A DNA stretch of 64,000 bases from Microbacterium keratanolyticum (GTDB lineage: Bacteria > Actinomycetota > Actinomycetes > Actinomycetales > Microbacteriaceae): assembly GCF_016907255.1 (NCBI RefSeq), contig NZ_JAFBBQ010000001.1:2108001-2172000 (forward strand). The letters are read 5' to 3'. The first letter of the stretch is position 1. Each line of letters begins with the position of its first letter. Shown here piece after piece: positions 1 through 64,000 of the stretch. The notes beneath the pieces were generated by a model. It did no database searches. It was not told the origin of the DNA and saw only the letters and a list, made by a program, of their open reading frames with translations. The position numbers and the translations under genes are program-made.

Positions 1-128
1 AGGTCCTTGCAACGATCTCCGGCAAGATGCGGCAGAACTACATCCGCATCATCCCCGAAGACCGTGTGGTCGTGGAGCTCTCTCCATACGACCTCACCCG
101 CGGTCGTATCGTCTACCGCTACCGCTAA
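1..128 (+). CDS. infA: Translation initiation factor IF-1, 3' end
   Basis: The window opens inside this gene; about 41 C-terminal residues are visible, ending in a TAA. The residues read [17 protein letters not shown] and then [18 protein letters not shown], the highly conserved C-terminal half of the OB-fold of IF-1, which binds the 30S A site during initiation. It lies 79 nt upstream of rpmJ, the standard actinobacterial order at the start of the alpha-operon ribosomal cluster. Only the missing 5' end is uncertain. Confidence 0.96.
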
Positions 129-207
129 TCGGTCGAGAAGTAACGACTCTCGGCTGCGCTCTTCGCGAGCACAGCAGCGAGTACGAAGACAGCGAACAGG
201 AAACATC

Positions 208-324
208 ATGAAGGTCAACCCCAGCGTCAAGCCCATCTGCGATCACTGCAAGGTGATCCGCCGTCACGGCCGCGTCATGGTGATCTGCAAGAGCAACCCG
301 CGCCACAAGCAGCGCCAGGGCTGA
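208..324 (+). CDS. rpmJ: 50S ribosomal protein L36
   Basis: A 38-residue protein starting [19 protein letters not shown], the usual length for L36. The zinc-ribbon ligands are present: C-x2-C (CDHC) near residues 11-14, then a third Cys (VICK) and a His (PRHKQRQG). This is therefore the zinc-binding (C+) paralogue. An upstream GAACAGGAAAC stretch supplies the ribosome-binding site. It sits between infA and rpsM as in other actinobacteria. Confidence 0.96.
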
Positions 325-480
325 TCCCCGTCGGTCACGCCGACAGGGTCTCTTCAGATCTGACTCACAACTGAATACGCATCAGGCAGAGCTAAGAATC
401 CGCACCAGCGGAGGACACCTCGAGACAGAGGCTCGGGTCCATGTTCTGCCCCACACCTCTACACATCCCAGGAGAACCGC

Positions 481-855
<375 letters not shown>

Positions 856-886
856 GTAGCGGCCAAGGGACTAGGAGAACACTTTC

Positions 887-1285
887 ATGGCTGCACCCAA
901 GGCCGCCGCGCGCAAGCCGCGCCGCAAGGAAAAGAAGAACATCGCGCTGGGCCAGGCCCACATCAAGTCGACGTTCAACAACACCATCGTTTCGATCACC
1001 GACCCGTCCGGCGCTGTCATCAGCTGGGCATCGTCGGGTGGCGTGGGCTTCAAGGGCTCGCGCAAGTCGACGCCCTACGCCGCTGGTATGGCTGCCGAGT
1101 CGGCTGCCCGCCAGGCTGCCGAGCACGGCGTCAAGAAGGTCGACGTCTTCGTGAAGGGCCCGGGTTCGGGTCGCGAGACGGCGATCCGTTCGCTGCAGGC
1201 CGCTGGCCTCGAGGTCGGTTCGATCCAGGACGTCACGCCGCAGGCACACAACGGCTGCCGTCCGCCGAAGCGTCGCCGCGTCTGA
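887..1285 (+). CDS. rpsK: 30S ribosomal protein S11
   Basis: 132 residues with a lysine/arginine-rich N terminus and the S11 core: [15 protein letters not shown], the glycine-rich [15 protein letters not shown] segment and the conserved end [13 protein letters not shown]11 forms part of the 30S platform near the Shine-Dalgarno/anti-SD duplex. It starts with ATG after a GGAGAAC site. A strong hairpin lies just downstream, and rpoA follows without an intervening rpsD. Confidence 0.97.
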
Positions 1286-1294
1286 TTTCCGGCC

Positions 1295-1328
1295 GTTGCC
1301 GGGGGTGCTTTCGAGCATCCCCGGCAAC
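1295..1328 (+). terminator. Hairpin between rpsK and rpoA
   Basis: Two 15-nt arms (1295-1309 and 1314-1328) pair with a single G-U wobble around a TTCG tetraloop, giving a very stable RNA hairpin 10 nt after the rpsK stop. No T-run follows. It may attenuate transcription, protect the 3' end of the rpsK message, or mark a processing site between the S13/S11 and rpoA/L17 pairs. Confidence 0.55.
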
Positions 1329-1383
1329 TCTGGTTGATCTTCCGGGCCCTCGTGCCCGTACACAATTCAAAACCTCACTCACC

Positions 1384-1408
1384 GCACGTGTCATATAGCG
1401 GGCACGTG
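1384..1408 (+). promoter_or_regulatory. Paired CACGTG motif upstream of rpoA
   Basis: Two identical 7-mers GCACGTG, each containing the palindrome CACGTG, lie 18 bp apart (1384-1390 and 1402-1408) with TCATATAG between them, 17 nt before the rpoA start. The position between the hairpin and rpoA suggests a promoter or operator region. No known regulator is assigned. Confidence 0.3.
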
Positions 1409-1424
1409 ATCGAAAGGAACCATA

Positions 1425-2414
1425 GTGCTCATTGCACAGCGTCCCACTCTCACCGAGGAAAAGATCGCCGAGAACCGTAGCCGGTTCGTCATCGAGCCGC
1501 TCGAGCCCGGATTCGGGTACACGATCGGCAACGCGCTGCGTCGTAGCCTGCTGTCGTCGATCCCCGGCGCGGCAGTCACCAGCATCCGCCTCGATGGCGT
1601 TCTGCACGAGTTCAGCACCATCCCCGGTGTCAAGGAAGATGTCACTGAGATCATCCTGAACATCAAGCAGCTGGTCGTCTCCTCGGAGCGCGACGAGCCC
1701 ATCACGGCATACCTGCGCAAGACGGGTGCCGGCGAGGTGACCGCGGCCGACATCTCGGCTCCCGCGGGCGTCGAGGTGCACAACCCCGAGCTCGTCATCG
1801 CGACCCTCAACGACACCGCGAAGTTCGAGCTGGAGCTGACGATCGAGCGTGGCCGTGGCTACGTCTCGGCCGCGCAGAACCGCAACGAGTACGCCGAGGC
1901 CGGCCAGGTGCCGATCGACTCGATCTACTCGCCGGTCTTCAAGGTCAGCTACCGCGTCGAGGCGACTCGTGCCGGTGAGCGCACCGACTTCGACAAGCTG
2001 GTGCTGGATGTCGAGACCAAGTCGTCGATCCTGCCGCGCGACGCCGTCGCATCGGCTGGTCGCACCCTGACTGAACTGTTCGGCCTCGCTCGCGAGCTGA
2101 ACGTTGAGGCTGAGGGCATCGAGATCGGCCCCGCGCCGGTCGAAGCTGTTCTCTCGAACGAACTGTCGATGCCGATCGAGGACCTCGATCTGTCGGTGCG
2201 TTCGTACAACTGCCTCAAGCGTGAGGGCATCAACACGGTGTCTGAGCTCGTCGCCCTCTCGGAGACGCAGCTCATGAACATCCGCAATTTCGGACAGAAG
2301 TCGGTGGACGAGGTGCGCGACAAGCTCGTGTCGCTCGGCCTGTCGCTCAAGGATTCGGTGCCCGGTTTCGACGGCGCCCACTTCTACGGCGGCTCCGAAG
2401 ACGAGTCCTACTGA
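1425..2414 (+). CDS. rpoA: RNA polymerase alpha subunit
   Basis: 329 residues starting from GTG ([12 protein letters not shown]) after a GAAAGGAAC site. Residues about 20-230 form the dimerising NTD, with [20 protein letters not shown]. Residues about 250-315 form the C-terminal domain ([20 protein letters not shown], then [13 protein letters not shown]) that contacts UP elements and activators. The tail [14 protein letters not shown] is acidic. The 34-nt gap to rplQ indicates co-transcription. Confidence 0.98.
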
Positions 2415-2448
2415 ATTACCGACCTTTCTGACCAGGAGTTAGATCACT

Positions 2449-2961
2449 ATGCCTAAGCCCACCAAGGGTCCCCGTCTCGGAGGCGGCCCCGCACACGAGC
2501 GTCTGCTTCTCGCGAACCTCGCGGCAGCCCTCTTCACCAACAAGTCGATCCGCACGACCGAGACCAAGGCCAAGCGCCTTCGTCCGCTGGCCGAGCGTCT
2601 CGTCACCTTCGGCAAGCGCGGCGACCTGCACGCGCGTCGTCGTGCCCTGTCGATCCTGCGCAACAAGGAGGCCGTCCACGTCCTCTTCGCCGAGATCGCA
2701 CCGCTGGTCGCTGAGCGTGAGGGCGGCTACACCCGCATCACGAAGGTCGGCAACCGCAAGGGTGACAACGCCCCCATGGCCGTGATCGAGCTCGTTCTCG
2801 AGCCCGTCGCGCCGAAGGCGAAGTCGGCCAAGAAGGCTGCTCCGGCTGCCAAGGCTCCCAAGGCTGAGGTCGTCGAAGAGGCTCCGGCGGAAGAGGTCGT
2901 CGAGGCGCCGGTCGAGGAGACCGCTGCTGCGGAGGCACCCGCCGAGGAGAAGGCTGAGTAA
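2449..2961 (+). CDS. rplQ: 50S ribosomal protein L17 with Ala/Glu/Lys-rich tail
   Basis: 170 residues. The first ~120 are canonical L17 ([20 protein letters not shown], then [20 protein letters not shown]). The last ~50 form a low-complexity tail of Lys/Ala then Glu/Ala/Val, a common disordered extension in actinobacterial L17. It ends the rpoA-rplQ unit at a good terminator. In related genomes truA normally follows directly; here 5.2 kb of glycan-modification genes intervene. Confidence 0.97.
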
Positions 2962-2978
2962 TACTCACCACCTCGTCA

Positions 2979-3015
2979 CGAAGCCCGTCACCCCATTCCG
3001 GGGTGGCGGGCTTCG
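2979..3015 (+). terminator. Terminator after rplQ
   Basis: 16-nt arms (2979-2994 and 3000-3015) pair with one G-U wobble around a 5-nt loop, followed by TCGTTT. It begins 17 nt after the rplQ stop and closes the ribosomal/rpoA transcription unit. Confidence 0.8.
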
Positions 3016-3053
3016 TCGTTTCTCGAGTGCGGCGCGCTGAGGCGCAGTGCCGA

Positions 3054-3128
3054 GGCGCCGTGCGTTGTGGGCCGCGCACTGTAGGGCCTTGCGCTGTTGG
3101 GCCTTGCGCTGTTGGGCCGCGCGCTGTG
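3054..3128. repeat. 15-bp tandem repeat array
   Basis: Four 15-bp units with consensus GGGCCTTGCGCTGTT run head to tail at 3069-3128; the two middle copies (3084-3098, 3099-3113) are identical. A more degenerate fifth unit covers 3054-3068. The array is part of a 337-nt stretch (2962-3298) with no convincing gene, which also holds the rplQ terminator, a long inverted repeat and a 25-bp tandem repeat. Confidence 0.75.
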
Positions 3129-3141
3129 AGCCGCATTGCGG

Positions 3142-3203
3142 AGGAGATCTGCACTTCGGAGGATGGAGGGGAGCGCGATCGTCCTCCGAAGTGCGGATCT
3201 CCT
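3142..3203. repeat. 22-bp inverted repeat
   Basis: Arms 3142-3163 and 3182-3203 are reverse complements with one mismatch, separated by 18 bp. Each arm carries GGAGATCTGCACTTCGGAGG or its complement. It could form a stem that also terminates the leftward glycosyltransferase operon, or be a dispersed palindromic element of this genome. No T-run is visible. Confidence 0.75.
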
Positions 3204-3217
3204 ACGAAATGAGCGCG

Positions 3218-3307
3218 GAGCGGGACACGGTCCCGCTAGGCGAGCGCGCCACGGTCCCCGCCGGGGGAGCGCATTACGGGCACCGCCGGGGGAGCGCGCT
3301 ACGGTCG
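3218..3307. repeat. 25-bp tandem repeat reaching into a stop codon
   Basis: About four units begin GAGCG and carry ACGGTC or ACGGGC followed by CCGCCGGGG. The two clearest copies are 3242-3266 and 3267-3291, and the last partial copy starts at 3292. The stop codon of the leftward GT-C gene (3299-3301) falls within this last copy, so the array appears to have grown from the gene's 3' end. Confidence 0.65.
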
Positions 3308-4765
3308 GCAGATGCGGTAGGTGCCGCTGTCGGCGAGCGCCTCGTTCGAGCATTCACCGCCCGTGACCTGTGGGACGCCCTGCATGGCGGGAGCGTCGAA
3401 CATCCCGACATGTGCCCCGGTGAGGACGATGATCGGCACGGCGGCGCCCCAGGGTGCCGCGGCCAGCCAGGTGACCCTGTAGTCGTCCACCCATGCCGCC
3501 AGGGGGGCCGCCGCGGCACGCTGCGTGTGCAGAGTCTCCCAACCAGGATTGAGCGCGCTCACGGTGTGCGCTGCGGAGCCGATGCCGAGAACGGCGATGA
3601 GCGCCGTGGCAGTCGCGGCGCTGAGCGCGCGCAGCGGCAACGATCCCTTCCAGAGGAACTGCATGCCCCGAACTGTGAAAGCCGCGAGCAACGGCGCGAA
3701 CGAGAACACTCCCGGTGCGGGATGGCGCACCCACAGCGGCGTGTGCGCGGCCTGTGCCCACCAGCCGACGAACGCGAGGAAGCCCACGACAGCGGCGAGG
3801 CCGAGTGCGAGGTCCTCCGCAGCAGGTTTGGCACCCGTCGTTCGCCAGGTACGCCACGAGCGCGTGCAGGCGACCGCCCCGACAGCGAGTCCGAGCAGGA
3901 CAGCGGCGAGGACGAGCCACGGCGAGCTGAACCAGGAGTCCGCGAGAACGGTGACCTTCTCTGGAATCGTCGTCGGCGCGACGTTCTGACCGCTGCTGCG
4001 CACGAACGAGGCGAGTTCCCGCAGATGCGTGAGGTAGGCGGCGGGGCCGAGGATGACGAAGGCCGCGATCTCCATGAGAAGAGTCGGCAGGCCAGCAAGC
4101 ACCAGCGGAAGGATGCTGCGCGTCGCCGTTGCTCCGATGCGCTTCCAGCCGCGGCCGGGTGTGAGCGCCCAGAGCGCCACAGCGAAGGCCGGGAGCGCGA
4201 TCAGAGCGATGAGCTTCGCCTGCAGGGCGAGGCCGAACAGAAGGCCGGCGAGCCAGGCGCGACGAGGCAGAACGATGAACGCCCAGACCAGGAGCGCCGC
4301 GGCAGGGATCTCACCGAGCAGATCTGCGGGGCCCTGGATCGGCGAGTTGCTCGCGGCCGTCTGGAACGCGAGCGGCACCGCGATTGCGACCAGTGCGCCC
4401 CACCGACCTGCGATGCGACGGCCGAGGATCCAGAGGCCCGCGAGAAGCAGACCCCAGTACAGGAGTGGGATGAGGCGGGCGCCGATGACAGGGTCGATGC
4501 CGGTTGCGAGAACGAGCGCGACGGGGAGGAGGACGGACGCTCCCGTGGAAATCCGAGGGTCGAACGGTGTGAGCGTCGAGCCAGACAGCGCGCCGTCGCT
4601 CGTGTAGCCGAGGCCCCCGAGCAGATTGCGCGGCACCGTCAGGTTGAAGGCCTCGTCTTCCCAGAGGCGGAACGTGGTGAGACTCTGCCAGCACAGCACC
4701 GCGTTCGCGATGACGAGCGCGGCGAGCAGAACCCAGAAGGCCCCTCCGGACAGACGGCGCATCAC
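3299..4765 (-). CDS. GT-C-type polytopic membrane glycosyltransferase
   Basis: 488 residues with roughly ten or more hydrophobic segments. The first external loop carries LWEDEAFNLTVPRNLLGGLG, an acidic DE pair in the position typical of GT-C (PMT/ArnT/GT39-like) enzymes. These take sugars from polyprenyl-phosphate donors on the outer membrane face. Its start overlaps the stop of the upstream GT2 gene by 4 nt (ATGA), so the two are translationally coupled. With the GT2 and the nearby GtrA protein it fits the transferase role of a three-part glycan modification system. The acceptor is unknown. Confidence 0.75.
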   Translation of the reverse strand: MMRRLSGGAFWVLLAALVIANAVLCWQSLTTFRLWEDEAFNLTVPRNLLGGLGYTSDGALSGSTLTPFDPRISTGASVLLPVALVLATGIDPVIGARLIPLLYWGLLLAGLWILGRRIAGRWGALVAIAVPLAFQTAASNSPIQGPADLLGEIPAAALLVWAFIVLPRRAWLAGLLFGLALQAKLIALIALPAFAVALWALTPGRGWKRIGATATRSILPLVLAGLPTLLMEIAAFVILGPAAYLTHLRELASFVRSSGQNVAPTTIPEKVTVLADSWFSSPWLVLAAVLLGLAVGAVACTRSWRTWRTTGAKPAAEDLALGLAAVVGFLAFVGWWAQAAHTPLWVRHPAPGVFSFAPLLAAFTVRGMQFLWKGSLPLRALSAATATALIAVLGIGSAAHTVSALNPGWETLHTQRAAAAPLAAWVDDYRVTWLAAAPWGAAVPIIVLTGAHVGMFDAPAMQGVPQVTGGECSNEALADSGTYRICRP

Positions 4766-5562
4766 GGCTTGGCGGCTCCTGCCGGAGCATCCGGAATCAG
4801 GTGGATGCCACGCAGCGGCGCGGTCGGGGAGAGGGAAGTGCGCCAGACCTCACCGAGCGCCTCGACGGCGAACGTGCGCAGGCGCGCAGGAGGAAGGGCG
4901 ATCCGCGGGCCTCGACCCCACATGGTTCCGGTCGTCGACGCGCCGCGACGGGGGATGCTGCGCACACGCACATAACGCACAGTGAAACCGCTGTGCACTT
5001 CTGCGAGCGAGAAGTGCACGTGCGGCACCAGCGACTCATCGGGCACCGCCGAGACGAGAGCCTGAGCGACCTCGGGTCGGTACGCTCGCAGCGGGGTGTT
5101 CACATCGGGGACGCCGCGACCCGAGGCCAGCGCGACGAGCAGACGAACGCACCCCGTGAGCACCTTCCGGTACCAGGGGTCGGTGCGTCCGCCGCGAACG
5201 CCGTGCACGACATCCGCGTCGGAACTGGCGAGTGCGCGCAGCAGAACAGGGAAGTCGGTGCCGAGGAACTGACCGTCGCCATCGACGTGCACCAGGACGT
5301 CGGGAGAGAGGGCGAGGCCGGCCCGGTAGGCGGCGAGTGCTGTGGGGCCGTGACCACGATTGACCGCTTGGCGCTCGACCTGCACATCTGTGATGTCCGC
5401 AAGCGCTGCGGCGGTGCCGTCGGTGGACTGGTCGTCGGCCACGACGAAGGTCACCCGCTCGACAAGCGGTGTGACGCAGTCTCGGATCTCATCGATGAAC
5501 CCGGCGATGCCTTCGGCCTCGTTGAAGGCGGGCATCACGACGACAAGATGGGGAATCGACAA
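4762..5562 (-). CDS. GT2 polyprenyl-phosphate sugar transferase (DPM1-like)
   Basis: 266 residues, TTG start (MSIPHLVVVMPAFNEAEGIA). The GT-A motifs are VVMPAFNEAEG for nucleotide binding, VVADDQSTDGT and the metal-binding HVDGDGQF (DxD). There is no C-terminal membrane domain, so it resembles short cytosolic dolichyl/undecaprenyl-phosphate mannosyl- or glucosyltransferases. Probable role: charging undecaprenyl phosphate with one sugar for the coupled GT-C enzyme downstream. It is divergent from gtrA (80-nt spacer). The sugar cannot be read from sequence. Confidence 0.8.
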   Translation of the reverse strand: MSIPHLVVVMPAFNEAEGIAGFIDEIRDCVTPLVERVTFVVADDQSTDGTAAALADITDVQVERQAVNRGHGPTALAAYRAGLALSPDVLVHVDGDGQFLGTDFPVLLRALASSDADVVHGVRGGRTDPWYRKVLTGCVRLLVALASGRGVPDVNTPLRAYRPEVAQALVSAVPDESLVPHVHFSLAEVHSGFTVRYVRVRSIPRRGASTTGTMWGRGPRIALPPARLRTFAVEALGEVWRTSLSPTAPLRGIHLIPDAPAGAAKP

Positions 5563-5642
5563 ACCGGATCCTCAGGATCGAAGGCGGCGGCGCGGGGCGC
5601 CCGAACTGCGCAGATTGCACTTCCGAGTAGTCTAGAGGAGTC

Positions 5643-6128
5643 ATGAATCGCCTCACTCAGGTTCGCCGCCTCGCTGGAGTCGGCACCCGCTTTCTCATCG
5701 TCGGCGGTCTGAGCACCCTCATCGAGGTGGGCGTCTTCAACCTGCTCGTGTATGTCTTCGGCTGGGATCTCGTCGCCGCGAAGATCACCGCATCGCTTGT
5801 CGCACTCGTCAACGCGTACATCGGCAACCGAGAGTGGACGTTCCGCCACCGGGATCGTCGCAGCCGCACGTCGGAGCTGTTCTGGTTCCTGCTCACGAAT
5901 GCCGTGTGCACGGGGCTTGGTGCCGCGCTCGTCTGGGTGGGCGTGGAAGCGCTCCGGGGCATCCTCGGTCACGCGCCGGGTGCGTTCGCGGTGAATGTCG
6001 TGAACCTGTTCAGCATCGGAATCATCGTGCTGGTGCGCTTCGCGCTGTACCACTGGGTGGTCTTCCGCGTGGCGCCGAAGACAGTCGAGACAGTCCAGCC
6101 GGCCGAGACGGATCAGCCGGCGAGCTGA
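5643..6128 (+). CDS. GtrA-family membrane protein
   Basis: 161 residues with four membrane helices (about 15-35, 40-60, 80-100, 115-135). The signature region FLIVGGLSTLIEVGVFNLLV plus NAYIGNREWTFRHRDRR matches GtrA, the proposed flippase for polyprenyl-phosphate sugars. A GAGGAG site lies 4 nt before the ATG. It is divergent from the GT2/GT-C pair, and its last 16 nt overlap the convergent acyltransferase gene. Together with GT2 and GT-C it completes a Gtr-type glycan decoration module. Confidence 0.85.
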   Translation: MNRLTQVRRLAGVGTRFLIVGGLSTLIEVGVFNLLVYVFGWDLVAAKITASLVALVNAYIGNREWTFRHRDRRSRTSELFWFLLTNAVCTGLGAALVWVGVEALRGILGHAPGAFAVNVVNLFSIGIIVLVRFALYHWVVFRVAPKTVETVQPAETDQPAS

Positions 6129-8035
6129 CGCAGTGCGTCGCGGGCCTCTTCGAGCAGGGAGGCTGCGGCCTTCTCTCGCTTGCGAGCTTCCTGCCGCTCG
6201 ACCGTGACGTCGCGGATCGCCTGGTCGACGGCATCCGCGAAGAGCTCACCGCCCGCGTCGCCCGGATGCACGAGATCCTCCGCGAGGAGGTCGGGCCGCG
6301 GGGCGATCGCTGCCGACCAGTCGGCGACGACGACTCCGACGTGTGCGGCGGCGAACGCGGCGAGCTGTTCGTTCACGCCAGGGATCCAGTCGCGGGGAGC
6401 ATAGGCGTTCACCAGGATCAGGTCACGCCGGGGGCTGATGCTGGCAGCGATCTGGTCGAGCGCCTCGTCGTCGATGGCCCCGTTGGTCCCGAGGCCCACG
6501 ACGACGGTCTCACGGAGATCGCCGCCAGAGGCGAGGGCGCTGACGATCTCGGTTCCCGTCCACATCGAGCGCGAGACCTCGGCGTCGACCGCGATGCCGG
6601 GGAAGCGTGCCAGCAGCGCGGGCGCGGAGGCGAGCATGACGGAGTCGCCGATCGCGATCATGTCGGAGCCATCCGACGAGGGCGCGGGCGTCGGTGACGG
6701 CGCACCGGGCAGGCCTCCGGTCAGGCTCTCTGTCGGAGCCGGGGAAGGCGTCGCCGTTGCCTGCTCGAGCGCCCTCTGGCCCGCACGGATTGTCGCTGCC
6801 GCGGATGATTCGGCAGGAGCAGTCGTGATCGACACGACCGTTCCGGCGATCGAGAGAATGATCACGCTGGAGATCGTGAGCGCGGCGAACCGTCGCGCAG
6901 GGCGTCCGCCGAAGGCGCGGACGAGACTGCGGATCGAGGCGCGCAGCCCGCGACGACGGATGGGCATCTCGATGAACCGATAGGACAGGGCTGCCAGCAC
7001 GAGCGTGAGCACGAGCGTCACGGCGGCAGCCGTCGGCGGAACGCGAAGATCGACGCTGCCGCCGCTCGTGGCTGCGACGACGAGTACGAGAACAGGCCAA
7101 TGCCAGAGGTAGATGCCGTACGACCGATCGCCGATCCACCGCAGCGGGGCGATGTCGAGGCGTATGCCGAAGCGGGCCTGCGGCCAGACCGAGGCCACGA
7201 CGACCCCGATGGTGCCGAGACTGGCCAGAAGGAGCGAGCCTGGGAACGTAGCGGCATCCGGTGTCTCGGGCAGCAGTGCGGATGTCGCGATGGCCGCGAG
7301 CCCGGCGACGCCCAGAACGGCCGCGCTGCGTCGCGCGGCAGGGCGAAGCATCCACTCGTGCTCGATGCGCCCCAGTCCTGTGATGGCGAGTGCAATGCCG
7401 AGCAGGATGCCGAACGCATGCGAGTCGGTGCCGTAGTACCCGCGCGTGACGTCACCCGCCGCGGCGAGCTGTGCCATCCACCATGCGGAACCGGCGGCCG
7501 CGACGAGGGCGAGTGCAATACGGGCCCCGCTGCGTCGAACCATCAGGAGGAGCGGCAGCAGGAGGGGCCAGAGCACATAGAACTGCTCTTCGACCGCCAG
7601 CGACCACAGATTGCGGAAGAGCTCCGGGCTGGTCGCAGCGAAGTAGTCGGCACCGGACGTCAGCGAGACCCAGTTGTAGCTGAACGTCGCTGCGCCGAGC
7701 ACCTGTCTGCCCAGGTCGACCAACACGTCGCCGCCGATGAACCATGCGGCCGTCGCGCAGGTCGTCACGACGAGCCCGAGGGCGGGGAGGAGCCGCCGGG
7801 CGCGGCGGGTCCAGAAGTCGACGAGGGATGCGCGCGAACCCAGGCGGCCTGCGGGGGAGGACTGGAGCAGCAGAGACGTGATGAGGAAGCCGCTGACGAC
7901 GAAGAAGACATCGACGCCGACGAATCCGCTGCGCAGCGGCGAGCCGGGGAACAGGTGATAGATGACGACCAGAGCCACCGCGATCGCCCGGAGCCCATCG
8001 AGCCCGGGGTAGCGTGCGGGGCGCAGTGATGGCAT
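6113..8035 (-). CDS. OafA-type acyltransferase with C-terminal SGNH domain
   Basis: 640 residues from the ATG at 8035 (MPSLRPARYPGLDGLRAIAV). An in-frame extension to 8197 exists but lacks family sequence and would overlap truA. The first ~380 residues form an acyltransferase-3 membrane domain with R/H motif DGLRAIAVALVVIYHL and GFVGVDVFFVVSGFLIT. After one more helix and an Ala/Pro/Thr linker comes an SGNH esterase-like domain with IGDSVMLA, GLGTNGA and DLVHPGDAG. Such fusions O-acetylate exported glycans or peptidoglycan. Confidence 0.85.
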   Translation of the reverse strand: MPSLRPARYPGLDGLRAIAVALVVIYHLFPGSPLRSGFVGVDVFFVVSGFLITSLLLQSSPAGRLGSRASLVDFWTRRARRLLPALGLVVTTCATAAWFIGGDVLVDLGRQVLGAATFSYNWVSLTSGADYFAATSPELFRNLWSLAVEEQFYVLWPLLLPLLLMVRRSGARIALALVAAAGSAWWMAQLAAAGDVTRGYYGTDSHAFGILLGIALAITGLGRIEHEWMLRPAARRSAAVLGVAGLAAIATSALLPETPDAATFPGSLLLASLGTIGVVVASVWPQARFGIRLDIAPLRWIGDRSYGIYLWHWPVLVLVVAATSGGSVDLRVPPTAAAVTLVLTLVLAALSYRFIEMPIRRRGLRASIRSLVRAFGGRPARRFAALTISSVIILSIAGTVVSITTAPAESSAAATIRAGQRALEQATATPSPAPTESLTGGLPGAPSPTPAPSSDGSDMIAIGDSVMLASAPALLARFPGIAVDAEVSRSMWTGTEIVSALASGGDLRETVVVGLGTNGAIDDEALDQIAASISPRRDLILVNAYAPRDWIPGVNEQLAAFAAAHVGVVVADWSAAIAPRPDLLAEDLVHPGDAGGELFADAVDQAIRDVTVERQEARKREKAAASLLEEARDALRQLAG

Positions 8036-8166
8036 GGTTTCGAATGGTTCTCGACGAAGGCGTGCAGCGGCGCGGGGGAGTGCGCAAGGATGCTCCAGTG
8101 TACGTCGCGACTCTGAGAGCGATGAGGTGGTGTCTGCGCGCAACATCCGGGATGTGCGTCGCGCGA

Positions 8167-8172
8167 TACCCT
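8167..8172 (+). promoter_or_regulatory. -10 hexamer of leaderless type before truA
   Basis: TACCCT ends 5 nt before the truA GTG, with no purine-rich ribosome-binding site. The transcript probably starts at or next to the start codon. Confidence 0.45.
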
Positions 8173-8177
8173 GAATC

Positions 8178-9026
8178 GTGCGCATCCGGCTCGACATCTC
8201 CTATGACGGCACCCACTTCCGGGGGTGGGCGCGCCAGCCGCAGTTGCGAACGGTCCAGGGCACGATCGAAGCCGCTCTCGCGCGGATCGTCGGATCGGAT
8301 GTGCAACTCGTCGTCGCCGGTCGCACGGATGCCGGCGTGCACGCGAGCGGCCAGGTCGCGCACGTCGATCTGGATGATGCGCAGTGGGAGCGTGTGAAGG
8401 CGCGACGCGGCGTCCCGCAGGACAGCGCGGCGGCGGCTCTCGCCGGCCGCCTGCGCGGAGTGCTCGGCGCGTACTCGGATGTGGCTGTGCGGGCGTCGTC
8501 GGAGGCCCCGGCGGGTTTCGACGCCCGCTTCTCAGCCGTCTGGCGTCGCTATGAATATCGGCTCGCCGATGATGTGGCGGGCTACGATCCCCTCGCGCGG
8601 CACAACACGACGTCGGTCAAGGGCGCGTTGGATGTCGAAGCGATGGATGCCGCGGCGCAGAGCCTCATCGGACTGCACGACTTCGCCGCGTACTGCAAAG
8701 CGCGCGAGGAGGCGACCACGATCCGCACTCTCCTCGATTACCGCTGGCGCCGCGACGAGCGCGGTGTGCTCGTCGCCCACGTGAAGGCAGATGCCTTCTG
8801 CCACAGCATGGTGCGCGCTCTCGTCGGCGCATGCGCCGCGGTGGGCGAGGGACGCCTGAAGGTTGCGGATGTCGCAGTCCTGCGCGACCGACTTGAGCGG
8901 ACGAGCGAGTTCAAGGTGCTCGCCGCCCGCGGGCTCACCCTGAGCGAGGTGGGATATCCGGATGCGTCGCTGCTCGCCCAGCGTGCCGAGCAGACCCGCG
9001 CACGCCGCGATCTGGGCGCAGACTGA
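8178..9026 (+). CDS. truA: tRNA pseudouridine(38-40) synthase TruA
   Basis: 282 residues, GTG start (MRIRLDISYDGTHFRGWARQ). The catalytic Asp lies in VVAGRTDAGVHASGQVAHVD. Other TruA marks are RYEYRLAD and AFCHSMVRALVGACAAVGEG. It isomerises U38-U40 in tRNA anticodon stems. Length is normal. A TACCCT hexamer 5 nt upstream supports a leaderless start. It marks the right edge of the first insertion: in related genomes truA is usually the gene after rplQ and before rplM. Confidence 0.95.
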   Translation: MRIRLDISYDGTHFRGWARQPQLRTVQGTIEAALARIVGSDVQLVVAGRTDAGVHASGQVAHVDLDDAQWERVKARRGVPQDSAAAALAGRLRGVLGAYSDVAVRASSEAPAGFDARFSAVWRRYEYRLADDVAGYDPLARHNTTSVKGALDVEAMDAAAQSLIGLHDFAAYCKAREEATTIRTLLDYRWRRDERGVLVAHVKADAFCHSMVRALVGACAAVGEGRLKVADVAVLRDRLERTSEFKVLAARGLTLSEVGYPDASLLAQRAEQTRARRDLGAD

Positions 9027-9112
9027 CCATCACCGTCGGTGCGAAAGCACAGCGACACGAAAAGTCGCAACCCCCTTCTCCGGGGTGTCAACCGGAGTAG
9101 CGTGGGTGGCAA

Positions 9113-9781
9113 ATGAAGGTCATCTCGTACAACCTGCGAAAGCACAAGGCAGCCGACGAGCTCGCAGCTCTCGTCGAACAACACGACCCCGATCTGCTCT
9201 GCCTTCAGGAATGCCTCACGACCAGCCTGCCCGAGCGGATCGGCTCGCTGCAGCTCGTGGATGCGACGCAGGGAAACCGCTTGGGTCTCGCACTGTACTC
9301 GCGGACCGCGATGTTCCACGTCGACGACGTCCGCACCGTCGGATTGAAGAAATCACTGCACGACCGGGTCCTGAGGCCTGCCCACGAGCGGGTGCTGGGC
9401 GCGCGACTGCGGGACATCGATTCAGGGCGAGCGTTCGTCGTGGCATCTTTCCACGCGGCACCCCTCACGGCGCTCAATTCGCTGCGTCGCCATCAGATCC
9501 GCGCAGCCCTCGATGCGCTCGCCGAGTTGGGCACAGGTCTGCCGATCCTCATGATGGGCGACTACAACTATCCGGTCTTCAAGGAAAACCTGAGTCAGAA
9601 CATCAGTCGGCATGGATATGCGATGACGCTCAGTGACGACCACACCTACACGCGCTACCGCGTGTTCCGCGGTCACTACGATTTCGCGACATCCACCGGA
9701 TTCCGCATCGACAGGATGCAGACCCTGCCGCAGGGTGTGAGCGACCACCGTCCGGTCGTCGTCGAAGCCGAGCTCGACTGA
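9113..9781 (+). CDS. Endonuclease/exonuclease/phosphatase-fold protein
   Basis: 222 residues, start MKVISYNLRKHKAADELAAL. The EEP-fold signatures are in order: SYNLRKH, LLCLQE (metal-binding Glu), ASFHAAPL, MMGDYNYP and the terminal VSDHRPVVVE (catalytic Asp-His). No signal peptide or membrane segment is present. The family includes DNase I-like nucleases and phosphodiesterases, so the substrate is open. It stands alone between truA and the polysaccharide locus with 86 nt upstream and 153 nt downstream. Confidence 0.8.
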   Translation: MKVISYNLRKHKAADELAALVEQHDPDLLCLQECLTTSLPERIGSLQLVDATQGNRLGLALYSRTAMFHVDDVRTVGLKKSLHDRVLRPAHERVLGARLRDIDSGRAFVVASFHAAPLTALNSLRRHQIRAALDALAELGTGLPILMMGDYNYPVFKENLSQNISRHGYAMTLSDDHTYTRYRVFRGHYDFATSTGFRIDRMQTLPQGVSDHRPVVVEAELD

Positions 9782-9838
9782 GCGCCGGAGAGCGCTTTCA
9801 GTAAACCGCTTCACGCTGCGCAGATGGGCGGAGGAGTT

Positions 9839-9931
9839 ATGCGATGCTGGATACCGAAGTCGTGTGGGGGAACCGTCGCGTTGGCACGAGGTGCCGCATC
9901 CTCGCTTCGCGACGCATCGGAGGATATATAG
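9839..9931 (+). CDS. Possible 30-residue leader peptide
   Basis: A small ORF (MRCWIPKSCGGTVALARGAA, then ten residues ending EDI) has a strong GGAGGAG site 2-3 nt before its ATG and ends 3 nt before the ATG of the next large gene. Two Cys and one Trp sit in the first ten residues. It could be a translated leader or a chance ORF; a TATATA sequence just before the next start could instead give that gene its own promoter. No homologue is recognised. Confidence 0.25.
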   Translation: MRCWIPKSCGGTVALARGAASSLRDASEDI

Positions 9932-9934
9932 GTC

Positions 9935-11785
9935 ATGGAGGCACCAGCCACCCATTTGGAGACGCCCGTTTCCAGCGCACAGAAGCAACGCCGCTTCTGG
10001 GCGTCGATCGTCGACGGCTCTGCGTGGGTGCTCGGGATCGTCGCGGCCGTCGGATTGCGCTTCGAGTTCGTCATGACGCCAACCGGATGGGCCGCAGCGC
10101 TGCTGCTCGGCGCCGCGGCCGGACTCTTCCAGATCATCGGCGGATATGCGATCGCGCTGTATCGCGGTCGCTTCACCTACGGTTCCTTCGACGAGGTGCG
10201 AGCGCTGGGACTCTGGGTCATCTTCGAAGTGCTGCTGCTGTCTGTCGGTGTGATCATCCTCGGCAACACCATCGGGATTCCCCGCGGCACGGTCTTCCTG
10301 GCCTTCCCCTTCGTGCTGCTGATCATGTTCGGCGTCCGCTACGTCGCGCGACTCATGCTGGAGCGGCTGCGTAAGCCGGGTGCGGATGCGGAGCCTGCAC
10401 TGATCGTGGGGGCGGGGTACGTCGGCGACACTCTGCTGCACAACATCACGACCGACCCCTCCTCTCCGATCCGCGCCGTCGGAATCCTCGACGACGACAT
10501 CTCAAAGAAGCGCCTTCGCCTGCGTGGTGTGCCGGTCATCGGCCGCACGCGTGACATCGCGAAAGCCGCGGCGAGCACCGGCGCCACGACCCTGGTGATC
10601 GCGATCGGCGGCGCCGACGCCGCGCTGATCCGACGGCTGACCGATGCCGCGGACGCGGCAGGACTTCGCACCTCCGTGACGCCGTCGCTCGTGAACCTCA
10701 TGTCGGGCGCGCAGGCTGCGACCGATCTGCGCGATGTGAGCATCGAAGACCTCATCGGGCGGCACCCCGTCGACACCAACGTCGAGCTCATCGCCGGCTA
10801 CATCACCGGCAAGCGCGTGATGGTCACCGGCGCCGGCGGTTCGATCGGATCCGAGCTGTGCCGCCAGCTGTCGAAGTTCGGCCCCGCAGAGCTCATGATG
10901 CTCGACCGTGACGAGACCGGCCTGCAGCTTGCGCAGATCGGCACCGCGGGCCATGGGCTCCTCGACACCAACGACGTCGTGCTCGCAGACATCCGGGAAG
11001 AGGCGACGCTGCAGGAGATCTTCGCTGAGCGGCGCCCGCAGGTGGTCTTCCACGCCGCGGCCCTCAAGCATCTGCCCATGCTCGAGCAGTACCCGGATGA
11101 AGCCTGGAAGACGAACGTGCTGGGCACGCTCAACGTGCTGAAGGCCGCCCAGTCGGTGGGCGTCACGACCTTCGTGAACATCTCCACGGACAAGGCCGCG
11201 AACCCGACGAGTGTGCTCGGACACTCGAAGCGCGTCGCCGAGAAGCTGACGGCATGGATGGGCGAGCAGACCGGCATGCGCTACCTCTCGGTGCGCTTCG
11301 GCAACGTGATCGGCAGCCGCGGCTCGATGCTGCCCACCTTCCGCGCCCTGATCGATGCCGGCGGCCCGATCACGGTGACGCACCCGGACGTCACCCGCTA
11401 CTTCATGACGATCCCCGAGGCCTGCCAGTTGGTCATCCAGGCCGGCGGAATCGGCCGCCCCGGCGAGATCCTGATCCTCGACATGGGGGAGCCCGTCTCG
11501 ATTCTCGACGTGGCCAAGCGCATGATCGCGATGTCGGGCAAGACGATCGAGATCGTGTTCACCGGCCTGCGTCCCGGCGAGAAGCTGCATGAGGTGCTCG
11601 TCGGAGATCGGGAAGACCTCGAGCGACCGTTCCATCCGAAGGTGTCGCACACGACCGCGGACTCGATTTCTCCCGAGCGTCTGGACAAGGCTGGCTGGGA
11701 GGCGCGGATGTTGGCCACCCCGCGCGACAACGAGACGGCGATCATCGAACGCATCGACGCCACACCCGGAGAACGCACCTCGTGA
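9935..11785 (+). CDS. Membrane NDP-sugar 4,6-dehydratase (PglF/WbpM/CapD type)
   Basis: 616 residues. Four N-terminal membrane helices (within 20-140) precede a CoA-binding-like Rossmann fold (ALIVGAGYVGDTLLHNI) and a C-terminal SDR domain with TGAGGSIGSELCRQLSKFG near residue 300 and the active-site region NISTDKAANPTSVLGHSKR. The architecture matches PglF/WbpM, which turns UDP-GlcNAc into UDP-2-acetamido-4-keto-2,4,6-trideoxyhexose. It heads a tightly packed run with an aminotransferase, a phosphoglycosyl transferase and an acetyltransferase, and overlaps the next gene by 4 nt. The exact substrate is inferred from context. Confidence 0.88.
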   Translation: MEAPATHLETPVSSAQKQRRFWASIVDGSAWVLGIVAAVGLRFEFVMTPTGWAAALLLGAAAGLFQIIGGYAIALYRGRFTYGSFDEVRALGLWVIFEVLLLSVGVIILGNTIGIPRGTVFLAFPFVLLIMFGVRYVARLMLERLRKPGADAEPALIVGAGYVGDTLLHNITTDPSSPIRAVGILDDDISKKRLRLRGVPVIGRTRDIAKAAASTGATTLVIAIGGADAALIRRLTDAADAAGLRTSVTPSLVNLMSGAQAATDLRDVSIEDLIGRHPVDTNVELIAGYITGKRVMVTGAGGSIGSELCRQLSKFGPAELMMLDRDETGLQLAQIGTAGHGLLDTNDVVLADIREEATLQEIFAERRPQVVFHAAALKHLPMLEQYPDEAWKTNVLGTLNVLKAAQSVGVTTFVNISTDKAANPTSVLGHSKRVAEKLTAWMGEQTGMRYLSVRFGNVIGSRGSMLPTFRALIDAGGPITVTHPDVTRYFMTIPEACQLVIQAGGIGRPGEILILDMGEPVSILDVAKRMIAMSGKTIEIVFTGLRPGEKLHEVLVGDREDLERPFHPKVSHTTADSISPERLDKAGWEARMLATPRDNETAIIERIDATPGERTS

Positions 11786-12915
11786 ACGAACGCATCCACA
11801 TGTCCTCACCCGATGTCGGCGTGCGCGAGGAAGAGGCCGTCCTCGGCGCGATGCGGTCCGGGTGGATCGCTCCGCTGGGACCCGACGTGGATGCCTTCGA
11901 GCAGGAGCTCGCAGAACGAGTCGGCGTTGCGCACGCGGTCGCGCTGAGTTCGGGAACGGCCGCCCTGCACCTCGGGCTGCTCGCGCTGGGCGTAGGCCGC
12001 GGCGACATCGTCGTCACGTCGACCATGACGTTCGCGGCGACGACCAATGCGATCGTCTACACCGGGGCGGAGCCTTTCTTCGTCGACGCTGAAGTCACGA
12101 CGGGCAACATGGATCCTGCACTTCTGCGTAAGGCGCTGGAGTCGCTGCAGTCGGCAGGAGAGAAGGTCGCCGCCATCGTGCCCGTGGATCTTCTTGGGAA
12201 GACGATCGACTACACGAGCATTCTCGCGATCGCCGAAGAGTTCGGCGTGCCGGTGCTGTCCGATGCGGCCGAGTCCCTGGGAGCGACGCACGCAGGCCGC
12301 GCTGCAGGCAGCTTCGGACGTGCCTCCGCCGTCTCCTTCAACGGCAACAAGATCATGACCACCTCCGGTGGGGGAATGCTCCTCACCGACGATGCCGACA
12401 TCGCGCAGCGCACCCGGTACCTCGCGACGCAGGCGCGTCAGCCGGTGGTGCACTACGAGCACACGGACGTCGGGTACAACTACCGCATGAGCAACCTGCT
12501 CGCGGCGCTCGGTCGTGCTCAGCTTTCGCGCCTCGATGAGATGATCGGCCGGCGTCGCGAGATGCGACAGCTGTACAAAGACCTGTTCGCCGCGGTCGAC
12601 GGCGTCGAGATCTTCGGTGCGGCAGGCGATGAGAGCGACAACGTGTGGCTCACCTCGATCGTGGTCGATGAAGAAGTGTCCGGCTGGGCGTCGGCCGACC
12701 TCGCAGCGGCCCTCGCCGCACAGAACATCGAGAGCCGCCCGCTCTGGAAGCCGATGCACCTCCAGCCCGTCTTCGCGCACCATCGGGGCGTCATCTCGGG
12801 GGCATCCGAGGCGCTTTTCGCACGGGGGCTCACGCTTCCGAGCGGATCTGCTCTCGTGCCCGCCCAGCGCGAGCGGGTCACTGATGCCATCGACGAGTTC
12901 CTCCGTGCCCGCTGA
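11782..12915 (+). CDS. DegT/DnrJ/EryC1/StrS aminotransferase (PglE-like)
   Basis: 377 residues, GTG start overlapping the previous stop. PLP-fold type I motifs: ALSSGTAALHLGLLALGVG for phosphate binding, VLSDAAESLGATH and SFNGNKIMTTSGGGML, with the Schiff-base lysine near residue 190. It would aminate the 4-keto sugar made by the dehydratase to a UDP-4-amino-4,6-dideoxy sugar, as PglE does in bacillosamine synthesis. Placement between dehydratase and initiating transferase supports this. Confidence 0.9.
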   Translation: MNERIHMSSPDVGVREEEAVLGAMRSGWIAPLGPDVDAFEQELAERVGVAHAVALSSGTAALHLGLLALGVGRGDIVVTSTMTFAATTNAIVYTGAEPFFVDAEVTTGNMDPALLRKALESLQSAGEKVAAIVPVDLLGKTIDYTSILAIAEEFGVPVLSDAAESLGATHAGRAAGSFGRASAVSFNGNKIMTTSGGGMLLTDDADIAQRTRYLATQARQPVVHYEHTDVGYNYRMSNLLAALGRAQLSRLDEMIGRRREMRQLYKDLFAAVDGVEIFGAAGDESDNVWLTSIVVDEEVSGWASADLAAALAAQNIESRPLWKPMHLQPVFAHHRGVISGASEALFARGLTLPSGSALVPAQRERVTDAIDEFLRAR

Positions 12916-12916
12916 C

Positions 12917-13531
12917 ATGAGAAGCCGGCCGTACGATGTGCTCAAGCGTGCGCTCGATGTGCTCGCGGCGCTGATCGGTCTCATCCTGCTGTCACCGGTG
13001 ATGCTCGTCACGGCGATCCTTGTGGCGGCGCGGCTCGGTCGTCCCGTCGTCTTCGCCCAGCCCCGTCCGGGCAGGGGCGACCGCATCTTCACCCTCTACA
13101 AGTTCCGGTCCATGCGCGCTGTGGATGAGTCCCGTGGGTGGGTGAGTGACGCGCAGCGACTGACCCCGTTCGGGCGCCGACTGCGCTCCACCAGCCTGGA
13201 CGAGCTCCCCTCCCTGTGGAACGTGCTCCGCGGAGACATGAGCGTGGTCGGGCCGCGCCCGCTTCTCGTGGAGTATCTGGATCGTTACACACCTACGCAG
13301 GCGCGCCGACACGAGGTGCGCCCTGGGGTTACCGGTCTTGCACAGGTGAACGGTCGCAATGCACTCGGGTGGGAGGAGAAGTTCGCGCTCGATGTCGAGT
13401 ACGTCGAGCGGCGCTCGCTGGCGTTGGATGCCCGGATTCTCTGGGACACGGTGCGGTCGGTGATCGCCCGCGAGGGCATCAGCCAGGATGGCCAGGCGAC
13501 CGTTGAGAAGTTCGGGGGATCCCATGGCTGA
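12917..13531 (+). CDS. Initiating phosphoglycosyl transferase (PglC/WcaJ family)
   Basis: 204 residues (MRSRPYDVLKRALDVLAALI), near the size of minimal PglC enzymes. A single re-entrant hydrophobic helix (about 8-35) is followed by the bacterial sugar transferase domain: LYKFRSMRAVDE, FGRRLRSTSLDELPSLWNVL with the catalytic Asp-Glu, GDMSVVGPRPLL and RPGVTGLAQVNGRN. It transfers sugar-1-phosphate from UDP-sugar to undecaprenyl phosphate, starting each repeat unit. A GTG at 12905 is an in-frame alternative start. The stop overlaps the next gene. Confidence 0.92.
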   Translation: MRSRPYDVLKRALDVLAALIGLILLSPVMLVTAILVAARLGRPVVFAQPRPGRGDRIFTLYKFRSMRAVDESRGWVSDAQRLTPFGRRLRSTSLDELPSLWNVLRGDMSVVGPRPLLVEYLDRYTPTQARRHEVRPGVTGLAQVNGRNALGWEEKFALDVEYVERRSLALDARILWDTVRSVIAREGISQDGQATVEKFGGSHG

Positions 13532-14210
13532 GCCGCTCATCATCATCGGCGCCGGGGGCTTCGGCCGCGAGACCCTCGACGTGGTCGAGGCGATCAACGC
13601 CGCGGCGGATCAGCCGGTCTGGGACGTCATCGGCGTGGTCGACGATGCCCCCAGCGAGCGGCACCTCTCCCGTCTGACGGCGCGGGGCTACTCGCACCTG
13701 GGAAGCCTCGCCGAGGTGGAGGCTCCTGAGAAGTGCGCGTACATTGTCGCGATCGGATCGCCTGCCGTGCGCTCGCAGATCGCAGAGCGCGTCGACGCCG
13801 TCGGCGGCCGATGGGCGACTCTTGTCCACCCCACCGCTGTGGTCGGCTCCCGGCCCTCGCTCGGCGCGGGGACGGTAGTGTGTAGCGGCGTGCTGGTGTC
13901 GACGAACGTCCGTCTCGGCGCTCATACGCATCTGAATCCCGGCGCGATCATCGGCCATGATTCCGAGCTGGGGGACTTCGTCTCGGTGAATCCGGGAGCA
14001 GTCGTCTCCGGTGAGGTGATCGTGGAGGAGCGCGTGCTGGTCGGCGCGTCGGCGACGATCCTGCAGGGACTCAGGATCGGCACCGATGCCGTGGTCGGCG
14101 CAAGCGCGTGTGTGACGCGTGATGTGGCGTCGGGAACGACGGTTGTCGGGGTGCCGGCACGCCCCTTCCATGGGGGCGTCGATACGCAGAATCTGGATGG
14201 AGAAGAGTGA
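13524..14210 (+). CDS. PglD/NeuD-type sugar N-acetyltransferase
   Basis: 228 residues from ATG 13524, with GGGGGAT as ribosome-binding site inside the preceding gene. Residues 1-75 form the PglD N-terminal domain (LIIIGAGGFGRETLDVVEAI and VIGVVDDAPSERH). The rest is a left-handed beta-helix of hexapeptide repeats with the catalytic His in HLNPGAIIGHDSELGD. It would N-acetylate the 4-amino sugar. Together with the three preceding genes it completes a PglF-E-C-D set. Confidence 0.9.
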   Translation: MAEPLIIIGAGGFGRETLDVVEAINAAADQPVWDVIGVVDDAPSERHLSRLTARGYSHLGSLAEVEAPEKCAYIVAIGSPAVRSQIAERVDAVGGRWATLVHPTAVVGSRPSLGAGTVVCSGVLVSTNVRLGAHTHLNPGAIIGHDSELGDFVSVNPGAVVSGEVIVEERVLVGASATILQGLRIGTDAVVGASACVTRDVASGTTVVGVPARPFHGGVDTQNLDGEE

Positions 14211-15379
14211 TGAGTAGACCCGAGCGTGGGCAGGAGGGGCTGAATCTTCATATCTACCCGTCGACGCTCGAAGGGGCGAGCCGTCTGCGCAAGATCTCGA
14301 GCAGCGTGCAGCGCGAGAGCGCGTTCTCTGAGACGCACGTCGTCGGAATGCGTCGCGGAGATCTGCCGACGGAGGAGCAGGTCGCACCGGATGTGCGCTT
14401 CATCCGGCTCGCGGGCACCAAGCGCACGGGCAACCTTGGTCGGATCCTCAAGACTCTGCTCTGGCAGCCTCGTGTGTTCCTGACCTATAGGCGACAGAAC
14501 GTCGCCGTCGTCGCCGCGCACAGCGTGTGGGTGCTGCCGATGTGTGCAGCGCTCGCGTCATCGACCGGGGCAGCTCTGGTCTACAACCCGCACGAACTCG
14601 AGACCGAGACTGTGGCGATGCGCGGACTCAAGCGCTGGGTGGCTCAGCGGATCGAGCGCCGGCTCGTTCGGAAAGCCAGCGTCGTCACAACCGTGAACGG
14701 CTCTATCGCGCAGTGGTACGCGGATGCATACGACATCCCGACCCCGATCGCGGTCACGAACATTCCTGAGGACGACGGCTCAACGACCGACCTGCGCGCG
14801 GATCTCGGCATTCCCGAAGACGCGCTGCTCTTCGTCCACACAGGGAACCTCGCCCCCGGACGCAACATTCCGCTGCTGCTTGAGGCGTTCCCCGATCGTC
14901 CTGACCGCCATCTTGTCTTCGTCGGGGATGGGCCCCTCAAGGGGCTCGTCACGGAGGCGGCCGCGCGGCAGCGCAACATCCATCAGGTTCCGCCTGTGGG
15001 CCCCTTCTCGGTCGTCGGTGCGATGCGCAGCGCGGATGTCGGCGTCAGCCTCATGGAAGGCGACAGCCTTTCCCAGCAGTACTGCTCTCCGAACAAGTTC
15101 TACGAGTCGCTGTGCGCGGGCGTGCCTCCGCTGGCGACCAAGCTGGTCGAGCTGCGTCGGGTCCTCGGCCCGCACGCGGATCGCTGGACTGTCGCGCCGG
15201 AGATTGATGCCCTCCGAGCCTGGATCGACGAGATCACCCGTGAGGACATCGCGCAATTCCGTGCGACGCCGCCTGTGGTTGGAAGCTGGGACGATCAGGT
15301 GGCCCCGATGGTGCGGCGGTACCAAGAACTGGCCCTTGAGCGGGGCAACGCGCGAGCACGACAGCGCGTATCGAACTGA
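14210..15379 (+). CDS. GT4-like glycosyltransferase
   Basis: 389 residues; ATG 14210 overlaps the upstream stop and follows GGAG by a good distance (GTG 14207 is an alternative). It has two Rossmann halves. In the C-terminal half, LLFVHTGNLAPGRNIPLLLE, HLVFVGDGPLK and QYCSPNKFYESLCAGVPPLA match the donor-binding and EX7E-like region of GT-B family 4 enzymes. No membrane segment is seen. It probably adds the second sugar to the lipid-linked repeat unit. Confidence 0.8.
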   Translation: MSRPERGQEGLNLHIYPSTLEGASRLRKISSSVQRESAFSETHVVGMRRGDLPTEEQVAPDVRFIRLAGTKRTGNLGRILKTLLWQPRVFLTYRRQNVAVVAAHSVWVLPMCAALASSTGAALVYNPHELETETVAMRGLKRWVAQRIERRLVRKASVVTTVNGSIAQWYADAYDIPTPIAVTNIPEDDGSTTDLRADLGIPEDALLFVHTGNLAPGRNIPLLLEAFPDRPDRHLVFVGDGPLKGLVTEAAARQRNIHQVPPVGPFSVVGAMRSADVGVSLMEGDSLSQQYCSPNKFYESLCAGVPPLATKLVELRRVLGPHADRWTVAPEIDALRAWIDEITREDIAQFRATPPVVGSWDDQVAPMVRRYQELALERGNARARQRVSN

Positions 15380-15454
15380 GCGAACAGGCGCTGTGTCCGT
15401 GGGACCGCGCCTCTTACGAACGAATCCTCGGCAAAGAGGAGTTAGGAGCAGCCC

Positions 15455-17272
15455 GTGTGCGGAATCTTCGGGATCTGGGCGAACGATGAGGTCCCGCAGC
15501 GTGATCTGCAGAGCCTGCTGAATCACGCTGAGCAGCGCGGTCGGGACTCAAGCGGTCTCGTCGTGTTCCGTGACGGCGCATACGGGGTGCATCGAGCGGA
15601 CCTGCGCATTCGCAAGCTCGCGAACCGCACCGACACGACGCGCGCGACCTTCGTCATCGGGCACAGTCGATTGGTCACCAACGGCACGGAAGACAATCAG
15701 CCGGTGATGCGCGATGGCTTGATCGCGTTGCACAACGGGATTGTGACCAATCACGAAGAGATGTGGACCGATCTGGAGGCAGAGCGCCGGCAGACGATCG
15801 ACACTGAGATCATTCCTGCGTACATCGCTGAGCATGTCGCCGCCGGAAACAGCCTCGAGAAAGCCGCGTCGGCGTTCCTGGAGCACGCACAGGGGATCGT
15901 CGCCAGCGTGGTTCTCGACCCGGTGGCGGGCACCGTGGTGCTGTTCTCGAACAACGGCAGCCTGTACCACGGTGTTCACGGCGGCAACCACGTCATCTCC
16001 TCTGAGCTCTACCCGCTGCGCGAAATGGGCGCCGAGGACATCCAGCAGGTGCGCGAGCCGGTGTCTTTCGCTGTCGCGGCGACGCCCGTGGCGCCGACCG
16101 TCAAGGAGCACGCATCGCGGACGGTCAACCTCGTTCCGCAACTGATCCTGAGCTCATCCGAGGAATCCCTTCTGGAGTACCGTCAGCTCGATCTTCGACG
16201 GTGCACGAAGTGCGTGCTTCCCGAGACGATGCCCTTCATCAGCTTCGATGCCGACGGCGTGTGCAACTACTGTCTCAACTACCGTCCGCGCAACAAGCCG
16301 CGCGACAAGGCGGAGCTCTTCGAGCTGGTCGAGAAGTACCGCCGCCCCGGCCAGGACGATGCCCTCGTGCCGTTCTCGGGAGGCCGCGACAGCTGCTACG
16401 CGCTGCACCTCATCGTCAACGAACTCGGCATGCGCCCCATCACGTACACCTACGACTGGGGAATGATCACCGATGTGGGGCGCCGGAACCTCAGCAAGAT
16501 GTCGGCGGAACTCGGCGTGGAGAACATCATCGTCGCCGCAGACATCACGAAGAAGCGCGCGCACATCACCAAGAACCTCGCAGCATGGCTGAAGGCTCCC
16601 GATCTCGGAATGCTGAGCATCCTGACCGCCGGGGACAAGCACTTCTTCCGCTACATCGAGACGATAAAGAAGCAGACCGGCATCGATCTCAACCTCTGGG
16701 GTATCAACCCACTCGAGGTGACGCACTTCAAGGCCGGGTTCCTCGGCGTTCCGCCGGACTTCGTGGAGGAGCGGGTGTACTCGCACGGGGCGATGAAGCA
16801 GCTGCGTTACCAGCGTCTGCGTTTCGGCGCGATGATGAAGAGCCCCGGGTACTTCAACAGCTCGCTCTGGGACACGCTGTCCGGCGAGTACTACCGCAGC
16901 TTCACGACCAAGAACGACTACTACCACGTCTTCGACTACTGGCGTTGGGATGAGCAGGAGATCGACAACACCCTGCTCAACCAGTACGGGTGGGAGAAGG
17001 CCGTGGATACCTCCACCACCTGGCGCATCGGCGACGGCACGGCGGCGTTCTACAACTACGCGTACTACACACTGGCGGGCTTCACCGAGCACGACACCTT
17101 CCGCAGCAACCAGGTGCGCGAAGGCGACCTCACTCGCGACGAGGCGCTACGGCTCGTCGAGGAGGAGAACGCTCCGCGCTACCCGAACCTCAAGTGGTAT
17201 CTGGATGTCCTCGGGTTCGATTTCCCCACGGTCGTGCGTGCGATCAACTCGGCGAAGCGCGTCTATGGCTGA
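15455..17272 (+). CDS. Fused glutamine amidotransferase / N-acetyl sugar amidotransferase
   Basis: 605 residues in one chain. Residues 2-~215 are a class II (Ntn) glutaminase with nucleophile Cys2 (MCGIFGIWANDEV) and GHSRLVTNGTEDNQPV. Residues ~245-605 match the WbpG/WbuX N-acetyl-sugar amidotransferase family: a four-Cys knuckle (RCTKCVLPETMPF, CNYC), PP-loop ATPase motif PFSGGRDSCYALHL near residue 310 and GINPLEVTHF. WbpG-type enzymes convert a sugar N-acetyl group to acetamidino with ammonia, normally from separate HisH/HisF-like partners; here the ammonia source is built in. GAGGAG precedes the GTG. The sugar target is not known. Confidence 0.85.
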   Translation: MCGIFGIWANDEVPQRDLQSLLNHAEQRGRDSSGLVVFRDGAYGVHRADLRIRKLANRTDTTRATFVIGHSRLVTNGTEDNQPVMRDGLIALHNGIVTNHEEMWTDLEAERRQTIDTEIIPAYIAEHVAAGNSLEKAASAFLEHAQGIVASVVLDPVAGTVVLFSNNGSLYHGVHGGNHVISSELYPLREMGAEDIQQVREPVSFAVAATPVAPTVKEHASRTVNLVPQLILSSSEESLLEYRQLDLRRCTKCVLPETMPFISFDADGVCNYCLNYRPRNKPRDKAELFELVEKYRRPGQDDALVPFSGGRDSCYALHLIVNELGMRPITYTYDWGMITDVGRRNLSKMSAELGVENIIVAADITKKRAHITKNLAAWLKAPDLGMLSILTAGDKHFFRYIETIKKQTGIDLNLWGINPLEVTHFKAGFLGVPPDFVEERVYSHGAMKQLRYQRLRFGAMMKSPGYFNSSLWDTLSGEYYRSFTTKNDYYHVFDYWRWDEQEIDNTLLNQYGWEKAVDTSTTWRIGDGTAAFYNYAYYTLAGFTEHDTFRSNQVREGDLTRDEALRLVEEENAPRYPNLKWYLDVLGFDFPTVVRAINSAKRVYG

Positions 17273-18515
17273 GGCATCCGCGTCGAAGACGATCTGGTAC
17301 ATCGCGAAGTACATCGCGCCTCCCGGGCCATCCACCGTGGGCAGCCGGGGTTACCAGCTCATGCGCGCGCTTGTCGCGAGAGGTGATCAGGTGGCGCTCA
17401 TCACCTCGGATTCGAACCACCTCGCCGTGGTCCCGGAGATGGCGACTGCACACCAGGTGCAGCACGTCGACGGACTTCAGGTGCACTGGGTGCGCACGCT
17501 CAAGTTCTCCGGAGCGAAGTCGATTCGTCGGATTCTCAGTTGGCTGCACTTCGAGTGGCGTCTGCTGTTCGTGCCGTGGAAAGAGCTTCCGCGTCCTGAT
17601 GCGATCATCGTGAGCAGCCTTTCCCTGCTCACGATCCTCAACGGAATCCGCCTACGACGACGCTACGGCGCCACGCTCGTCTTCGAGATCCGCGACATCT
17701 GGCCGCTCACCCTCGTAGAAGAGGGAGGCTTCTCTCCGCGGAACCCGCTGGTCAGGGCGCTGGGAGCCGTCGAACGCCGGGGCTATGCGCGCGCCGACGT
17801 GATCGTGGGAACGATGCCGAACCTGGGCGCCCACGTCGAGCAGGTTCTGGGCCGCCCCGCGCGCGTTGAATGCGTGCCGATGGGATACAACGCTGCAGAG
17901 CTCGAGGAGGCAGGCGACCTACCGATCGAGTACCGTGATGCCGGGGTTCCCGAGGGCAAGTTCCTCATCGGATACGCCGGATCGATCGGAATCTCGAACG
18001 CTTTGGACACGTTCTTCGAGTGCGTCGAAGCCATGGTCGATGAGCCGGATGTGCATTTCGTCGTCGTCGGCGATGGCGGTCTCCGTGCCTCGTATGAGCA
18101 GAAGTACGGTCAGCTTCCCAACGTGACCTTTGTGGGACGCGTACCGAAGGCAGCCGTGCAGAGCGTGCTGGCGGAGTTCGACGTGCTCTACTTCGCAGCA
18201 CACCGCTCGCGTGTGTGGGACTACGGACAGTCCCTCAACAAGCTGATCGACTACATGCTCTCGGGCAAGCCGGTGCTGGCGTCGTACTCCGGGTTCCCGT
18301 CGATGATCAACGAGGCGGACTCGGGCGTGTACGTCGAGGCAGGTGACGCGATCGCACTCGCTGCGGAGATGCGCCGCCTGGCGAAGACCGCTCCGGAAGA
18401 GCTGCACGCGATGGGGCAGCGGGGGGTGCAGTGGCTCCGAGAGAATCGTGAGTACGCGACGCTTGCTGAGGATTATCGGGCGATCATGTTCCCGGAGCAA
18501 TCCGTCTCGCACTGA
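17265..18515 (+). CDS. GT4 glycosyltransferase (WbuB-like)
   Basis: 416 residues from ATG 17265, overlapping the previous gene by 8 nt. N-terminal KTIWYIAKYIAPPGPSTVGS and FEIRDIWPLTLVEEGGF recall WbuB-type O-antigen transferases. The C-terminal half has FLIGYAGSIGISNALDTFFE, FVVVGDGGLRASYEQ and SLNKLIDYMLSGKPVLASYS, the donor-binding GT-B motifs of family 4. A second repeat-unit transferase of the locus. Donor and acceptor are not predictable. Confidence 0.87.
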   Translation: MAEASASKTIWYIAKYIAPPGPSTVGSRGYQLMRALVARGDQVALITSDSNHLAVVPEMATAHQVQHVDGLQVHWVRTLKFSGAKSIRRILSWLHFEWRLLFVPWKELPRPDAIIVSSLSLLTILNGIRLRRRYGATLVFEIRDIWPLTLVEEGGFSPRNPLVRALGAVERRGYARADVIVGTMPNLGAHVEQVLGRPARVECVPMGYNAAELEEAGDLPIEYRDAGVPEGKFLIGYAGSIGISNALDTFFECVEAMVDEPDVHFVVVGDGGLRASYEQKYGQLPNVTFVGRVPKAAVQSVLAEFDVLYFAAHRSRVWDYGQSLNKLIDYMLSGKPVLASYSGFPSMINEADSGVYVEAGDAIALAAEMRRLAKTAPEELHAMGQRGVQWLRENREYATLAEDYRAIMFPEQSVSH

Positions 18516-18538
18516 GCGAGGCTCGCGAGGAGGCGAGT

Positions 18539-19822
18539 GTGAAGAACCGAATCGTCCGGGGCATGCTCGCCCTGGTCTCCGGCGCGCTGCTGGGGCAACT
18601 GATCCTGGTGTTGGCGACCCCTCTGCTCGCCCGCATCTACGACCCCGCGGCGTTCGGAGCATTCAGTGCATTGGTCGCTGTCTCGTCGATCCTCGGTCCT
18701 GTTGCGGCGCTGAAGTTCGATGCAGGAATCGTCCTGCCCGAGAGCGAGGACAAAGCGCGAGGGCTGCTGCGGCTTGCGCTCTGGTCTTCGTTGGGCATCT
18801 CCGTGCTCTCGGGACTCCTCGTCGGGGGGCTCTCCCTCACGCCGTTCGGACAAGCCTGGGCGCTCGTCCCCGGTGCCCCCCTCTGGGCAGGTGCTCTGGT
18901 GCTGGCAACATCCGTCTTCACGGTACTGGCGCAGGCGGCACTGCGGCGCCAGCGCTACGGCGTCGTGGCCACGCGCGCGCCCTTCCAGTCTGCGGGGACG
19001 GTGGTCGGACAGGTCGGGCTTGGTCTCGTCGGTGCGGGAGCAACGGGACTCGTCGGCGGGTTCCTGGTCGGCCGTCTGTTTGGCTTTCTGCCTCTGTACA
19101 GGACCGCACGGCCGTTGCTCGCGCGCCCTCAGACGGGCGACTACCGCAGCCTGATCCGGGAGTACCGTCGCCTCCCGTTGATCCTGTCGAGCGCCGCGCT
19201 CGTCAACGCCCTGGGCGCCCAGCTGCCGCTGCTGCTGATCGCGGGCCAGTTCGGACAGAGTGATGCCGGCCAGTTCGGTATGGCCCAGCGCCTCATTGCC
19301 GTTCCCGCAACACTGCTCGGTGCCTCTGTCGCCCAGCTCTTCGGTGCGGAACTCGCCGCGCTCGTGCGCAACGGTCTTCTCGGGGCGCGCCGCATGTATC
19401 TGCAGACCACTCTGCGCCTTGGCGCGGTCGCGGTCGCCGTCGCACTCGCCATCGTGTTCCTGTCGCCCCCTGTTCTCCCCTTCGTGCTCGGCGAGGGATG
19501 GGAAGCGACCGTTCCCATCGCTCAGGCCCTCGCGGTCTACGCCGCGGCGAGTCTGGTCGGATCGCCGCTCAGCCAGGTCTATACGATCTATCAGTCACGG
19601 GCGACGATCGTGGTCGATGCGCTGCGGGTTGCCTTTGTGGGGGCTGCGTGGATGCTGGTGCTCGCGCAGGGCTGGGGGATGATCCCGGCGGTCTGGGCGC
19701 TCTCGATTGCCCAGACCGCCGGCTACGTCGTGCTCTGGGGGTATGGACTGCGTCTGGTTGTCCGCCACGAAGGCCGCGGTTCGACCGCAGGGGGAAGATC
19801 CGCCGAGCCTTCTGAGGCGTGA
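18539..19822 (+). CDS. Wzx-like lipid-linked oligosaccharide flippase
   Basis: 427 residues, GTG start after GAGGAGGCG. About 12 hydrophobic helices with few charged loops; N-terminal LVSGALLGQLILVLATPLLA and the following IYDPAAFGAFSALVAVSSIL resemble polysaccharide-export MOP proteins. It would move the undecaprenyl-linked repeat unit across the membrane for the polymerase. The last 100 nt overlap the 3' end of the convergent polymerase gene. Closest in the rightward run to the GT genes (23 nt gap). Confidence 0.85.
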   Translation: MKNRIVRGMLALVSGALLGQLILVLATPLLARIYDPAAFGAFSALVAVSSILGPVAALKFDAGIVLPESEDKARGLLRLALWSSLGISVLSGLLVGGLSLTPFGQAWALVPGAPLWAGALVLATSVFTVLAQAALRRQRYGVVATRAPFQSAGTVVGQVGLGLVGAGATGLVGGFLVGRLFGFLPLYRTARPLLARPQTGDYRSLIREYRRLPLILSSAALVNALGAQLPLLLIAGQFGQSDAGQFGMAQRLIAVPATLLGASVAQLFGAELAALVRNGLLGARRMYLQTTLRLGAVAVAVALAIVFLSPPVLPFVLGEGWEATVPIAQALAVYAAASLVGSPLSQVYTIYQSRATIVVDALRVAFVGAAWMLVLAQGWGMIPAVWALSIAQTAGYVVLWGYGLRLVVRHEGRGSTAGGRSAEPSEA

Positions 19823-21132
19823 TTGGGCGTGGGGCGCGGAAGCAGCGCGAGCAGGACCACCGCGGCGACCAGTCCGTGCGAGAGCATGGAGGTCAGGATC
19901 GACGAGTTCGACAGTGATACGGAGGGGATCACTGTGACGAGCCCTACGAGCGTGATGGGAAGGCCAGCGGAGGCCCGATCGATCACCCGCAGGTAGATGA
20001 GAAGCACAGCACCGGCTCCGATGATCCCGAGCCACCCGAAGTTCGCGAAGCCATCAGCGAAGAGGTTCGCGTTCGATGACATCGCGGGATCGTTCGCGAT
20101 CCATGCGCCGATGAGGTACGGCGGTGTCGTCTGGTAGGGGTAGTCGACGAACGGTGCGAGCACTGAGTACCCGAGATGCGCTTGAGGATTCTCGGAGAAG
20201 AAGCGCACATACGCGGACGTGAAGACGCCCGGCGTGAGGATGAATCGCCGGGAGAAGAGGGAAGTCGCCAAGTTCGTCGACATCGCCACGTCGATGATCG
20301 CCGAGATCACGATGACACCGACGGCCCCGACGAGGATGGAAGCGCCGCGAGGGCCCGTCGCCTTCTTGCGACGCAGAAGAATGAGCATGATCGCCCACGC
20401 CAGAACAGCGAAGAGGACATGTTTGAAGCCGGTCGTCGCGTAGAGGACGAGCTGCCCTCCGACGGCTACCGCGATGAGGAGCAGGTTGCGGCGCTGGACG
20501 CCGAGAGCGGCGATCAGCGGGTTGATCACGTTGGCCTGCGTCGTGACCAAGTAACCAAGGATTCCGACTTGGCGCACCTCGTCTGCAAAGTCCGAGCGCA
20601 CGTCGTACACATCGAGGATCGAGAGAAAACGGAAGCTCAGCCCTTGGGTGAAGAACAGCAGCAGGTAGGTGACGGACGACACGATCGCGAGCACGATCCA
20701 GAGGCTGGTCGGCGAGACACTGAACTTGAGCGGCTTCGGGTTCGATGACTGTGCAAGGGCGACGACCGCAAAGGTCACGCCGACAGTGATGCCGACTTGA
20801 ATCGCCGTCGCTTCGTCGAGGTAGGACGTGTACGGGGCCAGGAGTATGGACGGCGCCACAGTCACGGTGTAGAGGATCCACAGCATGATGGACGAGGCCC
20901 GGTTCAGTCGACGCGGCAGGGCGAGCGCGACTCCGATCGCCATCAGGACCGACAGCACCACCGAAAGTTCGGTAGGAGCGGAGTAGCGGTATCCCAGATA
21001 GCTGTATTGCGGGGAGACCAGCGTCGAATACACCCAATGCAGGGCGAGCGCGTAGGCACACACGAGGGGGGGCAGGACCAGAACCGCGACAACGCGCTCG
21101 GAGGTCTTCTTACCCTCTGCGCCGCTGTCCAC
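19723..21132 (-). CDS. Wzy-like polysaccharide polymerase, copy 1
   Basis: 469 residues, GTG start, about 12 membrane helices and a large external loop around residues 275-350 (FSRRFILTPGVFTSAYVRFF, then SVLAPFVDYPY). The loop-rich topology and neighbouring flippase support an O-antigen/EPS polymerase (oligosaccharide repeat unit polymerase) function. It is a paralogue of the next gene over most of its length. The 3' end overlaps the flippase gene by 100 nt on the other strand. A TAGGCT hexamer 6 nt before the start suggests a leaderless transcript. Confidence 0.72.
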   Translation of the reverse strand: MDSGAEGKKTSERVVAVLVLPPLVCAYALALHWVYSTLVSPQYSYLGYRYSAPTELSVVLSVLMAIGVALALPRRLNRASSIMLWILYTVTVAPSILLAPYTSYLDEATAIQVGITVGVTFAVVALAQSSNPKPLKFSVSPTSLWIVLAIVSSVTYLLLFFTQGLSFRFLSILDVYDVRSDFADEVRQVGILGYLVTTQANVINPLIAALGVQRRNLLLIAVAVGGQLVLYATTGFKHVLFAVLAWAIMLILLRRKKATGPRGASILVGAVGVIVISAIIDVAMSTNLATSLFSRRFILTPGVFTSAYVRFFSENPQAHLGYSVLAPFVDYPYQTTPPYLIGAWIANDPAMSSNANLFADGFANFGWLGIIGAGAVLLIYLRVIDRASAGLPITLVGLVTVIPSVSLSNSSILTSMLSHGLVAAVVLLALLPRPTPNHASEGSADLPPAVEPRPSWRTTRRSPYPQSTT

Positions 21133-21138
21133 TCTACG

Positions 21139-21144
21139 AGCCTA
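21139..21144 (-). promoter_or_regulatory. -10 hexamer before polymerase copy 1
   Basis: TAGGCT on the minus strand lies exactly 6 nt before the GTG at 21132 with no ribosome-binding site, as expected for a leaderless start. It gives this gene a promoter separate from polymerase copy 2. Confidence 0.5.
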
Positions 21145-21205
21145 TCGGTGCCCGCCGGGGAATCGGGAAGGTCTCCACGACCGGGGAACTCGCTTGGTCG
21201 CCAGT

Positions 21206-22702
21206 TCAGGCCGGGCGTGCGCCGCTGGTTTCGTCGACGGAGTCATGAGCAGCAGCTGGCGCCATGTCGTCCAGAGATCGGGCGTATGAGGGCCTGTCAA
21301 GCGCTCGGCGTCGTTTCCGCCAACGGTCGCCGAGCATCTCCACGATGCCGCGTGAACGCGGCCGGGTGACGTCGCGAGGAAGGAACTCCTGTTCCGCGGC
21401 TGTCGGCCGGCCCATGAGTGCGAGCGCCAGCCAGGCGGCAACGAGCCCGTGCGAGAGCATGGACGTCAGGATTGATGAGTTCGAGAGCGCGACCGAGGGA
21501 ATCACGGTCACGAAACCGACCAGGACGATCGGCAGACCCACGGCTGCGCGATCAAGAAGGCGGAGGTAGACGAGGAGAACTGCTCCTGCCCCGATCATCC
21601 CGAGGAAGCCGAAGTTTGCGAACCCGTCGGCGAAGAGATTCGCGTTCGATGACATCGCGGGATCGCCAGCGATCCAATCGCCGATGAGGTACGGAGGTGG
21701 TACATCGTACGGATAGTCGACAAACGGGGCGAGGACGGAGTACCCGAGATGCGCTTGAGGGTTTTCGGAGAAGAAACCGACGTAGACCGACGTGAACAGG
21801 CCCGGTGTGAGGATGAATCGCCGGGAGAAGAGCGACGTCGCGATGTTCGTTGAGATGAGTGCATCGGCGACCGCGGCGACCAGGACCATGGCGCTCGCGC
21901 CCCACATGATCAGATTCGCGTGGGTCATCTTGCCGTGCGCGCGCAGAAGAAGGGCCATCACCGCCCACGCCAGAACGGCGAAGAGAACATGCTTGTAGCC
22001 CGTCGTCGAGTACAGCACGAGCTGCGCGGCGACGGCGGTCGTTAGGAGAGGCCAGTTACGGCGGGTGAGTCCTACCGCGGCGAGCAACGGGTTGATCACG
22101 TTGGCCTGAGCAGTGACCAGGTAGCCCAGGGCGCCGACGCGACGCACCTCGTCGGCGAACTCTGCCCGCACATCGTACACATCGAGAATCGACAGGAAGT
22201 TGAGGCGCAGACCCTGAGTGAACAGCAGCAGCGAGTATGTCACGAGAGAGAACACCGCGAGCACGATCCACAGGGTCCGTGGCCGCACGTGGAAGTTCAG
22301 CGGTCGAGGGTTCGGCGACTGGGCGAGCGCGACGAGAGCATAGGTCGCGCCGACAACGAATCCGATCTGAATGGCCACACCCTCATCCACGTAGGACGTG
22401 TACGGTGCCATGAGAATGGACGGCGCGACAGCGACGGTGAAGAGGATCCACAGGACGATCGACGATGCGCGGTCCAGCCTCCGAGGGAGTGCGAAAGCGA
22501 CCCCGATGGTGATGAGAACGGAGATCGTCACTGCGACGGGGGAGGGCTCCTCGTATCTGTAGCCCAGGTAGCTGAACTGCGGTGACACGTGGGTCGAGTA
22601 GACCCAGTGCAAGAGGAACGCGTAGATGCACACGAGGGGAGGCAAAAGAATAGCCGAGCGGAGGGGCTCGGCCATCAGCGATCTCAGCCGGGGGCGCACC
22701 AT
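21206..22702 (-). CDS. Wzy-like polysaccharide polymerase, copy 2
   Basis: 498 residues, ATG start preceded by TAGAAT at 6 nt. It shares long blocks with copy 1: HWVYST, FLSILDVYDVR, KHVLFAVLAWA, SLFSRRFILTPG, SENPQAHLGYSVLAPFVDYP and AMSSNANLFADGFANFG. It differs in the cytosolic tail, which is longer and basic (DRWRKRRRALDRPSYARSLD). Tandem, same-strand arrangement with a 73-nt gap points to local duplication followed by divergence. Each copy may make a different linkage or polymer. Confidence 0.72.
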   Translation of the reverse strand: MVRPRLRSLMAEPLRSAILLPPLVCIYAFLLHWVYSTHVSPQFSYLGYRYEEPSPVAVTISVLITIGVAFALPRRLDRASSIVLWILFTVAVAPSILMAPYTSYVDEGVAIQIGFVVGATYALVALAQSPNPRPLNFHVRPRTLWIVLAVFSLVTYSLLLFTQGLRLNFLSILDVYDVRAEFADEVRRVGALGYLVTAQANVINPLLAAVGLTRRNWPLLTTAVAAQLVLYSTTGYKHVLFAVLAWAVMALLLRAHGKMTHANLIMWGASAMVLVAAVADALISTNIATSLFSRRFILTPGLFTSVYVGFFSENPQAHLGYSVLAPFVDYPYDVPPPYLIGDWIAGDPAMSSNANLFADGFANFGFLGMIGAGAVLLVYLRLLDRAAVGLPIVLVGFVTVIPSVALSNSSILTSMLSHGLVAAWLALALMGRPTAAEQEFLPRDVTRPRSRGIVEMLGDRWRKRRRALDRPSYARSLDDMAPAAAHDSVDETSGARPA

Positions 22703-22708
22703 AACCGA

Positions 22709-22714
22709 ATTCTA
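22709..22714 (-). promoter_or_regulatory. -10 hexamer before polymerase copy 2
   Basis: TAGAAT on the minus strand, 6 nt before the ATG at 22702, without a ribosome-binding site. It lies in the 84-nt spacer divergent to the DUF4012 gene. Confidence 0.5.
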
Positions 22715-22786
22715 GCTGTGCGTACAGGGAGAACCCCGACGGCGCTTCCAGGAGTTGCCGAAGTCGGGCATGGTTGGATGGTGAGT

Positions 22787-24721
22787 ATGGCAGATTCCTT
22801 CCCGACCTCGCGCCGTGCGCGACGTGAGCTCGAGATGCGCCTGGCGGCATCCGCCTCGCAACCCTCGCAGCCCGCGCCACCCTCGATGACAGCGTCCGCT
22901 GTCGACGAGTCGCAGCCGCAGCGTCCGCGCAAGTCACGGAAGTGGCTCTGGATCGTCATCTCGATCGTCGTGGTCCTCCTCGCGCTCGCCGCGGTCGGCG
23001 GGTGGGCGGCGAAGCGCGTCTACGACCAGGCGATGGAAGCCCGCTCGCACCTCCTGGCCGCCATGCCGCACGTGACCGATGTGAAGATCGCCCTCTTCGC
23101 CTCCGACATGGAGGCGTCGAAAGCTGCATCCGAGGCCTTCGCTGAAGAAGCGCAGAAAGCCGTCGCGGCAACGGATGACCCGGTGTGGAAGTTCATGGAG
23201 TCGGTTCCGATCCCGCTGATGGAGAACCTGCGCGCCGTGCGTGTTGTGACAGAGGTCGCCGATTCTCTCGCCACTGACGTCCTGCAGCCCGCGAGCGGTG
23301 TCGATGTGCGTGCACTCGCCCCCGCCGGCGGGGCGATCGACGTCGCCGCGCTCTCTTCGCTCTCCGGACTCGTCAACGACGTCGCCAGCGGCATCGAGAC
23401 CTCGACGGCTATGATCGACGGCATTGACCGTGCCCCGCTGATCGACCAGGTCGAAGCGGGCGTCAGCGATCTGGAGACTCAGCTCGGCGAGCTGGGGGCA
23501 CTCATCGGGCCGGCGAAGCAGGTGCTCGGGTTCCTCCCCGATGCGCTGGGTGCGAGCGGCCCACGCAACTATCTCTTCATGTTCCAGGGAAACGCCGAAG
23601 TGCGAGCGAGTGGCGGCAGCCCCGGATCCTTCATCCTGCTGCAGGTGGATCAGGGGCGAATCTCGATCCTGCGTGAGGCGGCAAGCACCGAGTTCGCTTT
23701 CGAGCTGCCGCAGACCGTTGTTCCTCTGGACGCAGAGACCGATGCGCTCTACTCCGACATCATCGCGCGATGGGTGTCCAACCTCTCTGCGACTCCGGAC
23801 TTCCCGACCAGCGCCGCGATCGCCCAAGGGTGGTGGTCGACGCTTTACGACGACAGGATCGACGCCGTCGTGTCGATCGATCCGATCGCGCTCGGGTACT
23901 TCCTGAAGGCCACCGGACCCTTGGCGCTGCCGACGGGCGGCGAACTCACGAGCGAGAACGCCGCACCGCTGCTGCTCAACGAGGCCTACTTCCTCTACCC
24001 GACAGGCGTGGAGTCGAACGAGTTCTTCTCCGCCGCGGCGATGACCGTCTTCGGCGCGCTCACCGGGGGCGCTGCGAAGCCTCTCCCTCTCGCGCAGGCG
24101 GCGATCGCCTCGGCTGAGGAGGGGCGGCTCAAGATCTGGAGCGCGGATCCGACGATGGCCGAGGCTCTCGCGGACACTCCGCTGGCGGGGGTTCTGCCCG
24201 TCGACAACGTGGATGAGAGTGCGGTCGGTGTCTTCTTCAACGACACGACCGGTTCGAAGATGGACTACTACGTCGACGCGGCCGTTGCCGTCTCGACGGA
24301 TCAGTGCTCTGCCACCGCCGCGCCGAACTGGACGACCACGGTGACGCTCGCCAACAACGTGACGCCCGAACTCGCCGAGGAACTTCCTCGATACATCACC
24401 GGGCCGTATTACACGCCGGGCATCATCGCGACCGACATCATCGTCTACACGCCGGTGGGAGCGACGATCACAGGTGTCACGGTGAACGGCTCCGTCTATC
24501 CGATCACGGCGCAGACGCGTCACCTGGGGCGCGACGCCGTGCGCATCAACGTCGAACTCGAACCGCAGACCTCGGCGACCATGCAGGTCACGATGGTCGG
24601 AGCCGAGGGCACGACGTCGGCGGACTACGGGGCACCGACCGTTCGTCACACCCCCATGGTGCGACCGACGCCGGTCTCGATCGATGCGCCCGGATGCGCG
24701 GTCCCGGCGGCGGAGAACTGA
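22787..24721 (+). CDS. DUF4012 membrane-anchored extracellular protein
   Basis: 644 residues from ATG 22787 (MADSFPTSRRARRELEMRLA); starts at 22778 or 22781 are possible. A basic Pro/Ser-rich cytosolic region precedes a single membrane helix (KWLWIVISIVVVLLALAAVG), and about 580 residues follow outside. The FMFQGNAEVRASGGSPGSFI segment is typical of DUF4012 proteins, which are commonly encoded in actinobacterial surface polysaccharide loci but have no proven activity. It is divergent from the polymerase pair and convergent with the nucleotidyltransferase gene. Confidence 0.8.
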   Translation: MADSFPTSRRARRELEMRLAASASQPSQPAPPSMTASAVDESQPQRPRKSRKWLWIVISIVVVLLALAAVGGWAAKRVYDQAMEARSHLLAAMPHVTDVKIALFASDMEASKAASEAFAEEAQKAVAATDDPVWKFMESVPIPLMENLRAVRVVTEVADSLATDVLQPASGVDVRALAPAGGAIDVAALSSLSGLVNDVASGIETSTAMIDGIDRAPLIDQVEAGVSDLETQLGELGALIGPAKQVLGFLPDALGASGPRNYLFMFQGNAEVRASGGSPGSFILLQVDQGRISILREAASTEFAFELPQTVVPLDAETDALYSDIIARWVSNLSATPDFPTSAAIAQGWWSTLYDDRIDAVVSIDPIALGYFLKATGPLALPTGGELTSENAAPLLLNEAYFLYPTGVESNEFFSAAAMTVFGALTGGAAKPLPLAQAAIASAEEGRLKIWSADPTMAEALADTPLAGVLPVDNVDESAVGVFFNDTTGSKMDYYVDAAVAVSTDQCSATAAPNWTTTVTLANNVTPELAEELPRYITGPYYTPGIIATDIIVYTPVGATITGVTVNGSVYPITAQTRHLGRDAVRINVELEPQTSATMQVTMVGAEGTTSADYGAPTVRHTPMVRPTPVSIDAPGCAVPAAEN

Positions 24722-24731
24722 CGAACTGCGG

Positions 24732-25856
24732 CTAGGGAGCCGGGCGCACGAGATCGACGAGCGCCCGGCCCGCCCGGCGCAGCCGCAGGGCTGCGCGGCG
24801 AGGCGCGGCGATGGTCGTGTCGCCCGCGAGCGCCTGAGCGCTGCGGTTGTCCGGCCAGAGCAGTCGGAAGATCACCCGCGGACGATCGCGCCATGCGACC
24901 AGGCGCAGCGCAGCAAGATGCCGACGCGGCCCCGAGGTGATGGACCGCCAATGCCAGTCGGCGGGAGTGGGGGAGAGGGACTCCGAGCGCGTGACCTCGG
25001 GGAACGCCCCGCGGAGAGCGAGCTCAAGGGCGAATCCGGCACCGTACGCCTCCACGGCGCCGATGACCTCGTGGCCCGCACGACGCAGGGGGTCCTTCGC
25101 CCGTTCGATCTGCGCGCTGGTGACGGCCTGATGTTGAGGTCGCGCTTCGTGCAGCGCGGCGATCACCGCGTTGTCCGCTTTCGCGGGCACATGCGCCGAC
25201 GTGCCCGCGTAGATTCGCGGCTCCGAGCGCTCCTGCAGCAGGGCGAACGCCCGCTGTGGCGCGACCGTCATCCCCGGGAAGTAGGTGTGCACGTCGATCG
25301 CACATCGCCAGCCGTCGGTGCTGAGCGTGAGCGAATGCGGAACGCCCGTTCCGGTGAACGGCGAGATCACCGCATCCCAACCCCAGGGGGCGAGGGCGGC
25401 CGCGAGCCGCAGGTCATCGCCGTGCGCGACCCAGCAGTCGACATCCCCGGAATGCTCCCGATCGCGCAGCCCCTGCGCGTGGAGAGCAGGTCCCTTGATG
25501 AACACGAGAGGGATCGAGTTCTCCTGGGCGACGCTCTGAACGACGGAGTACACCAGTTCGTGAAAGGCGGATGTGAGCCAGGGCGGTTGCACGGCACGGA
25601 TGCGGTGCGGGTGCTGGACATCCGAAGAGGCGAACCCCGCCTCGGCCATCTCTGCGATGATCGCCCGATCCGCGGCTGTCAGAGACGCGTCATCCACCGG
25701 CCCATCCACGAGCGCCTGCCAGAGCCGAGCGCCGTCTCCGGTCAGAAAGACAGGGTCGCCGGCGCTGATCGAAGCGACCAGGAGATCGCCGTGCTCGGCG
25801 AACTGCCCCCCGCGCACGTCGAGGGCGCCGAACCCGATCGCGATCCACTCGCTCAT
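24732..25856 (-). CDS. PqqD-like / nucleotidyltransferase fusion protein
   Basis: 374 residues from ATG 25856. Residues ~20-85 (GDPVFLTGDGARLWQALVDG, then IIAEMAEAGF) look like a PqqD-type winged-helix peptide-binding domain. From ~115 on, LVFIKGPALHAQGL followed by SGDVDCWVAHGDD carries the KG...DxD pattern of the NTP_transf_5 nucleotidyltransferase family. Such proteins occur beside HPr-kinase-like and PqqD proteins in EPS and RiPP loci; a matching HPrK-PqqD gene lies at 34981. Function here is unproven. It is divergent from the UDP-sugar dehydrogenase. Confidence 0.7.
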   Translation of the reverse strand: MSEWIAIGFGALDVRGGQFAEHGDLLVASISAGDPVFLTGDGARLWQALVDGPVDDASLTAADRAIIAEMAEAGFASSDVQHPHRIRAVQPPWLTSAFHELVYSVVQSVAQENSIPLVFIKGPALHAQGLRDREHSGDVDCWVAHGDDLRLAAALAPWGWDAVISPFTGTGVPHSLTLSTDGWRCAIDVHTYFPGMTVAPQRAFALLQERSEPRIYAGTSAHVPAKADNAVIAALHEARPQHQAVTSAQIERAKDPLRRAGHEVIGAVEAYGAGFALELALRGAFPEVTRSESLSPTPADWHWRSITSGPRRHLAALRLVAWRDRPRVIFRLLWPDNRSAQALAGDTTIAAPRRAALRLRRAGRALVDLVRPAP

Positions 25857-25899
25857 GTCTCCATGATTGCAGGCGCGCAAGTCGAGGTCCGCGTCATCG

Positions 25900-25905
25900 T
25901 AAGGT
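25900..25905 (+). promoter_or_regulatory. -10 hexamer before NDP-sugar dehydrogenase
   Basis: TAAGGT lies 7 nt before the ATG at 25913; only a weak purine run separates them, compatible with a leaderless or near-leaderless transcript. Confidence 0.4.
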
Positions 25906-25912
25906 AGAGATC

Positions 25913-27208
25913 ATGCGCGTCGCCGTCGTGGCCCTGGGAAAGATCGGGCTCCCCCTAGCTGTCCAGTTCGCCGACTCCGGTCATGAGGTCATCGGTGTCG
26001 ACGTGAATCAACGTCACGTCGACATGATCAACAGCGGCACCGAGCCCTTCCCGGGGGAGGCGCACCTGCAGGAGAAGCTCTCGCACGCCGTGAGCACCGG
26101 GAAGCTCCGTGCGACCACGGACTACTCCGACGCCATCCCGAACGCGGAGGTCGTCGTGATCGTCGTCCCGCTCTTCGTCGACGACGAGACGTGGGAGCCG
26201 GACTTCGCCTGGATGGACGCGGCCACCCGCTCGCTCGCCGAGCATCTGACCCCTGGCACGCTGGTCTCGTACGAGACCACACTCCCGGTGGGAACCACGC
26301 GCGACCGGTGGAAGCCGATGCTCGAGGCGGGTTCCGGTCTCGTCGAAGGTGAGCAGTTCCACGTCGTCTTCTCCCCGGAGCGCGTCCTGACGGGCCGGGT
26401 GTTCGCCGACCTGCGCAAGTACCCCAAGCTCATCGGCGGTCTGTCCGAAGAAGGCGCTGCACGCGCGCGGGAGTTCTACGAGAGCGCGCTGCAGTTCGAT
26501 GAGCGTCCTGACCTGCCCCGTCCGAACGGCGTCTGGGACCTCGGCTCTGCCGAGGCATCCGAGATGGCGAAGCTCGCAGAGACCACCTACCGTGATGTCA
26601 ACATCGGTCTTGCGAACCAGTTCGGGCTCTTCGCCGCGGCCAACGGGATCGACATCTATCAGGTGATCGAGGCGTGCAACTCCCAGCCGTTCAGCCACAT
26701 CCACCGTCCTGGCATCGCCGTCGGCGGACACTGCATCCCGGTGTACCCGCGCCTGTATCTCTCCACAGACGGTGACGCCGACATCGTCCGCACCGCGCGC
26801 ACGCTCAACGCGTCGATGCCGGAGCGTCTCGTCGCTCAGGCCGACGGGCTGCTGGGAGGCCTCGACGGACAGCGGGTCGTTGTACTCGGTGCTGCATACC
26901 GCGGAGGCGTGAAGGAGACCGCATTCTCCGGTGTCTTCCCGACCGTGGAGGCTCTGCGAGCGCGCGGCGCCCAGCCGGTCGTGCATGATCCGCTCTACAG
27001 CGACGACGAGCTCCGCGCCCTCGGCTTCGAACCGTACACGCTGGGCGAGGCTGTCGACGTCGCCGTGCTCCAGACGGATCACCTCGACTACCGTTCTCTT
27101 GCCCCCGCAGACCTGCCGGGGATCAAGCTTCTTGTTGATGGCCGCGCGGCCACCGATGCCGCCCGGTGGGCGGGCACGCCGCGCATTGTCGTGGGAGTGG
27201 GTTCCTGA
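25913..27208 (+). CDS. UDP-N-acetyl-hexosamine / NDP-sugar 6-dehydrogenase
   Basis: 431 residues with the three-domain architecture of UDP-glucose/UDP-ManNAc dehydrogenases: N-terminal NAD fold (VAVVALGKIGLPLAVQFADS), central GSAEASEMAKLAETTYRDVN, catalytic Cys in AVGGHCIPVYPRLYL near residue 276, and a C-terminal UDP-binding Rossmann domain (VVVLGAAYRGGVKETAFSG). It oxidises C6 of a UDP-amino sugar to the uronate. The sequence is nearer WecC/WbpA than UDP-Glc dehydrogenase. Its stop overlaps the ATG of the next gene by 1 nt, so the two act in one pathway. Confidence 0.88.
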   Translation: MRVAVVALGKIGLPLAVQFADSGHEVIGVDVNQRHVDMINSGTEPFPGEAHLQEKLSHAVSTGKLRATTDYSDAIPNAEVVVIVVPLFVDDETWEPDFAWMDAATRSLAEHLTPGTLVSYETTLPVGTTRDRWKPMLEAGSGLVEGEQFHVVFSPERVLTGRVFADLRKYPKLIGGLSEEGAARAREFYESALQFDERPDLPRPNGVWDLGSAEASEMAKLAETTYRDVNIGLANQFGLFAAANGIDIYQVIEACNSQPFSHIHRPGIAVGGHCIPVYPRLYLSTDGDADIVRTARTLNASMPERLVAQADGLLGGLDGQRVVVLGAAYRGGVKETAFSGVFPTVEALRARGAQPVVHDPLYSDDELRALGFEPYTLGEAVDVAVLQTDHLDYRSLAPADLPGIKLLVDGRAATDAARWAGTPRIVVGVGS

Positions 27209-28194
27209 TGTCGAAGCTGCGTGTTGGTCTGCTGGGTGTGGGCATGATGGGTCGTCATCATGCGCGCGTGATCCGTGAGGTCGAGGGCGTTGAGCTGGTC
27301 GCGATCGCGGATCCCGGTGGCGACCCGCACGGTGTGGGTGGGGATCTGGGTGTTCTTCCGGATATCGAGTCGCTGATCGGTGCGGGCATCGATATGGCTG
27401 TTGTCGCGGTGCCGACGCGGTTCCATGAGGATGCGGCGCTGAAGCTGGCGGCGGCCGGTGTGCACACGCTGGTGGAGAAGCCGATCGCGCACACCCTGGA
27501 GGCGGGGCAGCGGATGGTGGATGCGTTCGCGTCTGCCGGGCTGGTCGGCGCGGTCGGGCATGTGGAGCGGTTCAACCCGGCCCTTCAGGAGATGCGTCGC
27601 CGCCTCGAAGCGGGTGAGCTGGGTGAGGTGTACCAGATCGCCACGCGCCGCCAGGGGCCGTTCCCCGCGCGTATTGCCGACGTGGGTGTGGCGAAGGACC
27701 TCGCGTCTCATGACATCGACCTGACGAGCTGGGTCGCGCAGAGCGAGTACACCACCGTCTTCGCGCAGACCGCGTACAAGAGCGGCCGCGAACATGAGGA
27801 CATGATCACGATCTCTGGGCGTCTCGCCTCGGGCATCGTCGTGAACAACATCGTGAACTGGCTTTCTCCGATGAAGGAGCGTCTCACCGTCGTGACGGGT
27901 GAGCGTGGTGCGTTCGTCGCAGACACCTCCACCGGAGACCTGACTTTCTACGCCAATGGCACCATTCCGCTGGAGTGGGAGTCGGTCTCCTCGTTCCGTG
28001 GTGTCTCCGAGGGTGACATCACGCGCTATTCCTTCGCGAAGCGTGAGCCGCTGCGCGTGGAGCACGAGGCCTTCCGCGACGCTGTTCTCGGCAAGCCCAG
28101 CGACGTCGTGACGATGGAGCAGGGGCAGCGCACCCTCGCCGTCGTCGAGGCGGCGCTCGCCTCGTCTCGCGAGGGGCAGTCCGTCAGCCTCTGA
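27208..28194 (+). CDS. Gfo/Idh/MocA NDP-sugar oxidoreductase (WlbA/GnnA-like)
   Basis: 328 residues from ATG 27208. N-terminal Rossmann VGLLGVGMMGRHHARVIREV, catalytic-region EKPIAH, and GHVERFNPALQEMRRRL, which is characteristic of the WlbA/WbpB/GnnA group that oxidises C3 of UDP-GlcNAc(A) before amination. With the upstream 6-dehydrogenase this fits a 3-amino uronic acid branch, but no second dedicated aminotransferase is seen. The first ~390 nt use unusually many NNG and NNT codons compared with the rest of the gene and its neighbours. Confidence 0.85.
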   Translation: MSKLRVGLLGVGMMGRHHARVIREVEGVELVAIADPGGDPHGVGGDLGVLPDIESLIGAGIDMAVVAVPTRFHEDAALKLAAAGVHTLVEKPIAHTLEAGQRMVDAFASAGLVGAVGHVERFNPALQEMRRRLEAGELGEVYQIATRRQGPFPARIADVGVAKDLASHDIDLTSWVAQSEYTTVFAQTAYKSGREHEDMITISGRLASGIVVNNIVNWLSPMKERLTVVTGERGAFVADTSTGDLTFYANGTIPLEWESVSSFRGVSEGDITRYSFAKREPLRVEHEAFRDAVLGKPSDVVTMEQGQRTLAVVEAALASSREGQSVSL

Positions 28195-28203
28195 CGGCTT
28201 CCG

Positions 28204-28259
28204 ACGATACGAGGAGGGGCGCCTGGCGAATCATCGCCAGGCGCCCCTCCTCGTATCGT
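28204..28259. terminator. Bidirectional terminator, 26-bp perfect stem
   Basis: Arms 28204-28229 and 28234-28259 are perfect reverse complements around a 4-nt loop. The hairpin occupies nearly the whole 69-nt space between two convergent genes and should stop transcription both ways. Confidence 0.85.
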
Positions 28260-28263
28260 CTGC

Positions 28264-29649
28264 TCAAGCGTCGGCGTCGACCAGCGCGGTGCCGTACTGA
28301 CCGTACTGGCCGTACCCCGAGGAATCTGGCCCCTTCTCGGGCAGCATCGTCACGACGACCCCCACCAGTGGTCCGCCTGCGGTCTCCAGGGTGCGCACCG
28401 CCGCTTCCAGCTGCTGCTTCTTCGTGCGGCCGGAGGCGGCGACCATGATCGCACCCTGCGTCTTCTTGGCCACCAGTGCCGCATCCGTCACGAGAAGCAG
28501 CGGCGGTGCGTCGAACAGGACGTAGTCGAAGTGCTTCGTGAGCGAGTTCAGGACGTGGTCCATCGCGGCGGAGCCGAGCAGCTCGCTCGGGTTCGGCGGG
28601 AGCGTGCCGGCCGGGAGCACGAAGAGCTTGCCGGTACCCCACTTCTGCAGGGCGTCCGCCAGTTCCACGCGCCCGACGAGGACATCGGTCAGTCCGATCG
28701 TCCCGTCGACGTCCATGTAGCTCGCGACGCGCGGCAGCCGCAGGTCGCCATCGACCAGAGCGACACGAGCGCCGAGCTGCGCGAGAGCGATGGCCAGGTT
28801 CGCCGTCGTGGTCGACTTGCCCTCGCCCGGACCGGAGCTGGTCACCACGAAGGCGCGAGGCTCGCCGTTGACGCCGACGAACTGAAGGTTTGTCCGCAGA
28901 GTGCGGAAGGACTCCGCGCGAGGACTGCGGGGATCTGCGTGCACGATGAGGGGGCGCTCGCGGGCACCCGGATCGAAGCTGATCCCGCCGAGCACAGGAG
29001 CATCGGTGATCTGCTCGATGTCGTTCAGCGAGTGGATGCGCGTGTCCATCATGGTACGGAGCATCGCCGCTCCGACACCTGCGGCGAGGCCGAGGAACGC
29101 ACCCAGAGCGATCAGCAGAGGGATGTTGGGGCTCGCCGGCCGCGGCGGAATCGGTGCGGACTGCACGACACGCAGCTGAACGGCGCTCTGTCCGCCCTCC
29201 ACAGCTGGTGGCTCCAGAGTGGTCTCCACTGCGGTGATGAGGCTCCCCGCCACAGCATCCGCGATCTTCGACGCCTGCTCCGGGCTACCGTCGGCGACGC
29301 GGATGGAGATGATGACGGTGTTCGGGGCGCTGCTGACCGTCACCTGTTTCGCCAGAGCAGCCGCGGAGGTGCGCAGGTCGAGCGCTTCGATGACCGGATC
29401 CAGCACGAGCCCCGTGGTCGCGACCTCGACGTAGCTCGTGACGACCTGGCGGGCGAACGTCGTTGCCTGGACGAGGTCTCCCGTGGCTGCGCTGTCGGTG
29501 CGCACGGAGACATAGATCTTCGTGGCGCTCTCGTACTTCGCGGGCGTTGTGAGCCCGATCGCGGCCCCCACGCCGGCTCCGACGGCGAGGAAGACGAGGA
29601 GAAGGACCCAGTTTCGATGCAGGACGCGGACATAGTCGCGAAGTTCCAT
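28264..29649 (-). CDS. Polysaccharide co-polymerase / BY-type tyrosine kinase, copy 1
   Basis: 461 residues. An N-terminal Wzz-like domain is bounded by helices at ~13-33 and ~176-198. The kinase domain carries Walker A SSGPGEGKST (272-280), Walker A' VALVDGDLRLP and Walker B YVLFDAPPLLL. The tail ends YGQYGQYG, a tyrosine cluster for autophosphorylation. BY-kinases control polymer length and export through phosphorylation cycles. It closes the polysaccharide locus and is convergent with the oxidoreductase gene. A second paralogue lies at 36331. Confidence 0.92.
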   Translation of the reverse strand: MELRDYVRVLHRNWVLLLVFLAVGAGVGAAIGLTTPAKYESATKIYVSVRTDSAATGDLVQATTFARQVVTSYVEVATTGLVLDPVIEALDLRTSAAALAKQVTVSSAPNTVIISIRVADGSPEQASKIADAVAGSLITAVETTLEPPAVEGGQSAVQLRVVQSAPIPPRPASPNIPLLIALGAFLGLAAGVGAAMLRTMMDTRIHSLNDIEQITDAPVLGGISFDPGARERPLIVHADPRSPRAESFRTLRTNLQFVGVNGEPRAFVVTSSGPGEGKSTTTANLAIALAQLGARVALVDGDLRLPRVASYMDVDGTIGLTDVLVGRVELADALQKWGTGKLFVLPAGTLPPNPSELLGSAAMDHVLNSLTKHFDYVLFDAPPLLLVTDAALVAKKTQGAIMVAASGRTKKQQLEAAVRTLETAGGPLVGVVVTMLPEKGPDSSGYGQYGQYGTALVDADA

Positions 29650-29937
29650 ATGTGAGTGATTCGTTCCGTGAAAGACGTTCCGAGAGCAGCCGCCCGCGGT
29701 GGCGCCCCAGCCTAACCCAGGCAGGTTTCGGGGTCACGACGGGGGCGTGTCGGCCTGTGTGACGCGAGCTGCGGCATTTGCAGAGCGGAAGATTGTGACG
29801 TAGCCTGGTTCTTTGGTACTCGACTGCCGAGTGCCACGAACGTGAGCCCTCCACTGGCGTGTTCTCCTCCTTTACGAGAGAACCACCCCGGAGTGGGATT
29901 CACGAACCTCTCCGTTCGACAAGAAAGCAGCACTATT
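29650..29937. other. Spacer between kinase gene and rplM
   Basis: 288 nt between the divergent BY-kinase gene and rplM. It should contain both promoters and the rplM-rpsI leader. The last 60 nt hold an AAGAAAG purine run before the GTG. No hairpin or riboswitch-like structure was recognised. Confidence 0.5.
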
Positions 29938-30384
29938 GTGACGCGCACTTACACCCCGAAGGCCGGCCAGGTCCAGCGTGACTGGGTCGTCATCGACGCC
30001 ACCGACATCGTTCTCGGTCGTCTGGCCTCGCAGGCGGCAATCCTCCTGCGTGGCAAGCACAAGGCCACCTTCGCCAACCACATGGACGCCGGTGACTTCG
30101 TCATCATCGTCAACGCTGAGAAGGTCGCACTGACCGGACAGAAGCTCCAGAAGAAGATGGCGTACCGCCACTCGGGCTACCCGGGCGGCCTCAAGGCTGT
30201 CTCGTACGCCGAGCTCCTCGAGAAGAACCCCGTCCGCGCAGTGGAGAAGGCCGTCCGCGGCATGCTCCCCAAGAACACGCTCGGCCGCGAGCAGCTTTCG
30301 AAGCTGAAGGTGTACGCAGGTGCAGAGCACCCGCACGCCGCGCAGCAGCCGAAGACGTTCACCCTCGACCAGGTCGCCCAGTAA
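29938..30384 (+). CDS. rplM: 50S ribosomal protein L13
   Basis: 148 residues from GTG 29938 ([20 protein letters not shown]); an in-frame upstream extension is leader sequence, not L13. The core is present: [52 protein letters not shown]. Average length for the family. rpsI follows after 30 nt. In related genomes rplM directly follows truA, which here lies 21 kb away. Confidence 0.97.
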
Positions 30385-30414
30385 GCGCCGCACAGACTGA
30401 CTAAGGACAAACTC

Positions 30415-30894
30415 GTGGCGAACACCGACACTGACTTCCCCCAGAACTACTCCACCGAGACCCCCGAGGCGGAGGCCGTCGAGACGGCTCCCCGTCCCGT
30501 GCTGAGCGTTCCCGGCGCAGCCGTGGGTCGTCGCAAGCAGGCCATTGCCCGCGTGCGCCTCATCCCCGGCTCGGGCACCATCACGGTCAACGGCCGCACG
30601 CTGGAGGACTACTTCCCGAACAAGCTGCACCAGCAGCTGATCAACGACCCGTTCACGGCGCTCAACCTCGTTGGTGCCTACGACGTCATCGCCCGCATCT
30701 CGGGTGGCGGCGACTCGGGTCAGGCTGGCGCTCTGCGTCTCGGCATCGCTCGCGCGCTGAACGAGATCGACGCGGAGAACAACCGTCCGACCCTGAAGAA
30801 GGCCGGCTTCCTCTCGCGCGACGCTCGCGTCAAGGAGCGCAAGAAGGCTGGTCTCAAGAAGGCCCGTAAGGCGCCTCAGTACTCGAAGCGTTAA
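30415..30894 (+). CDS. rpsI: 30S ribosomal protein S9
   Basis: 159 residues, GTG start. The first ~35 residues are an acidic, disordered extension ([20 protein letters not shown]), common in actinobacterial S9. The core follows: [49 protein letters not shown] and the C-terminal tail [11 protein letters not shown] that reaches the P-site tRNA. glmM begins 15 nt downstream, so the three genes probably form one unit. Confidence 0.97.
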
Positions 30895-30909
30895 GCACTC
30901 AGTTCCTTC

Positions 30910-32268
30910 ATGGCACTGTTTGGCACAGACGGCGTGCGGGGGCTGGCTAACGGCCCCCTCACCGCTGATCTCGCGCTCACCCTGGCCCAGGCGACTGCTG
31001 TCGTCCTGGGCCAGGGGCGTATTGCAGAGGCTCGCAAGGCCTCGGGCAAGCGGCTCACGGCGGTTGTCGCCCGTGACCCGCGCATCTCCGGACACTTTCT
31101 GAGCGCTGCGGTCGAGGCTGGGCTCGCGTCCTCCGGTGTCGACGTGCTCGACGCCGGAACGTTGCCGACCCCTGCTGCGGCGTTCCTGATCGCCGATATC
31201 GACGCAGATTTCGGCGTGATGATCTCCGCATCGCACAATCCGGCAGAAGACAACGGCATCAAGATCTTCGCTCGCGGTGGCGTGAAGCTTCCCGACGACG
31301 TCGAGCAGCGCATCGAAGAGGCGATGGCGGGGCCCAAGCTCCAGCCCACCGGTGCTGAGGTCGGACGCGTCACGCGATTCTCCGATGCAGAAGACCGCTA
31401 CGCGATGCACCTTCTTGCATCGTTGCCGCACCGTCTCGACGGCATCCACGTCGTGCTGGACTGCGCGCATGGCGCAGCGTCCGGTGTCTCGCCCGAGACC
31501 TTCCGCAATGCGGGAGCCAAGGTGACGGTCATCGGTGCCGACCCCGACGGGCTCAACATCAACGACGGCGTGGGCTCCACGCATCTCGACAAGCTTGCCG
31601 GTGAGGTCATCCGCGTGGGTGCGGATGTCGGAATCGCGCATGACGGCGACGCTGATCGTTGCCTCGCGGTCGACGCCGAAGGCAATGTCATCGACGGCGA
31701 TCAGATCATGGCGATTCTCGCGGTCGCGATGAAAGAACGCGGAAGCCTCAAGGACGACACCCTCGTCGCCACGGTCATGAGCAATCTCGGACTGCACATG
31801 GCGATGAAGGAGCATGGGATCGCCCTGCGCCAGACCGCGGTCGGAGACCGGTACGTTCTCGAAGAGATGAACGCCGGCGGATTCGCACTGGGTGGTGAGC
31901 AGTCCGGCCACGTCATCATGAGCGAGTTTGCGACCACCGGCGACGGTGTGCTCACGGGCCTGCATCTCGTGGCCGAGATGGCGCGACAGAAGAAGTCGAT
32001 CGCCGAGCTGGCTTCTGTGATGACCGTCTACCCGCAGGTTCTGATCAACGTCAAAGGCGTCGACAAAGACCGTGTCGCCGATGATGAGCATCTCCAGGCA
32101 TCGGTTCGCGAGGTCGAGGCAGAGCTCGCCGACAGTGGCCGTGTGCTGCTGCGCAAGTCGGGTACTGAACCCCTCGTGCGCGTCATGGTGGAGGCCGCGG
32201 ATGCGGACTCCGCACACTCCTACGCCGAGCGGCTTGCCTCGGTGGTCAAGGAGCGCCTCAGCCTCTGA
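30910..32268 (+). CDS. glmM: Phosphoglucosamine mutase
   Basis: 452 residues, four-domain phosphohexomutase. The N-terminal [20 protein letters not shown], the active-site serine loop [17 protein letters not shown], the metal loop [12 protein letters not shown] and the substrate loop [19 protein letters not shown] all match GlmM. It converts glucosamine-6-P to glucosamine-1-P for UDP-GlcNAc, the precursor for peptidoglycan and probably for the bacillosamine-type sugar of the neighbouring locus. glmS, the preceding pathway step, is at 41106. Confidence 0.97.
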
Positions 32269-32282
32269 GCATCTGCAGTCGC

Positions 32283-32320
32283 ACAACGATGGGTCGTTCT
32301 ACGGAACGGCCCATCGTTGT
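32283..32320. terminator. Terminator between glmM and lepB
   Basis: Arms 32283-32298 and 32305-32320 pair with one G-U wobble around a 6-nt loop. It starts 14 nt after the glmM stop. The convergent lepB gene ends inside the loop, so the stem may serve both directions. Confidence 0.7.
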
Positions 32321-33015
32321 ATCGGCCAGAGGATCGCGACGACCTTGCCCACGACGTCGCCTCCGTGCGCCCAGCGCCAGCACGTCGGGCCAGCGTCCGT
32401 CACCCCACGGCACTGGGCGGCGGAGTCGGACGAGTTGCCCCGGTTGTCGCCGAGGACGAGGTAGGAGTCCTCTGGCACGGTCACGCTGTCGAAGCAGCGC
32501 AGCGACCTGGGGTCGGTCGTGCAGTCGACGGACCCGGCGATGAAGGGGAAGTCCTGGAAGACGTAGGGCTCGTCGATGGGAATCCCGTCGACGATGAGTG
32601 CTCCCTGAGCGGTGCAGCATTCGACGGTCTGACCAGGCCCTGCGATCACGCGCTTGACGAGCGTGTGCTGTCCGGAGGGGCCGAATCCGCTCACAGAGCC
32701 GAGCCAGCGTGCGAAGGCGATCACGGGGTTCGCGTCCTGCGGGGCATGGGCGCCCCAGGTCTCATCGGCGTCGAACACGATGATGTCCCCTGTGGCCGGT
32801 TCCGCCGCGACATAGGCAAGTCGGTTCACCAGGACGCGATCGCCGATCTCCAGTGTCTGCTCCATGGAGGCCGAAGGCACCCAATAGGGCTTCGCGATGA
32901 ACGAGAGCACGAGGCCCACGACGACGAATGCGAGCACGAGGTGGAACCAGGCGCTGCCGGTGACGCGGCGTATGGGCGTGCGCCTCGGCGGCGGGGGAAC
33001 GGAATCGGCGGTCAC
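32299..33015 (-). CDS. lepB: Signal peptidase I
   Basis: 238 residues, one N-terminal membrane helix (WFHLVLAFVVVGLVLSFIAK). The Ser/Lys dyad is visible: YWVPSASMEQTLEIGDRVLV (nucleophile Ser) and HTLVKRVIAGPGQTVE (general base Lys). The conserved LVLGDNRGNSSDS box follows. It cleaves Sec and Tat signal peptides outside the membrane. The gene lies 36 nt downstream of a Tat-signal protein on the same strand, which may be a preferred substrate. Most related genomes hold other lepB copies, so it may be locus-specific. Confidence 0.92.
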   Translation of the reverse strand: MTADSVPPPPRRTPIRRVTGSAWFHLVLAFVVVGLVLSFIAKPYWVPSASMEQTLEIGDRVLVNRLAYVAAEPATGDIIVFDADETWGAHAPQDANPVIAFARWLGSVSGFGPSGQHTLVKRVIAGPGQTVECCTAQGALIVDGIPIDEPYVFQDFPFIAGSVDCTTDPRSLRCFDSVTVPEDSYLVLGDNRGNSSDSAAQCRGVTDAGPTCWRWAHGGDVVGKVVAILWPIQRWAVP

Positions 33016-33051
33016 GTCATCAGTATGCCGTGACCGCCGGTCCGGGGTCTG

Positions 33052-33711
33052 CTAGAGGACGGACAGGTTCAGAAGGAAGGAACCGGGTGCTGTCACCGAC
33101 GTTCCGCCGACGATCGCGTTGCTCGCGTCCCGCACGATGACGGTGAAGTTGAACGTGATCAACGCTGACAGGTTGAGGAGCCCGTCGATGTTCTGGCCGT
33201 ACATGTATCCGACGTCGAAGGTGTGGGCAGCATTTCCGGCGAGGCCGGGGACGCTGAACGTCGAGGTGATCGTGTAAGGAGCCCAAAGGAGGGGAGTGCC
33301 CACGACAGGGACGCTGACGAGCACGGCGCCTTCGCTCTCATTCCATCCGGATGCGGTGTAGCCGCTCAGAGTGCGCACGCCGACTCCGCGAGGCTTGCCG
33401 AGAAGGCTGAGGTCGAGGCCCGAGCTGTACTGGCTGACGATCTGAATCGTGAGCGGACCCGCGATCGGGGTGGTCGTGTTCTGAATGCTCAGCTGGTTCG
33501 GAGCGGTCATCAGCGCGGTGATCCCCGCCACCTGCCCGCCGTTGAACACGCTCAATCGAAGAATCTGCCCGGCATTCGTCCAGGCGACGGTCGCCGCGGC
33601 CGTCGACGCGGCGGCCATCGGCGTCGCCGCCGCAAGCGCAAGGACGGGCACCGACCACGCGGCGCCCTTCACGAGTGTGCGGCGGGAGATGCCCGTCGTG
33701 GATTCCGTCAT
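33052..33711 (-). CDS. Tat-exported protein of unknown function
   Basis: 219 residues from ATG 33711, after an AGAAGAGGGG site. A twin-arginine signal (GISRRTLVKGAAWSVPVLAL) ends with an A-x-A type cleavage region (TPMAAAS, about residue 40). The mature ~180 residues are rich in Ser, Thr, Gly, Val and Leu with no Cys and read as alternating beta-strands; no family was recognised. Encoded just upstream of signal peptidase I on the same strand and between it and an AraC-type regulator. Function unknown. Confidence 0.75.
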   Translation of the reverse strand: MTESTTGISRRTLVKGAAWSVPVLALAAATPMAAASTAAATVAWTNAGQILRLSVFNGGQVAGITALMTAPNQLSIQNTTTPIAGPLTIQIVSQYSSGLDLSLLGKPRGVGVRTLSGYTASGWNESEGAVLVSVPVVGTPLLWAPYTITSTFSVPGLAGNAAHTFDVGYMYGQNIDGLLNLSALITFNFTVIVRDASNAIVGGTSVTAPGSFLLNLSVL

Positions 33712-33830
33712 GGTGAGCCCCTCTTCTCCTGTGCAGACACAGGTCAGACGCGAATAGTTCATTCGCGAGGAGCGACGCACTCTTTCGCATCCCCCAGGAG
33801 CGACCCCGCACTGCTCAAGCTAGGGAGCGG

Positions 33831-33868
33831 GCGCAGAAGGCACATCAGGTGAGGTGCGCTTTCTGCGC
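33831..33868. repeat. Small inverted repeat upstream of the Tat-protein gene
   Basis: GCGCAGAA (33831-33838) and TTCTGCGC (33861-33868) form an 8-bp inverted repeat with 22 bp between, in the 200-nt space between the Tat-protein gene and the regulator stop. It may be an operator or a terminator for the regulator gene. No promoter hexamer was certain here. Confidence 0.3.
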
Positions 33869-33911
33869 GAAGTGTGCGCACAATGCGCGGAAAGTTTGTT
33901 AGGAGAGTCGA

Positions 33912-34919
33912 CTATTCGGAGGCGCGCGGCGGGTCAGGTCCGTCGCCTCGGTGCTCGCGCACGGCACGGGGACTCTGGTGATACACCGCCTCGGTGGCTC
34001 GACGCAGGCTCATCGACGTCGCGAAGCCCGACTTCGCCGCGATCTGCTCGATGGGGAGAGCATCGAAGCGGCTGTCGGAGAGCAACGCATGTGCGGCGCG
34101 AGCTCGCGCACGTCGAATCTCAAGGGCGATCGAGGTCCCCGACTCCGCGAAAACGGCCTGCAGCTGACGCAGGGAGGCATGGACACCTGTCGCGATACGC
34201 GCGGGGGTCAGATCCGGATCCGCGCACTCCTGAGAGATCAGCCCGAGCGCGCGATCGCGCAGCACGGCATGGGGGCTTCCCTGCGCCCAGTCGGGTCCCG
34301 TGCGGTCGAGCAGCACCCCGCCCGCCATCTCGGTCGCCAGCTGCTCGATCGCCGAACGCTCGACGGCGGATCCGACCGAGCCCGACTGCAGCACCGCGGC
34401 GACGAATCGGTGCATCGCCGAGTCCAGCATCCGCGTCGTGCTGAACACTCCCACACTGTTCGGCAGGAAGGGTACGTAGGCCTCGACAGCGCGCAGAGGC
34501 AGTTTCGCGACGGTGATGCTCCACGTGCCCCGAATGCGGATGCGGCGGGCGCGCACGGTCGGGACGACGATGAGAGGCGCATCAAGTGAGCGCCAGGCCT
34601 CACCCGGAGTCCGTGCGCTGACGATCCCGGATTCGACGAAGACGAAGGAGACGTCCGGCTCCGCCCTCGGGCGGGGATGCATGGCGAACTCGCACGAGCG
34701 TCCCCACAGCCTCCAGAGCCCGACGTGGCCATACCGCTGACCGACGATCTCGACGCCGAGCGATCCCGGAACCTTCACGAGATCCAACTCTGCGAGCCCT
34801 GCGCGCACGTGTGCAGACGGCTCGCGGGCACCCCCGTGTTCGCGGTGCTTCGCTGCGGAAGCCGACCGCTGTTCTGGCCCAACAATCTGTGTCGCCCTTG
34901 AAACGGACTGTGCTGCCAT
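33912..34919 (-). CDS. AraC-family transcriptional regulator
   Basis: 335 residues if ATG 34919 is used. The C-terminal ~100 residues form the double helix-turn-helix of AraC/XylS regulators (LTPARIATGVHASLRQLQAV, ARARAAHALLSDSRFDALPI, EQIAAKSGFATSMSLRRATE). The N-terminal part is a cupin-like sensor domain (AraC_binding_2 type). The first ~37 residues are unlike the family, so a GTG at 34808 may be the true start. It is divergent from the HPrK-like gene; two 21-bp-spaced direct repeats near its 5' end suit an AraC operator. Confidence 0.82.
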   Translation of the reverse strand: MAAQSVSRATQIVGPEQRSASAAKHREHGGAREPSAHVRAGLAELDLVKVPGSLGVEIVGQRYGHVGLWRLWGRSCEFAMHPRPRAEPDVSFVFVESGIVSARTPGEAWRSLDAPLIVVPTVRARRIRIRGTWSITVAKLPLRAVEAYVPFLPNSVGVFSTTRMLDSAMHRFVAAVLQSGSVGSAVERSAIEQLATEMAGGVLLDRTGPDWAQGSPHAVLRDRALGLISQECADPDLTPARIATGVHASLRQLQAVFAESGTSIALEIRRARARAAHALLSDSRFDALPIEQIAAKSGFATSMSLRRATEAVYHQSPRAVREHRGDGPDPPRASE

Positions 34920-34929
34920 TGAAACCGAC
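34894..34929. promoter_or_regulatory. Direct repeat pair, probable AraC-family operator
   Basis: Two 15-bp repeats, 34894-34908 and 34915-34929, match at 13 of 15 positions (consensus GCCNTTGAAACNGAC) with a 21-bp period, two helical turns apart. This is the spacing of half-sites bound by AraC-type dimers. They lie between, or at the 5' edge of, the divergent regulator and the HPrK-like gene. Confidence 0.45.
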
Positions 34930-34967
34930 CCCCACGCCCTCATCGCGAAAGAACCCACTTCGCTGGG

Positions 34968-34973
34968 TAGGGT
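34968..34973 (+). promoter_or_regulatory. -10 hexamer before HPrK-like gene
   Basis: TAGGGT lies 7 nt before ATG 34981; GCAGG between them is a poor ribosome-binding site. The direct repeat pair ends 38 nt upstream of this hexamer, an activator-like position. Confidence 0.4.
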
Positions 34974-34980
34974 AGCAGGC

Positions 34981-36330
34981 ATGTCGCAGAGGGTGATCGT
35001 GGAGGCGCTGGGTGCACTCATCGAGATCGATGCGACGGCTCGATCGGCCGCGTCATTCGCGGCGATACAGGCGGCATGGGCGGCCGGAACCTCTCACAGA
35101 TCGCCCGCCGACGCGACAGTCGCGGTCAGTGCCGAGCATGACGATGACGTGATGCTCTCCGTACTGTCGACCGACGTCACTCTCGCGGCGCTCGCGCACA
35201 GGCGGGGTGAGCTGTGGATGCTGCACGCCGCGGGACTCGCCGATGAGCAGGGCCGCACGGTGGCGCTCGTCGCGCCCTCGGGGACCGGCAAGACGACCGC
35301 CGCGCGCGTGCTGTCGCGCGATCTCGCCTATGTGAGTGACGAGAGTGTGGGAGTCGACCCCCAGGGCGGCGTCGTCGCCTATCGCAAGCCGCTTTCGATC
35401 ATCGAGATCGACGACGCGCCCAAGACGCAGGTGTCGACAGCCACGCTCCCCGGCGTTCCGTGGCATCCGACGTCACTGCGCCTGGCCAAGATCGCCGTTC
35501 TGGATCGCGATCCCGAGGGGCCGGACGAGCCGGTGATCATGCCGCTCGACCTCGCTGAGGCTCTTGCGCTCCTCGGCCCGCAGACGAGCTACTTCTGCGA
35601 CCTGCCCGGAGGTCTCCGAGCGGCAGCTGCGCTGCTTGAGGCCACCGGGGGAGCGGTGCGGATCCGCTATCGTGAAGCCGAGACGCTGCGCCCTGTGATG
35701 CGCGAGCTGCTGAAGAGCGATCCGGCGCACGGGGTCAAACCCGCGGAGCGTCGTGCGCTCCGCGACTTCACAGGTTCTGCTCCGAACGACGGCCGCATCC
35801 GCTACCACCATGCGGCGATGGTCGATGAACTTCTCGTCGACGGCGGTGCGATCGCCGTGCTGCGACGGGGCGGCGAAGGCGGAGAACTGCGTGTCCTCGA
35901 CGGGGTGGGGCCGGCGATCTGGGAGGCGGCGCACGGCGCTGATTTCGAGGAGATCCACGCGAACGTCGTCGCCGTGCACGGTGCGCCTGACGGCATCGAC
36001 ACGCGCGCCGTGCTGGCAGACACGCTCTCGGAGCTCCTGCGTGATGGGACGCTCGCGAATGAGCCCTCGTGGTGTCTCGCCGACGGTGTGCACTGGGTCA
36101 CTGAACAGGATCGCACCACGGTCTTCACCACCGACGGGGGGAACCCGGCGGTGGTGTTCGAGGGCGTGTCGCACACGATCTGGCAGGCCCTCGCCGCGGA
36201 GATCGCGATACCGCAGTCGGTCCTCGTACGCCGGGTCGCGAAGAACGCCGACGCGGTCGACGATGTTCGCGACGACACCGTCGCCATCCTCGCGAAGATG
36301 AACCGTCAGGGGCTGGTCGGGCTCACCTGA
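34981..36330 (+). CDS. HPr-kinase-like protein with two C-terminal PqqD-like domains
   Basis: 449 residues. Residues ~60-250 form an HPrK-type P-loop kinase: GELWMLHAAGLADEQG, Walker A VAPSGTGKTTAARVLS (about 97-107), YVSDESVGVDPQG and GLRAAAALLEATGGAVRIRY. Then two consecutive ~80-residue winged-helix segments (LLVDGGAIAVLRRGGEGGEL, then VGPAIWEAA; FEGVSHTIWQALA, then ILAKMNRQGLVGL) resemble PqqD. Members of this kinase group occur beside PqqD and nucleotidyltransferase genes in EPS loci. The peptide or protein substrate is unknown. It ends directly against the convergent kinase gene, with no spacer. Confidence 0.72.
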   Translation: MSQRVIVEALGALIEIDATARSAASFAAIQAAWAAGTSHRSPADATVAVSAEHDDDVMLSVLSTDVTLAALAHRRGELWMLHAAGLADEQGRTVALVAPSGTGKTTAARVLSRDLAYVSDESVGVDPQGGVVAYRKPLSIIEIDDAPKTQVSTATLPGVPWHPTSLRLAKIAVLDRDPEGPDEPVIMPLDLAEALALLGPQTSYFCDLPGGLRAAAALLEATGGAVRIRYREAETLRPVMRELLKSDPAHGVKPAERRALRDFTGSAPNDGRIRYHHAAMVDELLVDGGAIAVLRRGGEGGELRVLDGVGPAIWEAAHGADFEEIHANVVAVHGAPDGIDTRAVLADTLSELLRDGTLANEPSWCLADGVHWVTEQDRTTVFTTDGGNPAVVFEGVSHTIWQALAAEIAIPQSVLVRRVAKNADAVDDVRDDTVAILAKMNRQGLVGLT

Positions 36331-37794
36331 TCAGCTCGACTGCGTCGCCCGTGACCGCCGCGCCCGCGGGGGCGGGGCGTCGTCCGCCGAGGGGCGGGGC
36401 GCCGGCGCGGTGTACTCCTCGAACGTGCCGTAGTACTCACGGCCGTAGTAGGCCGATGCCGAGCCCTTGCGGGGCACGCGATTCAGGACGATTCCCAGCA
36501 CGCGCCCCGTCGAACGGGTGATGTTCGCCACGGCGCGCTGCAGCATGTCGAACGTCGTCTTGCCGGACGACGCGATGACGATCACGCCGTCTGCGGAGCC
36601 TGCCAACACGGCGGCATCGGTCACGGGCAGCACCGGGGGAGAGTCGAGAATGACGATCGCGGACTCACTCAGCGCGCGCACGAAGTCGCGCATGCGCTGG
36701 GAGCCGAGGAGCTCGCTCGGGTTCGGAGGAATGCGTCCTGCCCCGATCACCGCGAGCGGGGTGTCCTTCTGCGGGCGGAAGGTGACATCCTCCAGCTGGG
36801 CGCGTCCGGCGAGGATGTCGGTCAGGCCCGCGTCCTTGGACATGCCGAAGATGTCCGCGATCACCGGTCGGCGCAGGTCGCAGTCGATGAGGATCGCCCA
36901 TTGCCCGGCAGCGGCCAGGCTCGAGGCGAGGTTCACCGACACGGTGGACTTGCCGTCGCCGGGCACGGAGCTGGTGACGACGATGACACGGGGCGGGTTG
37001 TCGACGTCGATGAACTGCAGGTTCGTGCGCAGTTCGCGGATCGCCTCGACGGTGTGATGCGAGACCCGATCCGAGCCGCCGAGAGAGAAGTCGATCACCT
37101 GGCGCTCACCGCTGAGGTTCTTCTCCAGGGGCAGCGTGCCGATCACCGAGACGCCGGTCTCGCGTTCGATGTCGCGTGGGTGGCGCACGCGTCGATCGAG
37201 CATGTGACGGAGGAATGCGTATGCGAGGCCGAGTGCGAGGCCGACCCCGGCGCCGAGCAGCACGTTGAGCCGCATGTTCGGCGACGAGGGCGCGCTGGGC
37301 AGGCGCGCGGAATCGCCCACAGTGAGTGTCACCGCGCCAGGGGTCGTCGATGTGCCGCCCTCGAGCGTCGAGATCTCGGCCGCCATACCGCGCATCCAGG
37401 CCTCAGCGAGCTCCTGTGCGTCCTCGGGCGTGCTGCCCGTCGCCGTGACCTTCAGCACTGTCGTGTCGATGGGATTGGTCAGTGTCACCCGCGACACCAG
37501 GGACTCCGGCGACGTGTCGAGACCGAGCTCGTCGATCGCGTGCTCCGCGACCGCGCGCCAGGAACCGAGGTTCAGATACGACTTCACACGGCTCTGCGCG
37601 AGTTGATTGCCGATCAGCGCACTGCCCGTCGAACCATCGTTCGAGGTGGCGGTGACGATCCCGGTGGCATCTGCCGTGTACACCTTGGGCTGCAGCAGGC
37701 TCCAGCCGAACGCGACACCCGCGCCCAGCGCCGTTGCCAGGATGATGACGATCCAGTGCGCGCGTACGATGCGCAGATAGTCGCGAAGCTCCAC
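36331..37794 (-). CDS. Polysaccharide co-polymerase / BY-type tyrosine kinase, copy 2
   Basis: 487 residues, GTG start after GAGGGGAACGAC. Same architecture as copy 1: Wzz domain with helices near 14-34 and 178-195, Walker A SSVPGDGKST (275-284), Walker A' ILIDCDLRRPVI, Walker B VILDSPPVLPVTD. The tail has a different tyrosine cluster (YYGREYYGTFEEY) and a basic Pro-rich end. It is the last gene of a ppx-vanZ-phosphatase-kinase run, so kinase and cognate phosphatase are made together. Confidence 0.92.
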   Translation of the reverse strand: MELRDYLRIVRAHWIVIILATALGAGVAFGWSLLQPKVYTADATGIVTATSNDGSTGSALIGNQLAQSRVKSYLNLGSWRAVAEHAIDELGLDTSPESLVSRVTLTNPIDTTVLKVTATGSTPEDAQELAEAWMRGMAAEISTLEGGTSTTPGAVTLTVGDSARLPSAPSSPNMRLNVLLGAGVGLALGLAYAFLRHMLDRRVRHPRDIERETGVSVIGTLPLEKNLSGERQVIDFSLGGSDRVSHHTVEAIRELRTNLQFIDVDNPPRVIVVTSSVPGDGKSTVSVNLASSLAAAGQWAILIDCDLRRPVIADIFGMSKDAGLTDILAGRAQLEDVTFRPQKDTPLAVIGAGRIPPNPSELLGSQRMRDFVRALSESAIVILDSPPVLPVTDAAVLAGSADGVIVIASSGKTTFDMLQRAVANITRSTGRVLGIVLNRVPRKGSASAYYGREYYGTFEEYTAPAPRPSADDAPPPRARRSRATQSS

Positions 37795-37858
37795 GTCGTT
37801 CCCCTCAGCTCGCGGGCCCCAGAAGCCCGCTTCCAGCCGAGCATACGGCGAGTCGTGG

Positions 37859-38590
37859 CTAGTTTCGCTGTTTCTCGAGCGCCGCGCGCAAAATGCGTTC
37901 GACTTCGTCGAGCGCAGGCAGCAGCTCGTTCGCGGACTGCTCGTAAACCTCGCCGGAGCGGCGGTACGGGTCGATCACGTCATCCTTGCTCTGGTCGGCG
38001 GGCGACTTTCCCCGCTGATCGGTGACGGCCCGAAGGGCGGCCCGCACTCGCGCGTGCACATCGCCGCCGGCTGCATGGGCCGCGGCGCGCGCCTCGTCGG
38101 TGGTGAGAGTTGCAGCCAGACGCGCGAATTCGCGTACCGGGAAGGCGCGCTTCATGAGCTGCGGCACCATCTGGACGACGTGAGAGCGGTGCTCGCGTGT
38201 CATGGTGATCACGAGATCTGACTCCATCAGCAAAGGCTCGACCAGGTAGCGCGCGGCATGTGCGGATGCATCCGCTTCCCGCGCCCCGCGCTGCACAGCG
38301 ATCTCCTGGGCCTGCGGGGTCATCCCGTGGCCGACCAGCGCATGGGTGCCGGCGCTGTGAACGCGGACCCCGAGATCGCGCAGACGCTCGCGCAGGAGCA
38401 CCTCGGCCATGGGCGAGCGGCAGATGTTGCCGGTGCACACGGTCAGGATCGTGACGGGGGTCTCCGAGCCCTCGGGCGACCTCGCGTCCACAGCAGCGGG
38501 GCCACCGAACGGTGACCGTGCCGCTGCGAGCTGTTCACGCCATTCACGGCGACTCAGGTTGGGGCGGGTGTCGTCGAGATCGGGGCTCAT
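37859..38590 (-). CDS. Low-molecular-weight protein tyrosine phosphatase
   Basis: 243 residues from ATG 38590, overlapping the VanZ gene stop by 4 nt. After a ~50-residue disordered extension comes the P-loop VCTGNICRSPMAEVLL (C-x5-R-S), and near the C terminus the general-acid loop DVIDPYRRSGEVYEQ. It should dephosphorylate the tyrosine tail of the BY-kinase encoded 64 nt downstream, as Wzb/CapC-type enzymes do. TACGCT 6 nt before the ATG suggests an additional internal leaderless promoter. Confidence 0.9.
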   Translation of the reverse strand: MSPDLDDTRPNLSRREWREQLAAARSPFGGPAAVDARSPEGSETPVTILTVCTGNICRSPMAEVLLRERLRDLGVRVHSAGTHALVGHGMTPQAQEIAVQRGAREADASAHAARYLVEPLLMESDLVITMTREHRSHVVQMVPQLMKRAFPVREFARLAATLTTDEARAAAHAAGGDVHARVRAALRAVTDQRGKSPADQSKDDVIDPYRRSGEVYEQSANELLPALDEVERILRAALEKQRN

Positions 38591-39033
38591 GCGTTCAGCG
38601 TAGAACGTCGACGCTCCACGACCCGTGTGGCAAGACGCCACACCAGCCAGCCGAGCGCTGCTCCCGCAGTGTTGGCGATGACGTCGGACAGCGTCGGAAA
38701 GCGTGTCGGCAGCAGGATCTGCACGACCTCGATCAGCACACTCGTCGCGCACCCGGCGAGTGTCACACCCCACCACGACATGCGAGGAGCGGACGCGGCG
38801 AGAAGAAGGCCGAAGGGCACGAAGAGCGCGACGTTCGCGAGGAACTCCAACGGCACGTACGCGGCGTCGAAGGGCACTCCCACGCTGTCGGCCACCCACT
38901 GGGCGATCGTTCCGACGATGCCCGTGACCTGCGAGGCGTCCTCGCCCGGAAGCCAGACGATCAGCGCGAGTGCGACGAGATAGGGCACTAGCAGCACGCG
39001 CGCGGCGAAGCGCAGGCGGGCGTGGGTCGGCAT
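38587..39033 (-). CDS. VanZ-family membrane protein
   Basis: 148 residues with four membrane helices; the VanZ signature FLANVALFVPFGLLLA and SWWGVTLAGCATSVLIEVVQ plus RFPTLSDVIANTAGAALGWL are clear. VanZ proteins are linked to teicoplanin tolerance and cell-envelope polysaccharides but their biochemistry is unsettled. It lies 9 nt downstream of ppx and overlaps the phosphatase gene by 4 nt. TAGGCT 6 nt before its ATG, inside the ppx stop region, hints at its own promoter. Confidence 0.88.
   Translation of the reverse strand: MPTHARLRFAARVLLVPYLVALALIVWLPGEDASQVTGIVGTIAQWVADSVGVPFDAAYVPLEFLANVALFVPFGLLLAASAPRMSWWGVTLAGCATSVLIEVVQILLPTRFPTLSDVIANTAGAALGWLVWRLATRVVERRRSTLNA
38597..38602 (-). 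promoter_or_regulatory. -10 hexamer before phosphatase gene
   Basis: TACGCT on the minus strand, 6 nt before ATG 38590, inside vanZ. Compatible with an internal leaderless promoter. Confidence 0.35.
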
Positions 39034-39039
39034 CGTTCC

Positions 39040-39045
39040 AGCCTA
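39040..39045 (-). promoter_or_regulatory. -10 hexamer before vanZ
   Basis: TAGGCT on the minus strand, 6 nt before ATG 39033, overlapping the ppx stop codon. No ribosome-binding site intervenes. Confidence 0.4.
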
Positions 39046-39984
39046 GACGGGGGTCGCCCACTCCATCTGCTCGATGTAGCGCAGCAGCACCCCCTCGCGC
39101 AGGGCCCACGGCGACACCTCCAGCTCATCCACGCGCAGCGCCGTCATCGCCGCGTGCAGAGCCACAGCGGCCGCGACGATCTGGAACGTGCGATCGGGGG
39201 TGATGCCGGGCAGCTCCTGACGAGCGGACGCGGGGAGCCGGGCGAGCCGGGGGATCCACGATCCGAGCTCGCTGCGGCGCAGCAGCATCCGCTCTCCGCC
39301 CTGCGCGCCCGGGAGGGGGGAGCCGGCCAGCCGCGCGAGCGAGCGGATCGCCTTCGACGAGCCGACCACGCGATCCGGGCGGGGGAGCGTTGCGAAGGAT
39401 GCTGCGACCGGGGCGAGCACCTCGTCGGCATGCGCACGCAGATGCTCGACCGCGTTCTCACCGGGAGGGTCGTTCGGCAGGAACTGCACCGTCAGCCGCC
39501 CCGCGCCGAGCGGGATGGATGCGGCGACATCAGGAACCTCCTCGGCGCCGGACGCGATCTCGAGCGATCCGCCGCCGATGTCGAACAGCAGAATGCGACC
39601 GGCCGACCAGCCGAACCAGCGGCGCACCGCCAAGAACGTGTGCCGCGCTTCGGCCTCGCCCTCCAGAACCTGCAGGGGCTGGCCGAGGATCGCCTCCAGA
39701 CGGGCGATCACCGCGGGGCCGTTCGCGGCCTCGCGCACCGCACTCGTCGCCGTCGCCAGCAGCGCATCCACACCCTCGGCGGTGGCGACGGCCTTCGCCT
39801 GCGCGACAGCGGCCTCCAGCGCCTGCACTCCGTCTTCGCTGATCGCGCCGGCAGGCGTCAGATAGCGCATGAGCCGCACGATCGTGCGATCACTCGTCGT
39901 CGCGAGCGGACGACCACCGGGGTGCGCATCCGCCGCCAGCAGATGCACCGTGTTGGAACCAATGTCGAGAACTCCGAGTCGCAC
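39043..39984 (-). CDS. Ppx/GppA-family exopolyphosphatase
   Basis: 313 residues from GTG 39984 (MRLGVLDIGSNTVHLLAADA). A TACTCT hexamer 6 nt upstream decides this start over longer in-frame versions. The ASKHA fold motifs are present: DIGSNTVHLLAAD, ATATSAVREAAN, EGEAEARHTF and LLFDIGGGSLEI. Length fits the short actinobacterial Ppx1 type, which hydrolyses polyphosphate and may act on (p)ppGpp. Divergent from coaA with a 57-nt spacer and first of the vanZ-phosphatase-kinase run. Confidence 0.92.
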   Translation of the reverse strand: MRLGVLDIGSNTVHLLAADAHPGGRPLATTSDRTIVRLMRYLTPAGAISEDGVQALEAAVAQAKAVATAEGVDALLATATSAVREAANGPAVIARLEAILGQPLQVLEGEAEARHTFLAVRRWFGWSAGRILLFDIGGGSLEIASGAEEVPDVAASIPLGAGRLTVQFLPNDPPGENAVEHLRAHADEVLAPVAASFATLPRPDRVVGSSKAIRSLARLAGSPLPGAQGGERMLLRRSELGSWIPRLARLPASARQELPGITPDRTFQIVAAAVALHAAMTALRVDELEVSPWALREGVLLRYIEQMEWATPV

Positions 39985-39990
39985 GTCACG

Positions 39991-39996
39991 AGAGTA
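39991..39996 (-). promoter_or_regulatory. -10 hexamer before ppx
   Basis: TACTCT on the minus strand, exactly 6 nt before GTG 39984, no ribosome-binding site: a clean leaderless arrangement. It lies back to back with the coaA promoter. Confidence 0.5.
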
Positions 39997-40029
39997 GTCC
40001 TCCCGCGCCGGCCTTGAGTTCCGCATCAG

Positions 40030-40035
40030 TACCAT
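40030..40035 (+). promoter_or_regulatory. -10 hexamer before coaA
   Basis: TACCAT, exactly 6 nt before GTG 40042, without a ribosome-binding site. Confidence 0.5.
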
Positions 40036-40041
40036 TGAGCT

Positions 40042-40983
40042 GTGACCGCCGATCAGAAGACGCCGCTCTCGCCGTACCGGCAGATCGACCGTGCAGAGTG
40101 GGCCCGCCTCGCGCAGGGTCTCGACCAGCCGCTCAGTGAGACAGAGGTCGTGGAGATCCGCGGCATCGGCGACCGCCTCGACGTGACCGAGGTGCGCGAG
40201 GTCTACCTGCCGCTCAGCCGTCTGCTCAGCCTGTACGCGACCTCGACGAAGCGCCTCGGCGCGGCGACGAGCACGTTCCTCCAGGAGGAGGACTCCACCA
40301 CGCCGTTCGTCGTCGGCGTCGCCGGATCGGTGGCCGTCGGCAAGTCGACGATCGCCCGACTCCTGCGCGAGCTGATGAGCAGGTGGCCGGGAACGCCGCG
40401 CGTCGAACTCGTCACGACCGACGGCTTTCTCTACTCGAATGCCGAGCTCGAGCGCCGCGGCCTCATGGACCGCAAGGGCTTCCCCGAGTCGTACGACCGC
40501 AGGGCGCTCATCGACTTCCTGACCGAGGTCAAGAGCGGTGCCGCCGAGGTGCGCGCACCGTTCTACTCGCACATCCGCTACGACATCGTGCCCGACGCGC
40601 ACGTCGTCGTGCGGCGTCCCGACGTCGTGATCGTCGAGGGGCTCAATGTGCTGCAGCCTCCGGCGGCGCCGAACGACGTCGCCGTGAGCGACCTGTTCGA
40701 CTTCTCGATCTTCGTCGATGCCGCCCCCGAGAACATCGAGCAGTGGTACGTCGATCGCTTCCTCGCGCTGCGCAAGGGGGCATTCTCCAATCCCTCGTCG
40801 TACTTCAACGTGTTCGCACACCTCACTGACGAGGAAGCCGTCACGACGGCGCTCGGGTACTGGAACGACATCAACATGCCCAACCTCGTCGAGAATGTCT
40901 GGCCGACTCGGCACAGGGCCTCGCTCGTGTTGAACAAGGGCACCGATCACGCCGTCGAGAGCGTTCTGCTGCGCAAGCTCTAG
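40042..40983 (+). CDS. coaA: Type I pantothenate kinase
   Basis: 313 residues, GTG start. P-loop [20 protein letters not shown], followed by [50 protein letters not shown] and the C-terminal [20 protein letters not shown] match bacterial CoaA. It phosphorylates pantothenate, the first and feedback-regulated step of CoA synthesis. Monocistronic, with a leaderless promoter and a strong terminator. Confidence 0.97.
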
Positions 40984-40991
40984 GAATCACG

Positions 40992-41019
40992 GAAAGCGGA
41001 TGCTGCGGCATCCGCTTTC
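40992..41019 (+). terminator. Terminator after coaA
   Basis: Perfect 12-bp arms 40992-41003 and 41008-41019 around a TGCG loop, starting 8 nt after the coaA stop; the 3' arm ends CTTTC. Confidence 0.75.
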
Positions 41020-41092
41020 TGCATCGCCACCAGCGGTTATGTTCGGCGTCTGTGCAGAATAAATGTTCAGAACCTTCGCAAAAATCCGGCTC

Positions 41093-41098
41093 TACTCT
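41093..41098 (+). promoter_or_regulatory. -10 hexamer before glmS
   Basis: TACTCT, 7 nt before ATG 41106. The preceding ~50 nt are the most AT-rich stretch nearby and no Shine-Dalgarno is present. It argues against a glmS ribozyme leader. Confidence 0.45.
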
Positions 41099-41105
41099 GG
41101 GCTCT

Positions 41106-42950
41106 ATGTGTGGAATCGTCGGATACGTGGGGCCGCGCCCCAGCCAGGAAATCCTGATCGCCGGACTCGCCCGCCTGGAGTACCGCGGTTACGACTCGGC
41201 AGGCATCGCGGTGATCGACGCCGAGGGTGGCCTGAACATGCGCAAGAAGGCCGGCAAGCTCAGCGTGCTGCGCGACTCGCTCACCGAGCACGAGCTCGCC
41301 GAGGGGACGACCGGCATCGGCCACACGCGCTGGGCGACCCACGGTGGGCCGACGGATGTCAACGCGCATCCGCATCTCGCCGACGATGACCGTCTCGCGG
41401 TCATCCACAACGGCATCATCGAGAACTTCTCCGCGCTGCGCGCCGAACTCGAAGCAGAGGGTGTGACCTTCCGCAGCGAGACAGACACCGAGGTCGCCGC
41501 GGCGCTGCTGGGACGCGAGTACCGCAAGACCGGCGATCTGCAGAGCGCGTTCCTCGCGGTGGTCAACCGCCTGGAAGGTGCGTTCACGCTGCTCGCTATG
41601 CACCAGGACCAGCCGGGGCTCGTCGTCGGCGCTCGCCGCAACTCTCCGCTCGTGATCGGCCTCGGCGAGGGGGAGAACTTCCTCGGATCCGACGTCGCCG
41701 CCTTCGTTGAGCACACCCGTCACGCGCTCGCGATCGGCCAGGATCAGATCGTCTCGATCACCCCCGACGCGGTCACCGTCACCGACTTCGACGGCAACCC
41801 GGTCGAGCCCGAGCCGTTCGAGGTCTCGTGGGACGCGGCAGCGGCAGAGAAGGGCGGATGGCCGAGCTTCATGGCGAAGGAGGTCGCCGAAGAGCCAGAG
41901 GCCGTCGCGAACACCATCCGCGGCCGCGTGCGTGACGGGGCTGTCGTCATTCCGGAACTCGACGGACTCGATGACCTCTTCACGGGCATCAACCGCATCA
42001 TCATCACCGCCTGCGGCACGGCGTCGTACGCGGGCCTCGTCGGCAAGTACGCGCTGGAGCACTGGGCGCGCATCCCCGTCGACGTCGAGCTCGCGCACGA
42101 GTTCCGCTACCGCGACCCGGTGATCGGCGCCGACACGCTCGTCGTGTCGATCAGCCAGTCCGGCGAGACGATGGACACCCTCATGGCCGTGAAGTACGCC
42201 CGCGAGCGCGGCGCCCGCACCCTCTCGATCTGCAACACCCAGGGGGCGACGATCCCGCGCGAGTCGGATGCGGTCGTCTACACGCACGCCGGACCCGAGG
42301 TCGCCGTGGCATCCACCAAGGCATTCGTCGCCCAGATCACCGCGCTGCTGCTGCTCGGCCTGCACGTGGGGCGTGTTCGCGGTTCTCTGGAGGACGGAGC
42401 CGCCTCGGTCGCTGAGCTCGAGGCGCTGCCGGCCAAGCTCGCGCACGTGCTCGAGTCGGAGCAGGGTCACGTCGCCCAGCTCGCCGGCTGGATGGCCGAC
42501 ACCCGCTCCGTGCTGTTCCTCGGGCGTCACGTCGGCTACCCGATCGCGCTCGAGGGTGCCCTGAAGCTCAAGGAGATCTCGTACATCCACGCCGAAGGCT
42601 TCGCCGCCGGTGAGCTCAAGCACGGCCCGATCGCGCTGATCGAGCCGGGCCAGCCTGTCTTCGTGATCGTTCCGTCGCCGCGGCACTCGGCTCTCATCCA
42701 CGCCAAGGTCGTCTCCAACATCCAGGAGATCCGTGCCCGCGGAGCCAGGGTCATCGTCGTCGCGGAAGAGGGAGACGCCGCGGTGCTCCCGTTCGCCGAC
42801 GAGGTCATCCGCATCCCGCTCGCCGGAGCGTTCTTCGAGCCGATCCTTGCGGTCATCCCGCTGCAGATCTTCGCGATGGCGCTCGCCACCGCGAAGGGCC
42901 TGGATGTTGACCAGCCGCGCAACCTCGCCAAGTCCGTCACCGTCGAGTGA
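41106..42950 (+). CDS. glmS: Glucosamine-6-phosphate synthase (isomerising)
   Basis: 614 residues from ATG 41106; the mature N terminus Cys2 (MCGIVGYVGPRPSQEILIAG) is the glutaminase nucleophile, which fixes the start. GATase motifs GIGHTRWATHGGPTDVNAHP and two SIS isomerase domains (ITACGTASYAGLVGKYALEH, VSISQSGETMDTLMAVK, then EGFAAGELKHGPIALIE) follow, with the terminal DQPRNLAKSVTVE. It makes glucosamine-6-P from fructose-6-P and glutamine, the entry step to UDP-GlcNAc; glmM lies at 30910. Confidence 0.98.
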   Translation: MCGIVGYVGPRPSQEILIAGLARLEYRGYDSAGIAVIDAEGGLNMRKKAGKLSVLRDSLTEHELAEGTTGIGHTRWATHGGPTDVNAHPHLADDDRLAVIHNGIIENFSALRAELEAEGVTFRSETDTEVAAALLGREYRKTGDLQSAFLAVVNRLEGAFTLLAMHQDQPGLVVGARRNSPLVIGLGEGENFLGSDVAAFVEHTRHALAIGQDQIVSITPDAVTVTDFDGNPVEPEPFEVSWDAAAAEKGGWPSFMAKEVAEEPEAVANTIRGRVRDGAVVIPELDGLDDLFTGINRIIITACGTASYAGLVGKYALEHWARIPVDVELAHEFRYRDPVIGADTLVVSISQSGETMDTLMAVKYARERGARTLSICNTQGATIPRESDAVVYTHAGPEVAVASTKAFVAQITALLLLGLHVGRVRGSLEDGAASVAELEALPAKLAHVLESEQGHVAQLAGWMADTRSVLFLGRHVGYPIALEGALKLKEISYIHAEGFAAGELKHGPIALIEPGQPVFVIVPSPRHSALIHAKVVSNIQEIRARGARVIVVAEEGDAAVLPFADEVIRIPLAGAFFEPILAVIPLQIFAMALATAKGLDVDQPRNLAKSVTVE

Positions 42951-42961
42951 TCCCGGGCACA

Positions 42962-43035
42962 GATGGCGGGAGATTCCGGGGCAGGCCGCCGGCGATGGCC
43001 GGATCTTGCCTTCGGACGTGATATCTCCCGCCATC
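42962..43035. repeat. Palindromic element, left flank of DUF559 gene A
   Basis: Perfect 13-bp arms GATGGCGGGAGAT (42962-42974) and its complement (43023-43035) enclose 48 bp. The same core, ATGGCGGGAG with CTCCCGCCATCCGT, recurs at 44017-44097 on the other side of the gene. Confidence 0.75.
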
Positions 43036-43048
43036 CGTACCCGATCCT

Positions 43049-43885
43049 TTATCCACGTCGGGCGCGGACGATCGCGGCGATGATCGCCGCGACGACGGCG
43101 TCCCACTCGTGCACGATCTGCGCATAGTCGAATCGCAACGTCTCATAGCCTCGCTGCGAGGCCGCCGCGTCGCGCACCAGGTCGCGGTGCCGCTTCGGTG
43201 CGCTCTCGTGGTTTGCGCGTCCGTCGGCCTCGAGGATGAGGCACCGTTCGATGACCATGTCGACACGGCCCACGCCGCCGATCTCGACCTGCGGCTGCAC
43301 CGCGATCCCGAGCAGGTGAAGGCGCAGCCGGAGAAGCGACTCGAGTCCGCTTTGGGCATCGCCGCGCGCGAAATCGACCAGCCATCGCGCATCGCGGGGG
43401 AGTGCAGTCCGGATGCGCTGGCGCGCAGACGCCGACAGCAGCCTCAGGTTCCACGCGGACTCGAACGCGACGAAGAAGAACTCGGACCCGTGACAGGCGA
43501 ACGCGTGCACGAGGGCATCTTCGAGCGGTGCGATCCCGAGCAGGAGACGCCCCGGTCGGTAGTGCGGCACGCAGTGGCATCCGGAATGAGTATGTGCGCG
43601 ATTCCCCTGCCCGAGCCACACGTGGACATGCTCATCCTGAACGTCCAGCACCCACACGCGGTGCAGGCGCAGCGCGCGGGCGCAGGTCACAGCTCCGCCG
43701 TGGGCGGCCGCGATGACCACATCCTCATGAGCGTCGCGGGACGCGAAGACGCCGGGCCGAACCCGGATGATGGCCCGCTGATGGACAGCGGCACTCAAAC
43801 GTTTGCGGCTCCAGCCGTACGTCGCGAGTTCGGTTCCGCGCGCGACGCCGTCGCGGGCGGCGAGGATGGATCTGAGCTGAGGCAT
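43049..43885 (-). CDS. DUF559 endonuclease-fold protein with AbiEi-like N terminus (A)
   Basis: 278 residues from ATG 43885 (MPQLRSILAARDGVARGTEL). Residues 1-60 form an AbiEi-type winged helix (GTELATYGWSRKRLSAAVHQ, then RVRPGVFAS). The last ~90 residues are a DUF559/Vsr-like PD-(D/E)XK fold: SGLESLLRLRLHLLGI, GGVGRVDMVIERCLILEADG, HRDLVRDAAASQRGYETLRF. The gene interrupts the space between glmS and acpS, is on the opposite strand to both, and is bracketed by copies of one palindromic repeat. No toxin partner adjoins it. Activity is unproven. Confidence 0.8.
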   Translation of the reverse strand: MPQLRSILAARDGVARGTELATYGWSRKRLSAAVHQRAIIRVRPGVFASRDAHEDVVIAAAHGGAVTCARALRLHRVWVLDVQDEHVHVWLGQGNRAHTHSGCHCVPHYRPGRLLLGIAPLEDALVHAFACHGSEFFFVAFESAWNLRLLSASARQRIRTALPRDARWLVDFARGDAQSGLESLLRLRLHLLGIAVQPQVEIGGVGRVDMVIERCLILEADGRANHESAPKRHRDLVRDAAASQRGYETLRFDYAQIVHEWDAVVAAIIAAIVRARRG

Positions 43886-44016
43886 CCGATCATCGTGCGC
43901 CTGGGTCGCGGCCGGTGGCTCGTTGATCCCGGAACCCGTGCACGGGACGAGAGAGACGCATGCTGTGCAGAAGGCGTCGACGACACTTGTGGCCCCACGC
44001 TTCACCGGGCCGCGGG

Positions 44017-44097
44017 ACGGATGGCGGGAGGGCGGGCCGCAACCAGGGGTGAGCCCATCCGTTTCTCCAGCCAGGTGGGAATTCTCCCGCCATCCGT
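44017..44097. repeat. Palindromic element, right flank of DUF559 gene A
   Basis: Perfect 14-bp arms ACGGATGGCGGGAG (44017-44030) and its complement (44084-44097) enclose 53 bp. A second CCATCCGTTTCTCC half-copy lies inside at 44055-44068. Shares its arms with 42962-43035. The remaining space to acpS (44098-44179) is G-rich without an ORF. Confidence 0.75.
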
Positions 44098-44167
44098 TCC
44101 TGGGAGGGGAAGGGCCGGGAGGGGAGGGGGACCAGAGAGGCGCCGGACCACGCCCGGACCCGACGAC

Positions 44168-44173
44168 TAGGCT
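44168..44173 (+). promoter_or_regulatory. -10 hexamer before acpS
   Basis: TAGGCT, exactly 6 nt before GTG 44180, no ribosome-binding site; promoter of the acpS-alr-tsaE unit. Confidence 0.5.
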
Positions 44174-44179
44174 GGAACG

Positions 44180-44536
44180 GTGATCATCGGCACCGGCATC
44201 GATCTTGTGGACATCCCGCGGTTCGAACGCACGCTCGAGCGCACACCGCGGTTGATGGAGCGCCTTTTCGCCCCATCGGAGCGGATGCTGCGCCTGCCGT
44301 CGCTGGCCGCACGCTACGCCGCCAAAGAGGCCCTCATCAAGGCTCTCGGTGGTTCGGACGGCGTGCACTGGACCGAGATCGAGATCGCCTCGGAGGCATC
44401 CGGTCGCCCGGTCTTCGTCCTGTCCGGTTCCACGGAGGAGGTCGTGCGCGAGCGCGGGATCACCACCGTGCACCTGACTCTCACTCATGATGCCGGAATG
44501 GCCGCCGCGTTCGTCGTCGCAGAAGGAGCCCCGTGA
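44180..44536 (+). CDS. acpS: Holo-[acyl-carrier-protein] synthase
   Basis: 118 residues, GTG start. The metal-binding Asp is in MIIGTGIDLVDIPRFERTLE and the Glu in RYAAKEALIKALGG; the C-terminal VHLTLTHDAGMAAAFVVAEG completes the fold. It transfers phosphopantetheine from CoA to ACP. It overlaps alr by 4 nt (GTGA), so acpS-alr-tsaE are translationally coupled. Confidence 0.95.
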   Translation: MIIGTGIDLVDIPRFERTLERTPRLMERLFAPSERMLRLPSLAARYAAKEALIKALGGSDGVHWTEIEIASEASGRPVFVLSGSTEEVVRERGITTVHLTLTHDAGMAAAFVVAEGAP

Positions 44537-45639
44537 CCGATCTGTTCCGTGAGGCCGTGATCGACCTCGACGCCATCAGCGACAACGTCCGTCACCTGCG
44601 TCGACTCACCGGCGTCGACGTCATCGGCATCGTGAAGGCCAACGCCTACGGGCACGGTGACGCCGCGGCCGCCGTGGCGGCGCTCGCCGGAGGCGCCACC
44701 CGCCTGGGTGCCGCGACGATCGATGAGGCGCTCGCGCTGCGGCGCCACGGCATCACGGCGCCGCTCATGGCGTGGCTGCACGCGCCGGGTGAGGACTTCC
44801 ACGCGGCCGCGGAGGCGCGCATCGAGGTCGGCGTCTCGTCCTTCGCTCAGATCGAGGCCGTAGGTCGCGCGGCGACGACCGAACCCGTCGGCGTGCACCT
44901 CAAGCTCGACACCGGACTCTCGCGCAGCGGCATCGCGCCCGCACAGTGGGAGCGGGTCTTCGCCGAGGCGGCGCGCCTGGAGCGCATCGGCCGCATCCGC
45001 ATCATCGGCCTCTTCAGCCACCTCTCCAACACCTCCGACGACGATGACCGAGCGGCGCTCGCCGAGTTCGAACGCGGCGTCGCGCTCGCAGCGGCATCCG
45101 GCATCCACCCGGAGATCCGACACCTCGCCGCGACCGCCGCCGCGATCGCGTTGCCCGAGACGCGCCTCGACGCTGTCCGCATCGGGATCGGCCTGTACGG
45201 CCTCTCGCCGTTCGACGATCGCACCTCCAGCGACTTGGGCCTGCGTCCGGCGATGACACTGCGCGCCGCTGTCGCCGCCGTGCGTCGTGTGCCCGCAGGC
45301 ACGGGCGTCTCCTACAACTATGTGCACCGCACCGCCGCCGAGACGACGCTCGCGCTCGTCCCGCTCGGCTATGCCGATGGCGTTCCGCGCCAGGCATCCG
45401 ACCTTGGGCCCGTCATGATCAACGGGCGGCGCTTCCGGGTCGCCGGGCGCATCGCGATGGATCAGTTCGTGGTCGATGTCGGCGACCATCCGGTCGACGT
45501 CGGCGATGAGGTCGTACTGTTCGGCGATCCGACGCTCGGTGTGCCTTCGGCCACGGAGTGGGCGGATGCTGCCCGCACGATCAACTACGAGATCGTGACC
45601 CGCATCGGCAATCGCGTGCCGCGCCGGAGTGTCTCGTGA
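44533..45639 (+). CDS. alr: Alanine racemase
   Basis: 368 residues, GTG start in the acpS stop. The PLP lysine lies in VDVIGIVKANAYGHGDAAAA, the opposite-face catalytic Tyr in GTGVSYNYVHRTAAE; LKLDTGLSRSGI and MDQFVVDVGDHPVDVGDEVV are further Alr marks. It makes D-Ala for peptidoglycan. The stop overlaps the tsaE start by 4 nt. Confidence 0.97.
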   Translation: MTDLFREAVIDLDAISDNVRHLRRLTGVDVIGIVKANAYGHGDAAAAVAALAGGATRLGAATIDEALALRRHGITAPLMAWLHAPGEDFHAAAEARIEVGVSSFAQIEAVGRAATTEPVGVHLKLDTGLSRSGIAPAQWERVFAEAARLERIGRIRIIGLFSHLSNTSDDDDRAALAEFERGVALAAASGIHPEIRHLAATAAAIALPETRLDAVRIGIGLYGLSPFDDRTSSDLGLRPAMTLRAAVAAVRRVPAGTGVSYNYVHRTAAETTLALVPLGYADGVPRQASDLGPVMINGRRFRVAGRIAMDQFVVDVGDHPVDVGDEVVLFGDPTLGVPSATEWADAARTINYEIVTRIGNRVPRRSVS

Positions 45640-46112
45640 CCCTCGCCGGACGCCGGGAGATCGCGACGTCCGACGGCATGGAGCGGCTGGGCCACGAGGT
45701 CGGCACGGCGCTTCGTGCGGGTGACGTCGTGATCCTCACGGGTCCGCTCGGCGCAGGCAAGACGACCTTCACGCGCGGCCTCGCGGAGGCGCTCGGAGTG
45801 CGCGGGCCAGTGCAGAGCCCCACGTTCGTGATCGCTCGCACACACCCCTCACTCGTGGGCGGTCCTGCCCTCGTGCACATGGACGCGTACCGTCTCGGGT
45901 CCGCCGCCGAGGTCGATGACCTCGACATCGACGTCGCGCGCTCCGTCGTGGTCGTCGAATGGGGACGGGGAATGGCGGAAGAGCTCGCCGACGAGTGGTG
46001 GGACATCGAGATCGAGCGCCCGATCGGCGCGCAGACGGATGCTCCGGACGAAGAACTCGACGCAGATGCACCGCGAGTCGTTACGATCGAACGTCGTACC
46101 GCTTCACGCTGA
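45636..46112 (+). CDS. tsaE: tRNA t6A synthesis ATPase TsaE
   Basis: 158 residues from GTG 45636. Walker A ILTGPLGAGKTTFTRGLAEA, QSPTFVIARTHP and the MDAYRL-W pattern (VHMDAYRLGSA, VVVEWGRG) define TsaE, partner of TsaB and TsaD in adding threonylcarbamoyl to A37. In related genomes tsaB follows directly; here a 7.8-kb cassette separates them. The acidic C terminus (DAPDEELDADAP) is an extension. Confidence 0.93.
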   Translation: MTLAGRREIATSDGMERLGHEVGTALRAGDVVILTGPLGAGKTTFTRGLAEALGVRGPVQSPTFVIARTHPSLVGGPALVHMDAYRLGSAAEVDDLDIDVARSVVVVEWGRGMAEELADEWWDIEIERPIGAQTDAPDEELDADAPRVVTIERRTASR

Positions 46113-46221
46113 TCCGACGGCGTTTCCCTTGGGACACGCCCGACCGGTAGGATATCGGCCGACTACCCCGTCGCGTGCGCCTGCGTTCAGTGACAGCCCC
46201 GAGAGATGAGCTTTCGCCTAC

Positions 46222-47031
46222 ATGACTGATCCATCCGCACAAACGCAGACCGCTGTGATCATCGAAGACGACGCCGCCGTCCGAAGTCTGCTCGACGAGG
46301 TCTTCCGGTCGGCCGGATTCCGCACGGTCATGGCCGAGACGGGCACCGACGGTGTCGAGGCGGTCATCGCGCACCAGCCGACGATCACGACCCTCGACAT
46401 CAACCTTCCCGGCATCGACGGCTTCGAAGTGGCCCGGCGCATCCGCAAGGTCAGCTCGACGTACATCATCATGCTGTCGGCGCTGGCAGAAGAGTCCGAC
46501 ATCGTGCTGGGGCTCGCCTCGGGCGCCGACGACTACCTGGCGAAGCCGTTCCGACCGCGAGAGCTGCGTGCCCGGATCGAGGCGCTGATGCGCCGCCCGC
46601 GCACCGAACTCACTGTTCCGGATGCTGCCACTGCCGCCGTGCCGGCACGCAACCCGGCCGTGTCGGCCGCGCTGGAGGATCTCGAGGGGGCCGCCGTCTG
46701 GCGCCTGCACCGCGATCTCAGCCTGAACCTGGAGACGCACACGGTTCTCGTCGCGCAGAAGGAAGTCGATCTGACTCCCACCGAGTTCGGACTGCTGGCG
46801 ACGCTTCTCGAATCGAAGCGCCGCGTGCGCAGCAAGGCCGACCTCGCGCTCGTTCTGCGCGGCGAGGCGTTCGCGTCGTCGTACTTCGTGGGTGAACCCG
46901 ACAAGCGGGTCATCGAAGCGCACATGGCGAACCTGCGACGCAAGATCGGCGACAACACGGCGGATCCGCGGTACATCGAGACCGTCCGCGGGGTGGGCTA
47001 TCGCCTCACCCCGCAGGTCGACGGTCGCTGA
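46222..47031 (+). CDS. OmpR/PhoB-type response regulator
   Basis: 269 residues. Receiver domain 10-125 has the acidic pocket IIEDDAAV, phospho-acceptor D59 in TLDINLPGIDGFEV, MLSALAEES and switch lysine DDYLAKPF. A long ~45-residue linker precedes the winged helix (EVDLTPTEFGLLATLLESK, then VIEAHMANLRRKIGD and YIETVRGVGYRLTPQ). It opens the cassette between tsaE and tsaB and ends immediately against the convergent GH18 gene. The probable partner kinase is at 51182, on the other side of the synthase genes. Confidence 0.93.
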   Translation: MTDPSAQTQTAVIIEDDAAVRSLLDEVFRSAGFRTVMAETGTDGVEAVIAHQPTITTLDINLPGIDGFEVARRIRKVSSTYIIMLSALAEESDIVLGLASGADDYLAKPFRPRELRARIEALMRRPRTELTVPDAATAAVPARNPAVSAALEDLEGAAVWRLHRDLSLNLETHTVLVAQKEVDLTPTEFGLLATLLESKRRVRSKADLALVLRGEAFASSYFVGEPDKRVIEAHMANLRRKIGDNTADPRYIETVRGVGYRLTPQVDGR

Positions 47032-48564
47032 CTACTCCTCGTCGATCAGCGCCCAGGGGGAGCGGTCGCGGTCGGTGATGCCATCGCTGGGCAGATCTCC
47101 CAACGTCCACCACTTCGCGCGGTAGCCCACACCTTCGAACATCACTCGGGCGCCCTTCTCGAAGGCCTGCGTCTCCGACCACTCGGGGTACGTCCCGGCG
47201 GGGAGGGTCGGCAGGGCGAACGGCTCATCATCCGGCATGACCGGGCCGACGAGCACCCAGGAGGTCTGGTCGGCCGTCGCGATGGGGTCGTCGGGCTGGG
47301 GGCCACCCGTCACCCACCACTTCGCGGAGTACACGTAGCCGTGCCAGACGACGCGCACGCCCGCGGAGTACGACGTCTCCGGTGACCAGATCGGGTAGGG
47401 GCTCGTCGCAGGGTCGTCGGGCACGGGGGTGAATGGCGTCGGCGCCGGGTCATCGCTCTCGAGCCGTTCCCCGTCGAAGCCGTTGGCGAGCACACCTGCG
47501 AACGACAGGCCGGCCTGATCGACGCCACTGCACGCATCCGACACGACCGAGAGGTCGGGGTAGTTCGTGCCGCACTGCCGGTCGCGGTTGAGTGACCACA
47601 TCGAAAGACGTGCGAGTTTCGCCTTGCGGGCGAAGGCGTTGAGCTCGCGCGCATCATCGATCGTGAAGACCTCGCTCGCGATGTCGTTCTGGCCGATCAT
47701 CGGCGTCGCACCGAGCACCGCCCAGGCGCCTTCGGCCGGGAGGCCGATGCGCAACTCCGCGTAGATGTCCGCGAGCTGATCGTGCGTGGCCTCCAGAGCC
47801 TCGATCGAGACGTCTGCGAGCGAGCGCCGGTTGAGGTCGGTGCCGTAGTTCATCGTCATGACGTTGACGCCGGCGAGATCGACGCCGCCGCGCAGCAGCG
47901 TGCGCACGGCCTGCAGGCCCTCGTCGGTGAGGCCATCGGTCGCGACCGGCAGCGTCACCCAGACATCCAGGCGACCGCCGGCAGCCTCGCGCTGCTGCTG
48001 CAGTGCGGCGACCGCATCCGCGCGGCGCTCGGCGGCGACCGTGTCGGCCAGGTTCTCGCCCTCGAGATCGAGGTCGATCGCCGTGATGTCGTAGCGGTCC
48101 AGAACCGCCGAGTACGCCTTCATGAGGTCCGGAACCGACGCGCAGGCCGAGGCCAGTTCGGTGTTGATCGCGCCACCGAAGGAGACCGCGACGTGCGTGC
48201 CGTCTCGGCGCATCTGGTCGACCCTGCGGTCGAGGTCGAGTTCGCTGCCTGCCTGCCGCAGGCCGTACGCACCGCCCCAGGTCGGCACGCAGCTCATATC
48301 GCTCTGCGCGACGATGAACGCGAGCACGACGGTGTCGGAAGCGTCGCTCGCGTTCGGCTGCTCCGAGACAGGCGCGGCGGTGACATCGAAGTAGCCACCG
48401 AACCAGTGCGGTCCCGCACCCGCGGTCGTGATGGGTGCGGTGCGCGACAGCTGCCACGGGACGACGATCGCTGCACCCGTGACGGCGAGGACGACGGCCA
48501 CGCCGATGAGCACGCGCAGCGGCGACAGGCGCTTTCCGGGGTGACGACCGGTACGGACACTCAT
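47032..48564 (-). CDS. Membrane-anchored GH18 chitinase-like protein with C-terminal binding modules
   Basis: 510 residues. A signal-anchor helix (LRVLIGVAVVLAVTGAAIVV, ~16-36) precedes a GH18 barrel with the catalytic line AIDLDLEGEN (acid Glu ~168) and VNVMTMNYG. Two C-terminal modules (YSAGVRVVWHGYVYSAKWW; FEKGARVMFEGVGYRAKWW) match chitin-binding CBM5/12. It overlaps the upstream synthase gene by 4 nt and is thus coupled to it. It probably trims or binds the polymer made by the synthase, a beta-1,4-GlcNAc-like chain if substrate follows family. It abuts the response regulator with no spacer. Confidence 0.85.
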   Translation of the reverse strand: MSVRTGRHPGKRLSPLRVLIGVAVVLAVTGAAIVVPWQLSRTAPITTAGAGPHWFGGYFDVTAAPVSEQPNASDASDTVVLAFIVAQSDMSCVPTWGGAYGLRQAGSELDLDRRVDQMRRDGTHVAVSFGGAINTELASACASVPDLMKAYSAVLDRYDITAIDLDLEGENLADTVAAERRADAVAALQQQREAAGGRLDVWVTLPVATDGLTDEGLQAVRTLLRGGVDLAGVNVMTMNYGTDLNRRSLADVSIEALEATHDQLADIYAELRIGLPAEGAWAVLGATPMIGQNDIASEVFTIDDARELNAFARKAKLARLSMWSLNRDRQCGTNYPDLSVVSDACSGVDQAGLSFAGVLANGFDGERLESDDPAPTPFTPVPDDPATSPYPIWSPETSYSAGVRVVWHGYVYSAKWWVTGGPQPDDPIATADQTSWVLVGPVMPDDEPFALPTLPAGTYPEWSETQAFEKGARVMFEGVGYRAKWWTLGDLPSDGITDRDRSPWALIDEE

Positions 48565-50963
48565 GCGGACACGCTCACGTTCTCATCGCGGGTTTCGGTG
48601 ACGGGGGAGGGGCGGCGGAAGTCGGCGTCGTCGGCGCCCACCGCGGGCACGGTGTCGTACCGAGGGGTGGCCGACGCAGGCAGCACGCTGCGCGTCTCCG
48701 CGGCACGACGGATCTCGTCGACGCCGCGCGCACCGGGAGCCGGGTGCCCCTCGTGCAGCACCGTCCGCCAGTCACGGGCCGGCGCAGCATCCGCTTCTCC
48801 TGCCGCCGCGGCGTCGGCGTCCTCCACCCACATCCAGTCCGTCAGCCCGTACCAGGTGTCCACGAGTGCGGCGCGGATGCCGACGTTCGCCAGGAACGAC
48901 CAGGTCGCCAGCGTCGCGTTGACGAGCGAGAACGCGAGCGTTCCCCACGACCCCTGCTGGAAGCTGATCCAGGCGATGAAGCCCGAGTACACGATGATCA
49001 CGATCGGCGCGACGATGTACAGCAGCGGAGCGCTGGTGCGGTCCTTGACCTTCGGCGTGCGTGCGAAGGGGATCTTCATGCCGGTGAGGCCCTGCTGGAT
49101 CGACTTGAGGACTCCGGCCATGTTCACGGGGAGCAGGATCAGGTTGAAGCCGTAGATCCGCAGCACATCCGTGCGCTTGTAGCCGCAGTACTTCAGGTCG
49201 CTCGCCATCGCGAGGAAGTACGGCAGCGCGCCCAGCAGGATGAACGGGCTCACGAGTCGGTTGTCGTAGGGGTAGACGAGCAGGAAGATCAGGCCCACGC
49301 TCGCCCAGGCGATCGAGGCCATGTAGTTCAGTCGCAGAGTGACTTCGCCGAGCGACAGCGGCGTGTAGGCGCGACGCTGCTCGCGCACGCGACGCCACAT
49401 CTTCGGCATGATCAGCAGACCGCCGTTCGCCCAGCGTCGACGCTGCACGATGAGTGAGCCGAAGTCCGGCGGCGTCGCGCTGTAGCTCAGACGCTCGGGG
49501 TAGTTCACGAGCTTCCAGCCGTGCACGGCGAGGTCGATGCTGGACTCGGTGTCTTCGATGACCGTGCGGTCCTGCACGTAGCGGCGGATCTCGAACCCGT
49601 TGTCGTTCTCGATCTCGAGAATGTCGTCGAGTGCCTCCATGCGGATGACGGCGTTCGCCCCGACCCAGAAGGTCGCGTTGTGATAGGTCATGCCCTGATG
49701 CAGGATGTGCTGCACGTCGGTTGTCGCACCTGCCAGCCGCTCCAGACGGGTGGGTGCACCGCGGAACGAGGAGTACGGCGTCTGCGTGACGGCGACGGTC
49801 GCGTTCTCGGGCTGCTCCAGGAAGTGCACGAGCCGCAGGCAGTAGTCGCGCAGCAGCAGCGAGTCGGCGTCGAGGGTCAGCACGAAGTCGGAGTAGGGGA
49901 TGTCGAGATCGGCCCGCGCGCCACCGGGGGCCGGTCGCAGCATGATGCCCTTCTCCGTGTGCTCCTCGACGAAGCGCCCACCGAGCAGTCCGATGTACGA
50001 GTTCAGGTTCATCGCCTTGTTCGCCTCGTGCGACAGCGAGATGTACTTCTTGCGCTCGAAGCTCGCGAGCTCGGCGGTGAAGATCCACACGAGGCGTCGC
50101 AGCAGCTCGTGCACGCGCTCGGCGGGGAGGGTCGAACCCTCGGCGATCGCAGTCCCCACTGCGATCGCCGAGGATTCGAGATCATCAGCCAGCCCGAGCA
50201 GAACCTCGTCGATGAAGAAGTCGTCGACGTGGTCCTCGCGCGGAACGCGGGCGGCAAATCTGTGCAGCCAGTCCACGGCGTCGTGGTACGCGCCTTCCAC
50301 GAGCAGGAGGCCATTCGCGGCATCCCAGTCCTCTTCGAACTCCTCCAGCGTGGTCTGGAACAGTGCGGCAGGCTCGGCCATCTCGAGGGCGATCTCCTGT
50401 GCGATACCGCGGGTCTCCGTCATCCGCGCGATGGCGCTCTCGCCCTGCGGGTTCGGGTTGTCGTCGATCAGGAGCACCACTCGCAGCGAGGGGTACTCCT
50501 GGAGTGCGGCTGACCAGAGCGTCTTGCGGATGACCGCCGGCTCCTCGGCGTACGACGGCACCAGGACGGTCAGCGGGCGGTGCGCGTGCGCGAAGTGCCG
50601 GTCGAGTTCGGCGCGGGGCGTGCGCTGGTGCGTACGGAACCGCTCGAAAGCTCCCTGTCGTGCGACGAGGTACATGAGGGCCGAGAAGGTGAGGAACGTC
50701 ACGACGATGACGTAGGACGCTCCTTCGATCACGCGCCAGGGCGTGTCGAACTCGCCCGCGAAGAACAGTGTCACGACCACCGTCAGCACATAGAGCATCC
50801 ACATCGCCACGGTCACCCAGATCGCGACACGACCGAGGATGAGCTTCGTGGTCGACGGGCGCTCGTGCACGGCGGGCAGTGGCGGCTTTGGGCGCTCAGC
50901 GCCCCATTGCCGACGGCGGCGCGGTGCAGGCGTCGTGTCGGGCACAGACGTCGTCTCGCTCAT
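48561..50963 (-). CDS. Processive GT2 (cellulose/chitin/hyaluronan synthase-like)
   Basis: 800 residues, ATG after GAGGAAAG. Two N-terminal helices (~45-65, 80-105), a large cytosolic GT-A domain with VLVPSYAEEPAVIRKTLWSA, LLIDDNPNPQG, TLDADSLLLRDY, EDTESSIDLAVHGW and the processive signature SLIVQRRRWANGG, then about five helices and an acidic tail. A ~180-residue insert sits between the first Asp motif and DxD, longer than in standard BcsA. There is no PilZ domain. Polymer identity is unknown; coupling with a GH18 gene suggests an aminosugar chain. Confidence 0.88.
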   Translation of the reverse strand: MSETTSVPDTTPAPRRRRQWGAERPKPPLPAVHERPSTTKLILGRVAIWVTVAMWMLYVLTVVVTLFFAGEFDTPWRVIEGASYVIVVTFLTFSALMYLVARQGAFERFRTHQRTPRAELDRHFAHAHRPLTVLVPSYAEEPAVIRKTLWSAALQEYPSLRVVLLIDDNPNPQGESAIARMTETRGIAQEIALEMAEPAALFQTTLEEFEEDWDAANGLLLVEGAYHDAVDWLHRFAARVPREDHVDDFFIDEVLLGLADDLESSAIAVGTAIAEGSTLPAERVHELLRRLVWIFTAELASFERKKYISLSHEANKAMNLNSYIGLLGGRFVEEHTEKGIMLRPAPGGARADLDIPYSDFVLTLDADSLLLRDYCLRLVHFLEQPENATVAVTQTPYSSFRGAPTRLERLAGATTDVQHILHQGMTYHNATFWVGANAVIRMEALDDILEIENDNGFEIRRYVQDRTVIEDTESSIDLAVHGWKLVNYPERLSYSATPPDFGSLIVQRRRWANGGLLIMPKMWRRVREQRRAYTPLSLGEVTLRLNYMASIAWASVGLIFLLVYPYDNRLVSPFILLGALPYFLAMASDLKYCGYKRTDVLRIYGFNLILLPVNMAGVLKSIQQGLTGMKIPFARTPKVKDRTSAPLLYIVAPIVIIVYSGFIAWISFQQGSWGTLAFSLVNATLATWSFLANVGIRAALVDTWYGLTDWMWVEDADAAAAGEADAAPARDWRTVLHEGHPAPGARGVDEIRRAAETRSVLPASATPRYDTVPAVGADDADFRRPSPVTETRDENVSVSA

Positions 50964-51181
50964 TGCTTTCCTCTTCCCCAGCGCCCGGACGGGGTAGTTT
51001 CGGGCGCCCCACAGTCAGGCTAGGGGCGCTGCTGCGCAGAAAGCGGGCCTGCGGTCTTTCTTCGAGTAATCTTGCGGCTGCGTTGAGCATCGGATGTCGC
51101 GCAGCAGGGCATGCTCTTTTGTGAGGGATGCACGCGGTCACCGAGCGCTCAGGATCAGGTGGCGCGTGGGAGAGGACAGGC

Positions 51182-52780
51182 ATGCGACGCAGCGCGTCTG
51201 TGTGGCGGTGGCAGCTCATGCTGGCCGCGAGCACCGTGCTCATCGTGGCGCTGATCGCCGCGTTCAGGCCAGAGATCTTCGGAACCCAGCCGTTCCTGTT
51301 CGGCATCTTCCTCATCACGGTGATCACGCTCGCAACGTTGCTGGTTCCCTGGCACCGTGTGCGCCCCGGTCTCATGCTCGTCGTTCCGTTCGCGGACATC
51401 CTGGCGGTGGGACTCGCCGCATCAGCGAGTGATGTGCGCCTGAGCTTCCTCTGGGTCTTCCCGGTGACCTGGATCGCCAGCTACTACGCGATGCCGACCA
51501 TCATCGCCGCGCTCGCTCTCATCAGTGTGTGCCTGGCGGCGCTCACGAACTCGAGCATCTCTCCGTCCGACATGCTGCTGCGCATCATCGTGACGGTGCT
51601 GTCGTTGGGCTTCCTCGCCACAACGATTCGCATCGGGACGCAACAGGCACGGGCAGCACGCCGTCTGCTGCTGAGCCAGTCTGAGCAGATGAACCGCATC
51701 GCGCAGCGCGCGGAGGCGCATGAGCACCGGGTGACGCAGATCATCGATTCCCTGGATCTCGCGCTCGCGGCCGTCACCGCCGAAGGTCGGATCGTGAAGG
51801 CCAATGACGCCTACCGGCAGCTCTATCGCCGGAGCGAGAGCGATGGCGATCTGCCCTCGCGCGCTGTCGAGTACGACGATCGCCAGGGTGAGCCACTGCC
51901 GCCCGAGTGCACCGCGGTGGCCCGCGCCGCGCGGGGAGACCATATGCAGGCCGAGCGCATGTGGCTCTTCGATACCGACGGCGAGTGGCGGGCGCTGCAG
52001 GTCTCTTCGCAGCCCATAGCGACCGTCGAGGATCGCGCCGGCATCGCCCTCTTGATCATCGAGGATGTGACGGCTCTGCTGGAGGCCGCGCAGGAGCGCA
52101 AGACGGTCGCAGCGATCGTCTCGCATGAACTGCGCAACCCGCTCACGGCGATCATCGGTCATGTCGATCTGCTGCGGGATCGCGATGATCTGCCCGAGCG
52201 GGTGCAGGAGCAGCTGAGCATCGTCGCCAGCGCGAGTGACCGGATGGAGCGGCTTGTCGCGCGCGTGATGGAGGAGAGCCATCCGGATGCGGCCGTGCTG
52301 TCGGAGCCCGTCGACCTGCGCCAGCTCGTCGACGCCTCGATTGCGTCCTTCCTGCCGATCGCGCAGTCGCACCACCTCACCCTCACCGTGGAGGGCGCCC
52401 AGACCCTGATGCTCTACGGCGACGCCTTCCGCCTTCGCCAGGTGATCGACAACCTCATCAGCAACGCCGTCAAGTACACGCCGTCCGGCGGGCGTGTCGT
52501 CGTCTGGCTCGGCGTCGCCCCGGACGGACAGGTCGACCTGCAGATCGCCGACACCGGTATGGGAATGGCGGATGAAGACCTCGCGCGGGTGTTCCAGCCG
52601 TACTTCCGTGCGGAGGCCGCCGCCGCCACGGACATCCCCGGCACAGGTCTCGGCATGGGTGTCGTCGAGGAGATCGTCCACCAGCACGGTGGGACGATCG
52701 GCGTCGGCAGCGTTCTGGGCGCCGGAACCACCGTTGCGGTGCGACTGCCCCGTAAGCCCCCGACAGAGGAGAGTCGATGA
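51182..52780 (+). CDS. Membrane sensor histidine kinase with PAS domain
   Basis: 532 residues from ATG 51182 after GGGAGAGG. Five to six helices within residues 10-155, a coiled linker, a PAS-like domain (~183-300) and the kinase core: VSHELRNPLTAIIGH with phospho-His near 315, FRLRQVIDNLISNAVKYTPS, IADTGMGMADEDLARVFQPY and GTGLGMGVVEEIV. Divergent from the synthase (218-nt spacer). Most likely partner of the response regulator at 46222. The next gene overlaps it by 4 nt. Confidence 0.92.
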   Translation: MRRSASVWRWQLMLAASTVLIVALIAAFRPEIFGTQPFLFGIFLITVITLATLLVPWHRVRPGLMLVVPFADILAVGLAASASDVRLSFLWVFPVTWIASYYAMPTIIAALALISVCLAALTNSSISPSDMLLRIIVTVLSLGFLATTIRIGTQQARAARRLLLSQSEQMNRIAQRAEAHEHRVTQIIDSLDLALAAVTAEGRIVKANDAYRQLYRRSESDGDLPSRAVEYDDRQGEPLPPECTAVARAARGDHMQAERMWLFDTDGEWRALQVSSQPIATVEDRAGIALLIIEDVTALLEAAQERKTVAAIVSHELRNPLTAIIGHVDLLRDRDDLPERVQEQLSIVASASDRMERLVARVMEESHPDAAVLSEPVDLRQLVDASIASFLPIAQSHHLTLTVEGAQTLMLYGDAFRLRQVIDNLISNAVKYTPSGGRVVVWLGVAPDGQVDLQIADTGMGMADEDLARVFQPYFRAEAAAATDIPGTGLGMGVVEEIVHQHGGTIGVGSVLGAGTTVAVRLPRKPPTEESR

Positions 52781-53934
52781 ATGCAGAGACGATGAGCATC
52801 GCGTTAGACGTGAATCTCGCGGTGTCGCTCGTGTCGCTTGTGACGCTGGCGACCGCATTCGTGATCGGGCTCGCGCTCCTGCCTCGGCCCAGCAAGGCCA
52901 CTGTGATCTGGGCCTCGGCGTTCGTCCTCGGCACACTCGGCACGTATTGCCTCGTGGCCGCAGGGCAGCTCGAGTCGCGTGCGCTGCGCGCATTGTCGTC
53001 TGCGGTGATGATGACCTTCATCCCGATCGTCTGGCTCGGACTGCGTGCGTACCTGGGAAAGCGGATGCCCTGGTTCAGCGTGGTCGGCTACTCCCTTGCC
53101 ATGCTGGTGGCGTTGCCGCTGCTGGCGGGGTTGCCCGAGTTCGCGATCGGATTCCGTCTCGCGTTTCTGGGCTCGGGTGTCTTCGCGGGGTTCCTGGCGT
53201 ATGAACTGACTCGTATGCGTGCGGTGCAGCGTGACATTCTGCTGCCGCTCATATTCGCTGCCTGCGCCTATGTGCTGATCACGGTGCTGGCCGCGATGGA
53301 CGCGATCACCCAGTTCGCGGCTCCTCGCGCAGATCCGCTCGCGGTGGTGCGTGACATCAACGGCGTGGGATCGCTCGTGGTGAGCCAGTGCGCCGCGCTC
53401 ACGATCGTGCTGCTCGTGCGCACCCAGCGTCGGCGCAACAGGGGAGGTGCCGGTGCGGTCGTGAATCAGCTGACTGAGCGCCTGGCACGCGCCGAAGCGC
53501 TGAAGGAGGCCGCCTGGTCGCTCATCGATATCCGTCTCGATAATCGCGAAGATCTGCGGATCGCGGCGAAGTCGCAGGGTTACGCTCACATTCTCGACAC
53601 CTTCCATGAGCGCGTGCGAGCAGGGCTGCCGGCCAGTGCCGACGTGCAGCGCATCGATGAAGCCCGCGTGGTGGCGTTGATCCCGGGATCTGAGCAGGCG
53701 GTGCGCCACCATCTGCGCATCCTGTTGGCGAAGATCTCGGCTCCGGATGAGGGGCGGGATGCGGCCGCGATCTCCCGCGTCTCCGCGAGCATCGGCTGGG
53801 CGTCGGTCGCAGAGGAGGGATACGAGTATCAGGCGCTGCTGGCGGCCGCAGCCCTCGGTGCCGCCGACGCGCAGGTGCTCGGCGGTGGCCGCTGGGGCCG
53901 AGCTCGCGAGCTCGCGGCTACCCTGGAAGGGTGA
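52777..53934 (+). CDS. Seven-helix membrane protein with degenerate GGDEF-like domain
   Basis: 385 residues. Seven hydrophobic helices (about 10-35, 42-62, 75-92, 101-120, 126-143, 154-173, 198-215), a coiled coil (QLTERLARAEALKEAAWSLI), then ~140 residues with the GGDEF-fold layout: SLIDIRLDNREDLRIAAK in place of the DxDxFKxxND segment, and RIDEARVVALIPG (292-304) where R-x-GGDEF is expected. The catalytic GGDEF residues are absent, so it cannot be a normal diguanylate cyclase; it may sense a ligand or nucleotide. Coupled to the kinase gene and overlapping tsaB by 4 nt. Confidence 0.68.
   Translation: MNAETMSIALDVNLAVSLVSLVTLATAFVIGLALLPRPSKATVIWASAFVLGTLGTYCLVAAGQLESRALRALSSAVMMTFIPIVWLGLRAYLGKRMPWFSVVGYSLAMLVALPLLAGLPEFAIGFRLAFLGSGVFAGFLAYELTRMRAVQRDILLPLIFAACAYVLITVLAAMDAITQFAAPRADPLAVVRDINGVGSLVVSQCAALTIVLLVRTQRRRNRGGAGAVVNQLTERLARAEALKEAAWSLIDIRLDNREDLRIAAKSQGYAHILDTFHERVRAGLPASADVQRIDEARVVALIPGSEQAVRHHLRILLAKISAPDEGRDAAAISRVSASIGWASVAEEGYEYQALLAAAALGAADAQVLGGGRWGRARELAATLEG
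53919..53924 (+). promoter_or_regulatory. -10 hexamer before tsaB
   Basis: TACCCT, exactly 6 nt before GTG 53931, inside the end of the preceding gene. GGAAGG between them could also serve as a ribosome-binding site, so either mode is possible. Confidence 0.35.
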
Positions 53935-54554
53935 TCCTCGCCGTCGACACCTCCCTGGGCACTGCCATCGCCGTCATCGACGGTGCCGGCGCGATCTGCG
54001 CGGAGCGTGCGGCGGTCGATCCGCTCGGGCACGTTGAAGTCATCGGCGAGATGCTCGCAGAGACCCTGCAGGACGCCGGAGCGGAGCCAATCACGCACGT
54101 CGTCGCCGGCATGGGGCCGGGGCCGTTCACCGGGTTGCGCATCGGCATCGCCACGGCGCGTGCGGTTGCTCTGGCGCGAGCTATCACGGTCGTCCCGGTG
54201 CCGAGCCACTTCGCAGCCGCGCTGACCGAGATCGAGGCGGATGCCGCTGCGGGCCGCTTCGCGATCGTGACCGATGCGCGCCGGCGCGAGGTCGCCGTCA
54301 CCGTGTTCGACGGTCTTGATGCCGACGGTATCCCGCATGTCGTCGCCGACACGGTGCTCGTGCTGCGTGCCGATGCAGAGGCGCACCTCGCGGGGATTCG
54401 CGCTGTCGAGGTCACCGCGCTCTCCGCCGCAGCACTCGCACGGGTCGGCCAGCGTGCGCTCGCCGCCGGCCGCGATCTCACAGACAGCGAGCCGCTCTAC
54501 CTGCGCCAGCCCGACGTCGCACAGCCACGCGCTCCGAAACAGGTCGGATCATGA
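53931..54554 (+). CDS. tsaB: tRNA t6A synthesis protein TsaB
   Basis: 207 residues, GTG start. ASKHA-fold protein beginning MILAVDTSLGTAIAVIDGAG with the family mark VVAGMGPGPFTGLRIGIATA. It is the non-catalytic partner of TsaD in N6-threonylcarbamoyladenosine synthesis. It overlaps rimI by 4 nt; tsaB-rimI-tsaD is the standard order, cut off from tsaE by the GT2/GH18 cassette. Confidence 0.94.
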   Translation: MILAVDTSLGTAIAVIDGAGAICAERAAVDPLGHVEVIGEMLAETLQDAGAEPITHVVAGMGPGPFTGLRIGIATARAVALARAITVVPVPSHFAAALTEIEADAAAGRFAIVTDARRREVAVTVFDGLDADGIPHVVADTVLVLRADAEAHLAGIRAVEVTALSAAALARVGQRALAAGRDLTDSEPLYLRQPDVAQPRAPKQVGS

Positions 54555-55054
54555 TCCGACCCGCCGGAGCATCCGATCTCGACGCGATCATGCGCATCGA
54601 GACCGCATCCTTCCCGACCGACGCCTGGAGTGCCGAGATGATGGCGGCCGAGCTCCTCTCCGAGCACGGTCGCTACTTCGTCGATGACGAGTTCGGAGAG
54701 ATCGTCGGCTACGGGGGAGTGCGCGCACTGCGCGGATCCAGCGACGCCGATATCCAGACGATCGCGCTCGACGCCGCTCACCGCGGGGCCGGACGCGGGC
54801 GGGCGCTCCTGCGCGCGTTACTCGGCGAGGCATCCGACCGCGGCGCGAACGAGGTGTTCCTCGAAGTGCGCGCCGACAACCCCACGGCCGAGAAGCTGTA
54901 CAGCTCCGAGGGGTTCGCCGAACTCGGCCGCCGCCCGCGCTACTACCAGCCCGACGACGTCGACGCGATCGTGATGCGGCTCGATCTGCGCGTCTGGCGT
55001 GAGCGCGACGCATCCGCGACATCCGATTCCGCGACCGAGGAGAGCACCGCATGA
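54551..55054 (+). CDS. rimI: Ribosomal protein S18-alanine N-acetyltransferase RimI
   Basis: 167 residues, GNAT fold. The acetyl-CoA loop is [18 protein letters not shown], followed by [20 protein letters not shown] and [20 protein letters not shown], the RimI/ArdI core. The C-terminal ~20 residues are a Ser/Thr/Glu tail. Coupled by 4-nt overlaps to tsaB and tsaD on both sides. Confidence 0.92.
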
Positions 55055-56136
55055 CCACCGCCCCCCTGGTTCTCGGCATCGAGACGAGCTGCGACGAGAC
55101 CGGCATCGGCATCGTCCGCGGCCGCACCCTGCTGTCGAACACGATCGCGTCCAGCATGGACGAGCACGCCCGCTACGGCGGCGTCGTCCCCGAGGTCGCC
55201 GCGCGTGCCCACCTTGAGGCGCTGGAGCCGTCGATCGAACAGGCGCTCGCCGAGGCACAGGTGCGCCTGGAGGATCTCGACGCGATCGCCGTGACCAGCG
55301 GGCCGGGTCTTGCAGGAGCACTCATGGTCGGCATCGGTGCCGCCAAGGGGCTCGCCGCCGCGCTCGACAAGCCGCTGTACGCGGTCAACCATCTCGTCGG
55401 ACACATCGCCGCTGACATCCTCGCGGGAGACGCAGAATCTGCGCCTCTCGAGTATCCGACGATCGCGCTGCTGGTGAGCGGCGGGCACACCTCTCTGCTG
55501 CACGTACGCGACCTCACGACCGACGTCGAGATGCTCGGCGAGACGATGGACGACGCGGCCGGCGAGGCCTTCGACAAGGTCGCGCGCCTGCTCGGCCTGC
55601 CCTACCCCGGTGGGCCGGAGATCGACCGTGCGGCCGTCGGCGGCGACCCGCAGGCGATCCGCTTCCCGCGCGGACTCTCCCGGGCCTCAGACATGGCGAA
55701 GCACCGCTACGACTTCTCGTTCTCCGGTCTCAAGACGGCCGTCGCCCGCTGGGTCGAACAGCAGGAGGCGACGGGGGAGCCGGTGCCCGTCGCGGATGTT
55801 GCGGCGAGCTTCCGCGAGGCCGTCGTGGATGTGCTGGTCACGAAGGCGCTCGCAGCCTGCAAGGATCTCGGCGTTCCGCGCCTTCTGCTCGGCGGCGGCG
55901 TCATCGCGAACCGACGCCTGCGTGACGTCGCCTTGGAGCGGGCGGCAGAGGCCGGGGTGAGTGTGCGGATTCCCCCGCTGTCGCTGTGCACCGACAACGG
56001 AGCGATGATCGCAGGGCTGGCCGCAGAGCTCATCGCGTCGGGGCGTCGCCCGTCCACGCTCGCGTTCGGCGCCGACTCGACGCTGCCCGTGACCGAGATC
56101 CAGGTCGCCGAACGGGAGGCCGTCGATGTCGGATGA
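55051..56136 (+). CDS. tsaD: tRNA threonylcarbamoyltransferase TsaD
   Basis: 361 residues. [20 protein letters not shown], the metal-binding [10 protein letters not shown] (H-x3-H), [29 protein letters not shown] and [13 protein letters not shown] identify TsaD (Kae1/Gcp), the catalytic subunit that transfers threonylcarbamoyl to A37 of ANN-decoding tRNAs. It overlaps the following small membrane-protein gene by 11 nt. Confidence 0.97.
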
Positions 56137-56518
56137 CCGTGGCTACAGTCGCCTCCCCACCGCCCCGACGCCGGTCACCGTAGAGACGGGGCCCGACGCC
56201 GATCACATCGGGTGGCAGCCGGACGCGATCGCCGTGGGCGCCGCCGCAGGTTCCGGTGCGGCGCCCGCTGTCGCATCCACCCCTCGGATCGGACCGTGGG
56301 CGCTGTTGGCGGCCATCGTCGCGCTTGTGGCATCGTTCTTCGTAGGGTGGGGAATCCCGCTCGCGATCATTGCCGTGGTCGCCTCGATCATCGCCCTGCG
56401 GCGGCCGGTCGAGAACCGGGCGCTCGCGATCTGGTCGCTTGTGCTCGCGGTGCTGGCCACGCTCTACAGCGCGGGCTGGCTGGTCTGGTACGCGTACGAG
56501 TTCAACATTCTGGGGTGA
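56126..56518 (+). CDS. DUF4190-like small membrane protein
   Basis: 130 residues. A ~50-residue Pro/Ala/Thr-rich cytosolic part precedes helices [36 protein letters not shown] and [20 protein letters not shown]. The [20 protein letters not shown] pattern resembles DUF4190/tetraspan-half proteins of actinobacteria. No function known. Starts inside tsaD and is followed within 2 nt by the next gene, so probably the same transcript. Confidence 0.65.
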
Positions 56519-56520
56519 TC

Positions 56521-57705
56521 ATGTTCACCGAGGTCGAAGCAATGGAGCTTCGTGCCCTGCAGCACCGCGCATATGGGCGCGGCGGTGCGCTCACCGATGC
56601 GGATGCCGCGCGCTTGCGTGAATTGGAAGCCCGCCGGATCGCTCCGACGGCTGAACCCGGCGATGCGGAAGCTGACGCCGTTGCGACGAACGCGGGGACC
56701 GATGAACTCCGACGCGAAGTGGCAGGGAGTGACGGTGACGCGGCCACCTCCGGGGAAGAGCTCCCTTCGGACGACGCCTCTGATGCCGCTCCTGAGCCGC
56801 CGCGCGCACCGGAGCGGCTCGCTGATCGCCTCCGCCGACGACTCGGCGACGGCGTGGACGCGCTGCGCGCGAAGTCGTGGGCCCGGCGTCCGCGCGTGGT
56901 CGTCGGTGCGCTGATCGGCGCGCTCGTGCTGGCCTTCGGCGTCGGCCTGGCCTTTCCGCGCACACCGGTCGTCGCCCTGCACGAGACCTCAGAGCAGCAG
57001 GATCGGCGCGCGGCGATCGTCGCCCAGTACGAGGACCTCGATGAGGGCAGCCTCATCCTCATCGCCGCGCGGGGCATCGGGACACTCTGGTATGCGACAT
57101 CCAGCGAAGAGCAGCTCCGGTGCGCGATCGTCGACAACAGCGACCTCATGCAGCAGCAGTGCATGCGACCAGGCGATGGCCGGACCGACGGGCTGCAGAT
57201 CTTCCTGGACCCGGCCAATCCCGAGGTTCCCGGCTACTTCGGTCAGGTCGCCTTCTCGGTGGAGGGGCTTCCGATCGGTTCGCTGCAGGAGCTCACGGGA
57301 TTCACCAGCGTGGACACGTCGCTGCTCACCGAGGAGGAGCAGCGTTTCGCCGATGGTCTGGTCGTGGAGGGGTATGCGCCCGGTGCGCAGATTCTCGGCT
57401 ACCTGGACGATCAGCCCATCTGGCTCGCGTACTCCGCTGGAGGGTCTCAGACCTGTCTGCTCTATGACGAGCCGCTGGGGGAGATGGAGGTGAGCTGTGA
57501 TGAGGTCTCTGGCGTCGCCATCGTCACGTCGGGGGACGGAGAGGAGGGCCCGGAGGCGCGAGTGCCCATCTCCTTCCGGACGGTCTCTGCGCAGACCGGC
57601 GAGTCCGTGCTGGTCGAGCTGTTCGCGACGGGCTATGGAGGCTTCTCGCTGACGATCACGCGGTCAGCGGATCATCCGCCGACCGCGTGGGGTCCGCGGC
57701 TTTAG
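56521..57705 (+). CDS. Single-pass membrane protein with extracellular domain, unknown
   Basis: 394 residues from ATG 56521. The N terminus (LRALQHRAYGRGGALTDADA, then ARLRELEARR) is helical, followed by an acidic disordered stretch, a basic patch, one membrane helix (VVVGALIGALVLAFGVGLAF, ~130-150) and ~245 extracellular residues with several Cys (LRCAIVD, QQQCMRPG, SQTCLLYDE, VSCDEVSG), likely disulphide-linked. No family was recognised. Follows the DUF4190-like gene by 2 nt. Confidence 0.6.
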   Translation: MFTEVEAMELRALQHRAYGRGGALTDADAARLRELEARRIAPTAEPGDAEADAVATNAGTDELRREVAGSDGDAATSGEELPSDDASDAAPEPPRAPERLADRLRRRLGDGVDALRAKSWARRPRVVVGALIGALVLAFGVGLAFPRTPVVALHETSEQQDRRAAIVAQYEDLDEGSLILIAARGIGTLWYATSSEEQLRCAIVDNSDLMQQQCMRPGDGRTDGLQIFLDPANPEVPGYFGQVAFSVEGLPIGSLQELTGFTSVDTSLLTEEEQRFADGLVVEGYAPGAQILGYLDDQPIWLAYSAGGSQTCLLYDEPLGEMEVSCDEVSGVAIVTSGDGEEGPEARVPISFRTVSAQTGESVLVELFATGYGGFSLTITRSADHPPTAWGPRL

Positions 57706-57738
57706 TGAGGCGCTCCCGGGCGCTCCGCTGTGCGACCG

Positions 57739-58935
57739 CTAGGCGGCGTCGACGCGGTCGGCGAGGATCGCGTGCCGTTTGCTGCCGACGCGCGCCAGGA
57801 TCAGCGTGGCCGCGTTCGGGCCCCGCAACGTGAGCTTCTTCCGGAAGGTCGCGGGGTCGATGTCCACGCCGCGCTTCTTGATCTCCAGCGTTCCGATCTC
57901 GCCAGCCCGCAGCGCGGCGCTGATCGCCTTCGGGGTCACGGGCAACACCTCGCGCACGCGGAACGACTGTACGAAGGGGCTCGTCAGTGCGGCATCGGAT
58001 GTGAGGTAGGCGATGTGCTCATCGAGCATCCCCGCCTCCAAGTGGCGAGCCACATCGCCGATCAGCCGGGCGCGGATGACGGCGCCGTCCGGCTCGTGCA
58101 GGAACGCACCGAGTTCGCGCACCGGCGCGTCCTCGCTGTCCGCGGGCGCGGTCAGCTCGTGGGTGTGTCCGCCGCGTACGACCATCGCCGCACGGTGCAC
58201 GCCGGGGCGCGCAAGTGCGCCGGACCACAGCACGAGCTCGACCACACTGCCGTCGACGCTCACCCACTGCGCCTCGCTCTCGGCGGGCAGCTGGTCGCGG
58301 TCGTGCCCCGGTCCGAGCTTGATGCCCACGGGCATCCGCGTGGCGAGATCGAAAGCCCAGTCGAGCGAGGGGGAGTAGTCGGTTGCGGCCACCCGGCGCG
58401 TCTCACTGTGCCCAGCGGTGCGTCGGGCGGGATCCAGCCACACCGCGTCGATGCCGGTGAGATCCGCGGTCTCCGCGGTGCTATGCAGCACGGTCGCGTC
58501 GTCCCCGAAGGGGGCGAGGTTGAAGGCGGTGAGGGCGGCGGTGATCTCGTCAGCATCCACCGCGGTGACACGCAGGCCCGCGCCTGCGAAAGCAAGGGAG
58601 TCACCGCCGATCCCACAGCCGAGATCGGCGACGTGGGTGATGCCCGCGGTGCGCAGACGTCCGGCGTGCCGTGCGGCGACGGAGAGGCGCGTCGCCTGCT
58701 CGAGGCCCGCGCGGGTGAACAGCATCCGAGACGCGAACTCGCCGAACTTCGTCCGCGCCTTCGCCCGGAGGTGCGCCTGCCCGACCACCGCGGCGACGAG
58801 GTCGGGGCCGTGGCCCGCGGCGCGCAGCGTCGAGACCGCGCGAGCAGCGGCGTCTGTCGTCTCCACTGTGCCGAGTGCATCCAGCAGGCGCAGGCCCTCG
58901 GGGGTGAGCAGGGCGGTGAGCTCAGACATTTCCAC
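57739..58935 (-). CDS. Class I SAM-dependent methyltransferase with THUMP-like C-terminal domain
   Basis: 398 residues. GTG 58935 is chosen because TAGGCT lies exactly 6 nt upstream; ATG 58929 is the alternative. Residues ~90-200 form the SAM fold: VADLGCGIGGDSLAFAGAGL, VTAVDADEITAALTAFN and AVWLDPARRT. The C-terminal ~80 residues (IGTLEIKKRGVDIDPATFRK, then ATLILARVGSKRHAIL) match the THUMP-like domain of a family predicted to methylate RNA. The target is not established. Convergent with the preceding gene. Confidence 0.85.
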   Translation of the reverse strand: MEMSELTALLTPEGLRLLDALGTVETTDAAARAVSTLRAAGHGPDLVAAVVGQAHLRAKARTKFGEFASRMLFTRAGLEQATRLSVAARHAGRLRTAGITHVADLGCGIGGDSLAFAGAGLRVTAVDADEITAALTAFNLAPFGDDATVLHSTAETADLTGIDAVWLDPARRTAGHSETRRVAATDYSPSLDWAFDLATRMPVGIKLGPGHDRDQLPAESEAQWVSVDGSVVELVLWSGALARPGVHRAAMVVRGGHTHELTAPADSEDAPVRELGAFLHEPDGAVIRARLIGDVARHLEAGMLDEHIAYLTSDAALTSPFVQSFRVREVLPVTPKAISAALRAGEIGTLEIKKRGVDIDPATFRKKLTLRGPNAATLILARVGSKRHAILADRVDAA

Positions 58936-58941
58936 CGGATC

Positions 58942-58947
58942 AGCCTA
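58942..58947 (-). promoter_or_regulatory. -10 hexamer before methyltransferase gene
   Basis: TAGGCT on the minus strand, exactly 6 nt before GTG 58935; it supports the GTG over the ATG two codons later. Confidence 0.45.
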
Positions 58948-58979
58948 GACCGGCGGGCGTGTGCGCCCACGGCGAAACG

Positions 58980-59006
58980 TTGGCACTCGCATTGCGTGAG
59001 TGCCAA
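58980..59006 (+). promoter_or_regulatory. CIRCE operator 1 of groES
   Basis: TTGGCACTC-N9-GAGTGCCAA, perfect 9-bp arms with exact 9-bp spacing. CIRCE is the binding site of the HrcA heat-shock repressor. Confidence 0.9.
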
Positions 59007-59026
59007 TGAAGCGCGTAAGGTGAGTG

Positions 59027-59053
59027 TTAGCACTCTCGGGTAGAGAGTGCGAA
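59027..59053 (+). promoter_or_regulatory. CIRCE operator 2 of groES
   Basis: TTAGCACTC-N9-GAGTGCGAA, one mismatch to the CIRCE consensus with exact 9-bp spacing, 37 nt before the groES start. Centre-to-centre distance to operator 1 is 47 bp. Confidence 0.9.
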
Positions 59054-59090
59054 TGACTTCCGATGTCTCTGTCATAGAAAGAGGTAGACC

Positions 59091-59387
59091 GTGTCGGTTT
59101 CCATCAAGCCGCTCGAGGACCGCATCGTCATCAAGCAGGTCGAGGCCGAGCAGACCACCGCGAGTGGCCTGGTCATCCCTGACACTGCCAAGGAGAAGCC
59201 CCAGGAGGGCGAGGTCGTGGCCGTGGGCCCCGGCCGCATCGACGACAACGGCAACCGTGTTCCGCTCGACGTCGCCGTCGGCGACCGCGTCCTGTACAGC
59301 AAGTACGGCGGCACCGAGGTGAAGTTCGGCGCCGACGAGTACCTCGTCCTCTCGGCGCGCGACGTTCTGGCGGTCGTCGTCCGCTGA
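59091..59387 (+). CDS. groES: Co-chaperonin GroES
   Basis: 98 residues, GTG start after [57 protein letters not shown] and [20 protein letters not shown] are textbook GroES, including the mobile loop that docks on GroEL. Two CIRCE operators precede it. No groEL follows: a terminator and a rarD gene lie downstream, so groES is a single-gene unit here. Confidence 0.98.
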
Positions 59388-59400
59388 CGACAGCTGCAGG

Positions 59401-59436
59401 CGAAGGGCTCGGATGCTACGGCATCCGGGCCCTTCG
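59401..59436 (+). terminator. Terminator after groES
   Basis: 16-bp arms 59401-59416 and 59421-59436 with one mismatch around a TACG loop, followed by TCATTTTG, 13 nt after the stop. Confidence 0.8.
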
Positions 59437-59448
59437 TCATTTTGTCCC

Positions 59449-59454
59449 TACAGT
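59449..59454 (+). promoter_or_regulatory. -10 hexamer before rarD
   Basis: TACAGT, exactly 6 nt before ATG 59461, no ribosome-binding site. Confidence 0.45.
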
Positions 59455-59460
59455 TGACGG

Positions 59461-60375
59461 ATGACAACTGAGCTGCGCATCGGATTCGCGTACACGGCAG
59501 CCGCGTACGTGCTGTGGGGATTCGTTCCGCTCTTCTTCGTCTTGCTCATCCCCACCGGTCCGTGGGAGATCGTCGCGATGCGGGTGCTGTTCTCGCTCGT
59601 GCTGTGCGTCCTCCTGCTGACCGTCACCCGCGGGTGGGCGGCGTTCCTCGCGATTCTGCGCGACCGTCGTCTGCGGTGGCTCACTCTTCTCGCCGGCGCC
59701 CTCATCTTCATCAACTGGCAGACCTACATCGTCGGCGTCGTCACCGATCGCGTTCTCGAAACCAGCCTCGGCTACTTCATGAACCCGATCCTGATCGTGC
59801 TCCTCGGCGTGATCGTGCTGCGCGAGCGCCTGCGGCCGCTGCAGTGGGTTGCCATCGGCATCGCCGCGGTCGCGGTCGCAGTGACCGTGATCGGCTATGG
59901 AACGGTGCCGTGGATCGCCCTGCTGCTCGCCTTCTCGTTCGGCCTCTACGGACTCGTCAAGAAGAAGATCGGGCCCCGGGTGGATGCCGTCTCCGGCCTC
60001 ACTCTCGAGACCATGTGGCTCACGCCGGTCGCCATCATCGAACTCGTGATCGTCGCGATGACGACCGGCATCACCTTCGGAACACTCGGATGGGGCCACG
60101 CGGCGCTGCTCGCTGCGACCGGCGTCGTGACCGCGGTGCCGCTGCTGCTGTTCGCTGGGGGAGCGCGTCGGATCCCGCTGAGCATGGCTGGCATCCTGCA
60201 GTTCATCACGCCGATCATGATCTTCCTCATCGGCACGTTCCTTCTGCATGAACCCATGCCGCCGGAGCGCTGGGCGGGCTTCATCCTGGTGTGGATCGCT
60301 GTGGTGGTCTTCCTGCTCGACGTGCTCCTGGCCAGTCGAAAAGGACGCCGGGCGGCGCCGGTCGAACTCGTCTAG
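59461..60375 (+). CDS. rarD: EamA-family transporter RarD
   Basis: 304 residues with ten membrane helices in two EamA halves. N-terminal GFAYTAAAYVLWGFVPLFFV and NWQTYIVGVVTDRVLETSLG, then YFMNPILIVLLGVIVLRERL and GWGHAALLAATGVVTAVPLL are RarD-specific. RarD was first linked to chloramphenicol resistance, but its physiological substrate is unclear. Monocistronic, downstream of the groES terminator. Confidence 0.88.
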   Translation: MTTELRIGFAYTAAAYVLWGFVPLFFVLLIPTGPWEIVAMRVLFSLVLCVLLLTVTRGWAAFLAILRDRRLRWLTLLAGALIFINWQTYIVGVVTDRVLETSLGYFMNPILIVLLGVIVLRERLRPLQWVAIGIAAVAVAVTVIGYGTVPWIALLLAFSFGLYGLVKKKIGPRVDAVSGLTLETMWLTPVAIIELVIVAMTTGITFGTLGWGHAALLAATGVVTAVPLLLFAGGARRIPLSMAGILQFITPIMIFLIGTFLLHEPMPPERWAGFILVWIAVVVFLLDVLLASRKGRRAAPVELV

Positions 60376-60504
60376 CAGAGGTGGGTGCACTCGGGGCAGA
60401 TCGTTAACGCACCGAGACAATGCGTGAGCGTGGTTGTCATAGGGTGAGACCACCCGATAGTGGGCATCGTAAACAGTCCACGTTCATACACGCAAAGGAG
60501 CACC

Positions 60505-61764
60505 ATGAACGCACTGAAGAACTCGCGCACCGCGAAGGTCTTCGCAGGCGTCGCGCTGATCGGCGCATCCGCCCTGGTGATTGCAGGCTGCAGTACACCC
60601 GGCACAGCGCCCGAAACCGGCGGTGGCGAGAAGCCTGCGACAGAGCTCGCGCTCAAGCTCGGCTCGCTGCTCCCGCAGACCGGTTCGCTGTCCTTCCTCG
60701 GCCCGCCCATGGAGTCCGGCGTCGGTCTGGCCGTGCAGGAGATCAACGACGCCAAGGCCGGTGTCACGATCGAGATGCTCTCCGAAGACGAGGGTGACAC
60801 CGACACGAAGGCCTACGAGACCTCGATCACCAAGCTGCAGAACGCCGGGGTTGCCGGCATCGTCGGTGCCGCAGCATCCGGTGTCTCCAAGCTCATCCTC
60901 GACGGAAACATCAACGCAGGCATCATCACGATCTCGCCGTCGAACACCTCGCCGGACTTCACGGCCTGGGACGATAACGGGCTGTACTTCCGCACCGCAC
61001 CGAGCGACCTGCTCCAGGGTGAGGTGCTGGGCAACCTGATCGCCGAGGACGGCAAGAAGACGCTCGGCATCATCTACCAGAACGACGCATACGGCACCGG
61101 CCTGTTCGACGCGATCAAGACGACGTTCGAGAGCACGGGCGGCGAGGTCGTCGCAGACGCCTCGTTCAACGTCGGCGACGCGCAGTTCGACGCGCAGGTT
61201 GCGACGATCACGGCCGCCAACCCGGACGCTGTGGCGATCGTCTCCTTCGACCAGTTCAAGACGATCGCACCGCTGCTGGTGAACGCCGGCATCACGGGCG
61301 ACAAGTTCTACATGGTCGATGGCAACGTGTCGCAGTACGGCACCGACATCCCGGTCTCGCTCGAAGGCGCTCAGGGCACCCGCCCCGGCCCGGAGCTCGA
61401 GGACGACTTCACCGAGCGACTCCAGGCATTCTGGACCGGTGAGGGCAACGCCGAGGTCAAGGACTTCACCTACGCGGCAGAGGCCTACGACGCCGTCGTG
61501 CTGATGGCGCTGGCAGCGCTCGCGTCCGGCTCCACCGAAGGGCCGGAGATCGCCGCGAAGATGCAGGAAGTCTCCGGTGGCTCGGGTGACGGCACGCCGT
61601 GCACGAGCTTCGCCGACTGCGCGAAGATCATCAACGATGGTGGCGTCGCCGACTACGACGGCTACTCCGGCAAGGTGACCTTCGACGAGAACGGCGACCC
61701 GAAGGGTGCCGCGATCGGCATCTTCAAGTTCGGCGCCGACAACATGTACACCCGCGTGAACTGA
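60505..61764 (+). CDS. Branched-chain amino-acid-type ABC transporter substrate-binding lipoprotein
   Basis: 419 residues from ATG 60505 after AAAGGAG. Lipoprotein signal with lipobox LVIAGCSTPG, then a type I periplasmic-binding (LivK/Peripla_BP_6) domain: LKLGSLLPQTGSLSFLGPPM, GIVGAAASGVSKLI, GIIYQNDAYGTGLFDAIKTT. It should deliver amino acids or related compounds to a Liv-type permease; the matching ATPase genes lie at 63118 on the other strand. A strong terminator follows. Confidence 0.9.
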   Translation: MNALKNSRTAKVFAGVALIGASALVIAGCSTPGTAPETGGGEKPATELALKLGSLLPQTGSLSFLGPPMESGVGLAVQEINDAKAGVTIEMLSEDEGDTDTKAYETSITKLQNAGVAGIVGAAASGVSKLILDGNINAGIITISPSNTSPDFTAWDDNGLYFRTAPSDLLQGEVLGNLIAEDGKKTLGIIYQNDAYGTGLFDAIKTTFESTGGEVVADASFNVGDAQFDAQVATITAANPDAVAIVSFDQFKTIAPLLVNAGITGDKFYMVDGNVSQYGTDIPVSLEGAQGTRPGPELEDDFTERLQAFWTGEGNAEVKDFTYAAEAYDAVVLMALAALASGSTEGPEIAAKMQEVSGGSGDGTPCTSFADCAKIINDGGVADYDGYSGKVTFDENGDPKGAAIGIFKFGADNMYTRVN

Positions 61765-61773
61765 GTTCCGCAA

Positions 61774-61813
61774 CGAGAAAGGCCCCGGATGCGCGCATCC
61801 GGGGCCTTTCTCG
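61774..61813. terminator. Terminator, 20-bp perfect palindrome
   Basis: Arms 61774-61793 and 61794-61813 are perfect reverse complements with no unpaired loop, 9 nt after the binding-protein stop, ending CTTTCTCG. Confidence 0.85.
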
Positions 61814-61873
61814 TGGCGCGGACTCGCCCTGTCCCACCCGGCTCGCCCTTATCCACCCGCGTCTGGCTTCGCG

Positions 61874-61892
61874 GGAGGTTTGTGTCGGTTCT
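61874..61892. repeat. 19-bp direct repeat, left flank of DUF559 gene B
   Basis: GGAGGTTTGTGTCGGTTCT matches 62985-63003 at 18 of 19 positions in the same orientation, 1.1 kb away across the DUF559 gene. A partial inverted copy (CCGACAG) follows 13 nt later. Confidence 0.7.
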
Positions 61893-61966
61893 GGAGCGCC
61901 TTTCCCGACAGAAGTCTCCTTTCCTTAGGGAGTTCGCCTGTGCCCGGGTCGCCGGGAGGCGCCGTG

Positions 61967-62887
61967 TCAGAGTGCGGCCGCGATCGCGCGACGGAGGTGC
62001 CTGAGGAACGCAGCAGGTTCATGAAGGTCTGCCTCGGTGAGGCGGATGACGGTCCAACCGCCATCTTCAAGATCTCGCTGGCGCTGGATGTCTCGCCGCC
62101 ACTGCTCCCGGTCGGTGCGATGGTCATCCTCCTCGTACTCGACGGCGATGCGCCACTGCGGGTAGCCGAGATCGACGCGCGCGAGGAAGCGTCCGCGATC
62201 CCTGACGATGTACTGGACCACCGGCTCGGGCATCCCGTGGCGGATGATCAGAAGTCGCGTCTCCGTCTCCTTCGGCGATTCGACTCCGGCTCGTGCGTCC
62301 TTGAGCGCCGCACGAACGGCGCCGCATCCGGGAATTCGTCCTCGCTGGCGCAGCCGAGACTCGATGTCGTCGCGAAAGACGAGCGGATGCCGTCGCGAGC
62401 GCCCCCTGTACGCGGACGAGGTCGCGAGGATCGCGTCGATCAGGACGATCGTCTGCGTGACGGTGAGCCCATGCGCGGCGGTGAACAGTGCGGCGACCGG
62501 ATCGAGGAGTGGCACGCCGTCCAGCACGCTCTCGCTGTCATCGGTCGGTGCCACACGGTATCCGCGAACCCCAGGGCGTCGCGGCGGCGCGGCATCCGGA
62601 GGAACCACGATCTCCAGCGGCTCGGCGGGCGACCACCACCCCGGACAGGGGAGACCCCACAGTCGCAATGCAGTCTTGCCTCCGAAGCGCTGCGCTGGTC
62701 GCAGCAGCGGTCGATACGCGCCGACCGACTCCGTGAACGTGGAGGGCGTGCGCACAGCCCGCGCACCGCGGAAGGTGCGGACGAGGTCAGCGCCGTCACG
62801 GCGCGTGCGACCGACGCTGACCCGCTCAGCATCCCCGGTCGAGAAAGAGGGACCGAGCGACGCTGGCAGGGGACGGGCGATGCGCAT
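61967..62887 (-). CDS. DUF559 endonuclease-fold protein with AbiEi-like N-terminal region (B)
   Basis: 306 residues from ATG 62887; a longer in-frame version would run into the flanking hairpin and is rejected. Residues ~45-160 (YRPLLRPAQRFGGKTALRLW, then GVPLLDPVAALFTAA) follow the layout of AbiEi-type actinobacterial proteins. The C-terminal 90 residues carry the Vsr/DUF559 fold: SPKETETRLLIIRHGMPEPV, ARVDLGYPQWRIAVEYEEDD, REQWRRDIQRQRDLEDGGWT. No partner toxin gene. Wedged between two convergent transporter genes. Nuclease activity is inferred only. Confidence 0.8.
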   Translation of the reverse strand: MRIARPLPASLGPSFSTGDAERVSVGRTRRDGADLVRTFRGARAVRTPSTFTESVGAYRPLLRPAQRFGGKTALRLWGLPCPGWWSPAEPLEIVVPPDAAPPRRPGVRGYRVAPTDDSESVLDGVPLLDPVAALFTAAHGLTVTQTIVLIDAILATSSAYRGRSRRHPLVFRDDIESRLRQRGRIPGCGAVRAALKDARAGVESPKETETRLLIIRHGMPEPVVQYIVRDRGRFLARVDLGYPQWRIAVEYEEDDHRTDREQWRRDIQRQRDLEDGGWTVIRLTEADLHEPAAFLRHLRRAIAAAL

Positions 62888-62984
62888 ACGCTCAGACTGC
62901 GTGCTGGACCCACTCGCCGACGCCTTCCTGCGCGCGACTCGTGGAGAGCGTGATCCCGCGCCGTCCTGTGCAGAGACGGCAGAA

Positions 62985-63023
62985 GGAGGGTTGTGTCGGT
63001 TCTCAGGGGTGAGAACCGACACA
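62985..63023. repeat. Direct repeat plus 14-bp hairpin, right flank of DUF559 gene B
   Basis: Positions 62985-63003 repeat the left-flank 19-mer. TGTGTCGGTTCTCA (62992-63005) and its perfect complement (63010-63023) form a 14-bp stem with a GGGG loop, about 100 nt upstream of the DUF559 start and 95 nt beyond the livF stop. Confidence 0.75.
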
Positions 63024-63117
63024 GCCCGTCTTTCACGCGGGATGAAGCGGAGTCGCGGACGTGAGGCGCGCGCGACGCCAGACCGGGGACGCCCAACTCG
63101 GGGCGCCGAACCCGGAA

Positions 63118-63851
<734 letters not shown>

Positions 63852-63855
<4 letters not shown>

Positions 63856-64000
63856 GAGCGCTCCTCCTCTGCGGATGCGTCCGCGTCCAGCTCTTCGGCC
63901 GCTTCGGCCTCGATCACCTCGCGGATCCGCTCCGCGGCCCCCGACTCGACGACGGCGATGCGTCCCGTGACGGCTCCGAGATCGACGTCCTGATGGGCGC
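63852..64000 (-). CDS. 3' end of probable LivG ATPase
   Basis: Only the last 48 residues are in the window: AHQDVDLGAVTGRIAVVESG, then a Glu/Ala-rich tail ending EEERS, stop overlapping livF by 4 nt. No ABC motif is visible. Identity rests on operon logic and on the AHQD segment resembling the C-terminal YLG-x-H end of LivG followed by an extension. It could also be another transporter subunit. Confidence 0.55.

Follow-up and report, generated by a model that had tools for sequence, protein, structure and literature searches.

The tsa cluster in a 64,000-nucleotide stretch of the Microbacterium keratanolyticum genome (the window; contig NZ_JAFBBQ010000001.1, positions 2,108,001 to 2,172,000) is interrupted by five genes with predicted roles in polysaccharide metabolism and regulation, and this raises the question as to whether the five constitute one system or have been assembled from parts with separate histories. 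The original prediction placed them between tsaE and tsaB, and both their presence there and the splitting of the cluster are confirmed:

45558..46112, plus strand: tsaE (TIGR00150, 76 bits against a cutoff of 60.1; PF02367, E 5.7e-32); this is the longest open reading frame, and the true start is probably further in
46222..47031, plus strand: P0001, OmpR/PhoB-type response regulator (PF00072 and PF00486 above cutoff)
47032..48564, minus strand: P0002, GH18 chitinase-like hydrolase (CBM5/12, PF02839, E 4.8e-10, in two stretches)
48561..50963, minus strand: P0003, processive GT2 membrane synthase
50964..51127, no strand: 164 bp divergent intergenic region between the GT2 and kinase genes
51128..52780, plus strand: P0004, membrane sensor histidine kinase (HisKA and HATPase_c above cutoff, PAS_4 below cutoff)
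52777..53934, plus strand: P0005, membrane protein with a degenerate GGDEF domain (about seven helices; GGDEF at approximately residues 224-379)
53931..54554, plus strand: tsaB (TIGR03725, 107 bits against a cutoff of 69.3)
54551..55054, plus strand: rimI (TIGR01575, 112 bits against a cutoff of 86.4)
55051..56136, plus strand: tsaD (TIGR03723, 421 bits against a cutoff of 296)

From the gene arrangement, the divergent intergenic region is the likely promoter region for both the GT2 and the kinase transcripts. There is no match to a sigma-70-like promoter within 45900-54200, no promoter, terminator or RNA element at the locus rises above chance, and Rfam gives no match.

P0003 is a membrane synthase of the BcsA/CESA fold, with hydrophobic helices on both sides of its glycosyl transferase domain as in processive membrane GT2 enzymes. 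The LDADS motif, the ED of IEDTES, and the Q, R and W of QxxRW are retained in all of the GT2 sequences (95/95), and measured against the spacing in BcsA there are about 130 extra, mostly helical, residues between the first two aspartate motifs. A profile scan gives no PilZ match, and PilZ control of the GT2 was dropped for this reason. PNAG systems such as PgaABCD and IcaADBC combine a GT2 with a glycan-active partner enzyme, as here, but P0003 scores 47.7 bits against a cutoff of 422 for the PNAG synthase profile TIGR03937, and no deacetylase family is represented among the ten locus genes scanned. The bacterial chitin synthases (NodC, and fungal-type CHS in Dickeya, Pectobacterium and others) are GT2 enzymes for a GlcNAc polymer, which is the product proposed here, but the matches of P0003 to them are marginal (NodC 18 of 550 bits, Chitin_synth_2 15 of 27 bits); the word 'actinobacteria' is absent from the main text of the paper describing them (PMC5122149). 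The synthase-dependent polymers covered by a published survey are cellulose, acetylated cellulose, PNAG, alginate and Pel (PMC7112194).

P0002 has a single N-terminal hydrophobic segment (residues 12-40). It scores 18.6 bits with the GH18 profile PF00704, under the cutoff of 29.6, and phmmer matches it to solved structures including the exochitinase 9buf (E 1.5e-48) and 2dsk (E 4.6e-24). The DxDxE catalytic motif (DLDLE) is present in 92/92 ungapped homologues, and on the strength of the DxxDxDxE motif and the likeness to solved chitinases P0002 is predicted to be a GH18 chitinase; at the variable position of MTM(D/N)Y it carries Asn, the residue in 72 of 93 homologues being Asp. The coupling of synthase and hydrolase seen in the original prediction is supported, and it is tight. 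A GH18 gene adjoins the GT2 gene in 93 of 96 pair loci, often overlapping it; two of the three loci lacking a GH18 match (L045 and L064) stop near the GT2 gene at a contig edge, and L171 is a real exception. The two proteins co-diverge, and at least one natural GT2-GH18 fusion is present among the matches listed (120 of 5312). A search of open-licence papers gave no description of this pair.

The remaining three genes form a control trio. P0004, a HisKA-HATPase kinase with six hydrophobic segments (some overlapping) and a weak PAS match, and P0001, with receiver and DNA-binding domains, have the makings of a two-component system and are presumably phosphotransfer partners; a regulator like P0001 lies near the kinase and P0005 genes in many relatives. 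P0005 has the GGDEF fold and so belongs to that superfamily, but the GG[DE]EF signature is found in 0/33 close homologues and in 1/97 of a wider set, fragments included, where the sole bearer (L238) aligns as a canonical cyclase; by motif, P0005 is predicted not to be an active diguanylate cyclase. The stretch corresponding to the RxxD I-site reads LPASAD, with the Arg position occupied by a Pro (P285) that is invariant in the 33-row alignment, and of 15 rows listed all except that same L238 lack Arg there (14/15). Both motifs being lost, the sequence does not support canonical c-di-GMP binding by P0005, nor the nucleotide sensing that had been proposed for it.

How firmly are pair and trio joined? 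Five Microbacterium/Gulosibacter genomes, among them that of the window, have all five gene types together; in these the pair sits between regulator and kinase, and the GT2s form one clade in the GT2 tree. The five types are also found together, in a different arrangement, in a Subtercola metagenome-assembled genome (MAG), and the pair is linked to such regulators in one further genus. A crude estimate puts at 0.04 the chance that the two would be linked within 5 kb in one or more of 13 genera; both are in fact carried by 11. Elsewhere the modules are mostly apart. Of the 20 family genomes with both the pair's GT2 and a P0163-type protein, 16 carry the two on separate contigs or at a distance from each other, and presence of P0005 shows no association with presence of the pair (P 0.31, 89 genomes). 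Ten Microbacterium genomes have a strong GT2 match, and in two it is linked to the trio, in six the trio lies elsewhere, and two lack a P0005 match. Independent occurrence in relatives, named beforehand as the finding that would refute a self-contained five-gene cassette, is therefore what we observe, and joint gain and loss of the five genes is not.

The trio is frequently found with another output. In keeping with the original prediction, a two-component system and a GGDEF-fold protein lacking the catalytic motif often adjoin polysaccharide synthases: in 35 of 59 trio rows the neighbour is a synthase other than the pair's GT2, and in 26/59 such a synthase occupies the gap between regulator and kinase. 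No synthase of the kinds searched for is present in 19/36 family loci, these being from 36 of the 64 genomes with a match. In similar loci the other synthase, also a GT2, tracks a GH6 hydrolase; the top NCBIfam match of this second GT2, to the PNAG synthase PgaC/IcaA, is far under cutoff (52 of 422 bits), which makes the contrast with GH6 an indirect one. In ten loci of the window's own tsa clade (L124-L133) the trio is present and regulator and kinase have no synthase gene between them. In the regulator tree a derived clade (100*) unites eight of these pairless rows, for which reason we dropped the idea that they preserve a pre-insertion state and consider loss of the pair more likely; a ninth, L129, whose regulator is only 37% identical, is placed ambiguously at the base of this midpoint-rooted tree, which includes the 59 of 63 trio loci with both proteins long enough (L128, from G022, is among the four left out).

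Since similar control modules adjoin a different synthase with GH6 in many relatives, this clade has probably exchanged its output module, and the exchange may be functional. We favour, with a little better than even confidence in the reading as a whole, a composite locus in which two mostly separately evolving modules meet: a synthase-hydrolase output and a kinase/regulator/dead-GGDEF control. The GT2 would polymerise a UDP-sugar, most likely UDP-GlcNAc, and pass the beta-linked chain outwards through a membrane channel that it forms itself; the GH18, probably membrane-anchored, would grip the emerging chain through its two CBM5/12 modules and trim it at the cell surface. The kinase and OmpR-type regulator would set transcription, probably from the divergent GT2/kinase region, and P0005 could associate with the synthase or kinase at the membrane, as partner or sensor, with a ligand of its own, being neither a cyclase nor a canonical I-site receptor. 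The earlier proposal of a synthase and cognate hydrolase under shared control thus stands in part: the tightness of the pair and the recurrent regulator linkage speak for it, and the usual lack of linkage and of association against it.

These last observations, with the ten pairless loci, would also be expected if pair and trio were chance neighbours, the pair having landed between a regulator and kinase that control something else, with no common function. This is unlikely: the gap is a slot that repeatedly holds another synthase, linkage recurs in Subtercola and a further genus against the chance estimate above, and the arrangement is common to five genomes whose GT2s are monophyletic.

Distinctly unlikely is a cellulose-like or mixed glucan as the product, with the GH18 acting on another target such as peptidoglycan or environmental chitin. 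The closest matches of P0003 in both sequence and fold are cellulose synthases, and some GH18 enzymes act on peptidoglycan. Both BcsA-BcsB-BcsZ and Streptomyces CslA-GlxA-CslZ resemble this locus in having a processive GT2 (DxD, ED, QxxRW) with an adjoining hydrolase gene, and a synthase-linked hydrolase can be promiscuous (PMC11022532). P0003 itself falls outside BcsA by membership (TIGR03030 74.3 bits against a cutoff of 699.1, and no PilZ), BcsB has no match among the ten locus genes scanned, and the hydrolase is chitinase-like. The constancy of the GH18 with this GT2, their co-divergence and the fusion tell against a glucan, as does the tracking of GH6 with the other synthase, different hydrolases for each synthase arguing for matched polymers. 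Hydrolase family is in itself weak evidence for the sugar of a polymer: cellulose, peptidoglycan and alpha-chitin are all substrates of CslZ (PMC11022532).

Least likely is the reading in which P0005 is the receptor of an exopolysaccharide machine gated by c-di-GMP, on the PelD/PssE model. In its favour, degenerate GGDEF proteins serve as receptors in the Pss system of Listeria (PMC4125290) and in Bacillus Pel (PMC7112168), the genome has two GGDEF-family genes above the Pfam cutoff, and GGDEF-EAL genes are near neighbours of the pair in L060, L070, L077 and L231. Against it, the known receptors use an intact RxxD where P0005 has the invariant Pro, and the GT2 has no PilZ match. Listeria pssA-E and the Bacillus and Pseudomonas Pel systems do share with this locus a glycosyltransferase operon and a non-catalytic GGDEF protein (PMC4125290, PMC7112168); they differ in that their receptors use the I-site, whereas here P0005 lacks RxxD, the hydrolase is a GH18 and a two-component system is in the locus. 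A scan of 124 pair-neighbour genes (121 of 141, and three from L002) gave 3 GGDEF and 3 EAL matches among the 25 commonest families listed, and most pair loci therefore are without such neighbours.

The exchange of modules offers a natural experiment, in which kinases and dead-GGDEF proteins of a similar kind accompany two different synthases, so that what the dead GGDEF senses can be told apart from what the synthase makes. The pair's GT2 is present in about a fifth of the sampled Microbacteriaceae genomes (54/249), and outside this family the pair is present in Micrococcaceae, one Nocardioides, and contigs of MAGs labelled Patescibacteria or Chloroflexota; a dedicated GT2-GH18 pair so distributed, the Patescibacteria-labelled MAGs included, would put a candidate chitin-type polymer beside those of the survey. 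A 16S gene, sought to confirm the Patescibacteria contigs, was found in none of the nine genomes and is uninformative here, and TsaD was used in its place. A further reading, which we consider doubtful, is a plug-in exopolysaccharide architecture in which one Microbacteriaceae regulator set (kinase, regulator and a dead-GGDEF membrane protein without the I-site) drives either a synthase with GH6 or a true chitin synthase with GH18, this second module having moved intact into Patescibacteria and Chloroflexota; were it correct, bacteria would have a chitin exopolysaccharide system under the control of a novel type of sensor derived from GGDEF. The trees were built by a quick method and carry SH-aLRT values as their sole support, and the GT2 tree has composition warnings for most Patescibacteria rows and a long branch for L171; the best 80 of 319 confirmed relatives were retained, and two candidate searches each scored 8000 candidates.

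The pair was also considered as a part of the tsa cluster, an idea that was dropped. Gulosibacter L006 has no tsa gene within its 22 kb; the pair adjoins tsaB in the window, L003/L123 (one genome), L004 and L076, and among these tsaE also adjoins it only in the window and L076. In G078, tsaE is on a separate contig.

The tsaE-tsaB interval of the window genome (a single contig of 3.07 Mb) contains five genes, in this order:

response regulator (RR) P0001, + strand
GH18 hydrolase P0002, - strand
GT2 synthase P0003, - strand
sensor kinase (HK) P0004, + strand
membrane protein P0005, with a degenerate GGDEF domain, + strand

These genes separate tsaE from tsaB, as originally noted. The RR and GH18 genes meet stop to stop, 4-nt overlaps join GT2 to GH18, HK to P0005 and P0005 to tsaB, and the G+C content of the five genes is 0.66-0.69 versus 0.70 for the tsa flanks.

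The GT2 and GH18 genes are one unit. In 96 loci (the window, 15 further genome stretches and the best 80 of 319 confirmed relatives, with L003 and L123 from the same genome) GH18 adjoins GT2 in 93, and two of the three exceptions are at contig ends. The two genes share a strand in 88 loci, 57 of them with an exact ATGA/GTGA overlap, and lie on opposite strands in five (L060, L063, L070, L077 and L168). Their pairwise protein distances are correlated (r 0.88, kinship left in; permutations ≤0.18), and GT2, GH18 and CBM5/12 are naturally fused in a single protein of 1293 aa. In Microbacterium ginsengisoli a 1507-aa ORF (L008:5002-9525), followed by a GH18 gene, has GT2 and then ~740 residues with no Pfam match at E 0.001.

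We read the locus as a synthase-dependent surface polymer system, in which GT2 would synthesize and extrude a beta-linked aminosugar chain, GH18 would trim it, the two-component system would set expression and the dead GGDEF domain would modulate activity via a ligand or by contact with a protein. The GH18/CBM5-12 partner hints at an aminosugar, a weak guide because CslZ, a hydrolase from Streptomyces, attacks several polymers, alpha-chitin among them (PMC11022532). A cellulose synthase with a hydrolase next door is known in Streptomyces CslA-GlxA-CslZ (PMC11022532), and degenerate-GGDEF control of exopolysaccharides in Listeria PssE and Bacillus and Pseudomonas PelD, in which the RxxD I-site is in use (PMC4125290, PMC7112168). 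The polymers treated in a survey of synthase-dependent operons are cellulose, acetylated cellulose, PNAG, alginate and Pel, and the survey's main text contains neither 'chitin' nor 'GH18' (PMC7112194). Bacterial chitin synthases of Dickeya, Pectobacterium and others are reported as eukaryote-derived transfers (PMC5122149); we found no description of a GT2-GH18 pair in the literature searched.

The expectation that all five genes are gained and lost jointly is not supported, as P0005 and the pair show no association among 89 genomes (8/47/2/32, P 0.31). P0005 does co-occur with a second GT2 (39/16/6/28 in 89 genomes, P 1e-6), which has no match in the window genome at E 1e-60. Among 59 rows of RR-HK-P0005 trios this ~500-aa protein is encoded on the opposite strand between RR and HK in 26 (partial matches in L160, L172 and L174) and nearby in nine; the GT2-GH18 pair occupies the RR-HK gap in six rows (five genomes), and 18 rows, several on short contigs, show neither. 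Of 36 family loci, 16 have the second GT2 (14 with GH6 too), one has the pair and 19 show neither synthase. A synthase thus often occupies the RR-HK slot; in the window's clade the occupant is the GT2-GH18 pair. Of the 35 rows with the second GT2, 32 also have a GH6 gene, which would be the sole support for a 'cellulose-like' label; the top NCBIfam match of this GT2 is PgaC/IcaA, far under cutoff. Two proteins with no Pfam match lie between HK and the second GT2 in L158 (10829-11806 and 11908-12921) and a DUF4012 protein adjoins P0005 (5560-7317); all three recur in several Microbacterium trio loci.

Recurrent linkage suggests that the trio may control the pair. In a Subtercola MAG (L080) the pair adjoins a kinase and a degenerate GGDEF protein, and in one genus a P0163-type protein, counted as this regulator type, is encoded no more than 4.6 kb from the pair's GT2 in 4/4 genomes carrying both; at the one locus read there (L231) a GGDEF-EAL gene lies between them. 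L060, L070 and L077 also have GGDEF-EAL genes near the pair. However, 20 family genomes carry both GT2 and the P0163-type protein, and in 16 of them the two are unlinked, and only three GGDEF and three EAL matches appear among 124 pair-neighbour genes (25 commonest families listed).

The tsa-located trios included in a midpoint-rooted HK+P0005 tree, which took in 59 of 63 trio loci, form a clade of 15 with a Gulosibacter trio (support 100). Because rows with the pair are scattered at the base of this clade, and eight without it are a derived clade (100), all five genes were probably together early on, with a single later loss of the pair, tentatively so given the rooting and a pairless row (L129) at the base without resolved placement. 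Independently, the GT2 tree groups the window, L003/L123, L004, L006 and L076 (99). M. aurantiacum (L002) has both outputs, the second GT2 with trio and GH6, and a GT2-GH18 pair ~2 kb from GH6 whose GT2 neighbours the window's clade.

The pair's GT2 is present in 54 of 249 Microbacteriaceae genomes sampled (34/85 genera), with strong matches in 10/89 Microbacterium genomes. Twelve pair loci, all recorded as metagenome-assembled, are labelled Patescibacteria (Saccharibacteria, Collierbacteria, Levyibacteriota), Chloroflexota or just 'bacterium':

L012, L016, L023, L034, L041, L043, L049, L050, L051, L058, L072, L081: GT2-GH18 pairs

They form a single clade nested among actinobacterial sequences (GT2 tree, SH-aLRT 99), possibly a false grouping given the odd letter make-up flagged for most of them. 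One sits on a 1.16-Mb contig of a 1.2-Mb genome, whose TsaD (at 1.04 Mb on contig C1, presumably the same contig) is 50% identical to the window's, versus 86-91% in Microbacterium, which fits a genuine non-actinobacterial genome. A GT2 that is 60% identical belongs to a named record, Reticulibacter mediterranei (GT2 only compared). Horizontal transfer is the simplest reading of the pair outside Actinobacteria. A contig filed as Stenotrophomonas maltophilia (L005) carries Microbacterium-like GT2-GH18-RR, probably through assembly contamination.

In five Microbacterium genomes (G040, G077, G029, G060 and G002; L124-L127 and L130) the trio adjoins tsaE and tsaB is ~30-39 kb away, which marks the stretch between these two tsa genes as a possible hotspot for insertions. 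In G007 (C1:1864074-1864705) tsaB is matched as two overlapping pieces in different frames, possibly a frameshift or assembly error.
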